A DNA stretch of 64,000 nucleotides from Thermoleophilaceae bacterium (lineage in GTDB: Bacteria > Actinomycetota > Thermoleophilia > Solirubrobacterales > Thermoleophilaceae), in NCBI GenBank assembly GCA_030447905.1, contig JAUJNZ010000006.1:7813-71812 (forward strand). The letters are read 5' to 3'. Shown in pieces: positions 1 to 64,000 of this stretch (position 1 is its first letter; every line of letters starts with the position of its first letter). A program made the translations under genes and the position numbers. Below the pieces are notes generated by a model, which worked only from the letters and a program-made list of their open reading frames with translations, was not told the origin of the DNA and ran no database searches.

Positions 1-837
1 GGCCCGTTGTTCACGGCCTTCACCTACGCGCTCGTGCCGCTGGGCGTGAGCGGGGGGCTGTGGGCCCTCAAGGTGGTGGCCGGGGTGGCGAGCCTCGGCC
101 TCATGGCGATCGTCTGGCGCTGCGCTCAGCGGCTCGGCCGCGATTCCACCGCGGCGGTCGCGTTCGTCGGGCTCAACCCGCTACTGCTCGTCTGGGTCGT
201 CGGGGGGGCGCACAACGATGCTCTGCTGGCGCTGATGGTCGCCGCCGGCGTCTACTTCCTGATAGCCCTCCGCCCACGGCTCGCGGGCGCGACCCTGGCC
301 GCGGCCACCGCGGTCAAGGCAACCGCTGCTCTCCTGGTCCCCTTCGCCGTCTTGGGACAGCGCCGGCGAGTCCCCGCCTTACTCGGACTCGCAGCGGGGG
401 TCCTGCTGGTGTTGGGGATCTCCCTGCTTCTCTTCGGGAGCGAGGGGACCGCGGGGATCGTGTCCTCGCTCGGTTCGGGTCCCTACAGGTCGCCTCAGAG
501 CGTCCCGTACCGGGTCTCCGAACTACTCGGGACCCGCCTCCCGGACTATGTTCAAACCGTGGTCAACGCGAGCGCGGGCGTGGCCGTCGCCCTGCTCCTC
601 TGGCGAGTCTGGCGCGGTAAGGACTGGATCGCGGGCGCGGGATATGCGTTGCTCGCCGTGTTCGTGGCCGCCCTGTGGATGCGCCCATGGTATGTCGCCT
701 GGCTGCTTCCGCTGGCGGCGCTGGGCGAAGCCCGGTGGCTGCGGTGGGGGGCGCTCGGCCTTACGGCGTTCCTGGTCTTGGGCGTGCCGCTGGGGTCCTC
801 GGTCGAGGAGCCCCTGCGACTGTTGCTCTCGGGCTGA
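1..837 (+). CDS. MptB-like GT-C polyprenol-phosphomannose mannosyltransferase, 5' truncated
   Basis: This is the C-terminal 278 residues of a polytopic membrane protein whose start lies before the window. The first codons read GPLFTAF, which matches the YGPxFT segment of GT-C mannosyltransferases. Further on are LNPLLLVWVVGGAHNDAL and GPYRSPQSVPYRV, both typical of the actinobacterial alpha-1,6-mannosyltransferase MptA/MptB (DUF2029-like) group. About six hydrophobic helices are visible. The family uses polyprenol-phosphate mannose on the outer face of the membrane to extend mannan chains. The family call rests on remembered motifs and the acceptor cannot be read from the sequence. The gene ends at TGA and is convergent with the sulfatase-like gene that follows. 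Confidence 0.75.
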   Translation, partial: GPLFTAFTYALVPLGVSGGLWALKVVAGVASLGLMAIVWRCAQRLGRDSTAAVAFVGLNPLLLVWVVGGAHNDALLALMVAAGVYFLIALRPRLAGATLAAATAVKATAALLVPFAVLGQRRRVPALLGLAAGVLLVLGISLLLFGSEGTAGIVSSLGSGPYRSPQSVPYRVSELLGTRLPDYVQTVVNASAGVAVALLLWRVWRGKDWIAGAGYALLAVFVAALWMRPWYVAWLLPLAALGEARWLRWGALGLTAFLVLGVPLGSSVEEPLRLLLSG

Positions 838-888
838 GAGAGGCTGCGCCCCCTAGGCAGGAAGTCCGGGGCGTAGCTCCGACAGCGC

Positions 889-3177
889 CTACCGCCCACC
901 GAAGCGGCCGAGCGATCGCAACACGGGACCGCCCCCGCCGCCCCGGTCGATCTCGAACACCTCGACCCGGTTGGCGCCGGGTCGCAGCGCCGCTTCCGGA
1001 ACGACGACGGACAGGCGCTCGACCCCGCTGTCGCCGACGAAGAAGCTCTCGGCCGTGACGGCGAGTCGCCCGTTGACGGCCACCCCGAGCGCCCGCTTGC
1101 GCGGCTCGCGGCTCTGGATCCGGCCGGTGACGTGAGCCGGGACGACACCGGAACCCGGGTCGACCGCCCGTAGCGCCTCCGGGGCGTCGAGCCGGGCGCG
1201 CGCCGGTGCCGGTTCCCGGGCGACCGACAGCCGGTCGAGCGAGCTTCCGTGCAGCTCCGGGTAAGGGCCGAGCCCAAAGGGGTCGGAGGCGGTGCCGAAG
1301 AGTGCGCGCTTGCGCACGAGCGCTGCCGCCTGCTGTCGCTCGAGCCGTCGGGTGCTCAACGAGACCGGACGGTCGTCGATCCCTCGGCTGATCCGCGAGC
1401 GACGGTCGGCGCCCTGCACCATCGTCACGGTCTCCCGGCGGGCCATGGCGGGATCCATGGCCGAGCGCCCGTCGACCCGCCACGGCAGGCGTGCCCCCAA
1501 CAGGTCGGCGATCGTGGGAACCAGGTCGGTGCTCTGGACGTAGGCGTCACTGACCTCTCCGCCGCGCTGCCGAGGGGCCTTGACGAGGAGAGGGACGGAG
1601 GCCACGTCGGCGAACGTGCGCTTAGTGACAGCCCGGCGATCCTCGCCGGGCTGGAACGTGGCGCCGTGGTCGGCTGTCACCACGATCAGGGCACGGTCGA
1701 AGACGTCCTTGGTACGCAGGCGATCGAGCACGCGCCCCAGCAACCTGTCGGAGAACTCGAGCTGGAGGAGGTGACGCTGGTAGCCCTGCCCCGCAGCGAA
1801 GCGATCGCGTTGCGGCTCGGTGCCGCTCGGAGGCACGAGTCCCTCGATCGTGCCCTCCGGGTCGAGCTCGTAGAGCTTCCCGGAAGGGAGGTGGTGAAAG
1901 GGGGTATGGGGAAACAGCGCGTGTTCGAAGTAGAGGGTCGAGTTGCCTTCCCCGAGCGAGGCGACGAAGCGGTCGAAGCGAGCGGTCCGCCTTCCGCTGC
2001 GCAGGTCCTTGGTGATGTTGGACCGAAGCTCCTGGACGTCCGTCTTCCCGCGTCGGCGGCCACGGCGGTTCTTCGATCCCGCTGGGGACTCGGCGTCATC
2101 CGTGGCCTCTCCTTGTGCGGGAAAGCCCTCTCGATCGGAGGCTGAGGGCAGGGCCGATCGCCATCGCGCGGGGACCACGAGGCGCCCGAAGACGACGGCG
2201 AGCTCGGCGGCGAGGGAGCGTGTACGCCCCTGGGCCCGGCCCCGACCGCCTCGCGACGAGCAGAGGTCGTCGGGGCAGAGACCGGTCGCCTCTTCGAACA
2301 CGGCCATGCGGTAGGAGCCGCCCAGCAGGGTGAACAGGTTCCGCGGATGGTCGGCGGCGATCGGTAGCTCGCCGGGACGGGGCTGGCGCCCGGTGAGCAG
2401 GGCGGGCACGGCCTTGCTCGAGCGGTCGTGTACGCCGGTGGCGTTCCGAAACCAGGTACCCGAACGCGCCAGTGCGGCGAAGTTCGGGTAACGCGCGGAG
2501 TCGAGCTCTCCGCGGTCGTCGAGCAGCGAGGTGAGCGGAAGCTCGTCGAACACGATCATCACCACCGGAGCCTGCGCGCCGACGGAGGCGCGAGCCTCGG
2601 ACCCGTGGCCGAGCACGATCCCCGAGACGGGGGAGACGAGCAGGAACAGGACGAGGAGGACGAGCGGCGCGGGCGCCAGCACGGTGAGCAGCGACCGCAG
2701 GCCCGCGACGCGCGCGTAGGCGAGCGCGCCCGCCGCCCCCATGGCCACGGCCACCAGGGCGAGTCCGAGGCCGCCGTCGGGGGCTAACCGCCCGAGGAGC
2801 TCGAGCGCGAGCAGGGCGACGAACCCCCCGAGGAAGGTGAGGGCGAGCCCCCATCGCAGGCGCCGGTCGATCAGGCCGGCGAGGAGCGCGAGCACGAGCA
2901 GCAGCGCCGGTGGGAGCAGAACCACCGAAAGCGCGGTGAGCACCACCTCCCGGGCCCCCGCGCCGCGCGTGGTGAAGAACTCGGGAGTGCTCCCCAGTCG
3001 CTCGAAGAGCGGTCCAGCGACGGCAAGCGCAGAGAGGACCGTCAGGTGGAGGAAGGCGAGGAGGGGCCTCTGGAGGCCGAAGTCGCCGTGCGGCCCCAAG
3101 ACTTCGCCCACCACCCGTCGGCCGCGCCTGCGGCGTGGAGCGGCTTGCGAGGCGGCGGGTTCGCTCACGTGGGGCAT
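889..3177 (-). CDS. membrane-anchored sulfatase/phosphotransferase-like protein (paralogue 1)
   Basis: A 762-aa protein of the alkaline-phosphatase superfamily. About five membrane helices occupy residues 37-190. The extracytoplasmic catalytic domain then begins with PVVMIVFDELP (204-214), which supplies the first metal-binding Asp. The nucleophile region is HDRSSKAVPALLTG (250-263), with Ser where sulfatases have the formylglycine Cys/Ser in CxPSR. A late metal site is TADHG (501-505). The lack of CxPxR suggests a phosphoglycerol-transferase/LtaS-like or phosphodiesterase chemistry rather than a classical arylsulfatase; that is inference. The ATG at 3177 was chosen because translation upstream is low-complexity and the paralogue at 5334 begins at the same relative point. 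A 207-bp gap separates it from the divergent AftB-like gene. Confidence 0.85.
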   Translation of the reverse strand: MPHVSEPAASQAAPRRRRGRRVVGEVLGPHGDFGLQRPLLAFLHLTVLSALAVAGPLFERLGSTPEFFTTRGAGAREVVLTALSVVLLPPALLLVLALLAGLIDRRLRWGLALTFLGGFVALLALELLGRLAPDGGLGLALVAVAMGAAGALAYARVAGLRSLLTVLAPAPLVLLVLFLLVSPVSGIVLGHGSEARASVGAQAPVVMIVFDELPLTSLLDDRGELDSARYPNFAALARSGTWFRNATGVHDRSSKAVPALLTGRQPRPGELPIAADHPRNLFTLLGGSYRMAVFEEATGLCPDDLCSSRGGRGRAQGRTRSLAAELAVVFGRLVVPARWRSALPSASDREGFPAQGEATDDAESPAGSKNRRGRRRGKTDVQELRSNITKDLRSGRRTARFDRFVASLGEGNSTLYFEHALFPHTPFHHLPSGKLYELDPEGTIEGLVPPSGTEPQRDRFAAGQGYQRHLLQLEFSDRLLGRVLDRLRTKDVFDRALIVVTADHGATFQPGEDRRAVTKRTFADVASVPLLVKAPRQRGGEVSDAYVQSTDLVPTIADLLGARLPWRVDGRSAMDPAMARRETVTMVQGADRRSRISRGIDDRPVSLSTRRLERQQAAALVRKRALFGTASDPFGLGPYPELHGSSLDRLSVAREPAPARARLDAPEALRAVDPGSGVVPAHVTGRIQSREPRKRALGVAVNGRLAVTAESFFVGDSGVERLSVVVPEAALRPGANRVEVFEIDRGGGGGPVLRSLGRFGGR

Positions 3178-3384
3178 CCTGGGGAAGGAGGGCGCGGCCC
3201 AGGGCGTACGTCGAAAACCGGGCGCCGAACGGCGAGGGCGAAGAGCGAAGACGTATAGCAGGCGCGAGACGCTATGCAGCTTGGCTAGGCCCTGTCCTGG
3301 CGCGAGTAGGCTTTCCGCCCGCTCCCCCGCGCGCCGCACGCCGCGCTGCGGCCGGCCGGCAGTGCCCTGCGTCCGACGCTCTCC

Positions 3385-5322
3385 TTGTCAGCAGCGAGCC
3401 CCCCCACAGAGACTCCTCCGCTACCGCACGGGGGCGAGCTCGCGCCGGGTACCCCACGTCGACGCGCGCTGGGGGGGCCTCCGCCGCGCCTTCAGTGGCC
3501 GCGCCTGCCGTGGCAGGGCGCCTACCGCCTGCTGCCGTTCGTGCCGGTGGGGCTGTTCGCGGTGCTCGCCTGGTCGCGGCTGTGGAGCAGCGAAGACGCC
3601 TTCATCTACTACCGGGTCGTCGACCAGCTACTGGCCGGCAACGGACCGGTGTTCAACGTCGGCGAGCGGGTCGAGGCCTACACCGGGCCGCTCTGGCTCG
3701 GAGTGCTGGCGGTCGCCCGGGCGGTGGCGCCCGCGGGCGTCGCTCTCGAATGGGTGTCGGTCGCGATCGGACTCGCGCTGTCGGTGGGCGGGCTGCTCGC
3801 GGCCGTGCTCGCGGCTCGGCGGCTGTGGTCGCCGACATTTGGGGCGAAAGCCCGTTCCGGCGCGCTCCTGCTCCCGCTCGGCGCTCTGGTCGTCGCCGCA
3901 CTCCCTCCGTTCTGGGACTACGCGACCTCCGGCCTCGAGACCGGCCTCGTCTTCGCCTGGCTGGGAGGGTCCTTCCTCGGACTCGTCGCCCTTGGATCAC
4001 CCTCCCGCGGCGAAAGGAGACATCCCGGCCGGACGCGCTACGGGCTCGCGGTGGTGCTCGGGCTCGGGCCGCTCGTGCGACCCGACCTCACGATCTTCGC
4101 GGCGGCGTTTCTCGTCGTATTGGCGATCCTCGAGCGTCCGGTGTCGCCGGGGCGAGCGCTGCGACTCCTCGCGAGCGCCGCGGCGATCCCGCTCGTCTAC
4201 CAGCTCTTTCGCATGGGCTACTTCGGCAGCCTCGTCCCCAGCACGGCTCTGGCCAAGGAGGCCGGTGCCGCCTACTGGAGCCGGGGATGGAGCTACCTCG
4301 TCAACCTGTTCGGCCCCTACGCGCTGTGGCTGCCGGTCGCGGCGCTGCTCGGTTGGGCGGCAGCGTCCGCTCGCGGCCTCTGGCGGGACTCCGAGCGCGA
4401 GCGGGCGCTGCTCGTGGCCGTGCCGATCGCCGCCGGCTTCCTTCAGGCCCTCTACGTCGTGCGGCTCGGCGGTGACTACATGCATGCCCGCATGCTCCTT
4501 CCCGGCCTGTTCGCGGTGCTCATGCCGGTGGCCGTCGTGATCGCGAAGCGCTGGTGGCCGACCGCCTTGCTCGCGGCCGTCATCGTGCCGTGGGCGGTCG
4601 TCGCCGCGTTTGCGCTGCGGGCACCCGCCGAGGACCCCAAGGACCCGACCGCCCTCAAGGTCTACGACCAGCGCCGCCGCTACGCCGAGCCCTGGGGCTA
4701 CCGGGACATGGTCACGCTCGGCGATTTCGCGGCTGTAGTGACCCAGCGGCCGGGGCTCCACGTCCGCCAGGGCCGCGAGCTTGCCGCCCTTGCCGAGTCG
4801 AGGCGCGTGGTGGTGCTCGGATTGACCCCGGACCGCCGACGCTTCAGCCGGGCATCGCCCCACCCGGTCCCGCTCGAGGGGGTCGCGCCGCGGCCGGAAG
4901 CGGGCTCTCCGGTGGTCGTGCGGACGGGGTCGATCGGGCGTGTCGGCCTCGGCGCGGGACCCCGGGTGCACATCGTGGACCGCTTCGGCCTCGCCGACCC
5001 GCTGGCCGCGCGCCTGCGCCTGCCCCCACAGCGTCCGGCTCAGCCCGGCCATGAGAAGAGCCTCCCAGGGGAGTGGGTGCTGGCCCGCTTCGCCGTACCC
5101 ACCACCGAGGCCGGAAGGCGGAAGCTGGCCACCAACCCCAACGTACAGGCCGCGCGGCGCGCGCTCGCCTGTCCGCCGCTGCGCGAGCTGAGTGCCGTGA
5201 CGACGGCTCCTCTGGACGCCGGCCGCTTCATCGACAACATCGGCTACGCGGTCCGCGAGCGGTCGCTGCGGTTCGCCGCCGAGCCGCCGTTGGCGGAGCG
5301 GGAGCTCTGCGCGCGCCGGTAG
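3385..5322 (+). CDS. AftB-like GT-C arabinofuranosyl-type transferase
   Basis: A 645-aa polytopic membrane protein with about ten hydrophobic segments in the first 420 residues and a soluble C-terminal domain of about 220. Near the N-terminus, SSEDAFIYYR followed by VFNVGERVEAYTGPLW matches the first-loop signature of the mycobacterial terminal arabinofuranosyltransferase AftB and its relatives, which place the catalytic acidic pair there. These enzymes move sugars from decaprenyl-phosphate donors to cell-wall glycans on the outside of the membrane. The start is TTG at 3385; no ATG or GTG precedes the first helix. It lies between two paralogous sulfatase-like genes, divergent from one and convergent with the other (11 bp), which suggests a shared envelope-polymer pathway. 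Donor and acceptor are unknown. Confidence 0.75.
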   Translation: MSAASPPTETPPLPHGGELAPGTPRRRALGGPPPRLQWPRLPWQGAYRLLPFVPVGLFAVLAWSRLWSSEDAFIYYRVVDQLLAGNGPVFNVGERVEAYTGPLWLGVLAVARAVAPAGVALEWVSVAIGLALSVGGLLAAVLAARRLWSPTFGAKARSGALLLPLGALVVAALPPFWDYATSGLETGLVFAWLGGSFLGLVALGSPSRGERRHPGRTRYGLAVVLGLGPLVRPDLTIFAAAFLVVLAILERPVSPGRALRLLASAAAIPLVYQLFRMGYFGSLVPSTALAKEAGAAYWSRGWSYLVNLFGPYALWLPVAALLGWAAASARGLWRDSERERALLVAVPIAAGFLQALYVVRLGGDYMHARMLLPGLFAVLMPVAVVIAKRWWPTALLAAVIVPWAVVAAFALRAPAEDPKDPTALKVYDQRRRYAEPWGYRDMVTLGDFAAVVTQRPGLHVRQGRELAALAESRRVVVLGLTPDRRRFSRASPHPVPLEGVAPRPEAGSPVVVRTGSIGRVGLGAGPRVHIVDRFGLADPLAARLRLPPQRPAQPGHEKSLPGEWVLARFAVPTTEAGRRKLATNPNVQAARRALACPPLRELSAVTTAPLDAGRFIDNIGYAVRERSLRFAAEPPLAERELCARR

Positions 5323-5333
5323 GTGCGTGCGGT

Positions 5334-7604
5334 TCAGGCCCCGGCGCGCGCCCCGAAGCGGCCCAGCGACCGCAGCCCGCCGCCCCCGATCTCCAGTACC
5401 TCGACCTCGTTTGCGCCGCGGCGGTACGCCGAGGCGGGCACCAGGCCGGAGAGCAGCTCGACCCCCTCGTCTGCCAGGAAGAAGGTCTCGCCGACGGCGG
5501 CGATGCGGCCGTTGACCGCATACGCGAGCGCGCGCTTGCGCGGCGCAGCGCTGCGGACCCGCCCGGTGAGCTGGGCGGGGACGAAGCCCGAGGCCGGGTC
5601 GACCGCCGCGAGCTCGTCCGGCGCGTCGAGCTCGGCCCGCGCGGACGCCGGCCCGCGCACGATGGCGAGGTCGTCGAGCGCGCGCCCCCGCAGCTCGGAG
5701 CGCGGGCCGAGCGAGAAAGGATCGGCTCGCGGGCCGAAGAGGGCGAGCTTGCGTGCGAGCGACGCCCGCTGTTGGCGCTCGAGCGCGCCCGTGGTGACGG
5801 AGACCGGGCGGTCCCGGGCGCCGCGGCTGATGCGAGCGCGGCGCTCGGCGCCCTGGATCATGCTGACGCTGCTCGGCCGCCCCGCCCGGGGCTCGAGGGC
5901 CGAGCGCCCGTCGAGGCGCCACGGCAGCCGGACGCCGAGCACATCGGCGATCGTCGGGACGATGTCGGTGGTCTGGACGTAGGCTTCGATCCTTCGCGCC
6001 TCGTCCTGGTCGGGCTCCTTGACGAGCAGCGGTACGGAGGCGATGTCGGCGAACGTCCGCTCGGTGACGGCGCGGCGATCGTCACCGGCCCTGAAGACCG
6101 CCCCGTGGTCGGCGGTGACGACGATCAGGGCGCGGTCGAAGTGCTGCTGCTCGCGCAGGCGATCGAGCACCCGACCCAGCAGCCGGTCGGTGTAGCCGAC
6201 CTGGAGCAGGTGGCGCGCGTAGGCCTGGGAGGCGGCGAAGCGGTCGCGCAGGGGCTCGGTGCCACTCGGCGGGACGAGCCCCTCGATCGCGTCCTGGTGA
6301 TCGCGCAGGTAGCGAGGACCCGACGGCAGGTGCTCGAAGGGGGCGTGCGGGAAGAAGGCGTGCTCGAAGAAGAGCGCCCGTCGATCGTCCCCGGAGCCAA
6401 GCGAGCCGACGAACCGGTCAAAGCGCCCGGCGCGCCCGCCGCGCAGGCCCCGCGTGAGCCCGCGAGCGAGGTCGCTCACCCCCTTGCCGCTGGTCTCGGA
6501 TCGCTCGCCGCGCGCGTCGCCCTCGGCCTCCGCGGCCAGATCGGCCCCGGCGAAGCCCTCCCATCCCTCGGAGACCGAGGGCAGCCTCGCGCCCAGCTCG
6601 TCCGGCAGCGCGACGTGGCCGAAGACCACGGCGAGGTCGGAGGCCAGCGAGCGCGTGCGCCGTCCGAGGCCTCCTTCGCGGCTTCCCTGGCGGCAGAGGT
6701 CGTCGGGGCAGACGCTCGTCGCCTCCTCGAAGACGTTCATCCGGTAGGAGCCGCCGAGCAGGGTAAACAGGCTGCGGGGGTGATCGGCGGCGATCGGCAG
6801 GCTTCCGGGGCGCGGGCGCCGGCCGGTGAGCACTGCGGGCACCGCCTTGCTGGTGCGGTCGTGGACGCCGGTGGCGTTCGGAAACCAGCTCGACTTGCGC
6901 GCGAGGCTCGCGAAGCTCGGGTAGCGCCGAGCGTCGATCTCACCCCGCGCGTCGAGCAGCGAGGTCAGCGGGAGCTCGTCGAAGACGATGAAGACGACCG
7001 GGGCGCTGGCGGTGACGCCGCCCGCCCGGGCACTCGACTCGGTGGCGAACACGAGTCTCGCCACCGGCGAGGCGACGAGAAAGAGGGCGAGGAAGACGAG
7101 CGGGGCGGGGGCGAGCGCGGTCAGGAACGTCCGCAGCCCACGCGCGCGCCCGTACGCAACCGCGGCGGCCGCCCCGGCGAGGGCGGCGATGACCAGGGGT
7201 ACGGCCGCTCCTAGATCGTCGATCCGCTTGAGCACCTGCACCGCCAGGATCGCCGCGAGCCCGGCGAGGAAGACCAGATGGAGCGGTCGGCGAAGGCCGG
7301 GGTGCGCTGCCCCGGCGAGTAGCTCCATGGCCAGCAGAGCCGCCGGCGGAGCCAGTGCCAGCGCGAGCCCGAACCCGACGATCTCAAGGCCTTCGGAGCC
7401 GCGCGTCGCGAAGAACTCGGCGTTGCGCCCGAGCAGGTCGAAGAGCGGCTGGGCGACCGCAAAGCCCCAGAGTGCCCCCAGGTGGAGAAAGGCGACGAGC
7501 ACTTCGCGCCCGGTCGGCCGGCGACGACCGCTCCGGGTCGCCGAGGCTCGCCCGGCGGCTGGCTCCTCGCCGCGCGGCGCGCGCGCGGTCGCCGGAGCGC
7601 TCAC
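5334..7604 (-). CDS. membrane-anchored sulfatase/phosphotransferase-like protein (paralogue 2)
   Basis: A 756-aa paralogue of the protein at 889-3177, with the same layout: a basic Ala/Arg-rich N-tail, about five membrane helices, then an alkaline-phosphatase-fold domain starting APVVFIVFDELP. The nucleophile segment is HDRTSKAVPAVLTG, with Thr where paralogue 1 has Ser, and again no CxPxR. The late metal motif TADHG is kept, as is the FEHAFFPHAPFEHLPSG stretch. The start is GTG at 7604, which overlaps the stop of the upstream methyltransferase by 4 bp (GTGA), so translational coupling is likely. The open frame continues far upstream, but that part is a shadow of the methyltransferase gene. 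The coupling puts this copy in the microprotein-methyltransferase cassette. Confidence 0.85.
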   Translation of the reverse strand: MSAPATARAPRGEEPAAGRASATRSGRRRPTGREVLVAFLHLGALWGFAVAQPLFDLLGRNAEFFATRGSEGLEIVGFGLALALAPPAALLAMELLAGAAHPGLRRPLHLVFLAGLAAILAVQVLKRIDDLGAAVPLVIAALAGAAAAVAYGRARGLRTFLTALAPAPLVFLALFLVASPVARLVFATESSARAGGVTASAPVVFIVFDELPLTSLLDARGEIDARRYPSFASLARKSSWFPNATGVHDRTSKAVPAVLTGRRPRPGSLPIAADHPRSLFTLLGGSYRMNVFEEATSVCPDDLCRQGSREGGLGRRTRSLASDLAVVFGHVALPDELGARLPSVSEGWEGFAGADLAAEAEGDARGERSETSGKGVSDLARGLTRGLRGGRAGRFDRFVGSLGSGDDRRALFFEHAFFPHAPFEHLPSGPRYLRDHQDAIEGLVPPSGTEPLRDRFAASQAYARHLLQVGYTDRLLGRVLDRLREQQHFDRALIVVTADHGAVFRAGDDRRAVTERTFADIASVPLLVKEPDQDEARRIEAYVQTTDIVPTIADVLGVRLPWRLDGRSALEPRAGRPSSVSMIQGAERRARISRGARDRPVSVTTGALERQQRASLARKLALFGPRADPFSLGPRSELRGRALDDLAIVRGPASARAELDAPDELAAVDPASGFVPAQLTGRVRSAAPRKRALAYAVNGRIAAVGETFFLADEGVELLSGLVPASAYRRGANEVEVLEIGGGGLRSLGRFGARAGA

Positions 7605-9076
7605 CGCCCGAGCGCGGTGTGGCCGTTGCCGCCGGCTGGACCCGCTCCGCGCGGCCGCGCGAAGTACAGGACGCGAGTCCCGGAGGAGAGGCGCTCGGAG
7701 CGCTCGACCTCGAACGCCTCGTCGAGGCAGCGCTCGAAGAACTCGCGGTCGTAGTCGAGGTGGGTCCCGGACCGCTTGGCCGCGAGCAGCTGCTCGACCT
7801 TCGGATCCTCGCGCGTCGGAAACTCGATCACGAGCGCCGCCCCGAGCGAGCGCAGCCAGTCGACGACCTCGCGGATCGGCACGTTGCCGGCGATCGAGAC
7901 GTGGTGGACCAGCGCCAGGCACAGCACGAGGTCCGGTCGTCCGCGGTCGAGCGCCGCCTTGCGCTCGACCCCGCGCCAGCCGAGCGCCGGCGACGGATCG
8001 GTGAGGTTCACGGTCAGTGGCAGGATCCGCCGATCGTCGGCGTCGCGCAGCGAGCGGTAGAGGTGCTCGATCGCTCCCTGGTCGCCGTCCATGGCGACGA
8101 CGTAGCCCGCACCCGCGTCGGCCGTGAGACGGGAGTGGCGCCCGTCGTTGGCACCGAGGTCCCAGACCAGACCCCACGGGCGCGAGCCCGCGACCTCGCG
8201 CACGAACCGGTCCTTCTCCTCGGTGTCGCGGTCGGTGTAGTGGGCGCGGTCGCCGTAGTCGGTCCACACGCCACTCGGCGGGCTCCACTCGAGCCGGCCG
8301 ACGAGCTTTCGAAGCTTCGAGACGTTGGCCCTGATCAGCTCCTTGTTGAAGCCGGCTTGGCTCAGCTCCCGCTTGACCTGGCGCGGGCGCTCGCCGTGGC
8401 GGCGCTCGAGGCGTGCGTGCAGGCGGACATGGGTGAGGACACCGCGGCGCAGCACGTCGCGCGCGGACGTGACCGCGCTCATCTGCGTCGGGGTGATTCC
8501 GTCGATCGCCCCGCGGAGCCAGGCGTGAGGGGCGAGACCCTTGTAGGCCTGGAGCATGAGCGGATAGAGGAAGAGCATGCAGAACTGCCGGTAGCCGATC
8601 CACGGCTCTCCCTCGGGCAGGCGCTCGAACGAGCCGACGTCGACGAACGTCGCCTGGGCGCCCCGGAACTGCACGTTGTAGGGCGAGGAGTCCTTGAGGA
8701 TCAGGTCCTCGTCGAGGCCGGCGAGCAGCAGGTCGAGTTGGAGCAGCGCCGCATCCCGGAGCATCCCGAACGGCCACTCGTACGGATAGGAGACGAACGG
8801 GATCTTCTCGTGCCTGAGGAGCCCCGCGACCTCTTCGGTGCGCAGGGCGGGAATGCTCTCGCGTACAGCATCGACGCGCTCCGTGGCGACGAGCCGCCCG
8901 TCGCCGGTGAAGCGCTCGAACAGGTGGCTTGCGGCGAGCGCCTCGAAGTCCTCGAGGCCCTGCGTGGAGAGCGCGCGCAAGACGCTCTCGTCGGTGTAGA
9001 GGACGGTAGAGTCGGCGTCGCGAAACGAGCCCGGCTCGAGGCGCACGCGCTCGCCCGCTCCGATCTCGAAGCTCAT
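7601..9076 (-). CDS. two-domain SAM-dependent methyltransferase of an envelope cassette
   Basis: A 491-aa cytosolic protein. The C-terminal half is a class I methyltransferase: motif I VWDLGANDGRHS (304-315), an acidic motif II at VVAMDGD (326-332) and a motif IV-like PDLVLCLALVHH. The N-terminal 240 residues are unusual: LILKDSSPYNVQF (125-137) followed by FVDVGSF (144-150) resembles the catalytic-loop and DFG elements of aminoglycoside-phosphotransferase-like kinases, then W..YRQFCMLFLYPL. Proteins of this build are often labelled NoeA-like nodulation methyltransferases. The kinase comparison is inference. It starts at ATG 9076, 28 bp after the microprotein stop, and its stop overlaps the start of paralogue 2 by 4 bp. 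The substrate is unknown; the partners suggest a surface-polymer precursor. Confidence 0.8.
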   Translation of the reverse strand: MSFEIGAGERVRLEPGSFRDADSTVLYTDESVLRALSTQGLEDFEALAASHLFERFTGDGRLVATERVDAVRESIPALRTEEVAGLLRHEKIPFVSYPYEWPFGMLRDAALLQLDLLLAGLDEDLILKDSSPYNVQFRGAQATFVDVGSFERLPEGEPWIGYRQFCMLFLYPLMLQAYKGLAPHAWLRGAIDGITPTQMSAVTSARDVLRRGVLTHVRLHARLERRHGERPRQVKRELSQAGFNKELIRANVSKLRKLVGRLEWSPPSGVWTDYGDRAHYTDRDTEEKDRFVREVAGSRPWGLVWDLGANDGRHSRLTADAGAGYVVAMDGDQGAIEHLYRSLRDADDRRILPLTVNLTDPSPALGWRGVERKAALDRGRPDLVLCLALVHHVSIAGNVPIREVVDWLRSLGAALVIEFPTREDPKVEQLLAAKRSGTHLDYDREFFERCLDEAFEVERSERLSSGTRVLYFARPRGAGPAGGNGHTALGR

Positions 9077-9104
9077 GGTCGGCTCACCCGAAGGCGAGCG
9101 GGGG

Positions 9105-9260
9105 TTAGGGCTTCTCCTCGACCTTCTTGGCGCGCGAGAAGATCGCGGTGATCCGGCGCCAGTAGAGCTTCATGGTCACCCCGACCGCGGCGATGCCGCC
9201 GACGAGGATCTGGATGATCATGCTCCCCGAGCCGGGATCGAGATAGCCAAACGGTTCCAC
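9105..9260 (-). CDS. 51-aa YLDPGSGS membrane microprotein
   Basis: A short gene that would be missed by length cut-offs. GTG at 9260 is preceded at a 6-nt spacing by a perfect AAGGAG ribosome site (plus-strand 9267-9272). The product starts MEPFGYLDPGSGS, continues as one hydrophobic helix (residues 14-30) and ends in a basic cytoplasmic tail (KLYWRRITAIFSRAKK). Small proteins with a Y[IL]DPG[ST]GS motif before a single helix are widespread but uncharacterised, and I recall them near methyltransferase and sulfatase-type genes. It is the first gene of a three-gene run (9260 to 5334). The open frame extends upstream, but that part is low-complexity and lacks a ribosome site. A scaffold or membrane-recruiting role is a guess. 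Confidence 0.8.
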   Translation of the reverse strand: MEPFGYLDPGSGSMIIQILVGGIAAVGVTMKLYWRRITAIFSRAKKVEEKP

Positions 9261-9376
9261 GAGAGTCTCCTTCGATGTCGGATGCGTCAGGCGCGCCCTT
9301 CTGCGCGTGGGCACGCGGCAAGTCCCGCGGCGCGGGACAACCGCCCGTGTATAGCAGAGCGTGAACTCGGCGTCGG

Positions 9377-10456
9377 CTACGCGCCGGCGCCGCTGCCGTT
9401 GTCGGGCAGGTCCTCGAACCTGCGCTGGAAGCGCTTGGTCGGCATCGACATGCTGTAGACGTCGCGCAGCCGCGGGAGCATCCACAGGTGGGTCATCTTG
9501 TACTTGCCGAGCCTGCCGTTCGCGTTGCGATGGAGGTGCCACTGGATGATCGGGCCACCGAGCGCGGGGTTCGCCTTGCGCGTCGGCACGCGGAACACCG
9601 CCGCCATGAGCTGCGGCTTGCCGTCCTCGTTCTTCCAGTACATGAGCGACTCGGGCCGCTTGGGGTCGAGGTCGCGCTTGTCCTTGAGGTGGGACTTGTT
9701 GGTCACGTGCCAGTAGTCGAGGTCCTTCTGCTGCTCGAACGAGCGCGGCGCGAAGTCGTAGCCCGCGGCACGGGCGGCGTCGAAGGTGGGAAACCGCTGC
9801 CGGACGGTCGCGGTCGTGGCGACCATGAGCTTCCGGGCCTCGGCCTGCTGGGCGGGCGTCGCCGCGTCGATGTCCATGCCCTCGTGGTTTCCTCCCCCTC
9901 CGCCGTGGCCATCACTCCCGCCGGCCAACATCAGCCCCCCGGCCACCAGCCCGAAGGCCAGGAAGGTCGTGGCCGTCGAGAAGCGCAAGGCGCGTCGTCT
10001 CAGCGCGGGCAGGCTCAGACCGACGAGCGTGGCCTCGAAGATCAGGGCGGCGGTTCCGAGCGGATCGATCCAGTGGCCGATGTGGTCTTCGATGCCCGGC
10101 AGGCCGATCGCCCGGCTCCACAGGTAGGCGACGATGCTCGAGGCCCCCAGGAAGGCCGCGGCCGGCCACACGAGGTCGATCCGCCGGCGGCTGGCGAGCA
10201 GAAGCGCGAGCACGGTGGTGGCCCCGATCAGGGCGAGGAACATGACCCCCACGTAGGGCGCGGACTCGAGCTTCGACTCGACCTCCAAGGCGTGGGTGGC
10301 CGCGATGCCGAGCAGGCACCCGATGGCCGCCATGGGCGGTCGGGCGGACTGCGCCCGTGCGCGCGAAAGGGCCTCCGGCTCGGGGGCGGCGCCCACCGGC
10401 CTCGCGGGCCGGGTCGGGCGCTCCTCGGCGGGCTTTGGCGGGGTGGCGACGGTCAC
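9377..10456 (-). CDS. membrane protein with His-rich extracytoplasmic domain, function unknown
   Basis: A 359-aa protein. The first 45 residues are Pro/Ala/Arg-rich, then five hydrophobic helices run to about residue 190. A short linker rich in Gly and His (GGSDGHGGGGGNHEG) leads into a soluble C-terminal domain of about 160 residues, presumably outside the membrane. That domain contains IIQWHLHRNANGRLG and MTHLWMLP, with His spacing that could bind a metal. Similar ectodomains occur in uncharacterised actinobacterial proteins; I cannot name a family with confidence. The start is GTG at 10456; the open frame upstream is a shadow of the next gene. It follows the 578-aa membrane protein by 35 bp on the same strand and may share its transcript. 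Confidence 0.65.
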   Translation of the reverse strand: MTVATPPKPAEERPTRPARPVGAAPEPEALSRARAQSARPPMAAIGCLLGIAATHALEVESKLESAPYVGVMFLALIGATTVLALLLASRRRIDLVWPAAAFLGASSIVAYLWSRAIGLPGIEDHIGHWIDPLGTAALIFEATLVGLSLPALRRRALRFSTATTFLAFGLVAGGLMLAGGSDGHGGGGGNHEGMDIDAATPAQQAEARKLMVATTATVRQRFPTFDAARAAGYDFAPRSFEQQKDLDYWHVTNKSHLKDKRDLDPKRPESLMYWKNEDGKPQLMAAVFRVPTRKANPALGGPIIQWHLHRNANGRLGKYKMTHLWMLPRLRDVYSMSMPTKRFQRRFEDLPDNGSGAGA

Positions 10457-10491
10457 GGGCGGCGAGTCTAGTAACGCGGGGAGTACCGCGT

Positions 10492-12228
10492 CTATACGCC
10501 TGTTCGCCCTCCGCGCGAGTCTCCTCCCGCGCGTCGGCTGCGGTCGGCTTCGACCCGAAAGACCGTCATCCCCTCGGCATCGATCGCGTCGGTCAGGAAG
10601 TCGCATCGCGCCCGAGTCGGGGCCTCGACGACGACATGCGTTATGCCGGCGGCGCGAGCCGTACGCTCGAGCCTTGCGCAGTCGAGCGAGCGTCGGGCGT
10701 AGACGCGCGTCACCTCGCGCAGGCGCCGCCGCCATTCGAGCACCTCGCGATCCTCGTAGGGGTGGGACTTGTAGTCGACGTAGACCGGCGCTCCGGTGTC
10801 GAGGCGGAACTCCTCCAGCAGCGGGGGAACGAGATACAGGTCCCCGGGGCGAAGCTGCGCGGTCACGAGCCGATCGAGCTCGTCCCGGCGCGGCTCGGGC
10901 TCGAGACGCGCGAGGCGCTCGAGCCCCGCGACGAGCGAGACTGCGACGACGAAGCCCGCGAGGCCGCAGGCCGCGACTCGCGCCCCCGTCCCGAGGCGAG
11001 CGGCGCGCTCGGGACGGAACCGGGCGACCAGCCGCTCCAGCAGGCTCGCGAGTCCGAAGCTGGCCCGGATCGCCGCGGCGAGCAAGATCGCCGCGCACAC
11101 CGGCACGAGAAAGACCGAGACCCGCCACGGAAAGAGCAGCGCCAAAGTCTCGCTGCCGGTGAGGAGCTGGACGGCGGTCAGCCCACCGCCGGCGGCCACG
11201 ACGAGCGCGAGCACCGGGAAGAGCACCGTGCCCCAGGCGAGCGCGACCCCGGCGGCGACGATTCCGAGTCGGATCGCGTCGTCGGCGCCGAACCACTCCT
11301 CGGGCTTGGCGTGCTGGGGGATCCGGAAGTCGACGAGCACGCTCTGGGCCGCCTCGTGTAGAGGTGCGGGGGCGGGACCAAAGGCGATCAGCGCATAGAC
11401 CGCCACCGGCACGAGCGTCAAGGCGGCTACCGCCGCCCCGGGCACGAGCGTCCGCCACCTCCCGGTACCCGCGAAGGTGTCGACCAGGTAGGCGCCGCTG
11501 AGGACGGCGGCGCTCAGGAGGTAGGTCGGGTGAAAGATGGCCGCGGCGCCCGCGGTGGCGATCGCCGCGGTCAGGCGCCCGCGCGCGTAGAGGAGCAGCG
11601 ATACGACGAGCAGGACGCCGAACAGGCTCGGCTGGAAGGTTAAGCCAGGCGCGAACTGCCCGGCGAGCCCCCTGGACACGAGGGCCCGGACGTCGTCGGG
11701 GAGTCCGAGCCGGAGCCCGGCGACGATCCAGGAGTGCACGGCGATCAGCGCGGCGACCAGGACGAGCCGTCGCGGCCATCCGTCGAGCCGGAAGAGCGTC
11801 ACGCCGATCCCGGCGAGCGCTACTCCGTAGGCCCCGATCAGCGCGGCGTGGAAGAGGAGGAGGAGCCACTCGCTTCCGAGCTTCGCCGCCGTGGCGACGA
11901 CCAAGCTCGTGACCGGCGCCGGGTCGGCGGTGCGGGCCTGCCAGTCGGCCTCGAGCAGCCCGGCGCCCGCCTGCGAGAGGCCGTGCAGGAGGTAGGTGTG
12001 CTGGTTGCCGGTGTAGAGGGGCGACTGGCCGTAGGCAACCTCGAAGGCGAGCGCAAGGACCAGCAGCCCCGCGACCCTGAGGACGATCGGGCGGCGCGAC
12101 GGTGCCCGCTCGGGACGCGGGAAGATCGCCGTCACGCCGGGCGCGTCGGCGGCGGGCGGGGACGGGCCGCCCTGCGACTCTCCGACCTCGGCCCGGGAGC
12201 GCTCGCGGTGCCTGAGGCCGGACAGCAT
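10492..12228 (-). CDS. polytopic membrane protein, GT-C/DUF6798-like, function unknown
   Basis: A 578-aa protein with a basic N-terminal tail, about ten to eleven membrane helices from residue 47 to about 440, and a soluble C-terminal domain of about 130 residues. The first loop has YGQSPLYTGNQHTYLLHGL, and the C-terminal part reads LRPGDLYLVPPLLEEFRLDTGAPVYVDYKSHPY, resembling proteins labelled DUF6798. The large N-terminal loop and helix count fit the GT-C superfamily, but no clear catalytic acidic pair is visible, so glycosyl transfer is only a possibility. It lies upstream of the His-rich membrane protein on the same strand. Confidence 0.65.
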   Translation of the reverse strand: MLSGLRHRERSRAEVGESQGGPSPPAADAPGVTAIFPRPERAPSRRPIVLRVAGLLVLALAFEVAYGQSPLYTGNQHTYLLHGLSQAGAGLLEADWQARTADPAPVTSLVVATAAKLGSEWLLLLFHAALIGAYGVALAGIGVTLFRLDGWPRRLVLVAALIAVHSWIVAGLRLGLPDDVRALVSRGLAGQFAPGLTFQPSLFGVLLVVSLLLYARGRLTAAIATAGAAAIFHPTYLLSAAVLSGAYLVDTFAGTGRWRTLVPGAAVAALTLVPVAVYALIAFGPAPAPLHEAAQSVLVDFRIPQHAKPEEWFGADDAIRLGIVAAGVALAWGTVLFPVLALVVAAGGGLTAVQLLTGSETLALLFPWRVSVFLVPVCAAILLAAAIRASFGLASLLERLVARFRPERAARLGTGARVAACGLAGFVVAVSLVAGLERLARLEPEPRRDELDRLVTAQLRPGDLYLVPPLLEEFRLDTGAPVYVDYKSHPYEDREVLEWRRRLREVTRVYARRSLDCARLERTARAAGITHVVVEAPTRARCDFLTDAIDAEGMTVFRVEADRSRRAGGDSRGGRTGV

Positions 12229-12342
12229 GGGAAGCCGCAGCCTAGCTCTGTCCGCAGACCTGTCGGCCGGGCTCCGGGCGCTCCGAGCGCCTCCGCCCTG
12301 CCGACGCGCCTCGGTCGCGGGTCGGCGGTAGTGCGGGTCGAG

Positions 12343-13224
12343 CTACAGGTAGCGCCTTGGGTTGACCGGCGTGCCGTTGACCCGGGTCTCGAAGTGGAGA
12401 TGCGGGCCGGTGGAGTTACCGGTGCTGCCCGCGCGCGCGATGACCTGGCCCTGGCGGACCCGGTCGCCCTTACGAGCGCCGAGGCGGGAGTTGTGGGCGT
12501 AGCAGGTCGAGAGGCTGCGCGTGTGCTGTATGCACATGTAGTTGCCGTAGCCGCCGGTCGGCCCGCTGAGCACCACCCGTCCCGCGTCGGCGGCACGCAC
12601 CGGCGTCCCGGTCGGCACGCCGATGTCTATGCCGGCGTGAAGGCGCCCCCAGCGCTGCCCGAACGGCGAGTTGATCGGGCCGCGCACCGGCCAGATCAGC
12701 CTGCCCGTTCCGATCCCGGAGCCGCCCAGGTTGCGCAGTGCGCGCTCGACGCGCCGGTTCTCGCGCTCGAGGATCTCGAGGTTGCGGCGGACCTCCTCGT
12801 CGGAGGCGATGCCCGCGTTCGGGGAGTCGCCGTCGGTCGAGACGATCGGCGAGTCTGTGGCCTGGGCCTGGGCCTGGGCCTGGGCGGCGAATTCGTCGGT
12901 GCCCACGCCGATCACCTGAGGGACCTCGCCGGAGCCGGTCCGGCCGGAGTCGCGTTCGCTCGCGCGGCGGCGAGGCAGCCGTTTCACGTCGTCGAGCCGC
13001 ACGGGCTCGGGCGCCGGGCGCCGCTCGGGGGTTCGGGGAGAGGATGCCTTCTCGGCGACGAACGGAGGCTCGCTCGTGCTCCACAGCCACGCTCCGCCGG
13101 CCGCCGCGAGGAGGACGAGGGGGGCGAGGCCCGAGAGCAGTAGACGAAGGCGGCTCCCCTGCGCGCCGGCCGCCAGCCGGCGCAGCTTCTCCTTCGTCCC
13201 TTCTGGTGAGGTGGTGCCTTCCAC
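12343..13224 (-). CDS. M23 family metallopeptidase, membrane anchored
   Basis: A 293-aa protein with a basic cytoplasmic start, one helix near residue 33 (LLLSGLAPLVLLAAAGGAWLW), a Ser/Pro/Arg-rich spacer with a short coiled stretch, and a C-terminal LytM/M23 domain. Zinc ligands and catalytic residues are visible: HAGIDIGVPTG (first His and Asp), CYAHNS (catalytic His) and GPHLHFE (HxH). Such enzymes cut peptidoglycan cross-links or act as amidase activators. GTG at 13224 was chosen because AGGGAG sits 5 nt upstream and a TATACT -10-like box lies further upstream; a longer reading from 13314 lacks a ribosome site. Two Cys (CIQHTRSLSTC) may form a disulphide. It is divergent from the DNA glycosylase. 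Confidence 0.9.
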   Translation of the reverse strand: MEGTTSPEGTKEKLRRLAAGAQGSRLRLLLSGLAPLVLLAAAGGAWLWSTSEPPFVAEKASSPRTPERRPAPEPVRLDDVKRLPRRRASERDSGRTGSGEVPQVIGVGTDEFAAQAQAQAQATDSPIVSTDGDSPNAGIASDEEVRRNLEILERENRRVERALRNLGGSGIGTGRLIWPVRGPINSPFGQRWGRLHAGIDIGVPTGTPVRAADAGRVVLSGPTGGYGNYMCIQHTRSLSTCYAHNSRLGARKGDRVRQGQVIARAGSTGNSTGPHLHFETRVNGTPVNPRRYL

Positions 13225-13258
13225 GCCGTCTCCCTGGCCTCCCTCGACGAAGGGCGGC

Positions 13259-13288
13259 AGTATACGCGGCCGCAGAGGCCCGAGCCAA
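13259..13288 (-). promoter_or_regulatory. candidate promoter of the M23 peptidase gene
   Basis: On the minus strand TTGGCT (13288-13283) and TATACT (13264-13259) are separated by 18 bp. This would start transcription near 13252 and give a leader of about 28 nt containing the AGGGAG ribosome site. The boxes stand out against very GC-rich surroundings, but the assignment is by eye. Confidence 0.45.
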
Positions 13289-13333
13289 CCCCCCGCCCGG
13301 GGCTCGCGCGCCACACGCGCTTACCCTTTTATC

Positions 13334-14155
13334 ATGCCCGAGGGCGACACGGTCCACAGCGCCGCGCGGCGGGTCGGCGCCGCGCTCGTCGGCCGCGAGA
13401 TCGAGTCGGTCGAGACGCCCCAGCCCCGCCACCGGCTCGACCGGTGGCCGCAGCGCCTCGCCGGGCGGGCGGTCCACTCGGTCGATGCGCGGGGGAAGCA
13501 TCTGCTGCTGCGCTTCGAGGGCGACCTGACCGTGCACTCCCACCTGCGCATGGGGGGCTCGTGGCGGGTCTACCTACGCGGTGAGCGCTGGCGCCGCTCC
13601 CCGCACCGGGCCTGGCTCGTCCTCCGCACACTCGACCACGAGGTCGTTCAGTTCGACGGACCGGTGCTCGAGCTCATGACCGCCGGGCGGGCTCGCTCGG
13701 ACGCCCGCCTGGCCGCCCTGGGCCCCGACATCCTCGCGGAGCATTTCGACGAGGCCGCTTACCTGCGCCGGCTGCGCGACGACGACCAGACGCGCGGCGT
13801 GGGCGACGCGCTGCTCGACCAACGCAACGTCGCGGGCATCGGCAACATCTGGAAATCCGAGGGCTGCCATCTGGCCGAAGTCGATCCATGGCGCCGCCTC
13901 GGCGAGCTGTCCGACGCCGAGGCGCTCGCCATCGCCCGCGCCGTGCGCCCGCTCATGCGCCAGTCGGTCGAGCGCGGAGGACGGGTCGAGACCTACCGGC
14001 CCGAGGGCGAGCGCCGCTCGCCAGGGGACGACCGGCGCACGTGGGCCCACGGGCGGGGCGGCCTTCCGTGTCGCACCTGCGGGACGCCGATCCGCGGCCG
14101 CGGCCAGGGCGACGACAACCGCACGACCTTCTGGTGCCCGCGGTGCCAGCGCTGA
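13334..14155 (+). CDS. nei: Fpg/Nei family DNA glycosylase (endonuclease VIII-like)
   Basis: A 273-aa base-excision repair enzyme. The mature N-terminus is PEGDTVH, with the catalytic Pro and Glu of the Fpg/Nei fold; the EGDTV form is that of the actinobacterial Nei2 branch. The helix-two-turns-helix region is around DALLDQRNVAGIGNIWKSE, and the C-terminus holds a zinc finger, CRTCGTPI then FWCPRCQR. Family members remove oxidised pyrimidines and cut the strand by beta/delta elimination. ATG at 13334 is fixed by the need for Pro at position 2. It is divergent from the peptidase gene with 109 bp between starts. Confidence 0.93.
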   Translation: MPEGDTVHSAARRVGAALVGREIESVETPQPRHRLDRWPQRLAGRAVHSVDARGKHLLLRFEGDLTVHSHLRMGGSWRVYLRGERWRRSPHRAWLVLRTLDHEVVQFDGPVLELMTAGRARSDARLAALGPDILAEHFDEAAYLRRLRDDDQTRGVGDALLDQRNVAGIGNIWKSEGCHLAEVDPWRRLGELSDAEALAIARAVRPLMRQSVERGGRVETYRPEGERRSPGDDRRTWAHGRGGLPCRTCGTPIRGRGQGDDNRTTFWCPRCQR

Positions 14156-14249
14156 CGCCGCACCCGCCGCGCCCCCCGAGCGCTTCGGGCACGGGGGCGC
14201 CGACGCGCATGCCCGGTAACCCTCTCGACACCGACCACCTCAGCGGCCG

Positions 14250-14666
14250 TCAGTCGGGCAGGGCGACCACCGCGTCGATCTCGATCCGCGCCCCCAGCGG
14301 GAGCGCGGCCACCCCGACCGCAGCCCGGGCCGGCAGCTCGGCCGCGACCTCCGAGAAGAAAGACGCGTAGACGTCGTTGACCGCCGTCGCGTCGCCGGCG
14401 AGGTCGGCGAGGTAGACGGTCACGCGTACCGCGTCCTCGAGCCGCGCACCCGCCGCGCGGCAGACCTCGGCGAGGTTGCGCAGGCAGGCCGTCGCCTCCT
14501 CGGCGGCTCCCCCCTCGACGAGCTCCTCGGACTCGGGGTCGAGGCCGAGCTGGCCCGAGCAGAACAGAAGCCCGCCAGCCACGATCCCGTGGGAGTACGG
14601 CCCGATCCCCGCGGGCGCGGCGGTGGCCTCGACCACGTGGCGACGATGGCCCACACGCAGGACCAT
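14250..14666 (-). CDS. RidA/YjgF family enamine/imine deaminase
   Basis: A small cytosolic protein of about 138 residues with the RidA signatures APAGIGPYSHG near the N-terminus, LFCSGQLGLDP, and ARVEIDAVV-like GARIEIDAVVALPD at the end, including the Arg that binds substrate carboxylate. RidA proteins hydrolyse reactive enamines/imines released by PLP enzymes. The start is uncertain: ATG at 14666, GTG at 14636 (which would give a more typical 128 aa) or GTG at 14687. No good ribosome site supports any of them. It is divergent from the CRP-like regulator. Confidence 0.85.
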   Translation of the reverse strand: MVLRVGHRRHVVEATAAPAGIGPYSHGIVAGGLLFCSGQLGLDPESEELVEGGAAEEATACLRNLAEVCRAAGARLEDAVRVTVYLADLAGDATAVNDVYASFFSEVAAELPARAAVGVAALPLGARIEIDAVVALPD

Positions 14667-14811
14667 ACCCGCGCGCGCACGCGACACGGCGGCATGGCGC
14701 CAGGACGCCGGCGCTTACCTGCGGCGGGAAGGGGAAGGCTCGCCGTCGCGGCTCCGACCGGCACCTTCAGCCGGCCCAAGCGGCCCGACCCGGCCTGCCA
14801 TCATCAGATCC

Positions 14812-15543
14812 GTGGCGTCCCCGGGGGAGGACAAGACCGCCGAGCTGGCGCGGTTCCCGATCTTCGAGAGCCTGTCCGAGGATGAGCTGCGCCAGGTGGC
14901 GGAGCTCGCCGTTCCGCGCCGCTACGAGGGGGGCGAAGTGATCTTCCGTGAGGGGGACCGGTCCGACACCTGCTTCATCGTCCGGGCCGGGCGTGTCCGG
15001 ATCACGCGCCGCCACTCGGGAGGCCGCCGTCTGACCCTGGCGGAGCTCAGGGCGGGAGAGATGTTCGGCGAGCTCTCGATGTTCGACGGCGAGGGGCGGT
15101 CGGCCACGGTCGAGGCGCTCGAGGAGACGACCACCCTCGCTTTGCTCGAGCGCGACGTCCGGCGCGTGCTGCGGGGGCATCCCGAGATCGCGGTGAAGAT
15201 GCTCGCACGGCTCGCGAGCCGCCTGCGCGCGGCCAACGAGCAGCTCGCGCGCCAGTCGTTCCAGCCGGTGGCCGGGAGGGTCGCCTCCACGCTGCTGGCT
15301 CAGGTCGAGGCCCGCCGCGCCGAGGCCACCGCCGCGGTCGACGCCGAGGGGACCGACCGGCGGGTCCCGGCGGGCGAGATCGTCATCGAGGCCACCCAGA
15401 AGGACATCGCCCAGCTCGCGGGCTCCTCCCGCGAGAGCGCGAGTCGCTTCCTCGCCGACCTCGAGCGCGCGGGAGCGGTCACGACCGCGCGCGGCCGGGT
15501 CGTGGTGCACGACCCGGAGGCGCTGCGGCGCTATATCTTCTGA
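14812..15543 (+). CDS. CRP/FNR family transcriptional regulator
   Basis: A 243-aa regulator. The cyclic-nucleotide-binding fold covers about residues 10-125 (FPIFESLSEDELRQVA, then GEMFGELSMFDGEGRSATVEA, a phosphate-binding-cassette-like stretch). After the dimer helix comes a winged helix with a recognition helix, TQKDIAQLAGSSRESASRFLADL. No Cys cluster is present, so it is not an Fe-S FNR. GTG at 14812 has no ribosome site; leaderless translation is plausible. The Nudix and ASCH genes follow with gaps of 13 and 11 bp, so the three probably form one operon. Ligand and regulon cannot be read from the sequence. Confidence 0.9.
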   Translation: MASPGEDKTAELARFPIFESLSEDELRQVAELAVPRRYEGGEVIFREGDRSDTCFIVRAGRVRITRRHSGGRRLTLAELRAGEMFGELSMFDGEGRSATVEALEETTTLALLERDVRRVLRGHPEIAVKMLARLASRLRAANEQLARQSFQPVAGRVASTLLAQVEARRAEATAAVDAEGTDRRVPAGEIVIEATQKDIAQLAGSSRESASRFLADLERAGAVTTARGRVVVHDPEALRRYIF

Positions 15544-15556
15544 GACGGCGGGGCGC

Positions 15557-16006
15557 TTGACCGAACCAGCCTCCGCGACGCCGCCCACCGTGCGGGAGTT
15601 CTCCGCAGGAGGGATGGTCATCCGGCGCTTCCGGGGTCGCCCGTGGGTGGCCTGCATCCGCCTCAAGGGCGGCGAGGTGCTCGCCCTCCCCAAGGGCCTG
15701 ATCGAACCGGGGGAGTCGGCCGCCGAGGCCGCCACGCGCGAGGTCCGCGAGGAGACCGGCCTCGGCGCCGTCCTCGTCGAGAAGCTCGACGACGTCCGCT
15801 ACTGGTACCGCCGTCCGGGAGCTCGGGTCTTCAAGGTGGTCTCCTTCTTCCTGTTTCGCTATCGCTCGGGCAGCGTCCGCGACCACGATCACGAGGTCGA
15901 TGCCGCCGAGTGGATCGCGCTCGCCGAGGCGCCGGAGCGCCTGTCCTATCGAGGTGAGAGGGCGGTCGCGGCGGGCGCGCTCCGCCGGGTCGGGGCGGCG
16001 GGATAG
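15557..16006 (+). CDS. Nudix hydrolase
   Basis: A 149-aa protein with a complete Nudix box at residues 47-69: G47, E53, then R61-E62-V63-R64-E65-E66-T67-G68-L69, matching GX5EX7REUXEEXGU. The enzyme should hydrolyse a nucleoside diphosphate linked to another group, with Mg2+ bound by the Glu cluster. The build is short and close to MutT/Ap4A-hydrolase-like members (YWYRRPGARVFKVVSFFLF follows). It starts at TTG 15557, 13 bp after the regulator, and precedes the ASCH gene by 11 bp. Substrate is unknown; nucleotide sanitation would suit the operon. Confidence 0.88.
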   Translation: MTEPASATPPTVREFSAGGMVIRRFRGRPWVACIRLKGGEVLALPKGLIEPGESAAEAATREVREETGLGAVLVEKLDDVRYWYRRPGARVFKVVSFFLFRYRSGSVRDHDHEVDAAEWIALAEAPERLSYRGERAVAAGALRRVGAAG

Positions 16007-16017
16007 GCTGCCGGGCC

Positions 16018-16416
16018 GTGTACGTGCTCAACTTCTACTCGCCGGTCTTCGCCGACCAGCTCCGCCGGGGTCGCAAGAGCGCCACCATCCGCTTGGGCGA
16101 CAAGACGCACAAGTACCGGCGCGGTGAGGCGGTGCTTGTGACCGTCGGCTTCCAGCACTCGCCGCGGGAGAAGATCTTCCAGGCCGTGATCGACGGCGTC
16201 GAGGTCAAGCGGGTGCGCGATCTCTCCCCGCGCGACGTCGAGCACGACAACCCCGAGTTTCGCCGGATCGAGGAGACCCAGCACTTCCTCGAGCAGATCT
16301 ACGGGCGTTCGGTGGCGCTAGACGACGAGGTCACCGTGGTCCGCTTCTCGGCCATCCACGAGCGCTCGTCCGAGATCGCCGAGCGGCTTTGGGCGGAAGG
16401 TCCGACGCAGAACTGA
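16018..16416 (+). CDS. ASCH domain protein
   Basis: A 132-aa protein made of a single ASCH (PUA-related) beta barrel. The N-terminal strand is followed by RRGRKSATIRLGDK, the GxKxxTxR-type motif of the family, and later VTVVRFSAIHE. ASCH domains bind RNA or modified nucleotides, and some members hydrolyse N4-acetylcytidine. GTG at 16018 begins MYVLNFYSP directly on the first strand, so the start is well placed. Its position as third gene after a regulator and a Nudix hydrolase suggests nucleotide or RNA housekeeping. It is convergent with the selenium-binding protein gene. Confidence 0.85.
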   Translation: MYVLNFYSPVFADQLRRGRKSATIRLGDKTHKYRRGEAVLVTVGFQHSPREKIFQAVIDGVEVKRVRDLSPRDVEHDNPEFRRIEETQHFLEQIYGRSVALDDEVTVVRFSAIHERSSEIAERLWAEGPTQN

Positions 16417-16459
16417 CGGAGCGCCGCTGACGTCACCGTCTCGTCGTCGGAGGCCTCCC

Positions 16460-17821
16460 CTAGGGGAAGATCTCCGTCGTGCAGTCGCCCCCCGGCAGAT
16501 GGATCTCGTGCGGACGGGCCGGCCCCGTATCGAGCTTCGTGAAGTCGACGAAGAAACGTGGGTCGACGGCGTACGAGCCGTCCTCCTGGCGATCGAGCTT
16601 GGCCATCCAGCCCCGCAGGTCGGGGTAGAACTGGTTGTCCCACGAGGAGTACAGCGAGTTCGTCACGTACACCCGCTGGCCGTCGAGCGAGACCTGAAGC
16701 ATCTGGGGCCCGCCGGTCAACGCGCCCTCGGCGAGCGGGTGTCCGCCGTCGCGGCCGAGCAGGCCGCCGAGCCAGGTCTGCGAGCGCAGCCGGGGATGCT
16801 GGGGGTCTGAGACGTCGTAGTGGCGGAGGTCGCCGTGGAGCCAGTTCGAAAAGAACAAGTCCGTGTCGTTCATGGCCAGCACGAGGTCGGTGATCAGTCC
16901 GGGGACTCCGCCCTCGAGCGGCCAGCCGCCGAGCGCCTCGTTCTCGACGTCGATCACCTTGTGTGCTCCCCAGCCACCGTTGTCGCGCGAGAAGCGCACC
17001 ACGTTGCTCGACAGGGTCGCGCCGACGAACCCCTGCTCCGACTCGGGGTCGTGCTGCCAGCGGATCTCGAGCGGGATCAGACCCTCGTCGCCGAGATCGA
17101 CGGTCTGGGCCTTGCGCTTTGCGTCGAGATCCCAGAAATGGAGGCGCCGTCCGTACTTGCCGGCGGCGACGTCGGCCGGGTTGAAGCCTTCCCTGAACGT
17201 GTTCGGGGCCGCCCACTCCGAGGAGATCAGGGTGTTGGCGCGCGGCTGGTACCAGAAGTCGTACATGAACTCGACGCCGTCCTTGTCGTCCTCCCAGCGG
17301 CCGAGTACCGAGAAGTCTTTGGCGTCGAGCACGGCGAAGCCGCCCGGTGCGTTGCCGTCGACGTCGCCCAGCATGGAGATAGTGACCATGTCGCCGGGCA
17401 TGCAGTGCACGGTGTGCGGTGCCGTGTAGCCCGTCTTCTGCTTGATCTCCTCGGGCTCGATCACCTTGTCGAGGCGCGGCTCGCGGGGGTCGGTCACGTC
17501 GAGCACATGGATCCGCGACGAGCGGAAGCCGGGGACGATCAGCTTGTCGCGTGCGAGGCCGGAGTGGCACGCCGACGAGCACGCGTTCCAGCCGTAGTGG
17601 TGGAGCTCGTCGCCGATGTTCGGCATCGGCGTCCGGTGGACGATCTGCGAATAGGTCTCGGACTCGGGGTCGGTGTCCACCACGGCGATGAAGTCCGGCT
17701 CGTTGATGCCGGTGCCCTCGTAGAGGCAGGCGACGTAGGCGACCTCCTCGGGCGGCTGGCGCAGCGCCTCCTCCGGGGAGGCGTAACCGGGACCTTCGTG
17801 GGCATGGTCGGGGTGGCTCAT
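16460..17821 (-). CDS. selenium-binding protein SBP56 / methanethiol oxidase family
   Basis: A 453-aa beta-propeller of the SELENBP1/SBP56 family. The signature cysteines appear in WNACSSACHSGL (about residues 80-91), and conserved metal-ligand His residues sit in HHYGWN, TAPHTVHCMPGD and ARPHEIHLPGGDCT. Family members oxidise methanethiol to H2S, formaldehyde and H2O2 in bacteria and human. The family usually has CSSC; here the spacing is CSSAC. A strong site, AAGGAGG, lies 6 nt before ATG 17821. It is divergent from the carbonic anhydrase with 125 bp between starts. A sulfur role fits the tusA/dsrE pair further on, but no direct link is visible. Confidence 0.93.
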   Translation of the reverse strand: MSHPDHAHEGPGYASPEEALRQPPEEVAYVACLYEGTGINEPDFIAVVDTDPESETYSQIVHRTPMPNIGDELHHYGWNACSSACHSGLARDKLIVPGFRSSRIHVLDVTDPREPRLDKVIEPEEIKQKTGYTAPHTVHCMPGDMVTISMLGDVDGNAPGGFAVLDAKDFSVLGRWEDDKDGVEFMYDFWYQPRANTLISSEWAAPNTFREGFNPADVAAGKYGRRLHFWDLDAKRKAQTVDLGDEGLIPLEIRWQHDPESEQGFVGATLSSNVVRFSRDNGGWGAHKVIDVENEALGGWPLEGGVPGLITDLVLAMNDTDLFFSNWLHGDLRHYDVSDPQHPRLRSQTWLGGLLGRDGGHPLAEGALTGGPQMLQVSLDGQRVYVTNSLYSSWDNQFYPDLRGWMAKLDRQEDGSYAVDPRFFVDFTKLDTGPARPHEIHLPGGDCTTEIFP

Positions 17822-17910
17822 CGCTCGCCTCCTTGGCTCGGTTGGCTTCCTCGCCTCGCTACCGCACGTCCGGGTGCCGCGAAACGGCGGAAAAGTCGAT
17901 CGGGCTTACG

Positions 17911-17917
17911 TTATATA
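17911..17917 (+). promoter_or_regulatory. candidate -10 region of the carbonic anhydrase gene
   Basis: TTATATA lies about 30 bp before the start codon, in a near-palindrome ACGT-TATAT-ACGT (17908-17920). No good -35 box is present at the expected distance, so this may be an activator-dependent promoter or an operator. Identified by eye only. Confidence 0.3.
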
Positions 17918-17946
17918 CGTTGCTGATCCCGAGCAAAGGAGGCGCC

Positions 17947-18438
17947 GTGTCCGGCACCGACGAGCTACTCCAGAACAACGAGGCCTACGCCCGGGGCTTC
18001 GACAAGGGAGATCTTCCGATTCCACCCGCCACGAAGACGACGGTGGTCACGTGCATGGACGCGCGGGTGAACCCGTACGCCATGCTCGGCCTGGACGAGG
18101 GCGACGCCCACGTGATCCGCAACGCCGGCGGGGTCGTCACCGACGACGAGATCCGCTCCCTGGCCATCTCCCAGCGCCTCCTGGGCACCGAGGAGGTGAT
18201 GGTCATCCATCACACCGACTGCGGGATGCTGACCTTCACCGACGACGACTTCAGGCGCCAGCTCCAGGAGGAGACCGGCATCAAGCCCGCGTGGGCGGCC
18301 GAGACGTTCGTCGAGCTCGACGAGGACGTGCGCCAGTCGGTGGCGCGCATCAAGGCGAGCCCGTTCATCCCCCACAAGGACTCGGTGCGCGGGTTCGTGT
18401 ACGAGGTCGAGACGGGGCGGTTGCGAGAGGTCACGTAG
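17947..18438 (+). CDS. beta-class carbonic anhydrase
   Basis: A 163-aa enzyme. Zinc ligands and the catalytic dyad are visible as CMDARV (Cys36, Asp38, Arg40) and HHTDCG (His89, Cys92). It interconverts CO2 and bicarbonate in the cytosol. The short form without N-terminal extension matches the small actinobacterial beta-CAs (Rv1284 type), often annotated only as carbonic anhydrase-like. GTG at 17947 is preceded by AAAGGAGG, which fixes the start. It is divergent from the SBP56 gene and 121 bp ahead of the acyl-CoA ligase. Confidence 0.92.
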   Translation: MSGTDELLQNNEAYARGFDKGDLPIPPATKTTVVTCMDARVNPYAMLGLDEGDAHVIRNAGGVVTDDEIRSLAISQRLLGTEEVMVIHHTDCGMLTFTDDDFRRQLQEETGIKPAWAAETFVELDEDVRQSVARIKASPFIPHKDSVRGFVYEVETGRLREVT

Positions 18439-18559
18439 TCCTCGCGAGACCGCTTGACCCGCATCCGGCGGTCCAAGCCGATAGGGGCGCTCACGCCCAC
18501 GAGTCCTAGCGCCGGGCCATAGACTTGGCCTCCCAACCGAATCGGAGGACGACCGCCGC

Positions 18560-20068
18560 ATGGGAACGAACCTGGCCACCCTGCTCACCGACACCGCCGA
18601 GCGCCACGGCGACGGCGTAGCCCTCAAGCTCGACGACGCCGAGATCAGCTACCGGTTCCTCGACGAGGGGTCGGCGCGCGTGGCGGGCTTGCTCGAAAAG
18701 CACGGGTTCGAGCTCGGGGATCGGGTCGGGATCATGCTGCCGAACGTCCCCTACTTCCCCTTTGTCTACTACGGCGTCCTGCGCGCGGGTGGAGTCGTCG
18801 TCCCCGTGAACCCGCTGCTCAAGGGCCGCGAGGTCGGGTTCTACCTCGAGGACTCGGGCGCGAAGATCATCTTTGCCTGGCACGGCTTCCAGGAGGAGGC
18901 GACCGAGGGCGCGGACGAGGCCGGCGCCGACCTGATCGCCGTCGTCCCCGGCGAGTTCGAGAACCTCGTCCAGCACGCCGATCCGCTCCGCGACGTCGTC
19001 GACGTGGAGGACGACGACACGGCCGTGCTCCTCTACACCTCCGGCACCACCGGCAAGCCCAAGGGGGCCGAGCTCACCCACTCGAACCTCAGGCGCAACG
19101 TCGAGGTCACGCTGCAGACGCTGATCCAGATCGACGAGCACGACACCCTGCTCGGCGCGCTCCCGCTCTTTCATTCCTTCGGCCAGACCTGCGGACTCAA
19201 CTGCGGCGTGGCGGCGGGGGCTCGCCTCACCCTGCTCCCGCGCTTCGACGCCGATAAGGCGCTCGAGATCATCGAGCGCGACCGGGTGACGATCTTCGAG
19301 GGCGTGCCGACCATGTACGCCGCGATGCTGAACTCCGCCAAGAGGGAAGAGGTCGACCTCTCGTGCCTGCGCCTCTGCGTATCCGGCGGGGCGGCGATGC
19401 CCGGCGAGATCATGCGCGCCTTCGAAGAGCAGTTCGACTGCAAGGTGCTCGAGGGCTACGGCCTGTCGGAGACCTCACCCGTGGCGGCCTTCAACCACCC
19501 CGACCGCGAGCGCAAGGCGGGCTCGATCGGTACGCCGATCGAGGGGGTCGAGATGCGGGTCGTCGACGACAGCGGCAACGAGGTGCCTCAGGGCGAGGTC
19601 GGCGAGATCGCCATCAAGGGCCACAACATCATGAAGGGCTACTGGAATCGCCCCGACGCCACCGACGAGGCGATCGTGGATGGCTGGTTTCTCACCGGTG
19701 ACATGGCCTACGTCGACGAGGACGGCTTCTTCTTCATCGTCGACCGCAAGAAGGACATGGTCATCCGCGGGGGCTACAACGTCTACCCGCGCGAGATCGA
19801 GGAGGTCCTGTACGAGCACGGGGCGGTCGCCGAGTGCGCGGTCCTCGGCGTGCCCGACGACCAGATGGGCGAGGAGGTCGGCGCCGCGGTGGTCCTCAAG
19901 AGCGGGCAGGACGCGAGCGAGGACGACCTGCGCGAGTTCGTCAAGGACCAGGTCGCCGGCTACAAGTACCCGCGCCGGATCTGGTTCGAGGACGAGCTGC
20001 CCAAGGGGCCGACCGGCAAGATCCTGAAGAAGGACATCGAGGTACCGGAGGCGTTCAGGAGCAGCTGA
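18560..20068 (+). CDS. fadD: long-chain fatty-acid-CoA ligase (AMP-forming)
   Basis: A 502-aa adenylate-forming enzyme. The core motifs are in order: P-loop YTSGTTGKPKGAELTH (about 156-171), GYGLSET (about 305-311), TGDMAYVDEDGF, DRKKDMVIRGGYNVYPREIE hinge, and the C-terminal catalytic Lys in GPTGKILKK. It would activate a carboxylic acid to acyl-AMP and then acyl-CoA. The 502-residue length and the motif set fit medium/long-chain acyl-CoA ligases; substrate length cannot be told. GGAGG lies 11 nt before ATG 18560, a little far but usable. It stands upstream of the GT-C genes on the same strand. Confidence 0.9.
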   Translation: MGTNLATLLTDTAERHGDGVALKLDDAEISYRFLDEGSARVAGLLEKHGFELGDRVGIMLPNVPYFPFVYYGVLRAGGVVVPVNPLLKGREVGFYLEDSGAKIIFAWHGFQEEATEGADEAGADLIAVVPGEFENLVQHADPLRDVVDVEDDDTAVLLYTSGTTGKPKGAELTHSNLRRNVEVTLQTLIQIDEHDTLLGALPLFHSFGQTCGLNCGVAAGARLTLLPRFDADKALEIIERDRVTIFEGVPTMYAAMLNSAKREEVDLSCLRLCVSGGAAMPGEIMRAFEEQFDCKVLEGYGLSETSPVAAFNHPDRERKAGSIGTPIEGVEMRVVDDSGNEVPQGEVGEIAIKGHNIMKGYWNRPDATDEAIVDGWFLTGDMAYVDEDGFFFIVDRKKDMVIRGGYNVYPREIEEVLYEHGAVAECAVLGVPDDQMGEEVGAAVVLKSGQDASEDDLREFVKDQVAGYKYPRRIWFEDELPKGPTGKILKKDIEVPEAFRSS

Positions 20069-20138
20069 GGCTCAAGCAGCCGCTCGACCCCGTAACCGCC
20101 CCGTCCCCGCGTGCCGAGTCGCGAGACTGGCGAGCGAC

Positions 20139-21692
20139 ATGGGCGGTAGCGGCCTGATCACCTCCCGACCGCGCCCCGGCGGCTCGCCTCTGCTCTCTCG
20201 CACCGGGGTCGCTCGTCGATGCGAGGGAGGCGGGCTCGGCGCCGCGGTCGTCGTCTGCCTCGTCGTCGCCGCCCTGTCGCTGCTCCTGCCCGCGACCACT
20301 CCGACCTACGATCCTTGGGCCTGGCTGGTATGGGGCCGGGAGGTCGCCGTGCTCGACCTCGACACCCGCTTCGGGCCATCCTGGAAGCCGCTGCCCGTCT
20401 TGTTCACGACCCCGTTCTCGCTCTTTGGCGAGGCCGCCCCCGAGCTGTGGCTCGTCGTAGCACGCACCGGAGCCCTGCTGGGGCTCGTCGCCGCCTTCCG
20501 GCTCGCCCGCCGGCTCGGGGGGCCGCTAGCGGGGTCGCTCGCCGTGGTCATGCTCGCGGTCTCGGGTGGGTACCTGCGCGGCTCCGCGCTCGGGTACTCA
20601 GAGGGCCTGCTGGTGGCGTTGGTGCTCCTGGCGATCGAGCGTCACTTCGTGGGCCGGCGCGGGCAGGCGCTCGCGCTCGGCTTCGCCGCTGGGCTGCTGC
20701 GGCCTGAGACGTGGCCGTTCCTCGGCCTCTACGCGCTGTTCGTATTCGTCCGCGAGCCGCCGCTGCGTACCCTGGCGGGCGGGCTGATGGCGCTTCTGCC
20801 GGTCCTGTGGGTGGGGCCCGAGCTATGGGGGTCGGGCGAGCCGCTGCGCGCCGCCACCCGCGCTCAGGATCCGACGCTGTTCAGTCCGGCCTTTGCTGAG
20901 CGTCCAGCGCTGGCGCTGCTCGCCAAGGCCGATCGGGTCGTCTCGTGGCCGGTCAAGGGTGGGCTCCTGCTCGCCGCGAGCCTTGGCGTCCTGGGGGCGG
21001 GCATGGGCGGCCGGCGCGCCCGAGCCGGCGGCGAGTGGCTGCGCGCGAGCGTGGGTGATCGCAGGCGGGCACGCGGCACGCTCGCGCTCGTCGCAGGAGG
21101 AGCCGCCTGGTTCGCGCTCGTGGCCCTCATGACCGAGCTCGGGTACGCGGGCAACTCGCGGTACATGGCGGTGCCCGTGGCCGTCGCCTGCGTGGTCGGG
21201 GGGATCGGATTCGGGTGGCTCGGGCGCGCCTTCGCCGCCGTGCTGGACGGCGGGAGGGCAGGCAGCCGTCCGGGCTGGCCGGCGACGCTCGGCGCCTCCG
21301 CCCTGATCGCCACCGTCTGCGCCTCGCTCCTGCCCGGTCCGGTCGCGGTTCTCATCGAGGACTTCGGCGAGGCCCGCGCCGAGGCTGCGCTGCACGCCGA
21401 CCTTCCCGCCGCGATCGCCCGCGCCGGCGGCCGCACGCGCGTGCTCGCCTGTGGCAAGCCCGTAGCGACCGCGCTCCAGGTTCCCGTCGTGGCCTGGCAC
21501 CTCGGCGTTGCGACGGGGCGCGTGGACATCGTGCCCCGTCCTCCCGGCGTCCTCTTCCGCGGGCCCCCCGAGCTCCAGCCGCCGGACGCGCCGGCCCCGG
21601 CGCTCACGGCCGGCGGCTTCCGCCCGGTGGCGCAGGTGGGACGGTGGAGCGTTTCCGCCGCCTGCTCGCCGGGCGCGCCCGCCCGGAGCTGA
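20139..21692 (+). CDS. GT-C-like polytopic membrane protein
   Basis: A 517-aa protein with about ten membrane helices from residue 32 on. The first extracytoplasmic loop has TTPTYDPWAWLVWGREVA followed by FGPSWKPLPVLFTTPF, an arrangement seen in a conserved group of uncharacterised actinobacterial proteins; the Asp in YDPW is placed where GT-C enzymes have the catalytic acid. A C-terminal soluble portion includes a possible ligand domain (RTRVLACGKPVATALQ). Transfer of a sugar from a polyprenyl donor is likely but not shown. It is followed after 30 bp by a second GT-C gene on the same strand, suggesting one transcript. Confidence 0.7.
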   Translation: MGGSGLITSRPRPGGSPLLSRTGVARRCEGGGLGAAVVVCLVVAALSLLLPATTPTYDPWAWLVWGREVAVLDLDTRFGPSWKPLPVLFTTPFSLFGEAAPELWLVVARTGALLGLVAAFRLARRLGGPLAGSLAVVMLAVSGGYLRGSALGYSEGLLVALVLLAIERHFVGRRGQALALGFAAGLLRPETWPFLGLYALFVFVREPPLRTLAGGLMALLPVLWVGPELWGSGEPLRAATRAQDPTLFSPAFAERPALALLAKADRVVSWPVKGGLLLAASLGVLGAGMGGRRARAGGEWLRASVGDRRRARGTLALVAGGAAWFALVALMTELGYAGNSRYMAVPVAVACVVGGIGFGWLGRAFAAVLDGGRAGSRPGWPATLGASALIATVCASLLPGPVAVLIEDFGEARAEAALHADLPAAIARAGGRTRVLACGKPVATALQVPVVAWHLGVATGRVDIVPRPPGVLFRGPPELQPPDAPAPALTAGGFRPVAQVGRWSVSAACSPGAPARS

Positions 21693-21722
21693 GGGCGCGA
21701 CGGTCTATCGTTCCGCCCGCTC

Positions 21723-23279
21723 ATGGCCCCCCTCGCCCTCGCCCGCCGTCGGCTGGCCGGTGCCCGCCTGCCCACGACCCCGCTCGCGAGCGCGGGGCTC
21801 GTCACCGCGCTCGTGCTCGTCTCGCTCCTGCTGCGCTCTCGTGGTATCGGGGGCCCGTTGTGGATCGACGAGGGGCTATCGGTGGGGATCTCCTCCTTTC
21901 CCTTTCTCGAGATCCCATCGATCCTGCGCTTCGACGGCTCTCCGCCCCTCTACTACATGCTGCTGCACGCGTGGATGGAGATCTTCGGGCGCTCCGAGGG
22001 CGCCACGCACGTGCTTTCCCTGGTCTTCGCGCTCGCATCGATCCCCGTGGGGCTGTGGGCCGGGTGGAGCCTGTTCGGGTCGCGCGCCGGCTGGATATGC
22101 GCGGGCCTGTTCGCGCTCAACCCTTTCCTCACCGCGTACTCCCACGAGACGCGCATGTACTCGCTGATGGTCCTGCTCGGACTCGTCGCCACCGCGGCCT
22201 TCGTGCACGCCTTCGTGCTCGACCGTCGCCGCTTCGCGATCGTCTTCGGCGTCGTCCTTGCGCTGATGCTCTACACGCACAACTGGGCGCTCTTCTTCGT
22301 CGCTGCGAGCGGGGCCACGCTGCTCGCCGTGGCCCGCCGGCGAGGCGAGCAGCGCTGGTCGATCGTGCGCGACGGCAGCCTCGCCTTCGGGGCGGCGATC
22401 CTCGTCTGGCTGCCCTGGGTGCCGACGCTCGTCTTCCAGGCCACGAACACCGGAGCGCCGTGGTCCAACGTACCCACGGTGGGCGACGTGCAGGACGGGA
22501 TGGGCGCGGTCGTCGGAGGCCTCGGCCCCGCCATCGGGCTTCTGCTTGTGGCCGGTACCGGCGTGTCTCACGTCGTGCGCCGCCGCCGCAGCATCGAGCG
22601 GCTCGAGATGCTGACGCTGGCCGGCCTCGCCCTGGGGACGCTGCTGCTCGCCTGGGGAGCCTCTCAGGTCTCGCCCACGTGGGCCTTCCGGTACCTGGCC
22701 GTGGTCGTCGGGCCGCTGCTGCTGCTCACCGGCGTCGGCCTCGCGCGCGCGCGGCGCCAGGGCGTCGCGGCACTGGCGCTCGTCGCTCTGATGTGGCTTC
22801 CCCAGGGGGTCGCGCCCGAACCGCCCGCCAGCGAGAGGAGCGTCGTAGCCGAGGTCGAGCCGCTGCTCGGTCGCGGCGATCTAGTGGTCTCGACGCACCC
22901 CGAGCGCACGACCGTGCTCGACTACTACCTGCCCTCGGGCATGCGCTACCTCACGAGCCTCGGTCCGGTGAAGGACCCGCGCTACATGGACTGGCGCCAC
23001 GTGCTCGAGCGCCTGCGGGAGGCACGCGCCTCCAAGACGATCAAGCCGACGCTTGATAGCTTGGACGCGGGCAAGGACATCCTGCTCGTGCGACCGATCA
23101 CCGAGAGAAGATCCCAGTGGAAATCCCCGTGGACCGCGCTCGTGCGTAGACGCTCGGCGCAGTGGGCCAGACTCCTGCGTGAGGACCCGCGCTTCGTCCG
23201 GCGCGCCGTGTCGCCCGACGGCGCCTATGCGGCCACCAGCGGCGTACGGGCAACGCTGTACACGAAGGTCCACGACTAG
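21723..23279 (+). CDS. PMT/ArnT-like GT-C glycosyltransferase
   Basis: A 518-aa membrane protein of the GT39/GT83-like group. The first loop reads GPLWIDEGLSVGISSFPF then DGSPPLYYMLLHAWM, with the DE pair typical of the dolichol/undecaprenyl-phosphate sugar transferases; the second loop has YSHETRMYSLM. About eleven helices are followed by a soluble C-terminal domain of about 130 residues. It should use a polyprenol-phosphate sugar on the outer face of the membrane. It follows another GT-C-like gene by 30 bp and precedes the flavoprotein by 45 bp; with gpgS next, this block looks like envelope or glycolipid synthesis. Confidence 0.78.
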   Translation: MAPLALARRRLAGARLPTTPLASAGLVTALVLVSLLLRSRGIGGPLWIDEGLSVGISSFPFLEIPSILRFDGSPPLYYMLLHAWMEIFGRSEGATHVLSLVFALASIPVGLWAGWSLFGSRAGWICAGLFALNPFLTAYSHETRMYSLMVLLGLVATAAFVHAFVLDRRRFAIVFGVVLALMLYTHNWALFFVAASGATLLAVARRRGEQRWSIVRDGSLAFGAAILVWLPWVPTLVFQATNTGAPWSNVPTVGDVQDGMGAVVGGLGPAIGLLLVAGTGVSHVVRRRRSIERLEMLTLAGLALGTLLLAWGASQVSPTWAFRYLAVVVGPLLLLTGVGLARARRQGVAALALVALMWLPQGVAPEPPASERSVVAEVEPLLGRGDLVVSTHPERTTVLDYYLPSGMRYLTSLGPVKDPRYMDWRHVLERLREARASKTIKPTLDSLDAGKDILLVRPITERRSQWKSPWTALVRRRSAQWARLLREDPRFVRRAVSPDGAYAATSGVRATLYTKVHD

Positions 23280-23324
23280 CTCGCTGAGCGCCCGTCACGG
23301 CGCTTCCCCCTCCGACTCCCGCCT

Positions 23325-24839
23325 ATGACCGACACGATCGCGCCTCCCGACGAGCAGCCTCTCTCCGACAGCGACGGCCGTCCGACGGTCGTCCTGGGCG
23401 GCGGCCCGGCCGGGCTCACCGCCGGTTACCTGCTCGCCAAGCAAGGCCGTCCCGTCCTCGTCCTCGAGGCCGAGGACCAGGTCGGCGGACTCGCCAAGAC
23501 CGTCGAGCACGACGGCTATCGCTTCGACCTCGGCGGCCACCGGTTCTTCACCAAGGCCGAGGAGGTCGACGCCCTCTGGCACGAGGTCATGCGCGAGGAG
23601 TTCCTGCTGCGCCCGCGGATGTCGCGGATCTACTGGAACGGCAAGTTCCTCGACTACCCGCTCAACGGCACCGACGTGATCAAGAAGCTCGGGCCGATCG
23701 AGCTCACCCGCTCGTTCCTCTCCTACCTCCGCGCGGCGCTCTTTGCCCGCAAGGGGAACGAGCAGAACCTCGAGGAGTGGGTCTCGAACCGCTTCGGCAA
23801 GCGTTTGTTCACCCTGTTCTTCAAGTCCTACACCGAGAAGGTGTGGGGCGTCCCGACCACGGAGATCCGCGCCGAGTGGGCCGCGCAGCGCATCAAGGGA
23901 CTCTCCTTCTTCAGCGCCGCCAAGGCCGCCTTCTTCGGGAACAAGGGCAACAAGGTCAAGAGCCTGATCGACAAGTTCCACTACCCGCGCTTCGGTCCCG
24001 GTCAGATGTGGGACGCGATGACGGAGGAGATCGAGAGCCTCGGCGGGGAGGTCCGGCTCAACGCGCCCGTGCGCAAGCTGCGCGTCGAGAAAGGGCGGAT
24101 CGTCGAGGTCGAGGCCGGCGACGGGCGGATCCGCCCGGGGGCGGTCATCTCCTCCTTGCCGTTGCGGGCGATGGTCGGCCTGCTGTCCGAGGAGGCCGAC
24201 GGCGAGGTCGCCGAGGCCGCCCGCGGCCTGCGCTATCGCGACTTCCTGAGCGTCGCGCTCGTGCTCGACGGGGAGGACCTCTTCCCCGACAACTGGATCT
24301 ACATCCACGAGCCGGGCGTCGAGGTCGGACGGATCCAGAACTTCCGCTCCTGGAGCCCGTGGATGGTTCCCGACCCGTCGAAGGCGTGCGTCGGGCTCGA
24401 GTACTTCTGCTTCGCCGGGGACGAGCTCTGGACCATGGAGGATGACGAGCTCGTGCAGCTGGCCACGCGCGAGCTCGATCAACTCGGGCTGGCGTCGGCC
24501 GACAAGGTCGAGCGGGGATATGCGGTGCGGGTCCCGAAGGCGTACCCGATGTACGACGCCGACTACGCCGAGCGGGTCGAGAAGATCCGGGGCTTCCTCG
24601 AGCGCTTCGACAACCTCCAGCAGGTCGGGCGCAACGGGCTGCATCGCTACAACAACTCGGACCACTCGATGCTGACCGCGATCCGGGCCGTCGAGAACCT
24701 GACGAGCGGCACCGCCCACGACCTCTGGGCGGTCAACGCCGAGTCGGTCTACCACGAGGAGAAGGTCGAGGCGGAGCAGCCCTACCGGGAAGCGCCCGAG
24801 ACGCCCGCCATGGCCCAACCCCTCGCCAGCGAGAGCTAG
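23325..24839 (+). CDS. FAD-dependent amine oxidase/UDP-galactopyranose-mutase-like flavoprotein
   Basis: A 504-aa flavoprotein. The dinucleotide-binding motif VVLGGGPAGLTAGYLLAKQG (about 22-41) is followed by EAEDQVGGLAKT and FDLGGHRFFTK. The RMSRIYWNGKFLDYPL and YTEKVWGVPTTEI segments resemble the protoporphyrinogen-oxidase/UDP-galactopyranose mutase superfamily members that sit in polysaccharide clusters. The product of the reaction is unknown. Its place between GT-C genes and gpgS supports a role in sugar or lipid-carrier modification rather than haem synthesis. ATG at 23325 has no strong ribosome site. Confidence 0.8.
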   Translation: MTDTIAPPDEQPLSDSDGRPTVVLGGGPAGLTAGYLLAKQGRPVLVLEAEDQVGGLAKTVEHDGYRFDLGGHRFFTKAEEVDALWHEVMREEFLLRPRMSRIYWNGKFLDYPLNGTDVIKKLGPIELTRSFLSYLRAALFARKGNEQNLEEWVSNRFGKRLFTLFFKSYTEKVWGVPTTEIRAEWAAQRIKGLSFFSAAKAAFFGNKGNKVKSLIDKFHYPRFGPGQMWDAMTEEIESLGGEVRLNAPVRKLRVEKGRIVEVEAGDGRIRPGAVISSLPLRAMVGLLSEEADGEVAEAARGLRYRDFLSVALVLDGEDLFPDNWIYIHEPGVEVGRIQNFRSWSPWMVPDPSKACVGLEYFCFAGDELWTMEDDELVQLATRELDQLGLASADKVERGYAVRVPKAYPMYDADYAERVEKIRGFLERFDNLQQVGRNGLHRYNNSDHSMLTAIRAVENLTSGTAHDLWAVNAESVYHEEKVEAEQPYREAPETPAMAQPLASES

Positions 24840-24935
24840 CGTCGTCACCGGCCACGCGCCTTCACCGGGCCTCGGCTTCGCCTGAGGTCTCGCTCCCACC
24901 GTCTATCTCGACCGAAGCCTCTCGCTACCAGCCTC

Positions 24936-26006
24936 GTGACCGTCCCGCTCAGCGACCGAGCCGCCAACCATGGGTCCCTCCACCACGAGGTTGGGTCCTC
25001 GACGTGGAGCGCCGGCAACAGCCTCCCGGCGGACCGGTATGACCTCGAGCGGCTGCTCGAGCTCAAGCACGAGACGGTCTCGGTGGTGTTGCCGGCGCGC
25101 GAGGTCGGCGAGACCATCGGCCCTGTGCTCGACGCGCTCGTTCCGCTGCGAGCGGGCGGGCTTGTCGAGGAGATCCTCGTGGTCGACGCGGATTCACGCG
25201 ACTCCACGGTGCCGACGTCCGTGGAGAGGGGGGCGGCCGTGCTCCGGGAGTCCACGCTCCTACCCGAGTTCGGGGGCGCCTGCGGGAAGGGCGACGCCAT
25301 GTGGCGCGGGCTGGCGGCGACCTCCGGTGACATCGTCGTCTACCTCGACACCGACACGGGCGACTTCGACGCCCGCTTCCTGCTCGGTATGCTCGGCCCG
25401 CTGTTCGAGCGCTCCGAGTGCCAGTTCGTCAAGGGCACGTTCCGCCGGCCGTTCAAGGTCGACGATGTCGCCGTCCCCGACGGTGGGGGGCGGGTCACCG
25501 AGCTCGTGGCCCGGCCGTTGCTCAACCTGTTCGTGCCGGAGCTCGCGGTCTTCGGTCAGCCACTGGCAGGAGAGACCGCCGGCCGGCGCGCTCTGCTCGA
25601 AACCCTCGACTACCCCGTCGGGTACGGCGTCGAGATCGCGATGATGATCGACGTCGCCAAGCGGGTCGGCGTGGAGGCCATGGCCCAGGTCGACCTCGGG
25701 ACGCGCCAGAACCGCCATCAGCCGTTGCGTGACCTGAGCGTCATGGCGCTCGCCGTGCTCGGCGCGGCGTCGCGGAGGCTGCACGGCAGCGACTCGCTTC
25801 GAGACCTCGCCTCGGCGACGATCGCGCTGCCGGGGGAGGATGGTGCCGAGCGCCGCGAGGTCTCGCTCGCCGAGCGCCCGCCGCTTGCCACCGTCTCGAG
25901 CGAGGAGCGAAGAGCCGCCCGAAGCCAGGGCCTCGCGGCCCTCGCGGCGGCGGCGGAAGGCGCGACGGCCCCTGGCGAGAGTGCCTCGCCGTCCGAGTCC
26001 GGGTAG
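24936..26006 (+). CDS. gpgS: glucosyl-3-phosphoglycerate synthase
   Basis: A 356-aa GT-A enzyme (family GT81). Diagnostic segments are VSVVLPAREVGETIGPVLD, GKGDAMWRGL, the metal-binding DTDT (DXD-type), PVGYGVEIAMMIDV, and DLGTRQNRHQ near the C-terminal part of the catalytic domain. GpgS transfers glucose from UDP-glucose to 3-phosphoglycerate, the first step to glucosylglycerate and, in mycobacteria, methylglucose lipopolysaccharides. The last 90 residues are Ala/Glu-rich and longer than in mycobacterial GpgS. GTG at 24936 has no clear ribosome site. The transhydrogenase genes follow 15 bp later. No phosphatase partner (GpgP) is visible here. Confidence 0.9.
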   Translation: MTVPLSDRAANHGSLHHEVGSSTWSAGNSLPADRYDLERLLELKHETVSVVLPAREVGETIGPVLDALVPLRAGGLVEEILVVDADSRDSTVPTSVERGAAVLRESTLLPEFGGACGKGDAMWRGLAATSGDIVVYLDTDTGDFDARFLLGMLGPLFERSECQFVKGTFRRPFKVDDVAVPDGGGRVTELVARPLLNLFVPELAVFGQPLAGETAGRRALLETLDYPVGYGVEIAMMIDVAKRVGVEAMAQVDLGTRQNRHQPLRDLSVMALAVLGAASRRLHGSDSLRDLASATIALPGEDGAERREVSLAERPPLATVSSEERRAARSQGLAALAAAAEGATAPGESASPSESG

Positions 26007-26021
26007 AGTTCCGACGCCGAA

Positions 26022-27347
26022 ATGAAGGTTGGAATCCCCAAGGAGACGGCCGAAGGCGAGCGTCGAGTCGCGCTTGTCCCCGAGGGCATATCCAAGCTGC
26101 GCAAGCAGGGTCTCGAGGTGGTCGTCGAGGCGGGCGCGGGGCGCGATTTCAACCTTGACTCTGCATACGAGGAGGCAGGAGCGGAGGTCGTCTCGGACGC
26201 AGGAGAGGTATGGGACCAGGCCGATCTCGTAGCCAAGGTCCGGGCCCCCACCGAGGACGAGCTCGAGCGCGTGCACGACGGCCAGTTCGTGGTCTCCTTC
26301 CTGGCGCCCGTGCCGGATGCCGACCTCGTCAAGGAGCTCGGCGACCGGGGCGTGACGGCCGTCAGCGTGGACGCCATCCCTCGCATCACGCGCGCCCAAA
26401 GCATGGACGCTCTCTCGTCCCAGAGCTCGGTCGCAGGCTACAAGTGCATGCTCATGGGGGCCGACGCGCTCGGCAAGCTGGTGCCGATGATGACCACCGC
26501 GGCGGGCACCACGAAGGCGGCCACTGTGCTCGTCCTCGGGGCCGGCGTCGCCGGCCTCCAGGCCATCGCCATGGGGCAGCGCCTCGGGGCCGACGTATAC
26601 GCCTTCGACATCCGCCCCGAGGTCAAGGAGCAAATAGAGAGCCTCGGCGCGACGTTCGTGGAAGAGGAAGGGGAGCAGGATTCCGAGCCGGCTCAGCAGG
26701 AGCCCCAGGACGAAGGGCCACGCCCAGGCCTACCCGGGCTGTGGGACGAGCTCAAGCTCGCCTTCGGAATACAGGGCGGGCACGATTCGGGCTCGAACGG
26801 GGCCGGCGATGCGTCCGAAGACGAAGAGGACGAGGCAGACGACGAGGACAGCGGCGGCTACGCCCAGGAGCAGGAGGAGGACAAGCAGCGACGCGACCAG
26901 GAGCTGATAACGGCGCGGCTCGCGGAAACCGACATCGTGATCACCACTGCGCTCGTACCCGGCAAGCCGGCGCCGACCCTGCTCACCACGGAGATGGTCG
27001 AGCAGATGCCCGCAGGCTCGGTGGTCATCGACCTGGCCGCCGAGGCGGGCGGCAACTGCGAGCTCACCGAGCCCGGCGAGACCGTCGAGCACCAGCAGGT
27101 GCGAGTGATCGGCCCGCGCGACGTGCCGAGCGGCGTGCCCGTCCACGCCAGCCAGCTCTACTCGCGCAACGTCGTCAGCCTCATCTCCCACCTCGTCGCC
27201 GATGACGATGACGACAGCGGCGGCGGCGAGATCGAGCTCGACTTCGACGACGAGATCACCGACGGGGTGGTCCTCTGTCACGGCGGCGAGATCCGCCACG
27301 AGAGCGTCCGCGACGCTCTCAGCCAGGGCGACAAGGCGGAGACCTAG
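26022..27347 (+). CDS. pntAA: NAD(P)+ transhydrogenase subunit alpha part 1, with acidic insertion
   Basis: A 441-aa NAD(H)-binding subunit (domain I). Start GIPKETAEGERRVAL, the SAQSSVAGYK-like SSQSSVAGYKCML, the Rossmann motif VLVLGAGVAGLQAI (169-182), TTALVPGKPAP and DLAAEAGGNCE are all present, so the enzyme core is intact. Residues about 215-277, between ATFVEEEGEQ and GGYAQE, are an extra stretch of Glu/Asp/Gln and Gly with an internal amphipathic WDELKLAFGIQ; the E. coli protein has only about ten residues there. A second acidic patch (ADDDDDSGGGEIELDFDD) lies near 393-410. The subunit passes hydride between NADH and NADP+. The A2 and B subunits follow with gaps of 2 and 7 bp. Confidence 0.92.
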   Translation: MKVGIPKETAEGERRVALVPEGISKLRKQGLEVVVEAGAGRDFNLDSAYEEAGAEVVSDAGEVWDQADLVAKVRAPTEDELERVHDGQFVVSFLAPVPDADLVKELGDRGVTAVSVDAIPRITRAQSMDALSSQSSVAGYKCMLMGADALGKLVPMMTTAAGTTKAATVLVLGAGVAGLQAIAMGQRLGADVYAFDIRPEVKEQIESLGATFVEEEGEQDSEPAQQEPQDEGPRPGLPGLWDELKLAFGIQGGHDSGSNGAGDASEDEEDEADDEDSGGYAQEQEEDKQRRDQELITARLAETDIVITTALVPGKPAPTLLTTEMVEQMPAGSVVIDLAAEAGGNCELTEPGETVEHQQVRVIGPRDVPSGVPVHASQLYSRNVVSLISHLVADDDDDSGGGEIELDFDDEITDGVVLCHGGEIRHESVRDALSQGDKAET

Positions 27348-27349
27348 CG

Positions 27350-27643
27350 ATGGCGGCGGAGCTTCTGTCTCAGTTCGTCGTACTCGTTCTCGCCGTCGCG
27401 CTCGGCTTCGAGCTGATCTCGCGCGTCCCGAGCCTCCTGCACACGCCGCTCATGTCCGCCACCAACGCCATCCACGGCATCGTCGTCGTGGGCGCTCTCG
27501 TGGTCGTGCTCACCGCCCGCGAGACGCTGACCATGGTTCTAGGGCTCGTCGCGGTCTTCTTCGGGACCGTGAATGTGGTGGGGGGCTTCATAGTCACCAA
27601 CCGCATGCTCGAGATGTTCCGCGGCGGCGGCCGCGGCGGGTGA
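27350..27643 (+). CDS. pntAB: NAD(P)+ transhydrogenase subunit alpha part 2 (membrane)
   Basis: A 97-aa membrane subunit with three hydrophobic helices, beginning after a short N-terminus and including HTPLMSATNAIHGIVVVGAL and the NVVGGFIVTNRMLEMF end, both hallmarks of PntA domain II. It forms part of the proton channel together with PntB. It starts 2 bp after pntAA and ends 7 bp before pntB, so the three subunits are almost certainly cotranscribed and translationally coupled. The three-gene split is the form found in actinobacteria and Rhodospirillum. Confidence 0.95.
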   Translation: MAAELLSQFVVLVLAVALGFELISRVPSLLHTPLMSATNAIHGIVVVGALVVVLTARETLTMVLGLVAVFFGTVNVVGGFIVTNRMLEMFRGGGRGG

Positions 27644-27650
27644 TGCATCC

Positions 27651-29057
27651 GTGACCCTCGGAGCCGGCACGACGCTCGCCTACCTGGCCGCCGCTGTGTT
27701 GTTCATCTTCGGGATTCGCATCCTACGGTCGCCGATGACGGCGCGCGCCGGAAATCTGATCGCTGCAGTCGGCATGCTCGTGGCCGTTGTCGCCACCTTG
27801 CTCGAGTTCAAAGGCGACGCGTCTACGCTGCTGATGATTGCGGGCGTGGTGGTCGCGGGGTCGGCCCTGGGGGCATTGACGGCGGTCCGCGTGCCGATGA
27901 CCTCGATGCCCCAGTTCGTCGCGGCTTTCAACGGCGTGGGCGGCGGGGCCGCGGCGCTGATCTCCTTTTCCGAGCTCTACAAGCTCAGCCAGCTCCCACT
28001 TCCCGAGCAGAACTTCGTGATCCTGCTCGCGATCCTCTTCGGCATCCTGATCGGTGGGGTGAGCTTCGCCGGCAGCGCCGTCGCCTTCACGAAGCTCGAG
28101 GAGATCGCCTTCGAGGGGTCTGTCACCTTCCCGCTTCAGAAGGTCGTCAATGCCCTGATGTTCCTCGTGGCCGTCGCGGCGGCCGTCAACCTGCTGATCG
28201 GCGGTCCGATGCCGGTCGCCTCAGCGGCCGTGATGCTGGGGGTCTCCCTCCTACTCGGGGTGCTGCTCGTGATCCCCATCGGCGGTGCCGACATGCCGAT
28301 CGTGATCTCGCTGCTGAACGCCTTCACCGGTCTCGCCGCCGCCGCTTCGGGCTTCTCGCTCGGCAACACGGTCCTGATCATCGCCGGTGCACTCGTCGGC
28401 GCCTCGGGCAGCATCCTCACTTACCTGATGTCGGCCGCGCTCGGGCGGTCTCTGTCGAAGATCCTGTTCGGTGCGGTAGCGGCCGCGGGCCAGGAAGAGG
28501 CCGAGGCACACGACAAGCCGGTGACCTCGGGCGAGCCCGACGACATCGGCTCGATGCTCGCCAACGAGGCCGACTCTGTGATCTTCATCCCCGGCTACGG
28601 ACTCGCGGTCGCCCAGGCTCAGACCGCGATGGCCGACCTCATGCGGACGCTCGAGCAGCAGGGCAAGGAGGTCAAGTTCGCGATTCATCCGGTGGCCGGG
28701 CGCATGCCCGGACACATGAACGTGCTGCTCGCCGAGGCCAAGGTGCCGGCCGACAAGCTCGTAGACCTCGAGGACATCAACGACGAGTTCGACGAAACCG
28801 ACGCGGTCGTCATCGTCGGCGCCAACGACGTGGTCAACCCCACCGCCCGCGAGGACGGCAACAGCCCGATCGCCGGCATGCCGATCCTGAACGCCGACCA
28901 CGCGCGGCGGGTGGTGTTCGTCAAGCGCAGCCTGAGCCCCGGGTTCGCGGGCATCGACAACCCGCTCTTCTACGACCAAGAACGGACGATGATGCTGTTC
29001 TCGGACGCCAAGGAGGGTCTCGAGGGCGTGACCCAGGCGGTCAAGAACCAGGGCTAG
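27651..29057 (+). CDS. pntB: NAD(P)+ transhydrogenase subunit beta
   Basis: A 468-aa membrane protein: about nine helices (residues 1-270), then the NADP(H)-binding domain III with IFIPGYGLAVAQAQ, KFAIHPVAGRMPGHMNVLLAEA, VVIVGANDVVNPTA and FVKRSLSPGFAGIDNPLFY, all conserved in PntB. It drives proton-coupled reduction of NADP+ by NADH and supplies NADPH for biosynthesis and redox defence. GTG at 27651 lies 7 bp after pntAB. The gene is convergent with the DUF1152 gene (14 bp between stops). Confidence 0.96.
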   Translation: MTLGAGTTLAYLAAAVLFIFGIRILRSPMTARAGNLIAAVGMLVAVVATLLEFKGDASTLLMIAGVVVAGSALGALTAVRVPMTSMPQFVAAFNGVGGGAAALISFSELYKLSQLPLPEQNFVILLAILFGILIGGVSFAGSAVAFTKLEEIAFEGSVTFPLQKVVNALMFLVAVAAAVNLLIGGPMPVASAAVMLGVSLLLGVLLVIPIGGADMPIVISLLNAFTGLAAAASGFSLGNTVLIIAGALVGASGSILTYLMSAALGRSLSKILFGAVAAAGQEEAEAHDKPVTSGEPDDIGSMLANEADSVIFIPGYGLAVAQAQTAMADLMRTLEQQGKEVKFAIHPVAGRMPGHMNVLLAEAKVPADKLVDLEDINDEFDETDAVVIVGANDVVNPTAREDGNSPIAGMPILNADHARRVVFVKRSLSPGFAGIDNPLFYDQERTMMLFSDAKEGLEGVTQAVKNQG

Positions 29058-29071
29058 GCTCGGCGGCCGCG

Positions 29072-30019
29072 TCAGACCTCGAGCGCCGCTCGCTCGAGGT
29101 CGAGCTCGGTCCGCACGCCCAGCCCATCCAGGATGTCGTTGGCCTCCTCGAGGCTTCGGGCGCAGCGCACCGCCCGGGCCAGCCGCGCTGCGGTGTCGAG
29201 TGCGACCGCAACGTCGAAGAAGACGGTGAGGGCCCCGAGCGGTGAGATCTCGACCTCCCGCCGCCCACCGCGGATCGCCGTCGTCCCGACCTGCCCGCGA
29301 AAGGCGCGCAGGGGTTGGGCGCTCGCCTCGGTCGGCACCCGCTCGACGGCACGCTCGAGCAAGGCGGCCGCCGGACCGGTGAGCCAGCGCGCCCCCGCGA
29401 GCCCGTCTCCCGCGGCGACCTCGGCCACCCGCGCCAGGACCTCGTCGAGCTCGAGCTCGCCGTCGCAGGCGGGGCCGAAGACGGCGCCGAGCACCGACAC
29501 GCCCCGCGTCGCGAGCTGCGCTCCACCCGCCAGCACGACGGCGTCGCACAGGGGGCTGGCGAGCCCGGCCTCGTCGCCGCGGGCGAGCGCGTCGCCGCCC
29601 ACGTCGAGGAGCACGAGCAGGTCGGCGCCGAGGCGGGTGATCGCGTCGTCGAGCGCGTCGGCCACCGCCCGCGGGCCGCCCGAGGGGTCGACCAGGACGG
29701 TCTCCTCTCCAATCAGCTCGGCGACCCGCGCCTCGGCGAAGCGGGCGCCGCCCTCGCGCACGCGCGTGTCCGGGCCGGCGAGCAGGGCGTGCGGGCCGAG
29801 CGGCTCGACCGCACCGGCGATCTCCTCGACCTGGCGCGGACCGGGGTGAGCGTCGATCGGCATCCGCTCCCAGGTCATCCCGCCGACCACCGGTAGAGCC
29901 CCGTGGAGGCGCCGCAGCGGCTCGGCGAGCGCGAGCGCGCCGACGACATCCCCGCCGCCTCCGATCCCGACCAGGAGCGGGCGCCGCGCGGAGGTGAGCA
30001 GGGCGTCGGCATCGAGCAC
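29072..30019 (-). CDS. DUF1152 family protein
   Basis: A 315-aa cytosolic protein of the DUF1152 family. The N-terminal LLVGIGGGGDVVGALALAEPL resembles a nucleotide-binding loop, and DLLVLLDVGGDALARGDEAG and LASPLCDAVVLAGG are conserved blocks. The family is widespread in archaea and actinobacteria and has no established role. ATG at 30019 is the only sensible start. It stands alone: a strong hairpin separates it from the ABC operon upstream on the same strand, and it converges with pntB. Confidence 0.8.
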   Translation of the reverse strand: MLDADALLTSARRPLLVGIGGGGDVVGALALAEPLRRLHGALPVVGGMTWERMPIDAHPGPRQVEEIAGAVEPLGPHALLAGPDTRVREGGARFAEARVAELIGEETVLVDPSGGPRAVADALDDAITRLGADLLVLLDVGGDALARGDEAGLASPLCDAVVLAGGAQLATRGVSVLGAVFGPACDGELELDEVLARVAEVAAGDGLAGARWLTGPAAALLERAVERVPTEASAQPLRAFRGQVGTTAIRGGRREVEISPLGALTVFFDVAVALDTAARLARAVRCARSLEEANDILDGLGVRTELDLERAALEV

Positions 30020-30039
30020 GGCGCCATTGTGACGACCGC

Positions 30040-30070
30040 GGGGCGCCCGGCCGGCCCGGCCGGGCGCCCC
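30040..30070 (-). terminator. perfect 13-bp hairpin after the OpuC-type operon
   Basis: GGGGCGCCCGGCC (30040-30052) and its exact reverse complement (30058-30070) flank a 5-nt loop. It lies 18 bp past the stop of the binding-protein gene and 20 bp before the DUF1152 start. There is no T-run, as is common in GC-rich actinobacterial terminators. Confidence 0.65.
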
Positions 30071-30088
30071 CGGTGTTGACCTCGGTCC

Positions 30089-31078
30089 CTACCGGACGAA
30101 GCCCTCGGCCCGCAGGTACTGCCGGGCCACGTCCTCGGGCTGCTCCTTGTCGAGCACGACCCGCGAGTTCAGCTCGATCATCGCCGGCTCGGTGAGCGGC
30201 CGCTGCACCCGATCCACGACCTGCTGGGCCTCGGGTCCGAGCTTCCGCAGCGCCTCGTTGCGCATCAGCAGCGAGGCGTTGTAGGGCGGGAAGAACTTCT
30301 TGTCGTCCTCGAACGTCTGGTACTTCCCGGTCGAGAGCTGCGCGTCGGTCGTGAACAGGAAGCCGACGTCGGCCTCGCCCTGGTCGAGAACCTCGTAGGT
30401 CTGCTCGCTGGCCACGAAGTCCTCGAACCGGGTGCCGTAGGTGCGCTGAACGCCGACGTAGCAGTCGAGGCGCTGGCGGCACTCGGGGTAGCCCGTGATC
30501 TTCAGCTGCTTGGCCTTGGCCTTGAGGTCCGAGGTGTTGCGCACGCCGAGCCGCTTGGCGGTCTGCTTGGTCGCGCCGAGGCGGTAGGTGTTCTCGAACG
30601 GCGTTCGCGGCAGGGCGGCGATCTTGTCCTTGGCGAGCCGTTTCTTGGCCTGCTCGAGTGCCTGCTCCGGATTCTTGGGCGCGTCTTGGGCCTCGACCTT
30701 GTAGAGGGTCGTCAGGACGGTGCCCGTGTACTCGGGGTAGGCGTCGACGTCGCCGTTCTTGAGCGCCTTGAAGGCGACGACCTCGGAGCCCAGGTTCAGC
30801 TCCTTCTCGGCCTTATAGCCCGCGGCGGCGAGCGCCTGGGCGTAGATCTCGCCGAGCACGAGTTGCTCGGGGAAGTTCTTCGATCCGACCTTGACGGACT
30901 TCGACGCGTTCTGGGGGTTGCGCTGGATCGGCTGGTTCTTCGTGCCGCCGCCACCGGCCTGCTCGCCGCCACCGCCGCCTCCAGTTCCTCCCCCGCTTCC
31001 GCCGCAGGCGGCGACCGCGAGCGCGAGGAGGGCGGCCGCGAGGGCCGCGACGTGCTTGTTCTTCGTAGGACGTCTCAT
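30089..31078 (-). CDS. opuCC: glycine betaine/choline-type ABC transporter substrate-binding lipoprotein
   Basis: A 329-aa secreted lipoprotein. The signal peptide ends in LALAVAAC (lipobox VAAC, Cys26), followed by a Gly/Gln-rich linker. The binding domain starts KVGSKNFPEQLVLGEIYAQAL, the classic OpuAC/OsmX entry, then DVDAYPEYTGTVL and ADVGFLFTTDAQL. These proteins capture betaine, choline, carnitine or other compatible solutes. Two Cys (CRQRLDC) could form a disulphide. ATG at 31078 overlaps the stop of the second permease by 4 bp (ATGA). It is the last gene of a four-gene operon and is followed by the strong hairpin. Confidence 0.92.
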   Translation of the reverse strand: MRRPTKNKHVAALAAALLALAVAACGGSGGGTGGGGGGEQAGGGGTKNQPIQRNPQNASKSVKVGSKNFPEQLVLGEIYAQALAAAGYKAEKELNLGSEVVAFKALKNGDVDAYPEYTGTVLTTLYKVEAQDAPKNPEQALEQAKKRLAKDKIAALPRTPFENTYRLGATKQTAKRLGVRNTSDLKAKAKQLKITGYPECRQRLDCYVGVQRTYGTRFEDFVASEQTYEVLDQGEADVGFLFTTDAQLSTGKYQTFEDDKKFFPPYNASLLMRNEALRKLGPEAQQVVDRVQRPLTEPAMIELNSRVVLDKEQPEDVARQYLRAEGFVR

Positions 31079-31860
31079 GTTGGTTGAGCACTCCCTTGTC
31101 GTTGGAGGAACGGGATCCGGCGAAGGATGCCGGGCGCGTCGGAGCGCCCGGCCTTGAGTCCTCGGGGGGTGAGCCCCCGCTGGGCCACGGCGAGCAGGAC
31201 ATAGATCAGGATCGCCAGCGCGGCGACGAGGATCGAGGCCCCCAGGAGGCCCGGCTGGCCGTAGACGTTGACGCTGACGATCGGGGTGCCGAGGGTCTCG
31301 ACGCTCGCCAGGGGACCGAGGATCGCGGTGGCGACGACCGAGATCGCCGAGAGCTGGAGGCCCCCGAACACCGAGCGCACCGACATCGGCAGCTCGACCC
31401 GGCGCACGATCTGGGGCTCGCTCATGCCCATGCCCCGCGCGGCGTCGACGGCGTCGCGGTCGACCCCGCGCACGCCGACGTAGGTGTTGGTCAGCAGCGG
31501 AGGGATGGCGAGCAGGGTGAGCGCCACCAGCACGTTCAGAAAGCCGATCCCCACGAAGGCGATGAAGAAGGCGATCAGCGCGAGCGTCGGGACCGCGCGG
31601 CCGACGTTCGAGGCGCTGATGGCCAGGAACTCGCCCTTGCCGATGTGGCCGAGCCAGAGCCCGAGCGGGAGGGCGACCACACAGGCGATGGCGAGGGCAG
31701 CGAAGCTCAGCAGCAGGTGGTTGGCGGTCAGAGTGAGCATCTCGTCGACCCCGCCGACCTGGACCCCGCCGGTCACCGACTCGCGCGGCGCGACCAGGAA
31801 CTGGATCGCCTCCACGAAGGCGTTGGCGGCGAACGGTCCGCCTGTGGCCAGGTCGGTCAC
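31075..31860 (-). CDS. opuCD: OpuC-type ABC transporter permease 2
   Basis: A 261-aa inner-membrane permease with about six helices and the BPD_transp_1 (OpuCB/YehW) signature: a conserved EAA-type loop GVDRDAVDAARGMGMSEPQIVRRVELP that contacts the ATPase. An extra stretch of about 45 residues precedes the first core helix. GTG at 31860 overlaps the first permease by 4 bp (GTGA) and its stop overlaps the binding-protein start by 4 bp. The two permeases should form the heterodimeric channel of the compatible-solute importer. Confidence 0.92.
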   Translation of the reverse strand: MTDLATGGPFAANAFVEAIQFLVAPRESVTGGVQVGGVDEMLTLTANHLLLSFAALAIACVVALPLGLWLGHIGKGEFLAISASNVGRAVPTLALIAFFIAFVGIGFLNVLVALTLLAIPPLLTNTYVGVRGVDRDAVDAARGMGMSEPQIVRRVELPMSVRSVFGGLQLSAISVVATAILGPLASVETLGTPIVSVNVYGQPGLLGASILVAALAILIYVLLAVAQRGLTPRGLKAGRSDAPGILRRIPFLQRQGSAQPT

Positions 31861-32564
31861 GCCGCCGTCGCGCGCCGCCACGGCGTCGCAAGCCGCTGGC
31901 CACCGAGGACCATCAGGTCGAAGGCGGCGGCGAGCAGGATGGCCAGGCCGCCGGCGACCACGACGTTCGAGCGAAAGGTGATGTCGGTGTAGATCTGCGC
32001 GCCCAGGCCGCCGGCTCCCGCGAAGAAGGCGAGCGTGGCCAGGTTGACCGTCGTCACGGTGGCGATCCGAACGCCGGCGAGGATCTCGGGCACGGCGAGC
32101 GGCAGCTCGACGCGCCACAGCACCTGCCGGTCGGTCAGCCCCATGCCGCGAGCGGCGTCCTTGGTCTCCTCGGCGACGTTGCTCAAGCCGTTGACGATGT
32201 TGCGAAACAGGAACACCTGGGTGTAGGCGACGAGCGCGATGATCGCGGTCAGCACGCCGAGCCCGGTCAACGGGACTAGCAGCAGGAAGGCGGCCACGCT
32301 CGGGATCGTGAACAAGACGCTCGTGAGCGCCCCGACGGGCGCGCTGACCCACTCGCGGCGGTGGGCGAGCAGGGCGAGGGCAAAGGCGATGGCAAAGCCG
32401 ATCCCCACGGACGCCACGGTGAGGACGACGTGCTCGAGAAGTGGGCTTACGTACCGATCCAGGTTGTCGGCGATCCAATCGGGGCAGAAGCCGTCCTCGG
32501 ACTCGCAGGTCCCTCCGCGGCGGCTGCGGATCTCGAGCTGGGCGAGCGGAAGGAGGGCGCTCAC
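31857..32564 (-). CDS. opuCB: OpuC-type ABC transporter permease 1
   Basis: A 235-aa permease with about six helices and the EAA loop ETKDAARGMGLTDRQVLWRVELPLA. The N-terminus carries a short hydrophilic stretch with two Cys (GTCESEDGFC) before the first helix. GTG at 32564 overlaps the stop of the ATPase gene by 4 bp, and its own stop overlaps permease 2 by 4 bp. All three junctions of this operon use the same xTGA overlap, implying tightly coupled translation. Confidence 0.92.
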   Translation of the reverse strand: MSALLPLAQLEIRSRRGGTCESEDGFCPDWIADNLDRYVSPLLEHVVLTVASVGIGFAIAFALALLAHRREWVSAPVGALTSVLFTIPSVAAFLLLVPLTGLGVLTAIIALVAYTQVFLFRNIVNGLSNVAEETKDAARGMGLTDRQVLWRVELPLAVPEILAGVRIATVTTVNLATLAFFAGAGGLGAQIYTDITFRSNVVVAGGLAILLAAAFDLMVLGGQRLATPWRRATAA

Positions 32565-33865
32565 GCTGGTTCCACCTCGGCGCTCACCGCATCGTCCTCC
32601 CCCGGCGCCGGGTCCACGAGCTGCGGGCCGGTCCGGGCCCGCTCCGGAGGCACGTGCAGGGTCTGGGAGATGACCTCGAGGGAGAGCACGCCGGCGAGGC
32701 GGCCGCCGGAGTCGACGACGGGTGAGTAGTGGACCTCGGACTCGATCAGGTCGGCGAGGGCATCGCGGAGCACGTCGTCGAGCTCCACCAGCGGCTCGGC
32801 GCGCGAGCGCAGCTCCGGCCGCACGCGCTCCCCTGCGAAACCGCGCTCGGACAGCCAGCCCTGCGGACGGCCGTGGTCGTCCACGAGCACGGGCATGTCG
32901 ATGTCGGCCTCGGCGATCTTACGGCGGGCCTCGTCGACCGGCTCCCCGGAGCGCACCGTCGCCGCGCTCCAGAGATCGATGTCGCGCACGCGCTGGAGCG
33001 CGAGCCGCTTGAGCGCGCGGTCGGCACCGACGAAGTCCTCGACGAACTCGTCGGCGGGGTACATCAGGAGCTCGGCCGGCGACGCGTACTGGGCCAACCG
33101 TCCACCGGCGCGGAGAACGGCGATCCGGTCGCCCATCTTGATCGCCTCGTCGATGTCGTGGGTGACGAACACGACCGTCTTGCGGATCTCGGCCTGCAGG
33201 CGCAGGAACTCGTTCTGGAGGCGCTCGCGGTTGATCGGGTCGATCGCGCCGAAGGGCTCGTCCATAAGCATCAGCGGCGGGTCGGCGGCGAGCGCGCGCG
33301 CCACGCCGACGCGCTGGCGCTGGCCGCCCGAGAGCTGCGCCGGATAGCGCTCAGCCGTCCCCTCCTCGAGTGAGACGAGCTCGAGCAGCTCCCGGACGCG
33401 CGCTTCGATGCGGTCGCGATCCCAGCCGAGCAGGCGCGGGACCACGGCCACGTTGGCGGCCACGGTGAGGTGGGGGAAGAGCCCGATCTGCTGGATCGCG
33501 TAGCCGATCTCGCGGCGCAGCTCCGCGGGGGCGCGGTCGCGGACGCTGCGATCGTCGAGCAGGATGTCGCCCTCGGTGATCTCGATCATGCGGTTGACCA
33601 TGCGCATCGCCGTGGTCTTGCCGCAGCCCGAGGGGCCGACGAGCACACAGATCTCGCCCGCCGGTACGGTCAGCGACAGGCCGTCGACAGCGGCGTCCTC
33701 CTGGCCGGGGTAGCGCTTGGTGGCCGAGCGGAACTCGAGCGTCGCCGCCTGCGGTCGCGGCCGGACTGCTTCGGAGTTGGGCGAGGTTTGCGGGGCGGTC
33801 ACTTCGCGCGGATAGGCGCGACCGGCCGCGTCGTCGAAGATGTGAAGATCCCGTGATTGTCCCAT
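32561..33865 (-). CDS. opuCA: OpuC-type ABC transporter ATPase with CBS domains
   Basis: A 434-aa ATPase. The nucleotide-binding domain has Walker A GPSGCGKTT, signature LSGGQRQR and Walker B LMLMDEP, all intact. After about residue 260, two CBS domains follow (DRALKRLALQRVRDIDLW..., then DVLRDALADLIESEVHYSPVVDSGGRLAGVLS). In OpuA-type transporters such CBS pairs sense ionic strength or cyclic-di-AMP, so osmotic gating is plausible. The start is uncertain: ATG at 33865 was used; GTG at 33802 would remove 21 residues. The divergent acs gene starts about 175 bp away. Confidence 0.93.
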   Translation of the reverse strand: MGQSRDLHIFDDAAGRAYPREVTAPQTSPNSEAVRPRPQAATLEFRSATKRYPGQEDAAVDGLSLTVPAGEICVLVGPSGCGKTTAMRMVNRMIEITEGDILLDDRSVRDRAPAELRREIGYAIQQIGLFPHLTVAANVAVVPRLLGWDRDRIEARVRELLELVSLEEGTAERYPAQLSGGQRQRVGVARALAADPPLMLMDEPFGAIDPINRERLQNEFLRLQAEIRKTVVFVTHDIDEAIKMGDRIAVLRAGGRLAQYASPAELLMYPADEFVEDFVGADRALKRLALQRVRDIDLWSAATVRSGEPVDEARRKIAEADIDMPVLVDDHGRPQGWLSERGFAGERVRPELRSRAEPLVELDDVLRDALADLIESEVHYSPVVDSGGRLAGVLSLEVISQTLHVPPERARTGPQLVDPAPGEDDAVSAEVEPA

Positions 33866-34040
33866 ACGGGCGGCGCAGCGCGGGCTCGCCGCCGTGGCCA
33901 CCGCCGGTCAGGCGCCCGCCGCGGTTGCGGGCGTCCGGGATGCGGGTACAGACCGCAAGACGGTGCCGGCCTCACTCAGGGCCGCGCCGACTCGGACAGC
34001 GGATCGGCTGGGGGCTCGGCCGCCGGCGGAAGGAGGAGAG

Positions 34041-36032
<1,992 letters not shown>

Positions 36033-36092
36033 GCGCCGAACGGGGCGAGCGATCGCAGCCGCCGACCAAGGTGAGGTTGCCCCTTGGCGTGC

Positions 36093-36386
36093 TCAGCGAC
36101 CGGCCGGATCGCCCTCGTCCTGCCCCCCCGAGCGCTCCGACGCCCGTGCGAGTTCTCGGGCCAGCTCGGCTCGGAGGGCACCGATGGTCGCCTCGTCGAC
36201 CGAGGAGGCGGACCCTTCGTCCTCATCGGCCCCGGCCCCGCGTCGCTTCAGGACGCGCGCGAGGGCGGCGGGAAGGCCGCCACGGCCGGCGGGGGCGGTG
36301 CGACCGACTTGTCCGGCGGCCGCCCGTGCCCGGTCGGCGAGCGCGGACGGAGGGCGCTTTACCCTCAGACGGTCACGCCATCTCAC
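36093..36386 (-). CDS. small hypothetical protein
   Basis: A possible 97-aa protein from GTG 36386. It begins with a basic stretch (RWRDRLRVKRPPSALADRARAAAG) and ends with a long acidic/Ala-rich helix (EATIGALRAELARELARASERSG). The shift from basic to acidic helix looks more like a real small protein than a frame shadow, but there is no clear ribosome site and no family I recognise. It is convergent with acs (61 bp between stops) and lies next to a gene relic. Confidence 0.35.
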   Translation of the reverse strand: MRWRDRLRVKRPPSALADRARAAAGQVGRTAPAGRGGLPAALARVLKRRGAGADEDEGSASSVDEATIGALRAELARELARASERSGGQDEGDPAGR

Positions 36387-36526
36387 TGCCGCTCCCCCGC
36401 GATCGGATCTCTGGTCTGCGTATCAAGGCGTCTGGCACTCTGCGGCATCCTCGCGCGGCGAGCGGACGCCGATGAGAAAGGCGAGCTGGCGTCGGCACTC
36501 ACGCCGGCACGGCGAGGTCAAGCGGC

Positions 36527-36727
36527 TCACAGCAGCAGCGTTCCCTCTACGACCACGACGGCATCGCCGCCGACCCCCTCGATCACGGTCTCGATCCGGC
36601 ATGCGAACCATCGTCTCGTCGTCGAGCGCCTCGGCCCATCCACCACGGTGAGTCCGTTGCCCTCCGGCGGGGTCTGCGCGAAGACGTCGAGCAGCGTGTG
36701 GGGGAAGGCGGCCAGGTGCTCGCACCC
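36527..36727 (-). pseudogene. phzF-like gene relic (N- and C-terminal ends only)
   Basis: A 62-codon stretch on the minus strand reads FPHTLLDVFAQTPPEGNGLTVV, which resembles the N-terminus of PhzF-family isomerases (VDVFxxxPFxGNxLAVV), and then directly RIETVIEGVGGDAVVVVEGTLLL before a stop, which resembles the PhzF C-terminal strand (VGGxAVVVxEGxL). Between them, the expected DAEALDDETMxR segment appears in another frame as AEALDDETMVRM (about 36600-36636). About 200 central residues are missing, there is a frame change, and a stop precedes the first residue with no start codon. I read this as the collapsed remnant of a phzF gene. Family recall only. Confidence 0.6.
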
Positions 36728-36848
36728 TCAGGCCGGATCCGGCGTCAGGCGGTCTCGGTCGCCGTAGAGCCCTCGGAAGACCGGTGGCGGACAGGCGCCA
36801 GCCTCGGGCTGGCGAGGGCGCCGCTAGCTCGGCGACGAGGCAACTAGG

Positions 36849-37805
36849 ATGCCGACCGTGCGCGCCGCCACCGTCCGCGACGGCGAGGTCGCAGTGGAGG
36901 AGCACCCCGACCCCGAGCCGGGCGCCGGCGAGCTGCTCGTCAGGGTGTGCGCCGCCGGCCTGAACGGCGCCGACATGCTCCAGCGCCGCGGTCGCTATCC
37001 GGCTCCCCCGGGCTCCCCGCCCGACATCCTCGGCCTCGAGCTCGCCGGCGAGGTCGCCGCGCGCGGTCCGGGCGCCGAGCGCTTCTCCGAGGGAGATCGG
37101 GTGATGGCCGTCGTCGGGGGCGGGGGCCAGGCCGAGCTGTGCGTCGTACACGAGCGCGCCGCCATGCCCGTCCCCGAAGCGCTCGACTGGCTCCCCGCGG
37201 GAGGCGCTCCGGAGGTCTTCGCCACCGCCGACGACGCGCTCTTCTCCCAGGCGGGGCTCGAGCCCGGCGAGCGGCTGCTCGTCCACGGCGGGGCCGGCGG
37301 GGTCGGCACGGCGGCCGTCCAGCTCGGTCGTGCGGCGGGCGCGCGCGTGACCGCGACCGTACGCCGCGAGGAGGCCCGTCCCGCGGTCGAGGGGCTCGGG
37401 GCCACGGCGGCGATCGACCCCGACGGCTTCGCCGATCACGGTCCCTTCGACGTCGTGCTCGAGCTCGTGGGCGCCCCCAACTTCCCGGCCAACTTCGACG
37501 CGCTGGCCACCGGCGGCCGGATCGTGGTGATCGGCGTCGGTGGTGGTCCCAAGCTCGAGAGCTTCAACCTGCTCGGGCTGATGGGCAGGCGCGCCCGCGT
37601 CATGGGCTCGACTCTGCGGGCCCGGCCGCTCGAGGAGAAGGCCATGGTCACCCGCTGCGTCGAGCGACGCGTGCTACCGCTGCTGGCTTCGGGAGCGATC
37701 GAGGTCCCGGTGGCCGAGACCTTCGGACTGGATCGCGTGGCCGAGGCGTACGAGCGGTTCGAGGCGGGCGGAAAGCTCGGCAAGGTAGTGCTGGAGGTCG
37801 GGTAG
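36849..37805 (+). CDS. quinone oxidoreductase (PIG3/Qor-like MDR family)
   Basis: A 318-aa NADPH-dependent oxidoreductase of the medium-chain dehydrogenase superfamily without the structural zinc Cys cluster. Visible are the N-terminal GroES-like domain (CAAGLNGADMLQRRGRYPAPPG, the PIG3-type signature), the NADPH-binding GGAGGVGTAAVQLGRAAGA (about 142-160) and VVLELVGAPNF. These enzymes reduce quinones or enones. It precedes the Stf0 gene by 15 bp and the two are probably cotranscribed. ATG at 36849 begins MPTVRAATVRDG, a normal start for the family. Confidence 0.88.
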   Translation: MPTVRAATVRDGEVAVEEHPDPEPGAGELLVRVCAAGLNGADMLQRRGRYPAPPGSPPDILGLELAGEVAARGPGAERFSEGDRVMAVVGGGGQAELCVVHERAAMPVPEALDWLPAGGAPEVFATADDALFSQAGLEPGERLLVHGGAGGVGTAAVQLGRAAGARVTATVRREEARPAVEGLGATAAIDPDGFADHGPFDVVLELVGAPNFPANFDALATGGRIVVIGVGGGPKLESFNLLGLMGRRARVMGSTLRARPLEEKAMVTRCVERRVLPLLASGAIEVPVAETFGLDRVAEAYERFEAGGKLGKVVLEVG

Positions 37806-37820
37806 GAGCGTCGCTCTCCC

Positions 37821-38696
37821 ATGACCGACTCCGGCACCGAAAGCCGATGCTCCTACCTGATCTGCGCTACCCCGCGCAGCGGCAGCACCCTCCTGTGCGA
37901 GGCGCTCTCGGCGACCGCGGTGGCCGGTCGCCCGGCCGAGTACTTCGAGGCCCTGTACGACACCGGCCTGCCCCGGCGGCCGACCGACTACTTCGAGGGC
38001 CTGCGCGCCGTGCCGGCGGCGAGGGCTCTTGCCGACCGACTTCCCGCCGAGGGCGGCGACGCCCGCGAGGCGCTCAGGCAGGCCGCCACCTACCGCGACT
38101 ACCTGTCATGGGTCTTCGCCGCGGGCACGACGCCTAACGGGGTCTTCGGGGCGAAGCTCATGTGGGGCCACGTCGACCACTTCGTCTCGTACCTCCGCGA
38201 GCTGCCCGAGCATGCCGGAAAGCCGGTGCCGAGGATGTTCGCCGATGTCTTTCCCTCGCTGCGCTACGTCCGGGTCCTCCGCCGCGACAAGGTCCGCCAG
38301 GCGGTCTCGCTGTGGAAGGCCCTCCAGACGGCGATCTGGCGGATCGAGCGGTCCCGGTCCGGTGACGAGGAACCGCGCCGCAGCCGGGAGGGCGAGTTCT
38401 CCTTCGACGCGATCGATCACCTCCGGCGCCAGATCTCAGTCCACGAGGCCGCCTGGACCAACTACTTCGAGGAAGCCGCCATCGAGCCGCTGACGATCGT
38501 CTACGAGGACTTCGTCGACGCCTATGAGGAAACCTTGGTCGAGACGCTCGGATACGTGGGCGTGGCACCGGAGGCGCGCAGCGCACCGGCGCTCGAGATG
38601 CACCGCCAGGCCGACGCGACCTCAGAGGAGTGGGTCGAGCGCTACGAGGGAGGGGGTACGCTCGGCGCCGCTGAAAGCCGCTCGCCGGGGCCTTGA
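37821..38696 (+). CDS. Stf0-type sulfotransferase
   Basis: A 291-aa PAPS-dependent sulfotransferase. The 5'-phosphosulfate-binding loop YLICATPRSGSTLLCEAL (about 12-29) and the following AGRPAEYFEAL match Stf0, the trehalose 2-sulfotransferase that makes the first intermediate of mycobacterial sulfolipid-1. Later, LRYVRVLRRDKVRQAVSLWKA carries the 3'-phosphate-binding Arg/Ser of the family. The acceptor here is unknown; trehalose or another envelope sugar is possible. It is 15 bp after a quinone reductase. Together with the sulfatase-like proteins at the left end it suggests sulfated surface glycolipids, which is inference. Confidence 0.88.
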   Translation: MTDSGTESRCSYLICATPRSGSTLLCEALSATAVAGRPAEYFEALYDTGLPRRPTDYFEGLRAVPAARALADRLPAEGGDAREALRQAATYRDYLSWVFAAGTTPNGVFGAKLMWGHVDHFVSYLRELPEHAGKPVPRMFADVFPSLRYVRVLRRDKVRQAVSLWKALQTAIWRIERSRSGDEEPRRSREGEFSFDAIDHLRRQISVHEAAWTNYFEEAAIEPLTIVYEDFVDAYEETLVETLGYVGVAPEARSAPALEMHRQADATSEEWVERYEGGGTLGAAESRSPGP

Positions 38697-38786
38697 ACGC
38701 CCAGGAGACGACCCGGTCGATGGGGGGGGTCCTGGGGGACTACGGCCCGGTCGAGTCAATCGAGAACGCGATCGTCGACACTGTCG

Positions 38787-40010
38787 TCACCGCAGCCGCT
38801 CGACGATCATCGCCATCCCCTGGCCGCCCGCGACGCACATGGTCTCCAGGCCGACCGTTCCGTCGCCCGCCTCGAGCCCGTTGAGCAGAGTGGCCATGAT
38901 CCGTGCCCCGGTCATCCCGAAGGGGTGGCCGAGGGCAATCGCGCCGCCGTGGGGGTTGAGCTTGTCGTAGTCGATCCCGATCTCGTCGGCGATCGGGATG
39001 ACCTGGGCGGCGAAGGCCTCGTTGAGCTCGATGACATCGATGTCGCCGATCGCCATGCCGGCGCGCTCGAGTACCTTGCGGATGGCACCGATCGGCGCCA
39101 CGCCCATGATCTCGGGCTCGAGGCCGCTCGTGGCCGAGGCGACGATGCGGGCGCGCGGGTTGAGGTTGAGCTCGCGGGCGCGTTCCTCGGACATCACGAG
39201 CACCGCGGCCGCCCCGTCGTTGAGGGGGCACGAGTTCCCGGCGGTCACGCGGCCGTTCTCGCGGAAGGCCGGCACGAGCTGCTGGAGCTTCTCGAACGAG
39301 GAGTCGGCGCGGGGGCCGTCGTCGGTGTCGACCGTCGAGCCGTCGGGGAGCTCGACCGGGACGATCTCGCGGTCGAAGAAGCCCGAGTCGCGAGCCTCCA
39401 CCGCTAGCTCCTGCGAGCGCTGGGCGTAGCGGTCCATGTCGTCGCGCGGGACGTCCCAACGCTCGGCGACGTTCTCGGCGGTCTGCCCCATGGCGATGTA
39501 GGCGTCCGGGCGCCCGTCGTGGCCGGCGATCTTCTCGTTCTTGAACTCGGGACGCGGGATCTGGTCCTTGGCGCCCTCGGGAGCGTTGTCGATGATCATC
39601 CCCATGACCTGGGGCAGGCCATCCTCGCTCCACGGCCCCACGCGCGAGACGTTCTCCACGCCGGCGGCGATGAAGGTGTCTCCCTCGCCGGCCCTGACCG
39701 CGTGGGCGGCCATCCGGATGGCCTGGAGGCTCGAGGCGCAGTAGCGGTGGACGGTCGTGCCGGTCGTCGTGTCGGGGAGCCGTGAGAGCAGGCCGATCGT
39801 CCGGCCGACGTTGTAGGACTGCTCACCCTGCGGCAGGCCGCAGCCGCAGATCAGGTCCTCGACTTCCTCCGGACTGATCTCGGGGTTGCGGTCGAGAAGC
39901 TGATCGACGACGAGGGCGCCGAGGTCGTCGGGGCGCACCTGCGTCAGCGAGCCCTTGAAGGCCCGCCCGATCGGGGTGCGGACGGCGTCGACGATGACGG
40001 CTTCGGGCAT
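38787..40010 (-). CDS. fadA: thiolase family acetyl-CoA acyltransferase
   Basis: A 407-aa thiolase. The acyl-accepting Cys91 sits in VHRYCASSLQAI, the catalytic His362 in GHPFGMTGAR and the proton-transfer Cys392 in CVAGGQGMAM, all at family-typical positions. It either cleaves 3-ketoacyl-CoA in beta-oxidation or condenses acetyl-CoA; the HRYC form is common in degradative thiolases. A short-chain dehydrogenase of the 3-hydroxyacyl-CoA dehydrogenase type lies upstream on the same strand (126 bp), which would provide the preceding oxidation step. ATG at 40010. Confidence 0.92.
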   Translation of the reverse strand: MPEAVIVDAVRTPIGRAFKGSLTQVRPDDLGALVVDQLLDRNPEISPEEVEDLICGCGLPQGEQSYNVGRTIGLLSRLPDTTTGTTVHRYCASSLQAIRMAAHAVRAGEGDTFIAAGVENVSRVGPWSEDGLPQVMGMIIDNAPEGAKDQIPRPEFKNEKIAGHDGRPDAYIAMGQTAENVAERWDVPRDDMDRYAQRSQELAVEARDSGFFDREIVPVELPDGSTVDTDDGPRADSSFEKLQQLVPAFRENGRVTAGNSCPLNDGAAAVLVMSEERARELNLNPRARIVASATSGLEPEIMGVAPIGAIRKVLERAGMAIGDIDVIELNEAFAAQVIPIADEIGIDYDKLNPHGGAIALGHPFGMTGARIMATLLNGLEAGDGTVGLETMCVAGGQGMAMIVERLR

Positions 40011-40136
40011 GGGCTTCGGGTTCTCCTGGATCGCTCGGGAAAGGGCGGCGGTGATCCCCGCCGCGACTCATCCTATTCCGGCGGGGTGCACGGCCTGCGT
40101 ACAAGGTTCGATGCGGCGACTCGGGCGGTCGCCCCC

Positions 40137-40943
40137 TCAGCGCGGCGGCATCCGCAGGGCTCCGTCGAGGCGGATCGTCTCGCCGTTCAACATCTCGTTC
40201 TCGCCGATATGGCAGGCGAGCTCGGCGAACTCGGCCGGCCGGCCGAGCCGCGAGGGAAAGGGGATCTGCTCGCCGAGGGCGGTGCGCGTCTGCTCGGGCA
40301 GGCCGCCGAGGAGCGGCGTGTCGAAGACGCCGGGGGCGATCGTGCAGACCCGGATCCCGCTGCGGGCCAGGTCGCGAGCCGCGGGCAGCGTCAGTGCGAC
40401 CACGCCGCCCTTCGACGCCGCGTACGCGGCCTGGCCGATCTGGCCGTCGAATGCGGCGACCGAGGCGGTCATTACCACCGCGCCACGCTCGCCGCCCTCG
40501 TCGGGCTCGTTGGCCGCCATAGCCGCGGCGGCGAGGCGCAGCACGTTGAAGCTCCCGATCAGGTTGACGCGGACCACGGTCTCGAAGGGCTCGAGCGCTG
40601 CGGGGCCCTCGCGCCCGACCGTGCGCTCGCCCCATCCGATGCCGGCGCAGGAGGCCAAAAAGCGCAGCTCTCCAAAGGCGTCGACGGCCCCCCGGACCGC
40701 CGCCTCCACCTGCTCGGGGTCGGTCACGTCGGCCTCGAAGCCGACCGCCGCGGGCGCCGCCGAGCCGGGTCCCCCCGCGGCCGACCCGCCGGCTCCGAGC
40801 TGGCCGGCGAGCTCGCTCGCCCGCTCGCCGTCGCGGTCGACGACGGCGACCCGCGCGCCCCGTTCGACGAGCGCCAGTGCGGTCGCCGCGCCGAGCCCCG
40901 AGGCGCCGCCCGCCACGAGGGCGCCGACTCCGTCGAGCCTCAT
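40137..40943 (-). CDS. type II 3-hydroxyacyl-CoA dehydrogenase-like SDR
   Basis: A 268-aa short-chain dehydrogenase. NAD-binding GGASGLGAA (12-20), Asp36 after the second strand (VVDRD, NAD preference), and catalytic Ser161, Tyr174 and Lys178. The C-terminal [20 protein letters not shown]...[16 protein letters not shown] is the diagnostic tail of HSD17B10/type II HADH. It should oxidise 3-hydroxyacyl-CoA. A Gly/Ala-rich loop near residues 50-66 is longer than usual. Its ATG overlaps the egtD stop by one base (TGATG), so it is translated together with the ergothioneine genes; the thiolase lies downstream. Confidence 0.88.
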
Positions 40944-41944
40944 CACCGCGCTTCTTCCGGCACCGCCACGCTGACCGAGAACAGATCGTCCTCGTCGCTG
41001 AGCAGGCGCTCGAGGCGAAAGCCCGCCTCGACGAGCTCGTGCTCGAGTCGGGCCCGGGTGAACTTGGAGGAGATCTCCGTGAGCAGCTTCTCTCCGGCCG
41101 CGAACGCGACCTCGAGGCCGTCGAGGCCCGCGAACCGGACCCGCTGCGCCGAGCGCGCGAGCAGCCCCAGCTCCACTCGTTGGTGGGCCTCGTCCCAGCG
41201 CGCGAAGGGCTCGAACGCATCGAGCTCGAAGTCGGCGCCGAGCTCGCGATTGAGCACCCGGAGCGCGTTGGCGGTGAACGTGCGGGTCATGCCTCGGGAG
41301 TCGTCGTAGGCGGCGACGATCACCGACGGATCCTTCACGAGGTCGGCGCCGAGCAGCAACCGGTCGTCGGGACGCAGGAGCGAGCGCAAGCGAGCGAGCA
41401 TCTCGGCCCGCTCGGGCGGCCCCAGGTTGCCGATCGTTCCGCCCAGGAAGGCGACGAGCCGCCGCCCGGCGGGCTCGGGCAGATCCTCGATATGACGCTC
41501 GAAGTCCCCGACGACGCCGTGGACCGCGAGGCCCGGGTACAGCGTCGTCAGCTCCTCGGCCGAGCGCTCGACCACCGTCGCGTCGACATCGAAGGGCACA
41601 TACCGTCGAAGCGTCCCGGCGCCCGCCATGGCGTAGAGCAGGGCACGGGTCTTCGAGGCGACCCCGGAGCCGAGCTCGAGCAGCTCCTCGGCTCCCGTGC
41701 TGGCCACGATCTCCGGCGCATAGCGGTTGAGGATCGCCCGCTCGCAGCGCGTCGGGTAGTACTCGGGGAGCTCGGTGATCCGGTCGAAGAGCGCAGAGCC
41801 CCGCTCGTCGTAGAGGCACCAGGGCGGGAGCTGCTTAGGCTCGGCCGCGAGACCCGCGCGCACGTTCTCGGCCATCGAATCGGACCCGCCTTCGTCGAGC
41901 AGATCGTCGACGCGGATGTCTGGGGCGGCGGTCGAAGTGGTCAC
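40943..41944 (-). CDS. egtD: L-histidine N-alpha-methyltransferase
   Basis: A 333-aa SAM-dependent enzyme of ergothioneine synthesis. Diagnostic blocks are [27 protein letters not shown], the SAM-binding [16 protein letters not shown], and [12 protein letters not shown] (with Asn for histidine binding). It trimethylates histidine to hercynine. GTG at 41944 lies 7 bp after the egtB stop. The downstream dehydrogenase overlaps by one base. EgtD and EgtB are adjacent, but no egtA, egtC or egtE is present in the window. Confidence 0.95.
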
Positions 41945-41951
41945 GAGTGGC

Positions 41952-43334
41952 TCACGCCTCCCGTGCGCAGCGAAAGCCGACGAAGAGCTGGCGGCGGTCG
42001 GGCAGGTCCCAGTTGCGGAAGGTCGGCCGAGCGATCGTGGGCCGCGTCGCCCATGAGCCGCCACGGAGAACGCGTAGCCCCTTCCCGAAGAAGATCTTCG
42101 AGTACTGGGGGTAGGGGAAGACGCGAAATCCTGGGTAGCCTCGGAACTCGCTGGCCGTCCACTCCCAGACGTCGCCGACGAGGCCGAGCGCCCCAACGGC
42201 CGACGCTCCCCCCCAACCGGGCCCGACCGGCCTCGGCGCAGCGGCGTCGAGGTTGGCCCGCTCGGGCGTCGGGGACTCGTCGCCCCAGGGCCAGGCGCGC
42301 GGGCGCCCGGCCGCGGGGTCCCAGGTCGCCGCCTTCTCCCACTCGGCCTCGGTGGGGAGGCGCTTGCCGTGGGCCCGGGCGAACGCCTCCGCCTCGTGCC
42401 AGGAGACGTGGGTCACGGGAAGCGCGGGGTCGAGGGGCTCGAGGCGGTCGAAGCGGCGGACGCGCCCGTCGTCGGTCCAGAACAGCGGGCGCTCGGCCCC
42501 CTCGCGCTCCCGCCACGCCCAGCCCTCCTCCGACCACCATTCTCGACGTCGGTAGCCCCCGCTTTCGACGAACTCGAGATAGGCACCGTTGGAGACCGGC
42601 TCGCGGTCGAGCTCGTACGCGTCGAGCTCGACGGGGTGTCGCGGGCGCTCGTTGTCGTAAGCAAACCCCTCCGGACCCGCGCCGAGGACGGCGGGACCAG
42701 CCTCGATCGTGACGGTCTCCGGACCGGCTGCGGGACTCGCCAGGTCAGGGCGCCAGAGCCCGCCGAACAGCGCCGGGGCGGGCAACTGCCCGCCGGCGAG
42801 CTGCATGGCTTGGAGCATGGTCTCGTTGTGCTGGTGCTCGTGTTGGATGACGAGGTGCCAGACGAAGGCGTGCGCGTTGAGGCGGTCGCCCGAGCCGGAG
42901 ACGTCGACGTCCTCGAGCCCCGCGAGCGCACGCTCGTGGACGACTCGCCCGTAGGCGAGCGCCTCCGCGCAGGGGAGGAATGGCAGGTCCCCCCGGCTCG
43001 AGCGTGGTGTCTCGGTGGCGTCGTAGACCTCGAAGAGGTCGGGCCGCAGGGGTTGCAGGCCCGCAACGGCGCGCGCCAGCCACAGGTCCTCGAAGGCGGC
43101 GACGTGGCCGAGGTCCCAGGCGAGCGGACTCATGATCGGCGAGTACTGACGATCGATCTGCTCGTCGCCCAGAGCGTCGACGAGCGCGAGCGTCCGCTCG
43201 CGGGCCTCGACGAGCAGGTCGGCGATCCGCTCCTTCGGCAGCGGGTCGACCCCTCCGAGGGGCAGTGGTGCGAGATCGGCGAGGCTCACGGCGGGGGCTG
43301 GGGCTTTGTATACCCCGGGACGGAGAAAGTCCAT
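41952..43334 (-). CDS. egtB: ergothioneine biosynthesis protein EgtB (sulfoxide synthase)
   Basis: A 460-aa iron enzyme: an N-terminal DinB-like four-helix domain (about 35-185) and a C-terminal formylglycine-generating-enzyme-like domain (about 205-459). The three iron His are visible as LGHVAAFE (His77) and the HxxxHxE motif in QHEHQHNETM (His165, His169). The C-terminal domain has THVSWHEAEAFARAHGKRLPTEAEWEKAA and GDVWEWTAS. It joins hercynine to cysteine or gamma-glutamylcysteine with O2; which donor is used cannot be told, but no egtA/egtC is nearby. ATG at 43334 starts MDFLRPGVY. First gene of the egtB-egtD-dehydrogenase run. Confidence 0.95.
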   Translation of the reverse strand: MDFLRPGVYKAPAPAVSLADLAPLPLGGVDPLPKERIADLLVEARERTLALVDALGDEQIDRQYSPIMSPLAWDLGHVAAFEDLWLARAVAGLQPLRPDLFEVYDATETPRSSRGDLPFLPCAEALAYGRVVHERALAGLEDVDVSGSGDRLNAHAFVWHLVIQHEHQHNETMLQAMQLAGGQLPAPALFGGLWRPDLASPAAGPETVTIEAGPAVLGAGPEGFAYDNERPRHPVELDAYELDREPVSNGAYLEFVESGGYRRREWWSEEGWAWREREGAERPLFWTDDGRVRRFDRLEPLDPALPVTHVSWHEAEAFARAHGKRLPTEAEWEKAATWDPAAGRPRAWPWGDESPTPERANLDAAAPRPVGPGWGGASAVGALGLVGDVWEWTASEFRGYPGFRVFPYPQYSKIFFGKGLRVLRGGSWATRPTIARPTFRNWDLPDRRQLFVGFRCAREA

Positions 43335-43583
43335 TACGGCCTGCCTACAGTTCCCGGCCAGAGCTGGCGCGGAGGCGCTCTATCGGGGGCGAGACCCGTC
43401 GAAGCCGCGGGACGCTGGTACAAGAACCTCGCCCACCCCGGCTGTCGCGCCATAGCGGCGCTGGACCGTTTCGTGGCCCTCGACGATGCCACGGCATAGC
43501 CCTTCGGCCCGCGTCCGCCGCCCAGGCACGAAAGTGCCGGTGACGAAGCCGCGCTCTGGCGCGCCCCCCGAACGCGCAGGGCG

Positions 43584-43589
43584 TAGAAT
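43584..43589 (+). promoter_or_regulatory. candidate -10 box of glpX
   Basis: TAGAAT lies 10 bp before the glpX ATG, so transcription would begin about 4 nt ahead of the start codon, giving a nearly leaderless mRNA. This agrees with the absence of a ribosome site. No convincing -35 is seen. Confidence 0.4.
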
Positions 43590-43599
43590 CAAGCACCTG

Positions 43600-44619
43600 A
43601 TGGCTGAGCCGGGTAGCGTATTCGCGCCAGAGGGAACGCCCGACCGCAACCTCGCGCTCGAGCTCGTGCGGGTGACCGAGGCGGCGGCGCTCGCCTCGGC
43701 GCGGTGGGTCGGGATGGGCGACAAGGAGTCGGCTGACGGAGCCGCCGTCGACGCCATGCGCGTGTTGCTCGACACCGTGCGCATGGACGGCACGGTGGTG
43801 ATCGGGGAGGGCGAGAAGGACGAGGCGCCGATGCTCTACAACGGCGAGCGCATCGGCGACGGCTCGTCGCCCGAGGTAGACATCGCCGTCGACCCGCTCG
43901 AGGGGACGACGCTGTGCGCGAGCGGATCGCCCAACGCCCTGGCGGTGATCGCCCTCTCCGAGCGCGGATCGATGTTCGACCCCGGCCCGTGCGTCTACAT
44001 GCAGAAGATGGCGACCCGCAGCGAGCACGCCGACCTACTCGACCTCGATCGCCCCCTACCCGAGACCCTGAGCCTGATCGCCGAGCGCAAGGGGACCGAC
44101 ATCCGCGACGTGATGGTCGTAGTCCTCGACCGCCCGCGCCACGAGGACACCGTCCGCCAGGTCCGCGAGGCCGGTGCGCGGATCCGCATGATCCCCGACG
44201 GCGACGTCGCGGCGGCGCTGCTCGCGGTCACCGACCGCTCGCCGGTCGACCTCCTCTGGGGCATCGGGGGCCCGCCCGAGGGCGTGCTCGCCGCGGCGGG
44301 CATCAGGTGCATCGGCGGCCAGATCGTCGCCCGGCTGTGGCCGCGAGATGACGAGGAGCGCGAGGCCGCCCTCGACGCCGGCTACGACCTCGAAGAGGTG
44401 CTCGACGCGGACCGCCTGGTAGCCGGCGACGACGTCTTCTTCGCCGCCACCGGGGTGACCGACGGCGACGTGCTCCAGGGCGCCCACTACGAGAGCGCAG
44501 AGGGGGCGACCACGGAGTCGCTCGTCATGCGCTCGCGATCGGGGACGGTGCGCCGCGTGCACGCCCGCCACGACCGCACCAAGCTGCGCGACTACGCACG
44601 CGCCGAGCGCGACGCCTAG
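43600..44619 (+). CDS. glpX: class II fructose-1,6-bisphosphatase GlpX
   Basis: A 339-aa gluconeogenic enzyme. Family segments are RNLALELVRVTEAAALAS, ARWVGMGDKESADGAAVDAMR, TVVIGEGEKDEAPMLYNGE, the metal-binding DIAVDPLEGTTLCA and LWGIGGPPEGVLAAAG. It hydrolyses fructose-1,6-bisphosphate to fructose-6-phosphate with Mn2+/Mg2+. ATG at 43600 fits the family N-terminus and the TAGAAT box just upstream; an open frame continues further 5' but is Pro/Arg-rich. It is divergent from egtB and convergent with the hypothetical gene (13 bp between stops). Confidence 0.95.
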   Translation: MAEPGSVFAPEGTPDRNLALELVRVTEAAALASARWVGMGDKESADGAAVDAMRVLLDTVRMDGTVVIGEGEKDEAPMLYNGERIGDGSSPEVDIAVDPLEGTTLCASGSPNALAVIALSERGSMFDPGPCVYMQKMATRSEHADLLDLDRPLPETLSLIAERKGTDIRDVMVVVLDRPRHEDTVRQVREAGARIRMIPDGDVAAALLAVTDRSPVDLLWGIGGPPEGVLAAAGIRCIGGQIVARLWPRDDEEREAALDAGYDLEEVLDADRLVAGDDVFFAATGVTDGDVLQGAHYESAEGATTESLVMRSRSGTVRRVHARHDRTKLRDYARAERDA

Positions 44620-44632
44620 CCCGCGGGAGCGC

Positions 44633-45412
44633 TCAGGCGACCGCGTCCCGCTCCCGGGCGCCGCTGTCCTCGGCCTCTCGGTCCGAACCCGGCTCTCCCG
44701 CCCCCTGCTCTGCTCGCAGCCGTCGCACCGCCTCGAGCTCCTCGGCGTCGGGGGCCCCCGGTGTACTGCCGCGCAGGTTGCCCACCACCGACGGGGCGAG
44801 GTCGAGGTTGGCGAGCGAGCGGAAGAAGGCGTTCGTGACGAGGACGTGGATCTTGAGCTGGGTGAAGCGGTAGATGATCCGCCCGATCCGCGAGAACCAG
44901 CCCCGCCCGCGGATGGCCGGGTAGAAGTTCGCCACCTGCGACGTGACGCGCAGGGTGACCTCCCCGGTCGCGGGCTCCTCCGAGCGCCGCTCGACGTCCA
45001 TGCGCAGATAGCCCTCCCCGCGCCCCGCGGGGGCGACCAGGAGGCCGCGGTTGATCCGCCACGTCACCGTACCGCCGTCCGGCCTGACGTCGTACTCGGG
45101 CGCGAAGAAGCGCAGGAGGACGAGCGGACGCCGCCGCAGCACGACCTCGCGCGCGGTCGCGGTGTAGAGGACACGCAGGAGGCCCAGCGAGATACGACCG
45201 ATCCACAGCCAGTAGGTGCGGGCCAGCCGCTCGAGGTACTCGGGGCTCCAGATGCCCTCGAGCTCGGTCCGGGGGAGGGTGATCTCCGCACACTGGACCG
45301 TCGTCACCCCGCCGCGGGCCGAGACGTCTTGGTCGCGGCTTTGGAGCACGCGGACTCGCGCCTGGGCGTAGCGGTGGCGCCGCCAGAGTCGTCTCGGGTC
45401 GCGCGTTCGCAC
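44633..45412 (-). CDS. conserved hypothetical protein
   Basis: A protein of about 259 residues. The N-terminal part is basic, then TYWLWIGRISLGLLRVLYTA is a short amphipathic or membrane-touching stretch, followed by a beta-rich domain (VTWRINRGLLVAPAGRGEGYLRMDVER, EVTLRVTSQVANFYPAI) and two aromatic helices (FTQLKIHVLVTNAFFRSLANLDL). The tail is acidic. I do not recognise the family. GTG at 45412 is one of several possible starts; the open frame runs on into moeA, which rules out the longest versions. It lies 34 bp after moeA on the same strand. Confidence 0.6.
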   Translation of the reverse strand: MRTRDPRRLWRRHRYAQARVRVLQSRDQDVSARGGVTTVQCAEITLPRTELEGIWSPEYLERLARTYWLWIGRISLGLLRVLYTATAREVVLRRRPLVLLRFFAPEYDVRPDGGTVTWRINRGLLVAPAGRGEGYLRMDVERRSEEPATGEVTLRVTSQVANFYPAIRGRGWFSRIGRIIYRFTQLKIHVLVTNAFFRSLANLDLAPSVVGNLRGSTPGAPDAEELEAVRRLRAEQGAGEPGSDREAEDSGARERDAVA

Positions 45413-45446
45413 GCGGTCAACGCTACCGGTCAAAGCCCGACCGGCG

Positions 45447-46667
45447 CTAACGCAAGAGCTCGACGTCCACCCGGTCGCCGGCGGGGATCTCACCTTCGCC
45501 CGCGGGGACGAGGGCGAGTGCATCGGCCCGGAGCATCGAGGTGAGCACATGCGATCCCTGCGGCCCGGTCGGCCTCACGTGCCAGCCGTCTGGCCCCACC
45601 GTGACGGAGCAGCGAACGGCTTGGTCGCGGAGGAGATGGCGGGGCACCGACTCGTCGAGCACGGCGACGGTCCGCGCCCGCGCGGGCTCGATCGCTCCGG
45701 CGAGGCGCTCGAGCGCCGGGCGCGCGAACAGCTGGAAGGTCACCATCGCCGAGACCGGATTGCCCGGCAGTCCGAATACGAGCGTATGGTCGCGGAGGCC
45801 GAACCACGTCGGCTTGCCGGGTCGCAGCGCCACGCCCCAGAAGCGCTCGCCGACCCGGAGGTGGGCGAGTGCGGGCTTGACGTGATCGTGAGGGCCGACC
45901 GAGACGCCTCCGGAGACGCACACAGCATCGGCGATCTCGAGCGCCTCGGCGAGCGCCGCCACGGTCGCCTCGAGATCGTCGGGCACGAGCGCCCGCCACA
46001 CCACGCGGGCACCGGCGCGCTCGGCCTGCGCGGCGAGGGCGAAGGCGTTCGCGTCGCGGACCTGGCCGGGCCCGAGCGGAGTCCCCGGCTCGACGAGCTC
46101 GTCGCCGGTGACGAGGATGGCCACGCGCGGTCGCGGCCCACACAGGAGTTGCGGCCTTCCGAGCGAGGCCAGCACGGCCACCTCCGCCGGCCCTAGGCGG
46201 ACCCCCGCCGACAGCACGAGCTCGCCCGCCATCACGTCCTCCCCGGCCCGGCGGATGTGGTCGCCCGGGGATCGCTCGGGGACACGCACGCGCTCGCGCC
46301 CGCGTTGAGCTGGTCCGGGCCCATCGACCGACTCGGTCCGCTCGACCGGCACGACGGCCTCCGCGTCCTCGGGCACCACCGCGCCGGTCGAGATCCGCAC
46401 CGCCTCGCCGGAGCGCAGCGCGCGGTCGGCGGGCCGGCCGGCGCGCGACTCGCCCACGACCTCGAGCTCGGCCGCCGCCCCGGCGAGCACGGCGAACCCG
46501 TCCATGGCCGAGGCGTCGAAGGGGGGCAGCGCTCCTTCGCTCGCCACCTCCTCGGCGAGCACGCGTCCGAGCGCCGCGGTGAGCTCCACGGGCTCGGGCG
46601 TGAGCGGTCTCACCGCGGCCAGCACCTGCTCGCGCGCCGCCTCGATGTCGAGAAGGGGCTCAGCCAC
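45447..46667 (-). CDS. moeA: molybdopterin molybdenumtransferase MoeA
   Basis: A 406-aa enzyme of molybdenum cofactor synthesis. Present are LPPFDASAMDGFAVLA (substrate-binding Asp in MDG), AVRISTGAVVPEDAEAVVPVE, RVAILVTGDELVEPGTPLGPGQVRDAN, CVSGGVSVGPHDHVKP (catalytic-domain motif) and LVFGLPGNPVSAMVTFQLF. It inserts molybdate into adenylated molybdopterin. GTG at 46667 (MAEPLLDIEAARE) was preferred to an upstream TTG. No other moa/mob genes are in the window. Confidence 0.93.
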   Translation of the reverse strand: MAEPLLDIEAAREQVLAAVRPLTPEPVELTAALGRVLAEEVASEGALPPFDASAMDGFAVLAGAAAELEVVGESRAGRPADRALRSGEAVRISTGAVVPEDAEAVVPVERTESVDGPGPAQRGRERVRVPERSPGDHIRRAGEDVMAGELVLSAGVRLGPAEVAVLASLGRPQLLCGPRPRVAILVTGDELVEPGTPLGPGQVRDANAFALAAQAERAGARVVWRALVPDDLEATVAALAEALEIADAVCVSGGVSVGPHDHVKPALAHLRVGERFWGVALRPGKPTWFGLRDHTLVFGLPGNPVSAMVTFQLFARPALERLAGAIEPARARTVAVLDESVPRHLLRDQAVRCSVTVGPDGWHVRPTGPQGSHVLTSMLRADALALVPAGEGEIPAGDRVDVELLR

Positions 46668-46717
46668 TGGGTCATCTTGCCCCAAGCGATGAGCGGGGTC
46701 GCCGCCCGGCCTAGCGG

Positions 46718-47570
46718 TCAGCTCCTGGCTCGCACCTCACCGGTGTCGTGGAGCTCGAAGCGGATCGAGTTGATCGTCGCCCCGCTGAGGATGACGATGG
46801 CCAGCACGTAGAACCACAGCAGCACGATCAGGACGAATACGAAGGTCGTCCCGAAGCGGGCGAGGGTAGAGACCGACGTCAGATAGATCGGAAAGGCATA
46901 GTCGACGACGGCGATGGCAAACGTCGCCGACAGCGCGCCCGGCCAGACCGCCCGCCACGGCACGCCGCGGTTGGGGACCGACCAGTAGAGCACGCACAGG
47001 ACGGCGAAGATGATCGCGATGCCCACGGCGAGCGAGCCGACGAACACCACCACTCCTACCTCCGCCAGCCCGAACGGGGATCCTCCCTGCCAGCCACGAG
47101 CAGGCTCTGGAGCGTCGGCACCGCCACGGTGCGGCGATGAACGCGAGCACGAGGCCGAGCATGGCGAGCGCGAACCGCTTCTGGGTGACCCAGCTGCGGC
47201 ACGGCACGTGATAGATGCGGCAGAAGGCCGTGTCGAGGGCACCGAAGAACGACGACCCGATCCACACGCTGGCGACGAGCGCGACGATCCCGAACCCGGT
47301 GGACGAGCTCCGGATCTGGTCGAGCGCTTGGACGAGCGTTGCCCGAGTGGTGTCCGGAAAAAGCGTGCGCAGATCCTCGAGCACCCGCTCCTCGAGCTCG
47401 CCGCTTGCGAGCACCTTGCCGGCGATGAAGAGCCCGAGCAGGGCGAGTGGGAGGATCGAGAGCAGCAGGTTGTAGGCGACCATCGCCGATAGGCCGGGAA
47501 GGTCGTCTTCGTAGGCTCGCCGCCAGAAGGTCGCAACCGCCCGCCCGGCGCGACCCGAGCGCTGCCTCAA
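46718..47570 (-). pseudogene. YihY/BrkB-family membrane protein with two frameshifts
   Basis: The gene reads in three frames. The first part (47570 to about 47130) encodes FWRRAYEDDLPGLSAMVAYNLLLSILPLALLGLF...KRFALAMLGLVLAFIAA. One base appears missing near 47128, after which TVAVPTLQSLLVAGREDP follows in a second frame; a second base is missing near 47072, and FGLAEVGVVVFVGSLAVG...LLWFYVLAIVILSGATINSIRFEL completes the protein to 46718. Joined, it is a normal YihY protein of about 280 residues with six helices. The family is an inner-membrane protein of unsettled function, once called ribonuclease BN. Two one-base losses within about 60 bp suggest either sequencing error or recent decay. TTG at 47570 is the likely start. 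Confidence 0.8.
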
Positions 47571-48134
47571 GGGCGGGGAAGCCGCCTGAGCACCCCGCCC
47601 GCGGCGTCGAGGCCGAGCCGCGCGGCTCGGCCCGCCACGCGAAAGGCGCCTCCAAGGGGGCCGAGCGGTGCCGGTCCCTCCCCGGTTGGAGACGGCTCGT
47701 CGCCGCGTACCATCCCCGGGGCCGCACCCCTCGGCGCAGGGACGCCGCCGCCCGCGCTCGGTCTCGGGAGGGAGTCCCCGCGCTTCTCACTGCGCTGGCC
47801 CGGGCGCGACCGGGGCAGGTTCCCGAGGACCCCGCCGGCACCCCCTTCGCCGCCGCCGTCAGCCGCGGCCACAGCGCCCTCTCGGGGCGTTTTCCGGCGC
47901 TCGAGCGTCCATCGAGCGTTTTAGTCTACGGGCGCGAGCGGCGACCATGGTCGATCCGACGGCCCTCTCGTGCTCGCCGGGCACCGCGGTCGCGGCTACC
48001 CTGAGCGGATCAGCGATGAGCTCCTCGTTAACCCGCCCTTTACAAATTGAAGTATCTATCCTGACCGCACAGGTGATTCGCTGGGCAGATCCGTGCCCTG
48101 TACTCGAGTCCGCACCGGGAGAACGGAAACTGGG
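47571..48134. other. 564-bp intergenic region upstream of the primary sigma factor
   Basis: No convincing gene is seen. The notable part is an AT-rich island at about 48026-48062, against GC-rich flanks, containing TTAACC, TTTACA, TATCTA and TATCCT hexamers. Spacings between -35-like and -10-like boxes are imperfect (12 or 19 bp), so the exact promoter is unresolved, but this is the most promoter-like stretch before the sigma gene, leaving a leader of roughly 70 nt. Confidence 0.4.
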
Positions 48135-49244
48135 ATGTCAGTAGGCGATCTGCAAGAGCTCGAGGAGGTCAAGCTCCTCGTCACCAAGGGGACCCAGAAC
48201 GGGGTCTTGACCTACGCCGAGGTCGCGACGGCGCTGTCCGAGGTCGACCTCGACGAGGGCGACGTCGAGGAGCTGCACCTCTTCCTCGAGAAGTCGGAGA
48301 TCGAGCTCGTCGAGGAGGTCGATCCGGCGGTCAGCGCCGTACAGGTCGAGCGTGCGGTCGAGGTCAAGGGCCGCCGGCGCGCCAAGCAGCAGAAGACGCA
48401 GATCGACCTCAAGCCCGACATGACGACGGACTCGCTGCAACTCTTCCTCAAGGACATCGGGAGGGTGCGGCTGCTGACCGCCCAGGAGGAGGTCGACCTG
48501 GCCAAGCGGATCGAGCGCGGCGACCTCGACGCCAAGCAGAAGATGGTCGAGTCGAACCTGCGCCTCGTCGTCTCGATCGCCAAGAACTACCGCAACCAGG
48601 GGCTGCCCTTCCTCGACCTGATCCAGGAGGGGACGCTCGGCCTCGTACGCGCGGCCGAGAAGTTCGACTACCGCAAGGGGTTCAAGTTCTCCACCTACGC
48701 CACCTGGTGGATCCGCCAGGCCATCGCCCGCGCGCTCGCCGACAAGGCGCGCACGATCCGCATTCCGGTCCACGTGGTCGAGAAGCTCAACAAGATCGGC
48801 CGCGCCGAGCGCAAGCTCGTCACCGAGTTCGGCCGCGAGCCCACCCCCGACGAGATCGCCGACGTCACCGGGATCGACCCGGAGGAGGTCGACTCGATCA
48901 AGCGCTCGTCTCAGGCGCCGGTCTCGCTCGAGAAGCCGGTCGGCGACGAGGAGGAGTCCGAGTTCGGGCAGTTCATTGCCGACGACCGCGCCGAGTCGCC
49001 CTACGAGCGCGCCGCCGAGATACTCACCAAGGAGCATCTGCGCGAGGCGCTCGAGAACCTCTCCTACCGCGAGCGGCGCGTGCTCGAGCTGCGCTACGGG
49101 CTCGGCGGTGAGCACCCGCGAACGCTCGACGAGGTCGGGCGGACGTTCAACGTCACGCGCGAGCGGATTCGACAGATCGAGAACCAGAGCCTGAAGAAGC
49201 TCCAGTCGCTGGCCGAGGCGCAGAAGCTGCGCGAAGTGGCCTAG
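48135..49244 (+). CDS. rpoD: RNA polymerase primary sigma factor (RpoD/SigA)
   Basis: A 369-aa group 1 sigma-70 factor. Region 1.1-like acidic N-terminus (residues 1-100), region 1.2 [29 protein letters not shown], region 2 with [26 protein letters not shown] and the -10-recognising [13 protein letters not shown], region 3 [13 protein letters not shown], and region 4.2 [20 protein letters not shown]. All residues expected for housekeeping promoter recognition are present. ATG at 48135 gives the normal length; a longer reading to 48093 adds a poor N-terminus. A hairpin follows the stop by 30 bp. Confidence 0.95.
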
Positions 49245-49274
49245 GCCGAGCGCCAGGGAGGGGCGCTATTCGGG

Positions 49275-49297
49275 CCCCGCCTGGACCGCCGGCGGGG
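49275..49297 (+). terminator. candidate terminator of rpoD
   Basis: CCCCGCC (49275-49281) and GGCGGGG (49291-49297) can pair over a 9-nt loop, 30 bp past the sigma-factor stop. There is only a short ATT after the stem. Confidence 0.4.
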
Positions 49298-49427
49298 ATT
49301 CGTCCACGTCAGCGAGCGCGCGGCCAGCGCGCCTCGTGTCCCCCGTCCGCCCTCGAACCCCGGCCGTTTGCCAGGCCGGCCGTCCTCACCGCCTCAAGCC
49401 GAGCGCCCCGACCGCCGATAGCCCTCC

Positions 49428-50537
49428 ATGTTCGACCTCGAAGCTGCCCTCCATCACATGGTCGAGTCCGGTGGCTCCGACCCGCACCTGAAGGTTCCCT
49501 CCCCGCCGATGATCCGGATCAACGGACGCCTCGAGGCCCTGCCCGGGGCAGAGCCGCTGCGCCCGGAGGTGACCCGCGAGATCATCGACGGCCTGCTCAA
49601 GAACGACTCCCTGCGGGCCGAGTTCGAGTCCTAGAACGAGGTCGACCTCGCGTTCGCGGCGACCGGACTGGCCCGCTTTCGCGTCAACGCGTTCCATCAG
49701 CGCGGGTCGGTGTCGCTGGTCATGCGCGCCATTCCCCACGAGATCAAGACCGTCTAGGAGCTCCAGCTTCCTCCCGTCATCGGGGAGCTGGCCGACGAGG
49801 AGCGCGGGATCATCCTCGTCACCGGGACCACCGGCTCGGGCAAGTCGACGACGCTCGCGGCCATGATCGACCGGATCAACGCCTCGCAGCCCAAGCACAT
49901 CGTCACCGTCGAGGACCCGATCGAGTTCCTTCACCGCGACAAGCGGTCGATCCTCAACCAGCGCGAGGTGGGTCAGGACACCGGCTCGTTTAAGCGGGCG
50001 CTGCGGCGGGTCCTGCGCCAGGACCCCGACGTCATCCTCGTCGGGGAGATGCGCGACGAGGAGACCGTCGCCACCGCGCTGTCGGCGGCCGAGACCGGCC
50101 ACCTCGTGCTCTCCACCCTCCACACCCTCGACGTCCCCGAGACCATCAACCGGATCATCGACTACTTCCCGCCGCACATGCACGGCCAAGCGCGCGCGAT
50201 GCTCGCGGGCACGCTCAAGGGAGTGGTCTCCCAGCGCCTCGTGCGCACCGCCGACGGGCGCGGCCGGGCGGCGACCTGCGAGATCCTGCGCACGACCGGG
50301 CGCGTCCGCGACATGATCATGAACCTGGCCGAGACCGGGCGCCTGAGCGAGGTCATCACCGAGGGCGCCTACTACGGCATGCAGACGTGCGACCAGCACC
50401 TGCTCGCCCACGTCCAGAGTGGCCGCGTCGACATGGAGGAGGCCCTCAAGGCCGCCACTAGCCCGCACGACTTCAAGCTGCTCGTGGCCTCGGGCGGCCA
50501 GCGCTCGACCTCGGTCGACCAGCTGATGACGGCCTGA
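49428..50537 (+). pseudogene. pilT: pilT-like twitching ATPase interrupted by two amber codons
   Basis: A 369-codon frame that is otherwise a complete PilT/VirB11-type ATPase: N-terminal HHMVESGGSDPHLKVPSPPMIRINGRL, then RFRVNAFHQRGSVSLVMRAIP, Walker A GTTGSGKST, Walker B DPDVILVGEMRDEET and His box GHLVLSTLHT. TAG stands at codon 69 (49632-49634; FES-stop-NEVDL) and codon 110 (49755-49757; KTV-stop-ELQLP). Related proteins commonly have Glu at the second place (TxEEL) and an acidic or polar residue at the first, so both could be GAG-to-TAG changes. No frameshift occurs. The downstream open part begins after Walker A (ATG 49863) and could not make an active ATPase. TAG ends several genes here, so general readthrough is unlikely. 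Confidence 0.85.
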
Positions 50538-50650
50538 TCGCCGCCGGGCCAGGGCGAGCGCCCTCGCCGCTGGACGCACGTTCTCTTGACTCGGACCCCT
50601 CGAAGCGAGAGAGTGCGCGGCGACAGGCCAAACGCTCAGAGGAGGGAAAC

Positions 50651-51367
50651 ATGCAGAGCACGCTCGGCGAGTTCCAGGAGACGACCAGCGCCGAGGCGTT
50701 CACGCTTCAGAACTCGAAGCTGCTCAAGGTGCGGCTCGAGGCGGTCACCATCCAGGCCAAGCTCGGTTCGATGGTGGCCTACCAGGGCGACGTGCGCTTC
50801 GAGCACGCGGGCTCCGGCGGGCTCGGCCGCTTCGTCAAGAAGGCGGTCACCGGCGAGGGCACCCAGCTCATGCGGATGGAGGGCACCGGCGAGGTCTTCC
50901 TGGCCGACCACGCCCAGGACATCCACTTGATTCGGCTCGAGAACGACCGCGTGACCTGCAACGGCGCGAACGTGTTGGCCTTCGAGGCGGGCATCGATTG
51001 GGACATCCAGAAGGTCCAAGGCGGCATGGCCGGCGCGATGGCGGGCGGCCTGTTCAACCTGTCGCTCGGCGGCAGCGGCTGGATCGCGATCATCTCGGAC
51101 GGCCCTCCCGTCCTGCTCAACACCGGCGCCGCGCCGACCTTCTGCGACCCCCAGGCGGCGATCACCTGGTCGAGCGGCGTCCAGACCCAGGTCAAGACCG
51201 ACGTCAACCTCAAGTCCTTCATCGGCCGCGGCTCGGGCGAGACGATCCAGATGGGCTTCGTCGGCGAGGGCTGGGTGCTCGTGCAACCGAGCGAAGGCCA
51301 GATCCAGGGAGCGGTGCCCGCCGGAGGCGGCACGGGCGGCGGCCTGCTCAAGAACCTGGGCGGCTGA
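50651..51367 (+). CDS. AIM24 family protein
   Basis: A 238-aa protein of the AIM24/TRAP-like beta-helix family: FTLQNSKLLKVRLEAVTIQAKLGSMVAYQGDVRFEH, then KKAVTGEGTQLMRMEGTGEVFLADHAQDIHL and a Gly-rich C-terminal strand set with GRGSGETIQMGFVGEGWVLVQPSEG. The bacterial members have no settled function. A good ribosome site (GAGGAGGG) lies 5 nt before ATG 50651. It stands between pilT and an HxlR regulator whose operator lies just after it; regulation by HxlR is possible but its own promoter is upstream. Confidence 0.88.
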   Translation: MQSTLGEFQETTSAEAFTLQNSKLLKVRLEAVTIQAKLGSMVAYQGDVRFEHAGSGGLGRFVKKAVTGEGTQLMRMEGTGEVFLADHAQDIHLIRLENDRVTCNGANVLAFEAGIDWDIQKVQGGMAGAMAGGLFNLSLGGSGWIAIISDGPPVLLNTGAAPTFCDPQAAITWSSGVQTQVKTDVNLKSFIGRGSGETIQMGFVGEGWVLVQPSEGQIQGAVPAGGGTGGGLLKNLGG

Positions 51368-51410
51368 GCTTCGCGACGGGCGCCGCGGGGGGCGCGGCGC
51401 TCTTTCCAAC

Positions 51411-51440
51411 GCTTCAGTCAATGAAGCTTCGCGCTAGAAT
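51411..51440 (+). promoter_or_regulatory. inverted repeat and -10 box of the HxlR gene
   Basis: GCTTCA-gtcaa-TGAAGC (51411-51427) is a perfect 6-bp inverted repeat with a 5-nt centre. It sits where a -35 box would lie for the TAGAAT at 51435-51440. Binding of the adjacent HxlR dimer here would block its own promoter. The predicted transcript would begin at about 51447, next to GTG 51448. Confidence 0.5.
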
Positions 51441-51447
51441 GGCACAT

Positions 51448-51795
51448 GTGACGGCCATGCCGAGTGACGTGACCTGCCCCGTCTGCGCCACCGCCGAGCT
51501 CGTCTGCGGTAAGTGGACGATCCTCGTCCTGCGCGACCTCGCCGAGGGCTCGAGCCGCTTCTCGGAGCTCGAGCGCTCGCTCGCCGGCATCAGCCCGCGC
51601 ACGCTGTCGTTGCGCCTGCGCGCGCTCGAGGAGGAGGGTGTCGTCACCCGCCAGACCTTCGCTGAGGTCCCGCCTCGGGTCGAGTACGCGCTGACCGACA
51701 AGGGCCGCGCGCTCGTGCCGCTGATCGAGGACATGCGCCGCTACGGGCGCGAGTGGCTCGCCGGCGAGACGGCGGACTGCCTCGCCGCGGAGTAG
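51448..51795 (+). CDS. HxlR family transcriptional regulator
   Basis: A winged-helix regulator of about 115 residues. MPSDVTCPVCATAELVCGKWTILVLRDLAEGSSRFSELERSL is the classic HxlR N-terminus; GISPRTLSLRLRALEEEGVVTR is the recognition helix, and VEYALTDKGRALVPLIEDM the wing and dimer helix. Three Cys near the N-terminus (CPVC and VC) could sense redox or electrophiles, as in HypR/YodB. GTG at 51448 is chosen because the -10 and inverted repeat overlap earlier ATGs at 51421 and 51439; leaderless translation is assumed. If those earlier starts are used, the protein gains up to nine residues. Confidence 0.88.
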   Translation: MTAMPSDVTCPVCATAELVCGKWTILVLRDLAEGSSRFSELERSLAGISPRTLSLRLRALEEEGVVTRQTFAEVPPRVEYALTDKGRALVPLIEDMRRYGREWLAGETADCLAAE

Positions 51796-51904
51796 CGGGC
51801 GCCGACTGGAGGGCGCGACCCGCTCCTCTGAGTCGGCTAGCCGGTGAGCGGCCGGCGGGGCGCCTCGGGCAGGAGACGCCGTCGCCCCGGCGAATCCGCG
51901 TCGG

Positions 51905-53356
51905 ATGCGCAACCGGGGCCTGCACGACGCCCTGCGCGACTTCGCCCTCGAGGCAGCCGCGTTCCTCGTGCGTGCCACCGATGGGGGCGCCGAGCTCGGC
52001 TTCGCGCTCGACGAGCGGTCTCGAGGTGGCGCGACCTTGTATCGCTACCGCCCGCTGACCAGCGAGTTCATCGGCGCGCGGTGGGAGAAGCTGCACGCAC
52101 TGCCGACCTTCGGTCCCGCGGCCCGGGCCCTCGGCACGGGAGCGCGAGCGTACCTGCGCCGCCGTGGCGAGCCGGGCGCCGATGCCGAGCCCGCCCTGCG
52201 GGCCATGCTCGAGCGCCTGTATTCGGACTCGACGTCGTTCGCCTTCCCGGAGGAGCGCTTCGAGCGGGTCTACGCGGGCGTCGAGCAGGCCCTGTACGCG
52301 GGCACGGTTCGCGCGACCGTGGTCGCTCCGGTGCTCGGGCTGCGCTTCGACGGTGCCCGGGTCGAGCTCGGCGGCGATCTCGCGCTGGTGGACGTGGCGC
52401 TGCTGGCGCCTCCCCCGACTCCGGCGTGGCTCGATACCGACGAGGGGGGAAGGGCGACTCCGCCGACGACCGCGTTCCTTGCCCTCGAGCGTGATCTTCC
52501 GGCCGAAGCCGGACTGCCGCTCGCCGAAGCCTGCCTTCGCTTTCGCACCACGCTGACCGCTCTGCGGCTGCTCGACCCGGGCGGGGTCACCCTCGGGCCG
52601 GTCGGCTACGCGCGCGTGGGCGACGGCGCCTGGCAGCCGCTGCGACTCGACCCGAGCGGCTACCCCCGTGGCCCGGAGCGCGTGCTCGACAGCGAGGAGG
52701 CCGCCCGCCTGGCCGAGCTTCTCGCCGCCCTCGAAGAGGGAGCCGAGGGGAGTCTCGGCTGGGGCCTCGACCGTTTCGAGATGGGGCTCGAGCGCCGAAA
52801 CGACGACCAAGCCCTGTCGGACTACCTGCTCGTGCTGCGGGCGCTGCTCGACGCGGGGGACACCGCCGACGGGGCCACCGTCGGGCTGCGCCTCGCCGCC
52901 CTCTGCGCCGACCAGGAGGACCGCCCGGCGGTCCAGCGACAGGTCGAGCGGGCCTTCGAGCTCGAGCCCGCCGTGATCGAGGGAAGCTCGCGCGCGGTCG
53001 GGGGACGCGGCGGGTCCGCCGGCCGAGCTGGCGCTCTCGGGCCGTTGGTGGGCGAGCTCGAGGACCATCTGCGGACGCTGCTCGTCGAGGCCCTCTGCGC
53101 CCCCGTCCACCCCGACCTCGCCGCCACGGCCGACGGCCTCCTGCTGCGAGGCGACGATCCGGTCGAGATCCGCGCGGGTCGCCTCTCGGCGGAAGAGGAG
53201 GAGGCCGGCGAACCCTACCCCGATCCGCGATCGGGACACGAGCGGGACCGTGGCGGGGGCGCCTCGGGCCGTGCGGGTGGCTCGGACTCCGCTCCCGCCC
53301 CGGTCTCCGAGCTCCACCTCGACGAGGAGAGCGAGAGCTACTCGGCGCCGGTCTAG
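51905..53356 (+). CDS. hypothetical protein, possible degenerate HEPN-like C-terminal part
   Basis: A 483-aa cytosolic protein. The N-terminal 230 residues are beta-rich and of no known family (LHDALRDFALEAAAFLVRATDGG, RATVVAPVLGLRFDGARVELGGDLALVDVALLAP). Residues about 285-360 form helices of the pattern LDRFEMGLERRNDDQALSDYLLVLRALLD...LRLAALCADQEDRPAVQRQVERAFELEPAVIEG, which resembles the HEPN/ApeA helix layout, but the RxxxxH RNase motif is not present. The last 60 residues are disordered, Glu/Ser/Gly-rich. ATG at 51905. Nothing nearby forms an obvious operon. The HEPN link is a pattern-level guess. Confidence 0.6.
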   Translation: MRNRGLHDALRDFALEAAAFLVRATDGGAELGFALDERSRGGATLYRYRPLTSEFIGARWEKLHALPTFGPAARALGTGARAYLRRRGEPGADAEPALRAMLERLYSDSTSFAFPEERFERVYAGVEQALYAGTVRATVVAPVLGLRFDGARVELGGDLALVDVALLAPPPTPAWLDTDEGGRATPPTTAFLALERDLPAEAGLPLAEACLRFRTTLTALRLLDPGGVTLGPVGYARVGDGAWQPLRLDPSGYPRGPERVLDSEEAARLAELLAALEEGAEGSLGWGLDRFEMGLERRNDDQALSDYLLVLRALLDAGDTADGATVGLRLAALCADQEDRPAVQRQVERAFELEPAVIEGSSRAVGGRGGSAGRAGALGPLVGELEDHLRTLLVEALCAPVHPDLAATADGLLLRGDDPVEIRAGRLSAEEEEAGEPYPDPRSGHERDRGGGASGRAGGSDSAPAPVSELHLDEESESYSAPV

Positions 53357-53441
53357 GTCGTCCGGGTCCCGTGTCGCGGGGACCGCTCACGACTCACCCG
53401 GGTGCGGGCGACGGAGACCGCTCCGCGTACCGAGAAGGAAC

Positions 53442-53660
53442 TCAGGGCTCGGGAGGGGTGATCAGCGACCCGTCGCGCCAGCCGGGCTCCACCTCGTCGA
53501 GAGTCTCGGCTACGGTGATGTAGTTCGCGGGCAGGAGCACGGTGTCGCCCTTGACCTCCGGAGTCTCAATTCCGAGTCGCTCGGCGAGACGTCCCACCAG
53601 ATCCTCGACCTCCTGTCGATCTGCTCCGGGGGCCACCTTCCAAACCGCTGGGACGTCCAT
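53442..53660 (-). CDS. small hypothetical protein (72 aa)
   Basis: A 72-residue acidic protein, VWKVAPGADRQEVEDLVGRLAERLGIETPEVKGDTVLLPANYITVAETLDEVEPGWRD. Secondary structure looks alpha-beta with a plausible hydrophobic core, which separates it from frame noise. ATG at 53660 has a TATCAT box (minus strand) about 7 bp upstream, suggesting a nearly leaderless mRNA. Family unknown. It lies between the 483-aa protein (convergent) and the ArsA ATPase. Confidence 0.55.
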   Translation of the reverse strand: MDVPAVWKVAPGADRQEVEDLVGRLAERLGIETPEVKGDTVLLPANYITVAETLDEVEPGWRDGSLITPPEP

Positions 53661-53725
53661 CCGCCCATGATACCGGCTGAGCCGGTCGAGTCACCGGATC
53701 GAGCGGGTCTTGTCTCGCGACCTCC

Positions 53726-54841
53726 TCACCTGGCGTCTTCTCGCTCGCCGAACAGGAACTCGTTCATCGCCGCGAGCCCGGCGATGTCGTGGACGTCGTC
53801 GTCGAGGTGGGGGACGGCCACGATCGGCGCCGGGCCGAGGGCGTGCTCGAGCCGCGCGACGCTCGCGCGGTCGCGGGCGGCCAGCGCGCTCACCTCCTCG
53901 AGGTTGCGAGCGACCTTGCCCCCGAGCTCGGGCCCGAGCAGCTCGCCGAGCTCGGCGCGAGGAACCGAGCCGTCGAGACCCCCTGGGTGGACGTGCACGC
54001 GGTTGACGACCACGCCCGCGAAGGGCATGCGGCGTTCCGCGAGGCGACGGCGGAAGAAGATCGCCTCGTCGATCGCGTCGGGCTGGGGCGACGTGACGAC
54101 GAGAAAGGCCGTGGCCGGGCCCGAGAGGAGGGCGTCGACGCGTGCGGCCCGGTCGCGAAAGCCCTGCGCCATGTCGGCAAAGGCGGCGAAGAACTCGGAG
54201 ATGTCCTCCATCACGTCGACGCCGGTGATCCGCTTGAGGGCGTGGAAGAGCAGGTTGGAGCCGCGGCCCAGGAGCCGCCCGCCCGGCCTGATCAGGGCCC
54301 CGAGGGCGCGAGAGTCGATGAAGCGCGAGAGCCGGCTCGGAGCGTCGAGGAAGTCGAGCGCGTTGCGCGTGGGAGGGGTGTCGAGCACGAGGACGTCGTA
54401 GCGGGCCTCCGCGTCGAGCTCGTTGAGCTTCTCCATCGCCATGTACTCCTGCGAGCCCGATACCGCGCTCGAGACCTGCGCGTAGATGCGGTTGCCGAGC
54501 AGCCTTTCCCGCGCGGCGGCGTCGGGGGCGTAGCGCTCGACGAGCTCGTCGAAGGTGCGCTTGGCGTCGAGCATCATCGCCCACAGCTCCCCGCGCATCT
54601 CGACGCCGGCCCGGGCGAAGCGCTCGGGCTCGACACGGCGGGCCTCGTTGCCGAGCTCCTCGAGGCCGAGCGACTGGGCGAGCCGGCGGGCCGGGTCGAT
54701 GGTGAGAACGGCCACGCGCATCCCGCGGGAGGCGAGCCCCATGGCGATCGCCGCCGCCGTGCTCGTCTTTCCGACGCCGCCCGAGCCCGCGCATATAACG
54801 GTCCGCTTTCCCTCGAGGGGGAGATCGACGGTCTCGGTCAT
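53726..54841 (-). CDS. ArsA/Get3-family ATPase
   Basis: A 371-aa P-loop ATPase with the deviant Walker A CAGSGGVGKTS (Gly19-Lys25), LTIDPARRLAQSLGL, a switch II region LVLDTPPTRNALDFL and VVVNRVHVHPGG. Actinobacteria commonly carry such ArsA-like genes, often in adjacent pairs; here there is only one. Roles proposed include tail-anchored protein or anion handling, but none is established for this type. No Cys arsenite site is visible. ATG at 54841; divergent from parA (120 bp between starts). Confidence 0.88.
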   Translation of the reverse strand: MTETVDLPLEGKRTVICAGSGGVGKTSTAAAIAMGLASRGMRVAVLTIDPARRLAQSLGLEELGNEARRVEPERFARAGVEMRGELWAMMLDAKRTFDELVERYAPDAAARERLLGNRIYAQVSSAVSGSQEYMAMEKLNELDAEARYDVLVLDTPPTRNALDFLDAPSRLSRFIDSRALGALIRPGGRLLGRGSNLLFHALKRITGVDVMEDISEFFAAFADMAQGFRDRAARVDALLSGPATAFLVVTSPQPDAIDEAIFFRRRLAERRMPFAGVVVNRVHVHPGGLDGSVPRAELGELLGPELGGKVARNLEEVSALAARDRASVARLEHALGPAPIVAVPHLDDDVHDIAGLAAMNEFLFGEREDAR

Positions 54842-54961
54842 GGCCGGGCGGAAGGATTAGCAGGCCGGCATGCGAATAAACCCCGAGAAGGGGTCCGCTC
54901 GACCGCTGCTCGTAGCCCGGGCCGGATGGTCGATCCGACCGGCCCAATCACCGGAGCCGCC

Positions 54962-55765
54962 ATGCCGAGGAAGACCAAGGCGAACTCGAAGCCCAAGACC
55001 AAGACGCAGGCGAAGGTGATCGCGCTCGCCAACCAGAAGGGCGGCGTAGCCAAGACGACGACGACGCTCAACCTCGCCGCCGCCTTCGCCGAGGGCGGCC
55101 ATCGCTCGCTGTGCGTCGACATGGACCCGCAGGGCAACCTGACCATGAGCCAGGGAATCGATCCGGACGCGCTCGAGGCCTCGATGTACGACGTGCTCGT
55201 CCACCGCCGGCCGATCTCCGATGTGATCGTCGCGCGCGAGGTCGACGTCGCGTGCTCCTCGATCGACCTCGCCGGGGCGGAGATCGCCATGTCCACGCAG
55301 ATCGGGCGGGAGCGCTCGCTCGAGCGGGCGCTGGACGAGGTGCGCGGAGACTACGACTTCGTTCTCGTCGACACCCCGCCGAGCCTCGGTCTGCTCACCA
55401 TCAACGCCCTGACGGCCTCGCACAGGGTGATCGTCCCCGTCCAGTGCGAGTATCTGTCCATGCGAGGGCTTATTCAGCTGCAGAACACCCTGTCGATGGT
55501 GCGCGACAACCTCAACCCGGACGTCGAGATCGAAGGCATCCTGCCGACGCTCGTCGACACGCGCACGGTGCATGCCCAGGAGGCGCTCGAGATCCTCGAG
55601 GAGAACTTCGGCGATCGGGTGTTTGCCTCACGGATACGCAAGACCGTGCGCTTCGCCGAGGCGCCCGTGCGAGGAATGTCGGTGCTCAAGTACGAACCTG
55701 ACGGGAAGGCGGCCTACGCCTACCGCCAACTCGCCAAGGAGGTCCTAGCCAATGGCAAGCGGTAA
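54962..55765 (+). CDS. parA: ParA/Soj family ATPase
   Basis: A 267-aa deviant Walker A ATPase: a basic N-tail, [15 protein letters not shown] (Lys26 and Lys31), [29 protein letters not shown] and [16 protein letters not shown]. Such proteins form nucleoid-bound dimers that move DNA or protein cargo. ATG at 54962 has GGAG at a 5-nt spacing; an in-frame ATG at 54926 lacks one. No parB follows. Instead, the ftsZ start (55752) lies inside the last codons of parA (14-bp overlap), so the two products are made together. It may therefore position a division or cargo system rather than the chromosome. Confidence 0.9.
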
Positions 55766-57377
55766 GCGAGCGAGCATGAGAGAGGGGCCGCTCGCGGCCC
55801 TGTTCAGCCGCACAGAGGGCGAAGGGGAGCCGACCGCGCCCGAAGGGAAGGAAGCCGAGCAGGAGGGCGTCGGAGCCGCCTCCGAGGGTCCCGCCACCGG
55901 CTCCGCCGGCGGGGTCGAGGCGAGCGAGCGGCGGGTCGCCGAGGAGCTGCGGCCCGCGCCGCCATCGGCGCGGCGGGCCTCCGCGCCGCCGCGGGTCTCC
56001 GAGATCCGCGTCCGGCGGGGGAGTCCGGCCGACGCGGAGGGCGAGGCGCCGGCGAGCGAGCGCAGCCCGGAGGAGCGCCTGCGCGCGGTCTTCTCGCCCG
56101 ACGTGCCCGAGGACATCCTCGAGCGCCCCGCCCCTGCTTCGGAGGCCGGCGCCCGCCCGCGGTTCGGCCGGGCCGAGCCGCGGCCCCAGCCGGTTCCCGA
56201 GATCGCCGGGAGTCCGGTCCTGCGGGTAGCCGGAGTCGGCGGCGCGGGAGTCAACGCGATCAACCGGATGATCGAGGCCGGCGTGGAGGGCGTGGAGTTC
56301 GTCGCGGTCAATACCGACACCCAGTCGCTGCAGGCATCGAGCGCCCACGCCACCCTCGACATCGGCGGCGACGTGACCCGCGGGCTCGGCTCGGGGTCGA
56401 ACCCCGAGCTGGGGCGCGAGGCCGCGCTCGAGGACGCCGACCGGATCAAGTCCGCCCTCAAGGGCTCGGACCTCGTGTTCGTGACCGCGGGGGCGGGCGG
56501 GGGTACCGGCACGGGCGCCGCTCCCGTGGTCGCCCGGCTCGCCCGCGAGGTGGGCGCGCTCGTCGTCGGCGTGGTGACCAAGCCGTTCTCGTTCGAGGGC
56601 AACCGCCGGGCGGTGCAGGCCGAGCAGGGCGTGGGCGCCCTCGCCGACGAGGTCGACACCCTGATCGTGATCCCGAACTCGCGCCTCCTGTCGGTGCTAG
56701 ACCAGGGGACGTCGATCCTCGAGGCCTTCCGAGTGGCCGACGACGTGCTGCGTCAGGGAGTGCAGGGCATCTCGGACCTCGTCACCCTCCCGGGGCTCAT
56801 CAACCTCGACTTCGCCGACGTCCGCACGATCATGTCCCAGGCGGGACCGGCGCTCCTCGGGATCGGCATGGGGGTCGGCGAGGGACGTGCCATGGAGGCC
56901 GCCGAGCGCGCGGTCGCCTCGCCGCTGCTCGAAACCTCGATCGACGGCGCGCGGTCGATCCTCCTGTCGATCACCGGCGGTCGCGACATGTCGCTGTACG
57001 AGGTCAACGAGGCCGCGCGCGCGGTCGCCGAGGCCGCCCACCCGGACGCGAACATCATCTTCGGGGCGATGGTCGACGAGAACGTCGTCGACCAGATATG
57101 GGTGACCGTCGTGGCGACCCGCTACGGCGACGCCCCGATGCGGGCGAGCGAGCCCTCCGGCATCGGGCGCGCGAGCGAGCCGTCGGCGCGCGAGCCGGCA
57201 ATCGCCGGGGCGGGGCCGGACTCCGAGACGGCCGGGGCCTCGCGGGAGTCCGAGCGGCCCACCGTGGCCTTCGACGGCCTGAGCCCAGAGGCGCCGGCGT
57301 CGCCGCCTGCGCCGGGCTCCGATGGCCTCTCCGAGCTCGACGTCCCGGAGTTCGTGCCGAGCCGAGGACGAAGCTGA
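55752..57377 (+). CDS. ftsZ: FtsZ-family GTPase with 154-residue N-terminal extension
   Basis: A 541-aa tubulin-like GTPase. Residues 1-154 are an unusual disordered region (Glu, Ala, Pro, Arg-rich) with a short helical patch, [22 protein letters not shown]. The GTPase domain begins [19 protein letters not shown] (156-174), has the tubulin signature [13 protein letters not shown] (246-258), and T7-loop [11 protein letters not shown]. An acidic C-terminal linker ends in [11 protein letters not shown], the FtsZ tail that binds FtsA/SepF. FtsZ usually has about 10-30 residues before the GTPase core. It overlaps parA by 14 bp and is far from any dcw genes in the window. It may be the only ftsZ or a specialised second copy; this cannot be decided here. 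Confidence 0.9.
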
Positions 57378-57444
57378 CGGCACGCGCTCCGGTCGGATCG
57401 CCCGTCCGGCCCGCCCCAGGCTCGACCAACTAGCTTTCCGGGCG

Positions 57445-59049
57445 ATGAGGGGCGTCGTCGCCGCGGGGCATCCGCTCTCCGCCGAGGCGGGGGCGAGCGC
57501 GTTGCGCGCGGGGGGCAACGCGGTCGACGCGGCGGTCGCCGCCTGTCTCATGTCCTTCGCCTGCGAGTCCCCGCTGACCGGCCCGGGCGCGGGTGGCTTC
57601 ATGCTCGTGCACTCCGCCGGGGGCGAGAGCCGGCTGCTCGACTTCTTCGTCGCCGCGCCCGGGCTCGGGCCCGGTGCCGAGGTACCGGCGCCCGGCGCGC
57701 TCGTCCCGATCGGCGTCGAGTTCTCCTCCGAGGCATCTCAGGTCTTCAACGTGGGGGCCTCCTCGTGCGGCGTGCCGGGCACGCTCGCCGGCCTCACGCA
57801 TGCGCTCGAGCGCTTCGGCTCGATGGCGCTCTCCGAGCTCTGCGATCCCGCGGCCGCGGTCGCCCGCGAGGGCGTCGCCCTGGCGCCGATGCAGGCCTAC
57901 CTCCACCGCATCCTCGCTCCGATCCTGGCCTCGACGCCTGAGGGCGCGGCCATCTACGAGCCCGACGGCCGGCCGCTGAGAGCCGGCGAGCTCCTCCGAC
58001 TTCCCGAGCTCGGCGACCTGCTCGAGCGCCTCGGCGCCGAGGGGTCGGGCTTCCTCTACCGCGGCGACGTGGCGACCGCGCTCAGCGACTGGGTGCTGGA
58101 GCGAGGCGGCCTGCTGACCCGCGACGATCTGGCCGCGTACGAGACGGTCGAGCGCGAGCCGGCGCGGGCGCGGTACCGCGGCCGCGAGGTGCTCACCAAC
58201 CCGCCCCCCTCCTCGGGCGGGATCCTGATCGCCTACTCGTTGTCCCTGCTGGCTCTGCTCGATCGTCCCGGGGACGAGCGCACGGTCGTCGAGGTCATGG
58301 AGCGGGCCAACGCCGCTCGCACCGAGGAGTTCCTGAACGGGCTGAACTCGGAGGGCTACCTCGAGCGCTTCCGCGCCGAGGAGGCGATGGAGGCCGTGGC
58401 GGGGCAGGCGGCGGATCGCCTCTCGGCGAGCGCGGGCCGGTCGGCCCGGGTCTCCCCCGCGGCCGGGCGTGAGGGGGTGGCGAAGCCGGGCGAGCTCGGC
58501 TCGACGACCCACATCGCGGTGCTCGACTCGGGCGGCGGGTGCGCGAGCGTCACGTCCTCGAGCGGCTCGGGATCGGGAGTGGTCGTGCCCGGCACGGGCA
58601 TCCACCTCAACAACATGCTCGGCGAGCAGGACCTGAACCCGTTCGGCTTCCACCGCCACGAGGCCGGCCGCAGGATCCCGAGCATGATGGCCCCGACCGT
58701 CGTCCTCGGCGACCGAGCGCCCGAGGTGGCGCTGGGATCGGCCGGCTCGAACCGCATCCGCTCGGCGGTGCTGCAGACCCTGCTCGCGGTCGTCGACGGC
58801 GGGCTGAGCGCCGAGGAGGCGGTGGCCCGCCCGCGGCTCCACTTCGAAGAGGGAAGGGTCGACGCCGAGCCGGGCGTCGATGACGGCGCCCTCGCCGAGC
58901 TCGAGGCCGCCGGCTACGAGGTGCGCCGGTGGGCGGAGCGCAATCTCTACTTCGGCGGGGTACAGGCCGTGGTGCTCGACCGCGATAGCGGGGCGCTGTC
59001 GGGCGGCGGCGATCCGCGCCGCGGTGGGGCGGCGGTCGTCGCGGCCTGA
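57445..59049 (+). CDS. ggt: gamma-glutamyltransferase family protein
   Basis: A 534-aa Ntn hydrolase precursor. The autocleavage and catalytic Thr is Thr354 in GELGSTTHIAVLD; substrate-binding segments are GPGAGGFMLVH, NPPPSSGGILIAY and RRIPSMMAPTVVL. The family cleaves gamma-glutamyl bonds such as in glutathione or, in this organism group, perhaps other gamma-glutamyl thiols. No signal peptide is visible: translation starts directly at the core (MRGVVAAGHPLSAEAG), so it is probably cytosolic. ATG at 57445 is 67 bp after ftsZ. Confidence 0.92.
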   Translation: MRGVVAAGHPLSAEAGASALRAGGNAVDAAVAACLMSFACESPLTGPGAGGFMLVHSAGGESRLLDFFVAAPGLGPGAEVPAPGALVPIGVEFSSEASQVFNVGASSCGVPGTLAGLTHALERFGSMALSELCDPAAAVAREGVALAPMQAYLHRILAPILASTPEGAAIYEPDGRPLRAGELLRLPELGDLLERLGAEGSGFLYRGDVATALSDWVLERGGLLTRDDLAAYETVEREPARARYRGREVLTNPPPSSGGILIAYSLSLLALLDRPGDERTVVEVMERANAARTEEFLNGLNSEGYLERFRAEEAMEAVAGQAADRLSASAGRSARVSPAAGREGVAKPGELGSTTHIAVLDSGGGCASVTSSSGSGSGVVVPGTGIHLNNMLGEQDLNPFGFHRHEAGRRIPSMMAPTVVLGDRAPEVALGSAGSNRIRSAVLQTLLAVVDGGLSAEEAVARPRLHFEEGRVDAEPGVDDGALAELEAAGYEVRRWAERNLYFGGVQAVVLDRDSGALSGGGDPRRGGAAVVAA

Positions 59050-59077
59050 GCGCCTTCGGCCTATCGTCCGGACGACC

Positions 59078-59320
59078 TCAGGCGCGCCTGCGGAGCTCGG
59101 ACTCGAGCCAGGGGCCCTCCGCCGACTCGCTGCCCGCCCTGCGACCGACCACCCGGAACTCGTGTCCCTCCTCGGCCGCCCACGCGGCGAGGTCGATCGG
59201 GGCCTCGGGATCGGTAGTCCGCACGAGCACCGTTTCCCCGGGGGCGAGCGCGGCCATCCGCCGGCGGGCGAGCAGGAGCGGCATCGGGCAGGCAAGGCCA
59301 CGCGCGTCGAGCGTGTTCAC
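59078..59320 (-). CDS. tusA: TusA/SirA-like sulfur carrier protein
   Basis: An 80-aa protein with the TusA signature LDARGLACPMPLLLARR (Cys11 in CPxP) and a beta-alpha-beta-alpha-beta-beta fold. Cys11 would carry persulfide sulfur for transfer in tRNA thiolation, cofactor synthesis or sulfur oxidation. GTG at 59320 is only 11 bp from the divergent dsrE-like start at 59332, so the promoters must lie inside or across the opposing coding starts. It is convergent with ggt (28 bp between stops). Confidence 0.85.
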   Translation of the reverse strand: MNTLDARGLACPMPLLLARRRMAALAPGETVLVRTTDPEAPIDLAAWAAEEGHEFRVVGRRAGSESAEGPWLESELRRRA

Positions 59321-59331
59321 AATTCGTCAGT

Positions 59332-59742
59332 ATGAGCGCTCCCTCGCCCCCGCTCGCCGTCGTGCTGGCGACCGGAGAGCTCGAGCGCTTCTACTCCGGC
59401 CTGTCGCTGCTCGTGTCGAGCGCGGCGGATGGAAGGCCGTGCAGGGCCCTCGCCGTCTTCGGCTCGCTCGAGCTGCTGCTCGACCGAGACCTCCTGCGCC
59501 GAGGCCTGGACCCCTCCGGCGCTCCCTCGCTCTCCTGGGAGGGCCGCGAGACCTTCGCCCGCACGTTGTACGAGCTGCGCGAGACCGCATTCGACCTCGA
59601 GGCCCTCTCCCTGTATGCCTGCTCGGCCTCGGTGGAGACCATGGGCCTGAGCGCCGCCGAGGTCGAGGAGCGCCTCGACGGGGTGCTATCGACGCCGCGG
59701 TTCCTGCGCGAGGCGGGCGCGGCGAGCCTGCTCTACATCTGA
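59332..59742 (+). CDS. DsrE family sulfur-transfer-like protein
   Basis: A 136-aa protein with a Rossmann-like DsrE/F fold: LAVVLATGELERFYSGLSLLVSSAADG at the N-terminus and the C-terminal Cys in LYACSASVETMGL (Cys97), the position used for persulfide binding in DsrE and related proteins. It is divergent from tusA by 11 bp; DsrE-type and TusA proteins are known partners in sulfur trafficking. It ends at TGA 59740-59742. The same frame continues open for 51 more codons with coding-like composition (see finding). Confidence 0.8.
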   Translation: MSAPSPPLAVVLATGELERFYSGLSLLVSSAADGRPCRALAVFGSLELLLDRDLLRRGLDPSGAPSLSWEGRETFARTLYELRETAFDLEALSLYACSASVETMGLSAAEVEERLDGVLSTPRFLREAGAASLLYI

Positions 59743-60156
59743 AAGCTCGGCGACGATGATCTCTTTCCGGCCGGGGCTGCGCCCCCGACTACGGTCTCCG
59801 ATCCCTCGGGCGCCGCGCCCTTCGACGTCGATCCCATCCCCCTGGACGACGCCCTGCGGCGGGCGATCGCCGAGGAGGCGGCGGCGGCGGTGACTTGATG
59901 CGCCGCACCGGCGCGCCGCGGCGCACAGCGTGTTCTGCGGGCGCGTCGGGCCGCCCCTAGGCGGCGCGCACGCCCTAACGGCCGCGCGGCGGACCCCCGG
60001 CGACCCGAGCCCCAAGCCCCGCGGAGGCGCGGGGCCCACTCCGCCCAGCGCTGCGGGCGCGCGATCAGGCTCCATGCCTCCTCGACCGCGCGCCCGCGAG
60101 CGCGCCTCGAAGGTCACCAAGCCGTCACGCGCCCCGCGGTCAGCGCGGCGTCGAGA
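59743..60156. other. 414-bp region between dsrE-like and SRPBCC genes
   Basis: The first 156 bp keep the dsrE frame open after its TGA and encode an acidic tail-like sequence ending DDALRRAIAEEAAAAVT before TGA 59896-59898. The rest is very GC-rich and holds the 8-bp hairpin at 60016-60035. No tRNA or other gene is recognised. Confidence 0.4.
60016..60035. terminator. bidirectional hairpin between convergent genes
   Basis: GCCCCGCG (60016-60023) and CGCGGGGC (60028-60035) pair perfectly around a GAGG loop. It lies between the convergent dsrE-like and SRPBCC genes and could terminate both. Confidence 0.5.
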
Positions 60157-60645
60157 TCAGCCCGACTGGCCCGTATTCGGCGACGCCTCCTGGGCGTCGA
60201 CGTGGCCACGGCCGTCGGTCCGCGGGCGGGCGTCCTTCTCGACGAGCCGCTTGAAGGACTCGAGTGCCCGCTGCACCTTGTCCTCGGGATCGTCGAAGAG
60301 CTTGGCGACGACCTCGCCGGGCTTGCCGCCCGGTCCGTCGAACTCGATCGCGTACTCGAGGTCGGTGGCGTCGCCGCGGCCGTCGAAGCGGACCACGCCC
60401 GCGTTCGAGTGCCCCTCGACCGACTTCCACGCGAGCTTCTCGCCGGGCACGTCCTCGACGATCACGGAGTCCCACTCCACCGAGATACCGGCCGGTCCCG
60501 CGACCTTCCAGTGCCACCGATCCCCCCGCTGCTCGACCTGCTCCACGTCATCCATGAACTCGGGAAAGCCGGTTGGGTCGCGCCACAGCTGGTAGACCTG
60601 CTGCGGCGGGGCGTCGATGCGGATGTACTTGCTCACCGCTCCCAT
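60157..60645 (-). CDS. SRPBCC family (cyclase/dehydrase-like) protein
   Basis: A 162-aa START-like protein: IRIDAPPQQVYQLWRDPTGFPEFMDDVEQVEQRGDRWHWKV is the cyclase/dehydrase entry, with a hydrophobic-cavity domain to residue 140 and a hydrophilic tail. AGGAGG lies 5 nt before ATG 60645, a strong site. Such proteins bind lipids or other hydrophobic ligands. It follows the lycopene-cyclase gene by 35 bp on the same strand, which suggests a membrane-lipid or pigment-related role in that operon; this is inference. Confidence 0.88.
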   Translation of the reverse strand: MGAVSKYIRIDAPPQQVYQLWRDPTGFPEFMDDVEQVEQRGDRWHWKVAGPAGISVEWDSVIVEDVPGEKLAWKSVEGHSNAGVVRFDGRGDATDLEYAIEFDGPGGKPGEVVAKLFDDPEDKVQRALESFKRLVEKDARPRTDGRGHVDAQEASPNTGQSG

Positions 60646-60680
60646 GGTGTCCTCCTCTTGTCGGAATGCGGGTCGTTAGC

Positions 60681-61156
60681 TCAGGTACGGCGACCCACCG
60701 CAGCGGGATGAGATCGGCGGCCCGCCCGCTCCCAGAGCGCGATCGCGAGGGTGACCATGGCGAAGGCGTAGACGAACTCCTCGAGCGGGATGTCGATCGG
60801 AAAGCGCACGCCGCTCAAGACGTCGGGGTCGTAGATCACGATCGGATTCGGCACCTTGCTCATCCAGCCGTCCACGGGGATCATGAAGACGAAGATCACG
60901 ACCATCGAGAGCCAGGCGATCTCCTCGACCGGAAGCCCCGGCGGCAGCTCGTCTCCGGTCGTAGAGCGCGGGTTGAACCACCAGTGGCCGAGCGCGATGG
61001 CGACGGTGTCCCACACGCCGAAGACGACGACCACAGGCAGGAGCGCGCGCAGCGCCCGACGCGGTCGCCGCCAGACGCGCGCGTGCAAGGCGAACTCGAG
61101 GGGGAGCGTAAGGACGACGCACGCGGCCAGCAGCGCCAGGACTCGTAACGGCCCAT
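60681..61156 (-). pseudogene. lycopene-cyclase-domain membrane protein with 5' frameshift
   Basis: The main frame encodes LALLAACVVLTLPLEFALHARVWRRPRRALRALLPVVVVF, then GHWWFNPRSTTGDELPPGLPVEEIAWLS and FPIDIPLEEFVYAFAMVTLAIALWE, as in CrtYc/CrtYd-type lycopene cyclases with their PxEE motifs. It has no start codon. An ATG at 61156 opens as MGRYE in another frame and would join at codon 6 if one base were restored near 61140 (GAG-TxC-CTG), giving MGRYE-Y/F-LALLAACVV, the expected N-terminus. So one base is missing, either in the genome or the assembly. If repaired, the gene is about 158 aa with five helices, 3 bp after the MerR-DICT gene. Confidence 0.75.
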
Positions 61157-61159
61157 GGC

Positions 61160-62047
61160 CTAGGCGTCGCTGCGCGCGGGCGTGCCCGACCCTCCGCGCT
61201 CGGCGGCGCCGAGGTAGGCGACCATACGGCTCGTCACCGCGGCGGCCACGTCGTAGCGATCGTCGCCCCGCGCAGGCACGCGGTCGAGGTGACGCTCGAT
61301 CTCTCGACTGAGCCCCGGCGCCGGCTCGGCCACGAGCTCGCAGCAGATGTGGGCGGCCTCGTGGACGATCTCGGGCTCCACGCTCCAAAGCGTCTCGAAG
61401 CCGCGCTCCGGGTCCGGGCGGTTGCCCTGGCCGGGTCGCTCGATGCCGGCGAGGCACGCCGTGAAGCGCGGAGCCGAGCAGACGAGCACCCATTCGCGCC
61501 GGAGGGGGTCGGTGCGGTCGAGCGGGAGCTCTACGGGTGCGTCGCGGGGGCGTCGAGCGCGGGGGAAGTCGGCGAGCACCACGGCGTAGTCGGCGGTGCG
61601 CGCGAGCTCTCTCCAGCGCTGCTCGGAGCGGCGGTACCACCGCTCGCGCTGGAAGCCCCCGAAGAGGATGGCGCGCTCGGCTCGGGCGGCCAGCTCATCC
61701 TCCATCGCGTGGCTGAGGGCGACCACCGACCGCTTGGGCAGCAGGTGGGCGCTCAACTCGGGCCGGCGGCGGCGAAGACCGGCGTACAGCGAGCGTTCGG
61801 TCGCGTCGCCGGCCCGCACGACGCGGTCGATCGCCGCCTTGAGCGAAAGTCCCCGCGCGCGCTCCTCGAGGACCTGGCGAAGCAGCTCGACGTCGCGCTC
61901 CGAGTAGCGGCGGTGGCCGCTCGCCAGCCGCTCGGGGCGCGGAAAGCCGTGGCGCGACTCCCACATCCGCAACGTCGCCTCGGCGAGGCCGGTCTGCTCG
62001 GACACGTCCCCGATCGCCAGCGCGCTCTGCGGATGTGACCCGGTCAC
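61160..62047 (-). CDS. MerR-type regulator with C-terminal DICT-like domain
   Basis: A 295-aa regulator. Residues about 10-80 are a MerR helix-turn-helix (LAIGDVSEQTGLAEATLRMWESRHGFPRPERLASGHRRYSERDVELL). The C-terminal 190 residues (SVVALSHAMEDELAARAERAILFGGFQRERWYRRSEQRWRELARTADYAVVLADF) match the DICT sensory domain, which occurs with light- and signal-responsive proteins. There is no B12-binding domain as in LitR/CarH. GTG at 62047 overlaps the ECF sigma stop by 4 bp (GTGA), so the two regulators are coupled. Downstream is the lycopene-cyclase gene. Confidence 0.88.
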   Translation of the reverse strand: MTGSHPQSALAIGDVSEQTGLAEATLRMWESRHGFPRPERLASGHRRYSERDVELLRQVLEERARGLSLKAAIDRVVRAGDATERSLYAGLRRRRPELSAHLLPKRSVVALSHAMEDELAARAERAILFGGFQRERWYRRSEQRWRELARTADYAVVLADFPRARRPRDAPVELPLDRTDPLRREWVLVCSAPRFTACLAGIERPGQGNRPDPERGFETLWSVEPEIVHEAAHICCELVAEPAPGLSREIERHLDRVPARGDDRYDVAAAVTSRMVAYLGAAERGGSGTPARSDA

Positions 62048-62577
62048 GCTGCGGCCGCCTCGAGCGACTCGCGCGCCTTTTGAAGGCCGAGGCGGATGCG
62101 GCTCTTGGCGGTTCCGAGCGGGATGTCGGACACCCGGGCGATCTCGCGAGCGGTGAGGCCGCGCCCAAAGGCGAGCAGGACGGCGTCGCGTTGGGTGTCG
62201 GGGAGCGAGTCGAGGGCCCCCATGACCTCGCGCGAGCGCTCGCGGTCGAGGGTGGGCTCGTGGGCGCCGGGGCTCGCCGTGCGCTCCCGAGGGCCCTGAG
62301 CGCGGGCCTCGCGTTCGAGCGCGGCGTCATGCGCGGTCTGCGAGCGCCAGCGGTCGAGGGCGCGGCTGCGCGCGAGCATCGATATGTACGACGGCAGCGA
62401 CCCTCGATTCGGGTCGAACTGCGAGGGGTTTCGCCACAAGCTGATGAAGACATCCTGGACGACGTCCTCCGCCGCGGCGTGCTCGCGCAGGACCCGCAGG
62501 GCGGCCGCAAGCGCGCGCGGCGCGTAGAGCCGATACGCGTCGTCGAGGGTCTGGGGGCCGTTCAGGTGCGGGGGCAT
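62044..62577 (-). CDS. ECF-family RNA polymerase sigma factor
   Basis: A 177-aa sigma factor: region 2 LYAPRALAAALRVLREHAAAEDVVQDVFISLWRNP, region 4 MGALDSLPDTQRDAVLLAFGRGLTAREIARVSDIPLGTAKSRI, with an acidic/Ala linker between. It belongs to the SigK/SigL-like actinobacterial ECF type. No anti-sigma gene follows; instead the MerR-DICT gene overlaps by 4 bp. A 20-bp imperfect palindrome sits 11 bp before ATG 62577. In Streptomyces the LitS/LitR pair of an ECF factor and a MerR protein controls light-induced carotenoids, and this layout resembles it. Confidence 0.9.
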   Translation of the reverse strand: MPPHLNGPQTLDDAYRLYAPRALAAALRVLREHAAAEDVVQDVFISLWRNPSQFDPNRGSLPSYISMLARSRALDRWRSQTAHDAALEREARAQGPRERTASPGAHEPTLDRERSREVMGALDSLPDTQRDAVLLAFGRGLTAREIARVSDIPLGTAKSRIRLGLQKARESLEAAAA

Positions 62578-62587
62578 GCGAACAGAG

Positions 62588-62607
62588 TGTAGAGGTTTTT
62601 CTCAACA
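62588..62607. promoter_or_regulatory. 20-bp imperfect palindrome upstream of the ECF sigma gene
   Basis: On the plus strand TGTAGAG-gtttttCTCAACA; the arms match at six of seven positions around a 6-nt T-rich centre. MerR proteins bind dyads of about this size, and the site lies 11 bp before the sigma-factor start, within its likely promoter. A candidate operator for the MerR-DICT protein or the ECF factor's own promoter. By eye only. Confidence 0.5.
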
Positions 62608-62674
62608 GGCGGTTACCTAGCTCGAAGACTCGAAACCACGAGCTGACCGAGAGGTGTCGTCGACGCCCGGCGAG

Positions 62675-63313
62675 CTACGGCCGCCCGGGGCGCGCGCGGC
62701 CGTTCGTGCGCGCCAGCTCGCCGACCCGCTCGGCGTAGTCGAGCCGCGCGAGCGTCGTGTCGAACAGCTCGCGCACCCGCCGCAGGCGCGCGTTCTCCTC
62801 TCGCAGCTCGAGCAACTCCTGCTTGGCCGCGAGGTCGAAGTCGATCGTCGCCGCCATCCCGTAGGCATCGAGCTCGGCCAGCTCCGACGGCTCCGGACGG
62901 GTGTCGGTGGCCCGGTCGACGAGGTCGGCGTAGCGCTCGTGGGCCGCGGCGACCAGCTCGGGATCGCTATCGACGTGTGCGTCCTCGTCCTCGAGCAGCT
63001 CGACGTCGCCGGCGGGGTAGACGAGGTCGTCGATGCGGCGCAGCAGGCGAAAAGGTCGCGTGCCCTCGGCGAGGATGTTCATGCGCCCATCCTCCGTGCG
63101 CTCGAGCACCCGGGTAACGCTCGCCCCGCACCCCGTCTCGCGCAGGCCGTTCTGGGAGAGCCAGACGACCCCGAACCCACGCTCCTCCTCGAGGCACTCG
63201 CCGATCATGGTCTTGTAGCGCTCCTCGAAGATGTGCAGCGGTACGACCTCGTGCGGCAGCAGGACGAGCCCGAGGGGGAAGAGGGGAAAGCGCTCGACAA
63301 TCTCGGCGGACAC
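62675..63313 (-). CDS. Lon-substrate-binding (LON/PUA-like) domain protein
   Basis: A 212-aa protein consisting of the Lon N-terminal domain: FPLFPLGLVLLPHEVVPLHIFEERYKTMIGECLEEERGFGVV, then VTRVLERTEDGRMNILAEGTRPFRLL and a long C-terminal helix (KQELLELREENARLRRVRELFDTTL). No AAA+ or protease domain follows, as in the widespread stand-alone LonN proteins of unknown role. GTG at 63313; divergent from the DivIVA-like gene with 20 bp between starts, so promoters overlap. Confidence 0.9.
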   Translation of the reverse strand: MSAEIVERFPLFPLGLVLLPHEVVPLHIFEERYKTMIGECLEEERGFGVVWLSQNGLRETGCGASVTRVLERTEDGRMNILAEGTRPFRLLRRIDDLVYPAGDVELLEDEDAHVDSDPELVAAAHERYADLVDRATDTRPEPSELAELDAYGMAATIDFDLAAKQELLELREENARLRRVRELFDTTLARLDYAERVGELARTNGRARPGRP

Positions 63314-63333
63314 CGCCCCCGAAGGCTAACTCG

Positions 63334-64000
63334 GTGCGTGCGCGCGAGCCGGCGATCGACCGGTTTCGTGAGTCGGAGAGAGCTGCGCCCGGGGAGCCGA
63401 GCCTGCCCGTCGGGGCGATCGGTCATACTCGGGCCATCGCCAGCGAGCCTTCTCACCCATCCGACCGTGAGGCGCGCGCGGAGGGCGGCGACGACGAGCA
63501 GGTGACCGGCTCGCTCGAGCGCGTCGTCGGGTCTGCCACCGCGCCCGATCCCCGGCTCGCGGAGGTGCGCGATGTCGCCTTCCCGATCGCCCTGCGCGGG
63601 TACGAGCGCGAGGCGGTCGACGCCTACGTCAAGCGGGTCAACCGCCTGATCTCAGACCTCGGGGCGAGCCGCTCGCCCGACGCCGCCGTCCGCCGCGCCC
63701 TCGAGCAGGTCGGGGAGGAGACGAGCGGCATCCTCCAGCGAGCCCAGGAGACGGCGAGCGACATCACCGCCCGCTCGCGCGCCTCGGCTGACGACCGCAT
63801 CCGCGAGGCCGAGCGGGAGGCGCGCGCCCTGACGGCCGACGCCGAGGAGCGGGTGCGCGAGCTCGAGGCCGACTTCGGGCGGATCTGGTCCCAGCGCGAT
63901 CGGCTGCTCGAGGAGGTTCGCGATCTCGCCGAGCGGTTGCTGGCCACCGCCGACGACGCGACCGAACGGTTCCCGACGGCCGATGAGGCGGAGGCGATCG
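63334..64000 (+). CDS. DivIVA-domain coiled-coil protein, 3' truncated by the window
   Basis: An open frame runs to the window end with no stop. From about 63565 it encodes DVAFPIALRGYEREAVDAYVKRVN, the DivIVA-like membrane-curvature motif, followed by a long coiled coil (ALEQVGEETSGILQRAQETASDITARSRASADDRIREAEREARAL...). DivIVA proteins mark cell poles or septa. The start is unclear: GTG 63334 gives a hydrophilic N-terminal extension of about 77 residues, while GTG 63502 would give about 21 residues before the motif. Divergent from the Lon-domain gene. At least 222 residues are present if the first GTG is used. Confidence 0.8.
   Translation, partial: MRAREPAIDRFRESERAAPGEPSLPVGAIGHTRAIASEPSHPSDREARAEGGDDEQVTGSLERVVGSATAPDPRLAEVRDVAFPIALRGYEREAVDAYVKRVNRLISDLGASRSPDAAVRRALEQVGEETSGILQRAQETASDITARSRASADDRIREAEREARALTADAEERVRELEADFGRIWSQRDRLLEEVRDLAERLLATADDATERFPTADEAEAI

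Follow-up and report, generated by a model that had tools for sequence, protein, structure and literature searches.

Comparison of gene neighborhoods strongly supports that a run of three genes, led by a membrane microprotein and followed by a NoeA-like kinase-methyltransferase and a membrane enzyme of the alkaline phosphatase superfamily, forms one conserved unit. The run was examined in 64,000 nucleotides of contig JAUJNZ010000006.1 from a Thermoleophilaceae bacterium (the window), and related runs were found in several phyla as well as around noeA of rhizobia.

Organization of the cassette

The three genes, their order, and the overlap at the second junction were confirmed as described in the initial annotation (Table 1), and so was the ribosome site ahead of a small protein with a single predicted helix. 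Among the cassettes compared, the gaps between genes were mostly from -23 to +90 nt, with many of exactly -4. These short gaps and frequent overlaps suggest that the three genes may be co-transcribed. A scan for promoters and terminators gave no signal exceeding that of shuffled sequences, and no PADLOC match was obtained that would assign the cassette to a defense system.

Table 1. Features of the cassette, by position in the window
Feature	Position	Strand	Description
Microprotein gene	9260..9105	-	51 aa, GTG start, begins VEPFGYLDPGSGSMIIQ; YLDPGSGS motif, one TM helix, basic tail
Shine-Dalgarno-like AAGGAG	9272-9267	-	6 nt 5' of the microprotein GTG; sequence reading
Microprotein residues 6-17, YLDPGSGSMIIQ	9210..9245	-	Near-invariant Y6, D8, G12, S13, Q17 (74-sequence tally and alignment)
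NoeA-like kinase-methyltransferase gene	9076..7601	-	491 aa; 28 nt 3' of the microprotein gene
Kinase-fold domain, N-terminal, about residues 1-262	8291..9076	-	Alignment, AlphaFold, Foldseek; R34, D129, N134, D146 invariant
SAM methyltransferase domain, C-terminal, about residues 282-478	7643..8233	-	Pfam, AlphaFold, Foldseek
GTGA start/stop overlap of the methyltransferase and phosphatase-fold genes	7601..7604	-	4 bp; sequence reading
Membrane alkaline phosphatase superfamily gene, NoeB-like position	7604..5334	-	756 aa; five TM helices predicted ahead of the catalytic domain

Two nearby genes were considered as additional members. At 3385-5322 (+) lies a homologue of the mycobacterial arabinofuranosyltransferase AftB (NF041481, E 9e-81; PDB 9dlf, E 1e-71), with a paralogue (61%) a short way upstream of the window (L174 5551-7479). 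In related genomes this gene does not lie beside the cassette, and it was left out. Divergent from it, at 889-3339 (-), is a gene for a second sulfatase-like enzyme (SulfB), about 58% identical to that of the cassette; it has no microprotein or methyltransferase of its own and was also rejected.

Conservation of the neighborhood

The microprotein gene adjoins the methyltransferase gene in 66 of 67 de-duplicated loci from several phyla, 65 of them detected by profile and one (L171) by eye. The sole locus without an adjacent microprotein, L170, has both enzymes. On a Deltaproteobacteria Smac51 plasmid (L137 6968-8605), the order is reversed, with the methyltransferase first and the microprotein second. 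An alkaline phosphatase superfamily gene was found within 3 kb of the methyltransferase in 54 of the 67 loci, and the same neighbor was present in 41 of the 50 loci where the flanking sequence exceeded 2.5 kb on each side of the methyltransferase; about one-fifth of the methyltransferase loci have no recognized phosphatase-fold gene nearby. Because genomes of the phylum hold roughly 0 to 13 PF00884 genes (4 in the source genome), the proximity of such a gene to the methyltransferase by chance is estimated at about one percent.

Within the family of the source bacterium, the methyltransferase was present in 14 of 31 genomes, all 14 with the order microprotein, methyltransferase, phosphatase-fold gene (in one of them the contig breaks off within the locus, and another has a broken methyltransferase frame). 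The nearest named relative, a Thermoleophilaceae MAG (L029), has the same gene order, with 90% identity in the microprotein and 91% in the methyltransferase. Of 199 genomes sampled from the phylum, 21 carried the microprotein, and the methyltransferase was found in every one of these (21/21). The methyltransferase itself was counted in 24 genomes, after exclusion of a partial match to the SAM domain only (G035). The three methyltransferase genomes with no microprotein match were G016, where a divergent microprotein lies directly upstream; G148, where the tail of the microprotein is found at a contig end; and G184, where the contig begins inside the methyltransferase.

Samples centered on more distant relatives gave a similar picture. 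Around a Chloroflexota relative, the methyltransferase was found in 19 of 151 genomes (one copy broken), and in 19/19 the microprotein gene lies immediately 5' of it in the same orientation; one more genome had the microprotein only. Around a Bacteroidetes relative, 4 of 148 genomes had the methyltransferase and three of these an adjacent microprotein; the microprotein was recognized by eye in G432 and lay on a separate contig in G202. At two loci, L159 (G300) and L201 (G527), the methyltransferase frame is apparently broken and the microprotein intact, and these breaks could be assembly errors. The conserved microprotein-led unit proposed in the initial annotation therefore extends well outside the source genome, and the refuting condition set there, the absence of a conserved neighborhood elsewhere, does not hold.

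The microprotein

No family in Pfam, NCBIfam, PHROGs, or PADLOC matched the microprotein, and a literature search with its motif returned unrelated proteins only. The earlier statement that no role had been assigned thus holds for the microprotein, whereas both enzymes belong to the known pair NoeA/NoeB. The family pattern is Y-[LI]-D-x-x-[ST]-G-S, followed by the helix. Tallied over 74 sequences, the near-invariant positions were Tyr (73/73), Asp (71/73), Gly (68/73), and Ser (66/73), and the Gln that opens the helix was present in 69/74. Values of dN/dS were about 0.1 to 0.3 in six pairs of relatives, indicating purifying selection. A second motif match in the source genome (L001) was not accepted as a relative, as the protein search recovered one copy only.

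A single TM helix was predicted, by hydropathy only. Across 25 aligned relatives, Lys and Arg were absent from the motif stretch and averaged 4.9 in the 20 residues past the helix. Because of this charge distribution, the positive-inside rule places the motif outside and the basic tail inside, and the microprotein is accordingly predicted to span the membrane once with its YLDPGSGS end on the outer face. A W-R-R-I segment at the inner face is moderately conserved. In about 14 relatives, the Tyr is immediately preceded by a hydrophobic leader that ends in A-x-A or a similar sequence, and signal peptide cleavage at this point probably exposes the motif in many relatives; several microproteins, including those of the window, L033, and L042, have no cleavable leader. 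The distance matrices of the microprotein and the methyltransferase were correlated (r = 0.63, with 0/2,000 permutations as high), a correlation that may stem from shared ancestry alone.

The kinase-methyltransferase

The two domains previously ascribed to the methyltransferase were upheld, but their nature was revised: from alignment, AlphaFold, and Foldseek, the protein is modeled as an N-terminal protein kinase fold joined to a C-terminal SAM domain. The Pfam match to the methyltransferase domain was weak (PF08242, E 0.0017). The AlphaFold model of the whole protein had a pLDDT of 85 and a pTM of 0.88, and its Foldseek matches were SAM methyltransferases, with NodS first and WbdD also present. 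When the N-terminal domain was modeled alone (pLDDT 86), kinases were found throughout the top 50 Foldseek matches, at E values of about 1e-5 and modest TM-scores of 0.3 to 0.45; one of the 50 is listed as a pre-40S ribosome chain. The four residues of this domain given in Table 1 are invariant in 29 aligned sequences. The one hydrophobic stretch of the protein falls within the modeled SAM domain, and no convincing TM helix was seen. Homology to NoeA extends over the full length: tblastn against plasmids matched Sinorhizobium and Rhizobium copies, one annotated noeA, with 93 to 95% coverage, about 32 to 33% identity, and E values of about 1e-53 to 1e-57.

The phosphatase superfamily enzyme

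The third gene had been described as encoding a sulfatase-like membrane enzyme. The match to Sulfatase PF00884 (E 3e-18; 66.5 bits against a gathering cutoff of 25) and the TM helices predicted ahead of the catalytic domain (hydropathy only) agree with this description, but the formylglycine motif C/S-x-P-x-R is absent, and identity as a type I sulfatase was rejected. In seven relatives, T/S occupies the sulfatase position, followed by ...VP-[AS]-[LIVM]-L-[TS]-G. Conserved residues of the enzyme are D209/E210, T251, H415/H420, and D499-H500. Judged from these sequence features, it should rather be named a putative Thr/Ser-nucleophile member of the alkaline phosphatase superfamily.

Like LtaS/EptA/LapC-type enzymes, it has N-terminal TM helices and a catalytic domain that carries an acidic ligand, DH ligands, and a Thr in the place of the nucleophile. 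The spacing of these residues after the TM region would fit a phospholipid head-group transferase of the LtaS/EptA type. Unlike the named enzymes, it scores far under the curated cutoff of every named NCBIfam model, with weak matches to LapC and LtaS, and no significant full-length match was obtained. Its best matches to solved structures by sequence were a phosphonate monoester hydrolase and sulfatases. By analogy with LtaS and EptA, a Thr/Ser with the D209/E210 and D499-H500 pattern would suit phosphate chemistry.

Relation to NoeA/NoeB and other known systems

NoeA and NoeB are host-range genes known for decades. A literature search found no established chemistry for them. The cassette resembles the nodL-noeA-noeB operon of Sinorhizobium meliloti, in which a homologous methyltransferase has a sulfatase-like gene directly 3' and a YLDPGTGS microprotein directly 5'. 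The genes run in the order nodL, a 71-aa "hypothetical protein," noeA (or an unnamed match), and a sulfatase-like gene in both Ensifer canadensis and Rhizobium sp. T136, and S. meliloti SM11 also carries the 71-aa microprotein. The rhizobial protein, of the YLDPGTGS type, reads ...VPAHA followed by YLDPGTGSMLVQ...; unlike it, the microprotein of the window has no signal peptide leader. No paper on the 71-aa protein was found, and the noe genes are absent from the main text of the S. meliloti small-proteome paper. There are further differences from the S. meliloti operon. No nodL or nodulation context was seen in the window, nor any nod genes beside the cassette. Whereas NoeB has 553 aa, the third enzyme of the window is longer (Table 1) and belongs to a different superfamily subgroup; NoeB of L138 also falls within PF00884. 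In Novosphingobium PP1Y, the same triad adjoins exopolysaccharide genes.

A link to NoeA/NoeB has been reported for Lani_1194 of Legionella, a kinase-methyltransferase and NoeA homologue (PMC9758233). According to the main text of that paper, Lani_1194 has the catalytic D/N/D with Arg replacing the usual Lys, its conserved neighbors Lani_1193 and Lani_1195 occur in 65% and 38% of neighborhoods, respectively, and the family is treated as likely effectors (PMC9758233). As described there, the family shares with the cassette a kinase fold followed by a methyltransferase, the D/N/D and Arg residues, and same-strand neighbors that include an alkaline phosphatase-fold NoeB homologue; compared with its 65% and 38%, microprotein adjacency scored here at the DNA level was 66/67. 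The main text of PMC9758233 contains neither a YLDPG microprotein nor a description of Lani_1193, which may be a member of the microprotein family.

Like WbdD, the O9a chain-terminating kinase-methyltransferase (PDB 4azs), the second enzyme carries the domains for both activities on one protein. Unlike in WbdD, the kinase precedes the methyltransferase, and the SAM domain closes the protein, with no coiled coil behind it. Membership of the WbdD family, with its methyltransferase-kinase order and C-terminal coiled coil, was therefore rejected. WbdD is not known to have a microprotein or phosphatase-fold partner.

Split cassettes

In G013 and G028, one microprotein lies beside the methyltransferase (L042, L044) and a second one immediately before the phosphatase-fold gene (L047, L050). 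The copies are near-identical, being the same through motif and helix and differing in their tails. G025 and G178 have a microprotein-methyltransferase pair and, apart from it, pairs of a microprotein with a phosphatase-fold gene. A microprotein stands ahead of a PF01663-type member of the alkaline phosphatase superfamily in G232 and G268. The microprotein is thus found with the methyltransferase alone, with a phosphatase-fold enzyme alone, or with both. Because split cassettes keep a separate copy with each enzyme, the microprotein is tied to both enzyme types.

Other arrangements were also observed. Two Chloroflexota loci (L160 5980-7998 and L166 6035-8068) have no methyltransferase in the vicinity; there, the microprotein gene is immediately followed by a PF01663 phosphodiesterase-type gene. 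At L165 (G305:C39) 5676-6221, it has neither enzyme beside it, and an alpha/beta hydrolase-like gene is next.

Proposed function

We favor, at about an even chance of being correct, the reading that the microprotein is a shared component serving both enzymes of a widespread module for modification of the envelope or of exported glycans, with rhizobial noeA-noeB as its known example. Most likely, the cytosolic kinase-methyltransferase would phosphorylate and/or methylate a lipid-linked or soon-exported glycan. The third enzyme would work across the membrane, on the other side, using a Thr nucleophile as in LtaS and EptA and not the formylglycine of sulfatases. The microprotein would handle the common substrate at the membrane and bring the inner and outer enzymes to it. 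The sequences are compatible with recruitment or coupling of both enzymes at the membrane by the microprotein. Several observations count against the favored reading: a phosphatase-fold gene is not recognized near about one-fifth of the loci, both enzymes of L170 do without an adjacent microprotein, the conserved motif would point away from the cytosolic methyltransferase, and the AftB homologue, the glycan gene next to the cassette in the window, does not accompany it in relatives. A more far-reaching version is offered tentatively and is in our judgment doubtful: this unrecognized family of tiny membrane proteins would be an obligate third component of NoeA/NoeB systems and a shared subunit of inner kinase-methyltransferases and outer phosphatase superfamily enzymes, including an overlooked gene of nodL-noeA-noeB, and the two enzymes may relay a phosphorylated, methylated lipid-linked group from inside to outside.

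The microprotein might instead be a membrane anchor or adaptor that holds the soluble kinase-methyltransferase to the inner leaflet, with the pathway as the only link to the phosphatase-fold enzyme. The near-obligate pairing with a methyltransferase that lacks a convincing TM helix, together with the conserved W-R-R-I at the inner face, would fit such a role. We consider it unlikely, because conservation in the microprotein peaks in a segment (Y.D..GS...Q) that is predicted to be at the outer face, which argues against simple recruitment of the methyltransferase, and because the microprotein also occurs beside phosphatase-fold enzymes with no methyltransferase nearby (L047, L050, L049, L160, L166, L173).

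Somewhat less probable still is a role as substrate or acceptor, in which the microprotein would be exported as a small peptide and the enzymes would modify its exposed Tyr/Asp/Ser end. The A-x-A-type leaders before the invariant Tyr would give a defined N terminus, and the presence of the microprotein with either enzyme alone is consistent with this role. However, the kinase and SAM-dependent enzyme is cytosolic, on the side opposite to that predicted for the conserved end, and the cleavable leader is missing from several members.

That the gene is a translational-coupling leader open reading frame for the methyltransferase, with no function as a protein, appears very improbable: its position directly upstream, with short gaps or overlaps, would suit this role, but the conservation is at the protein level with low dN/dS, and the microprotein gene is also found 3' of the methyltransferase gene (L137) and ahead of phosphatase-fold genes that have no methyltransferase with them. 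A coincidental grouping of three unrelated genes in one genome is refuted by the order conserved across genomes and phyla and can be disregarded.

With a shared component for both enzymes as the preferred reading, what is new is a third gene that had been overlooked in a classic operon; both enzymes and some of their neighborhood were already known. The microprotein probably functions as part of a system that modifies the envelope or a signal. Being nearly always beside noeA, its gene is a concrete and easily deleted target, and single-gene studies of NoeA-type enzymes may have missed a needed partner. The wide spread of the unit in non-nodulating bacteria implies that its original function would have been a general modification of the envelope or of exported glycans.
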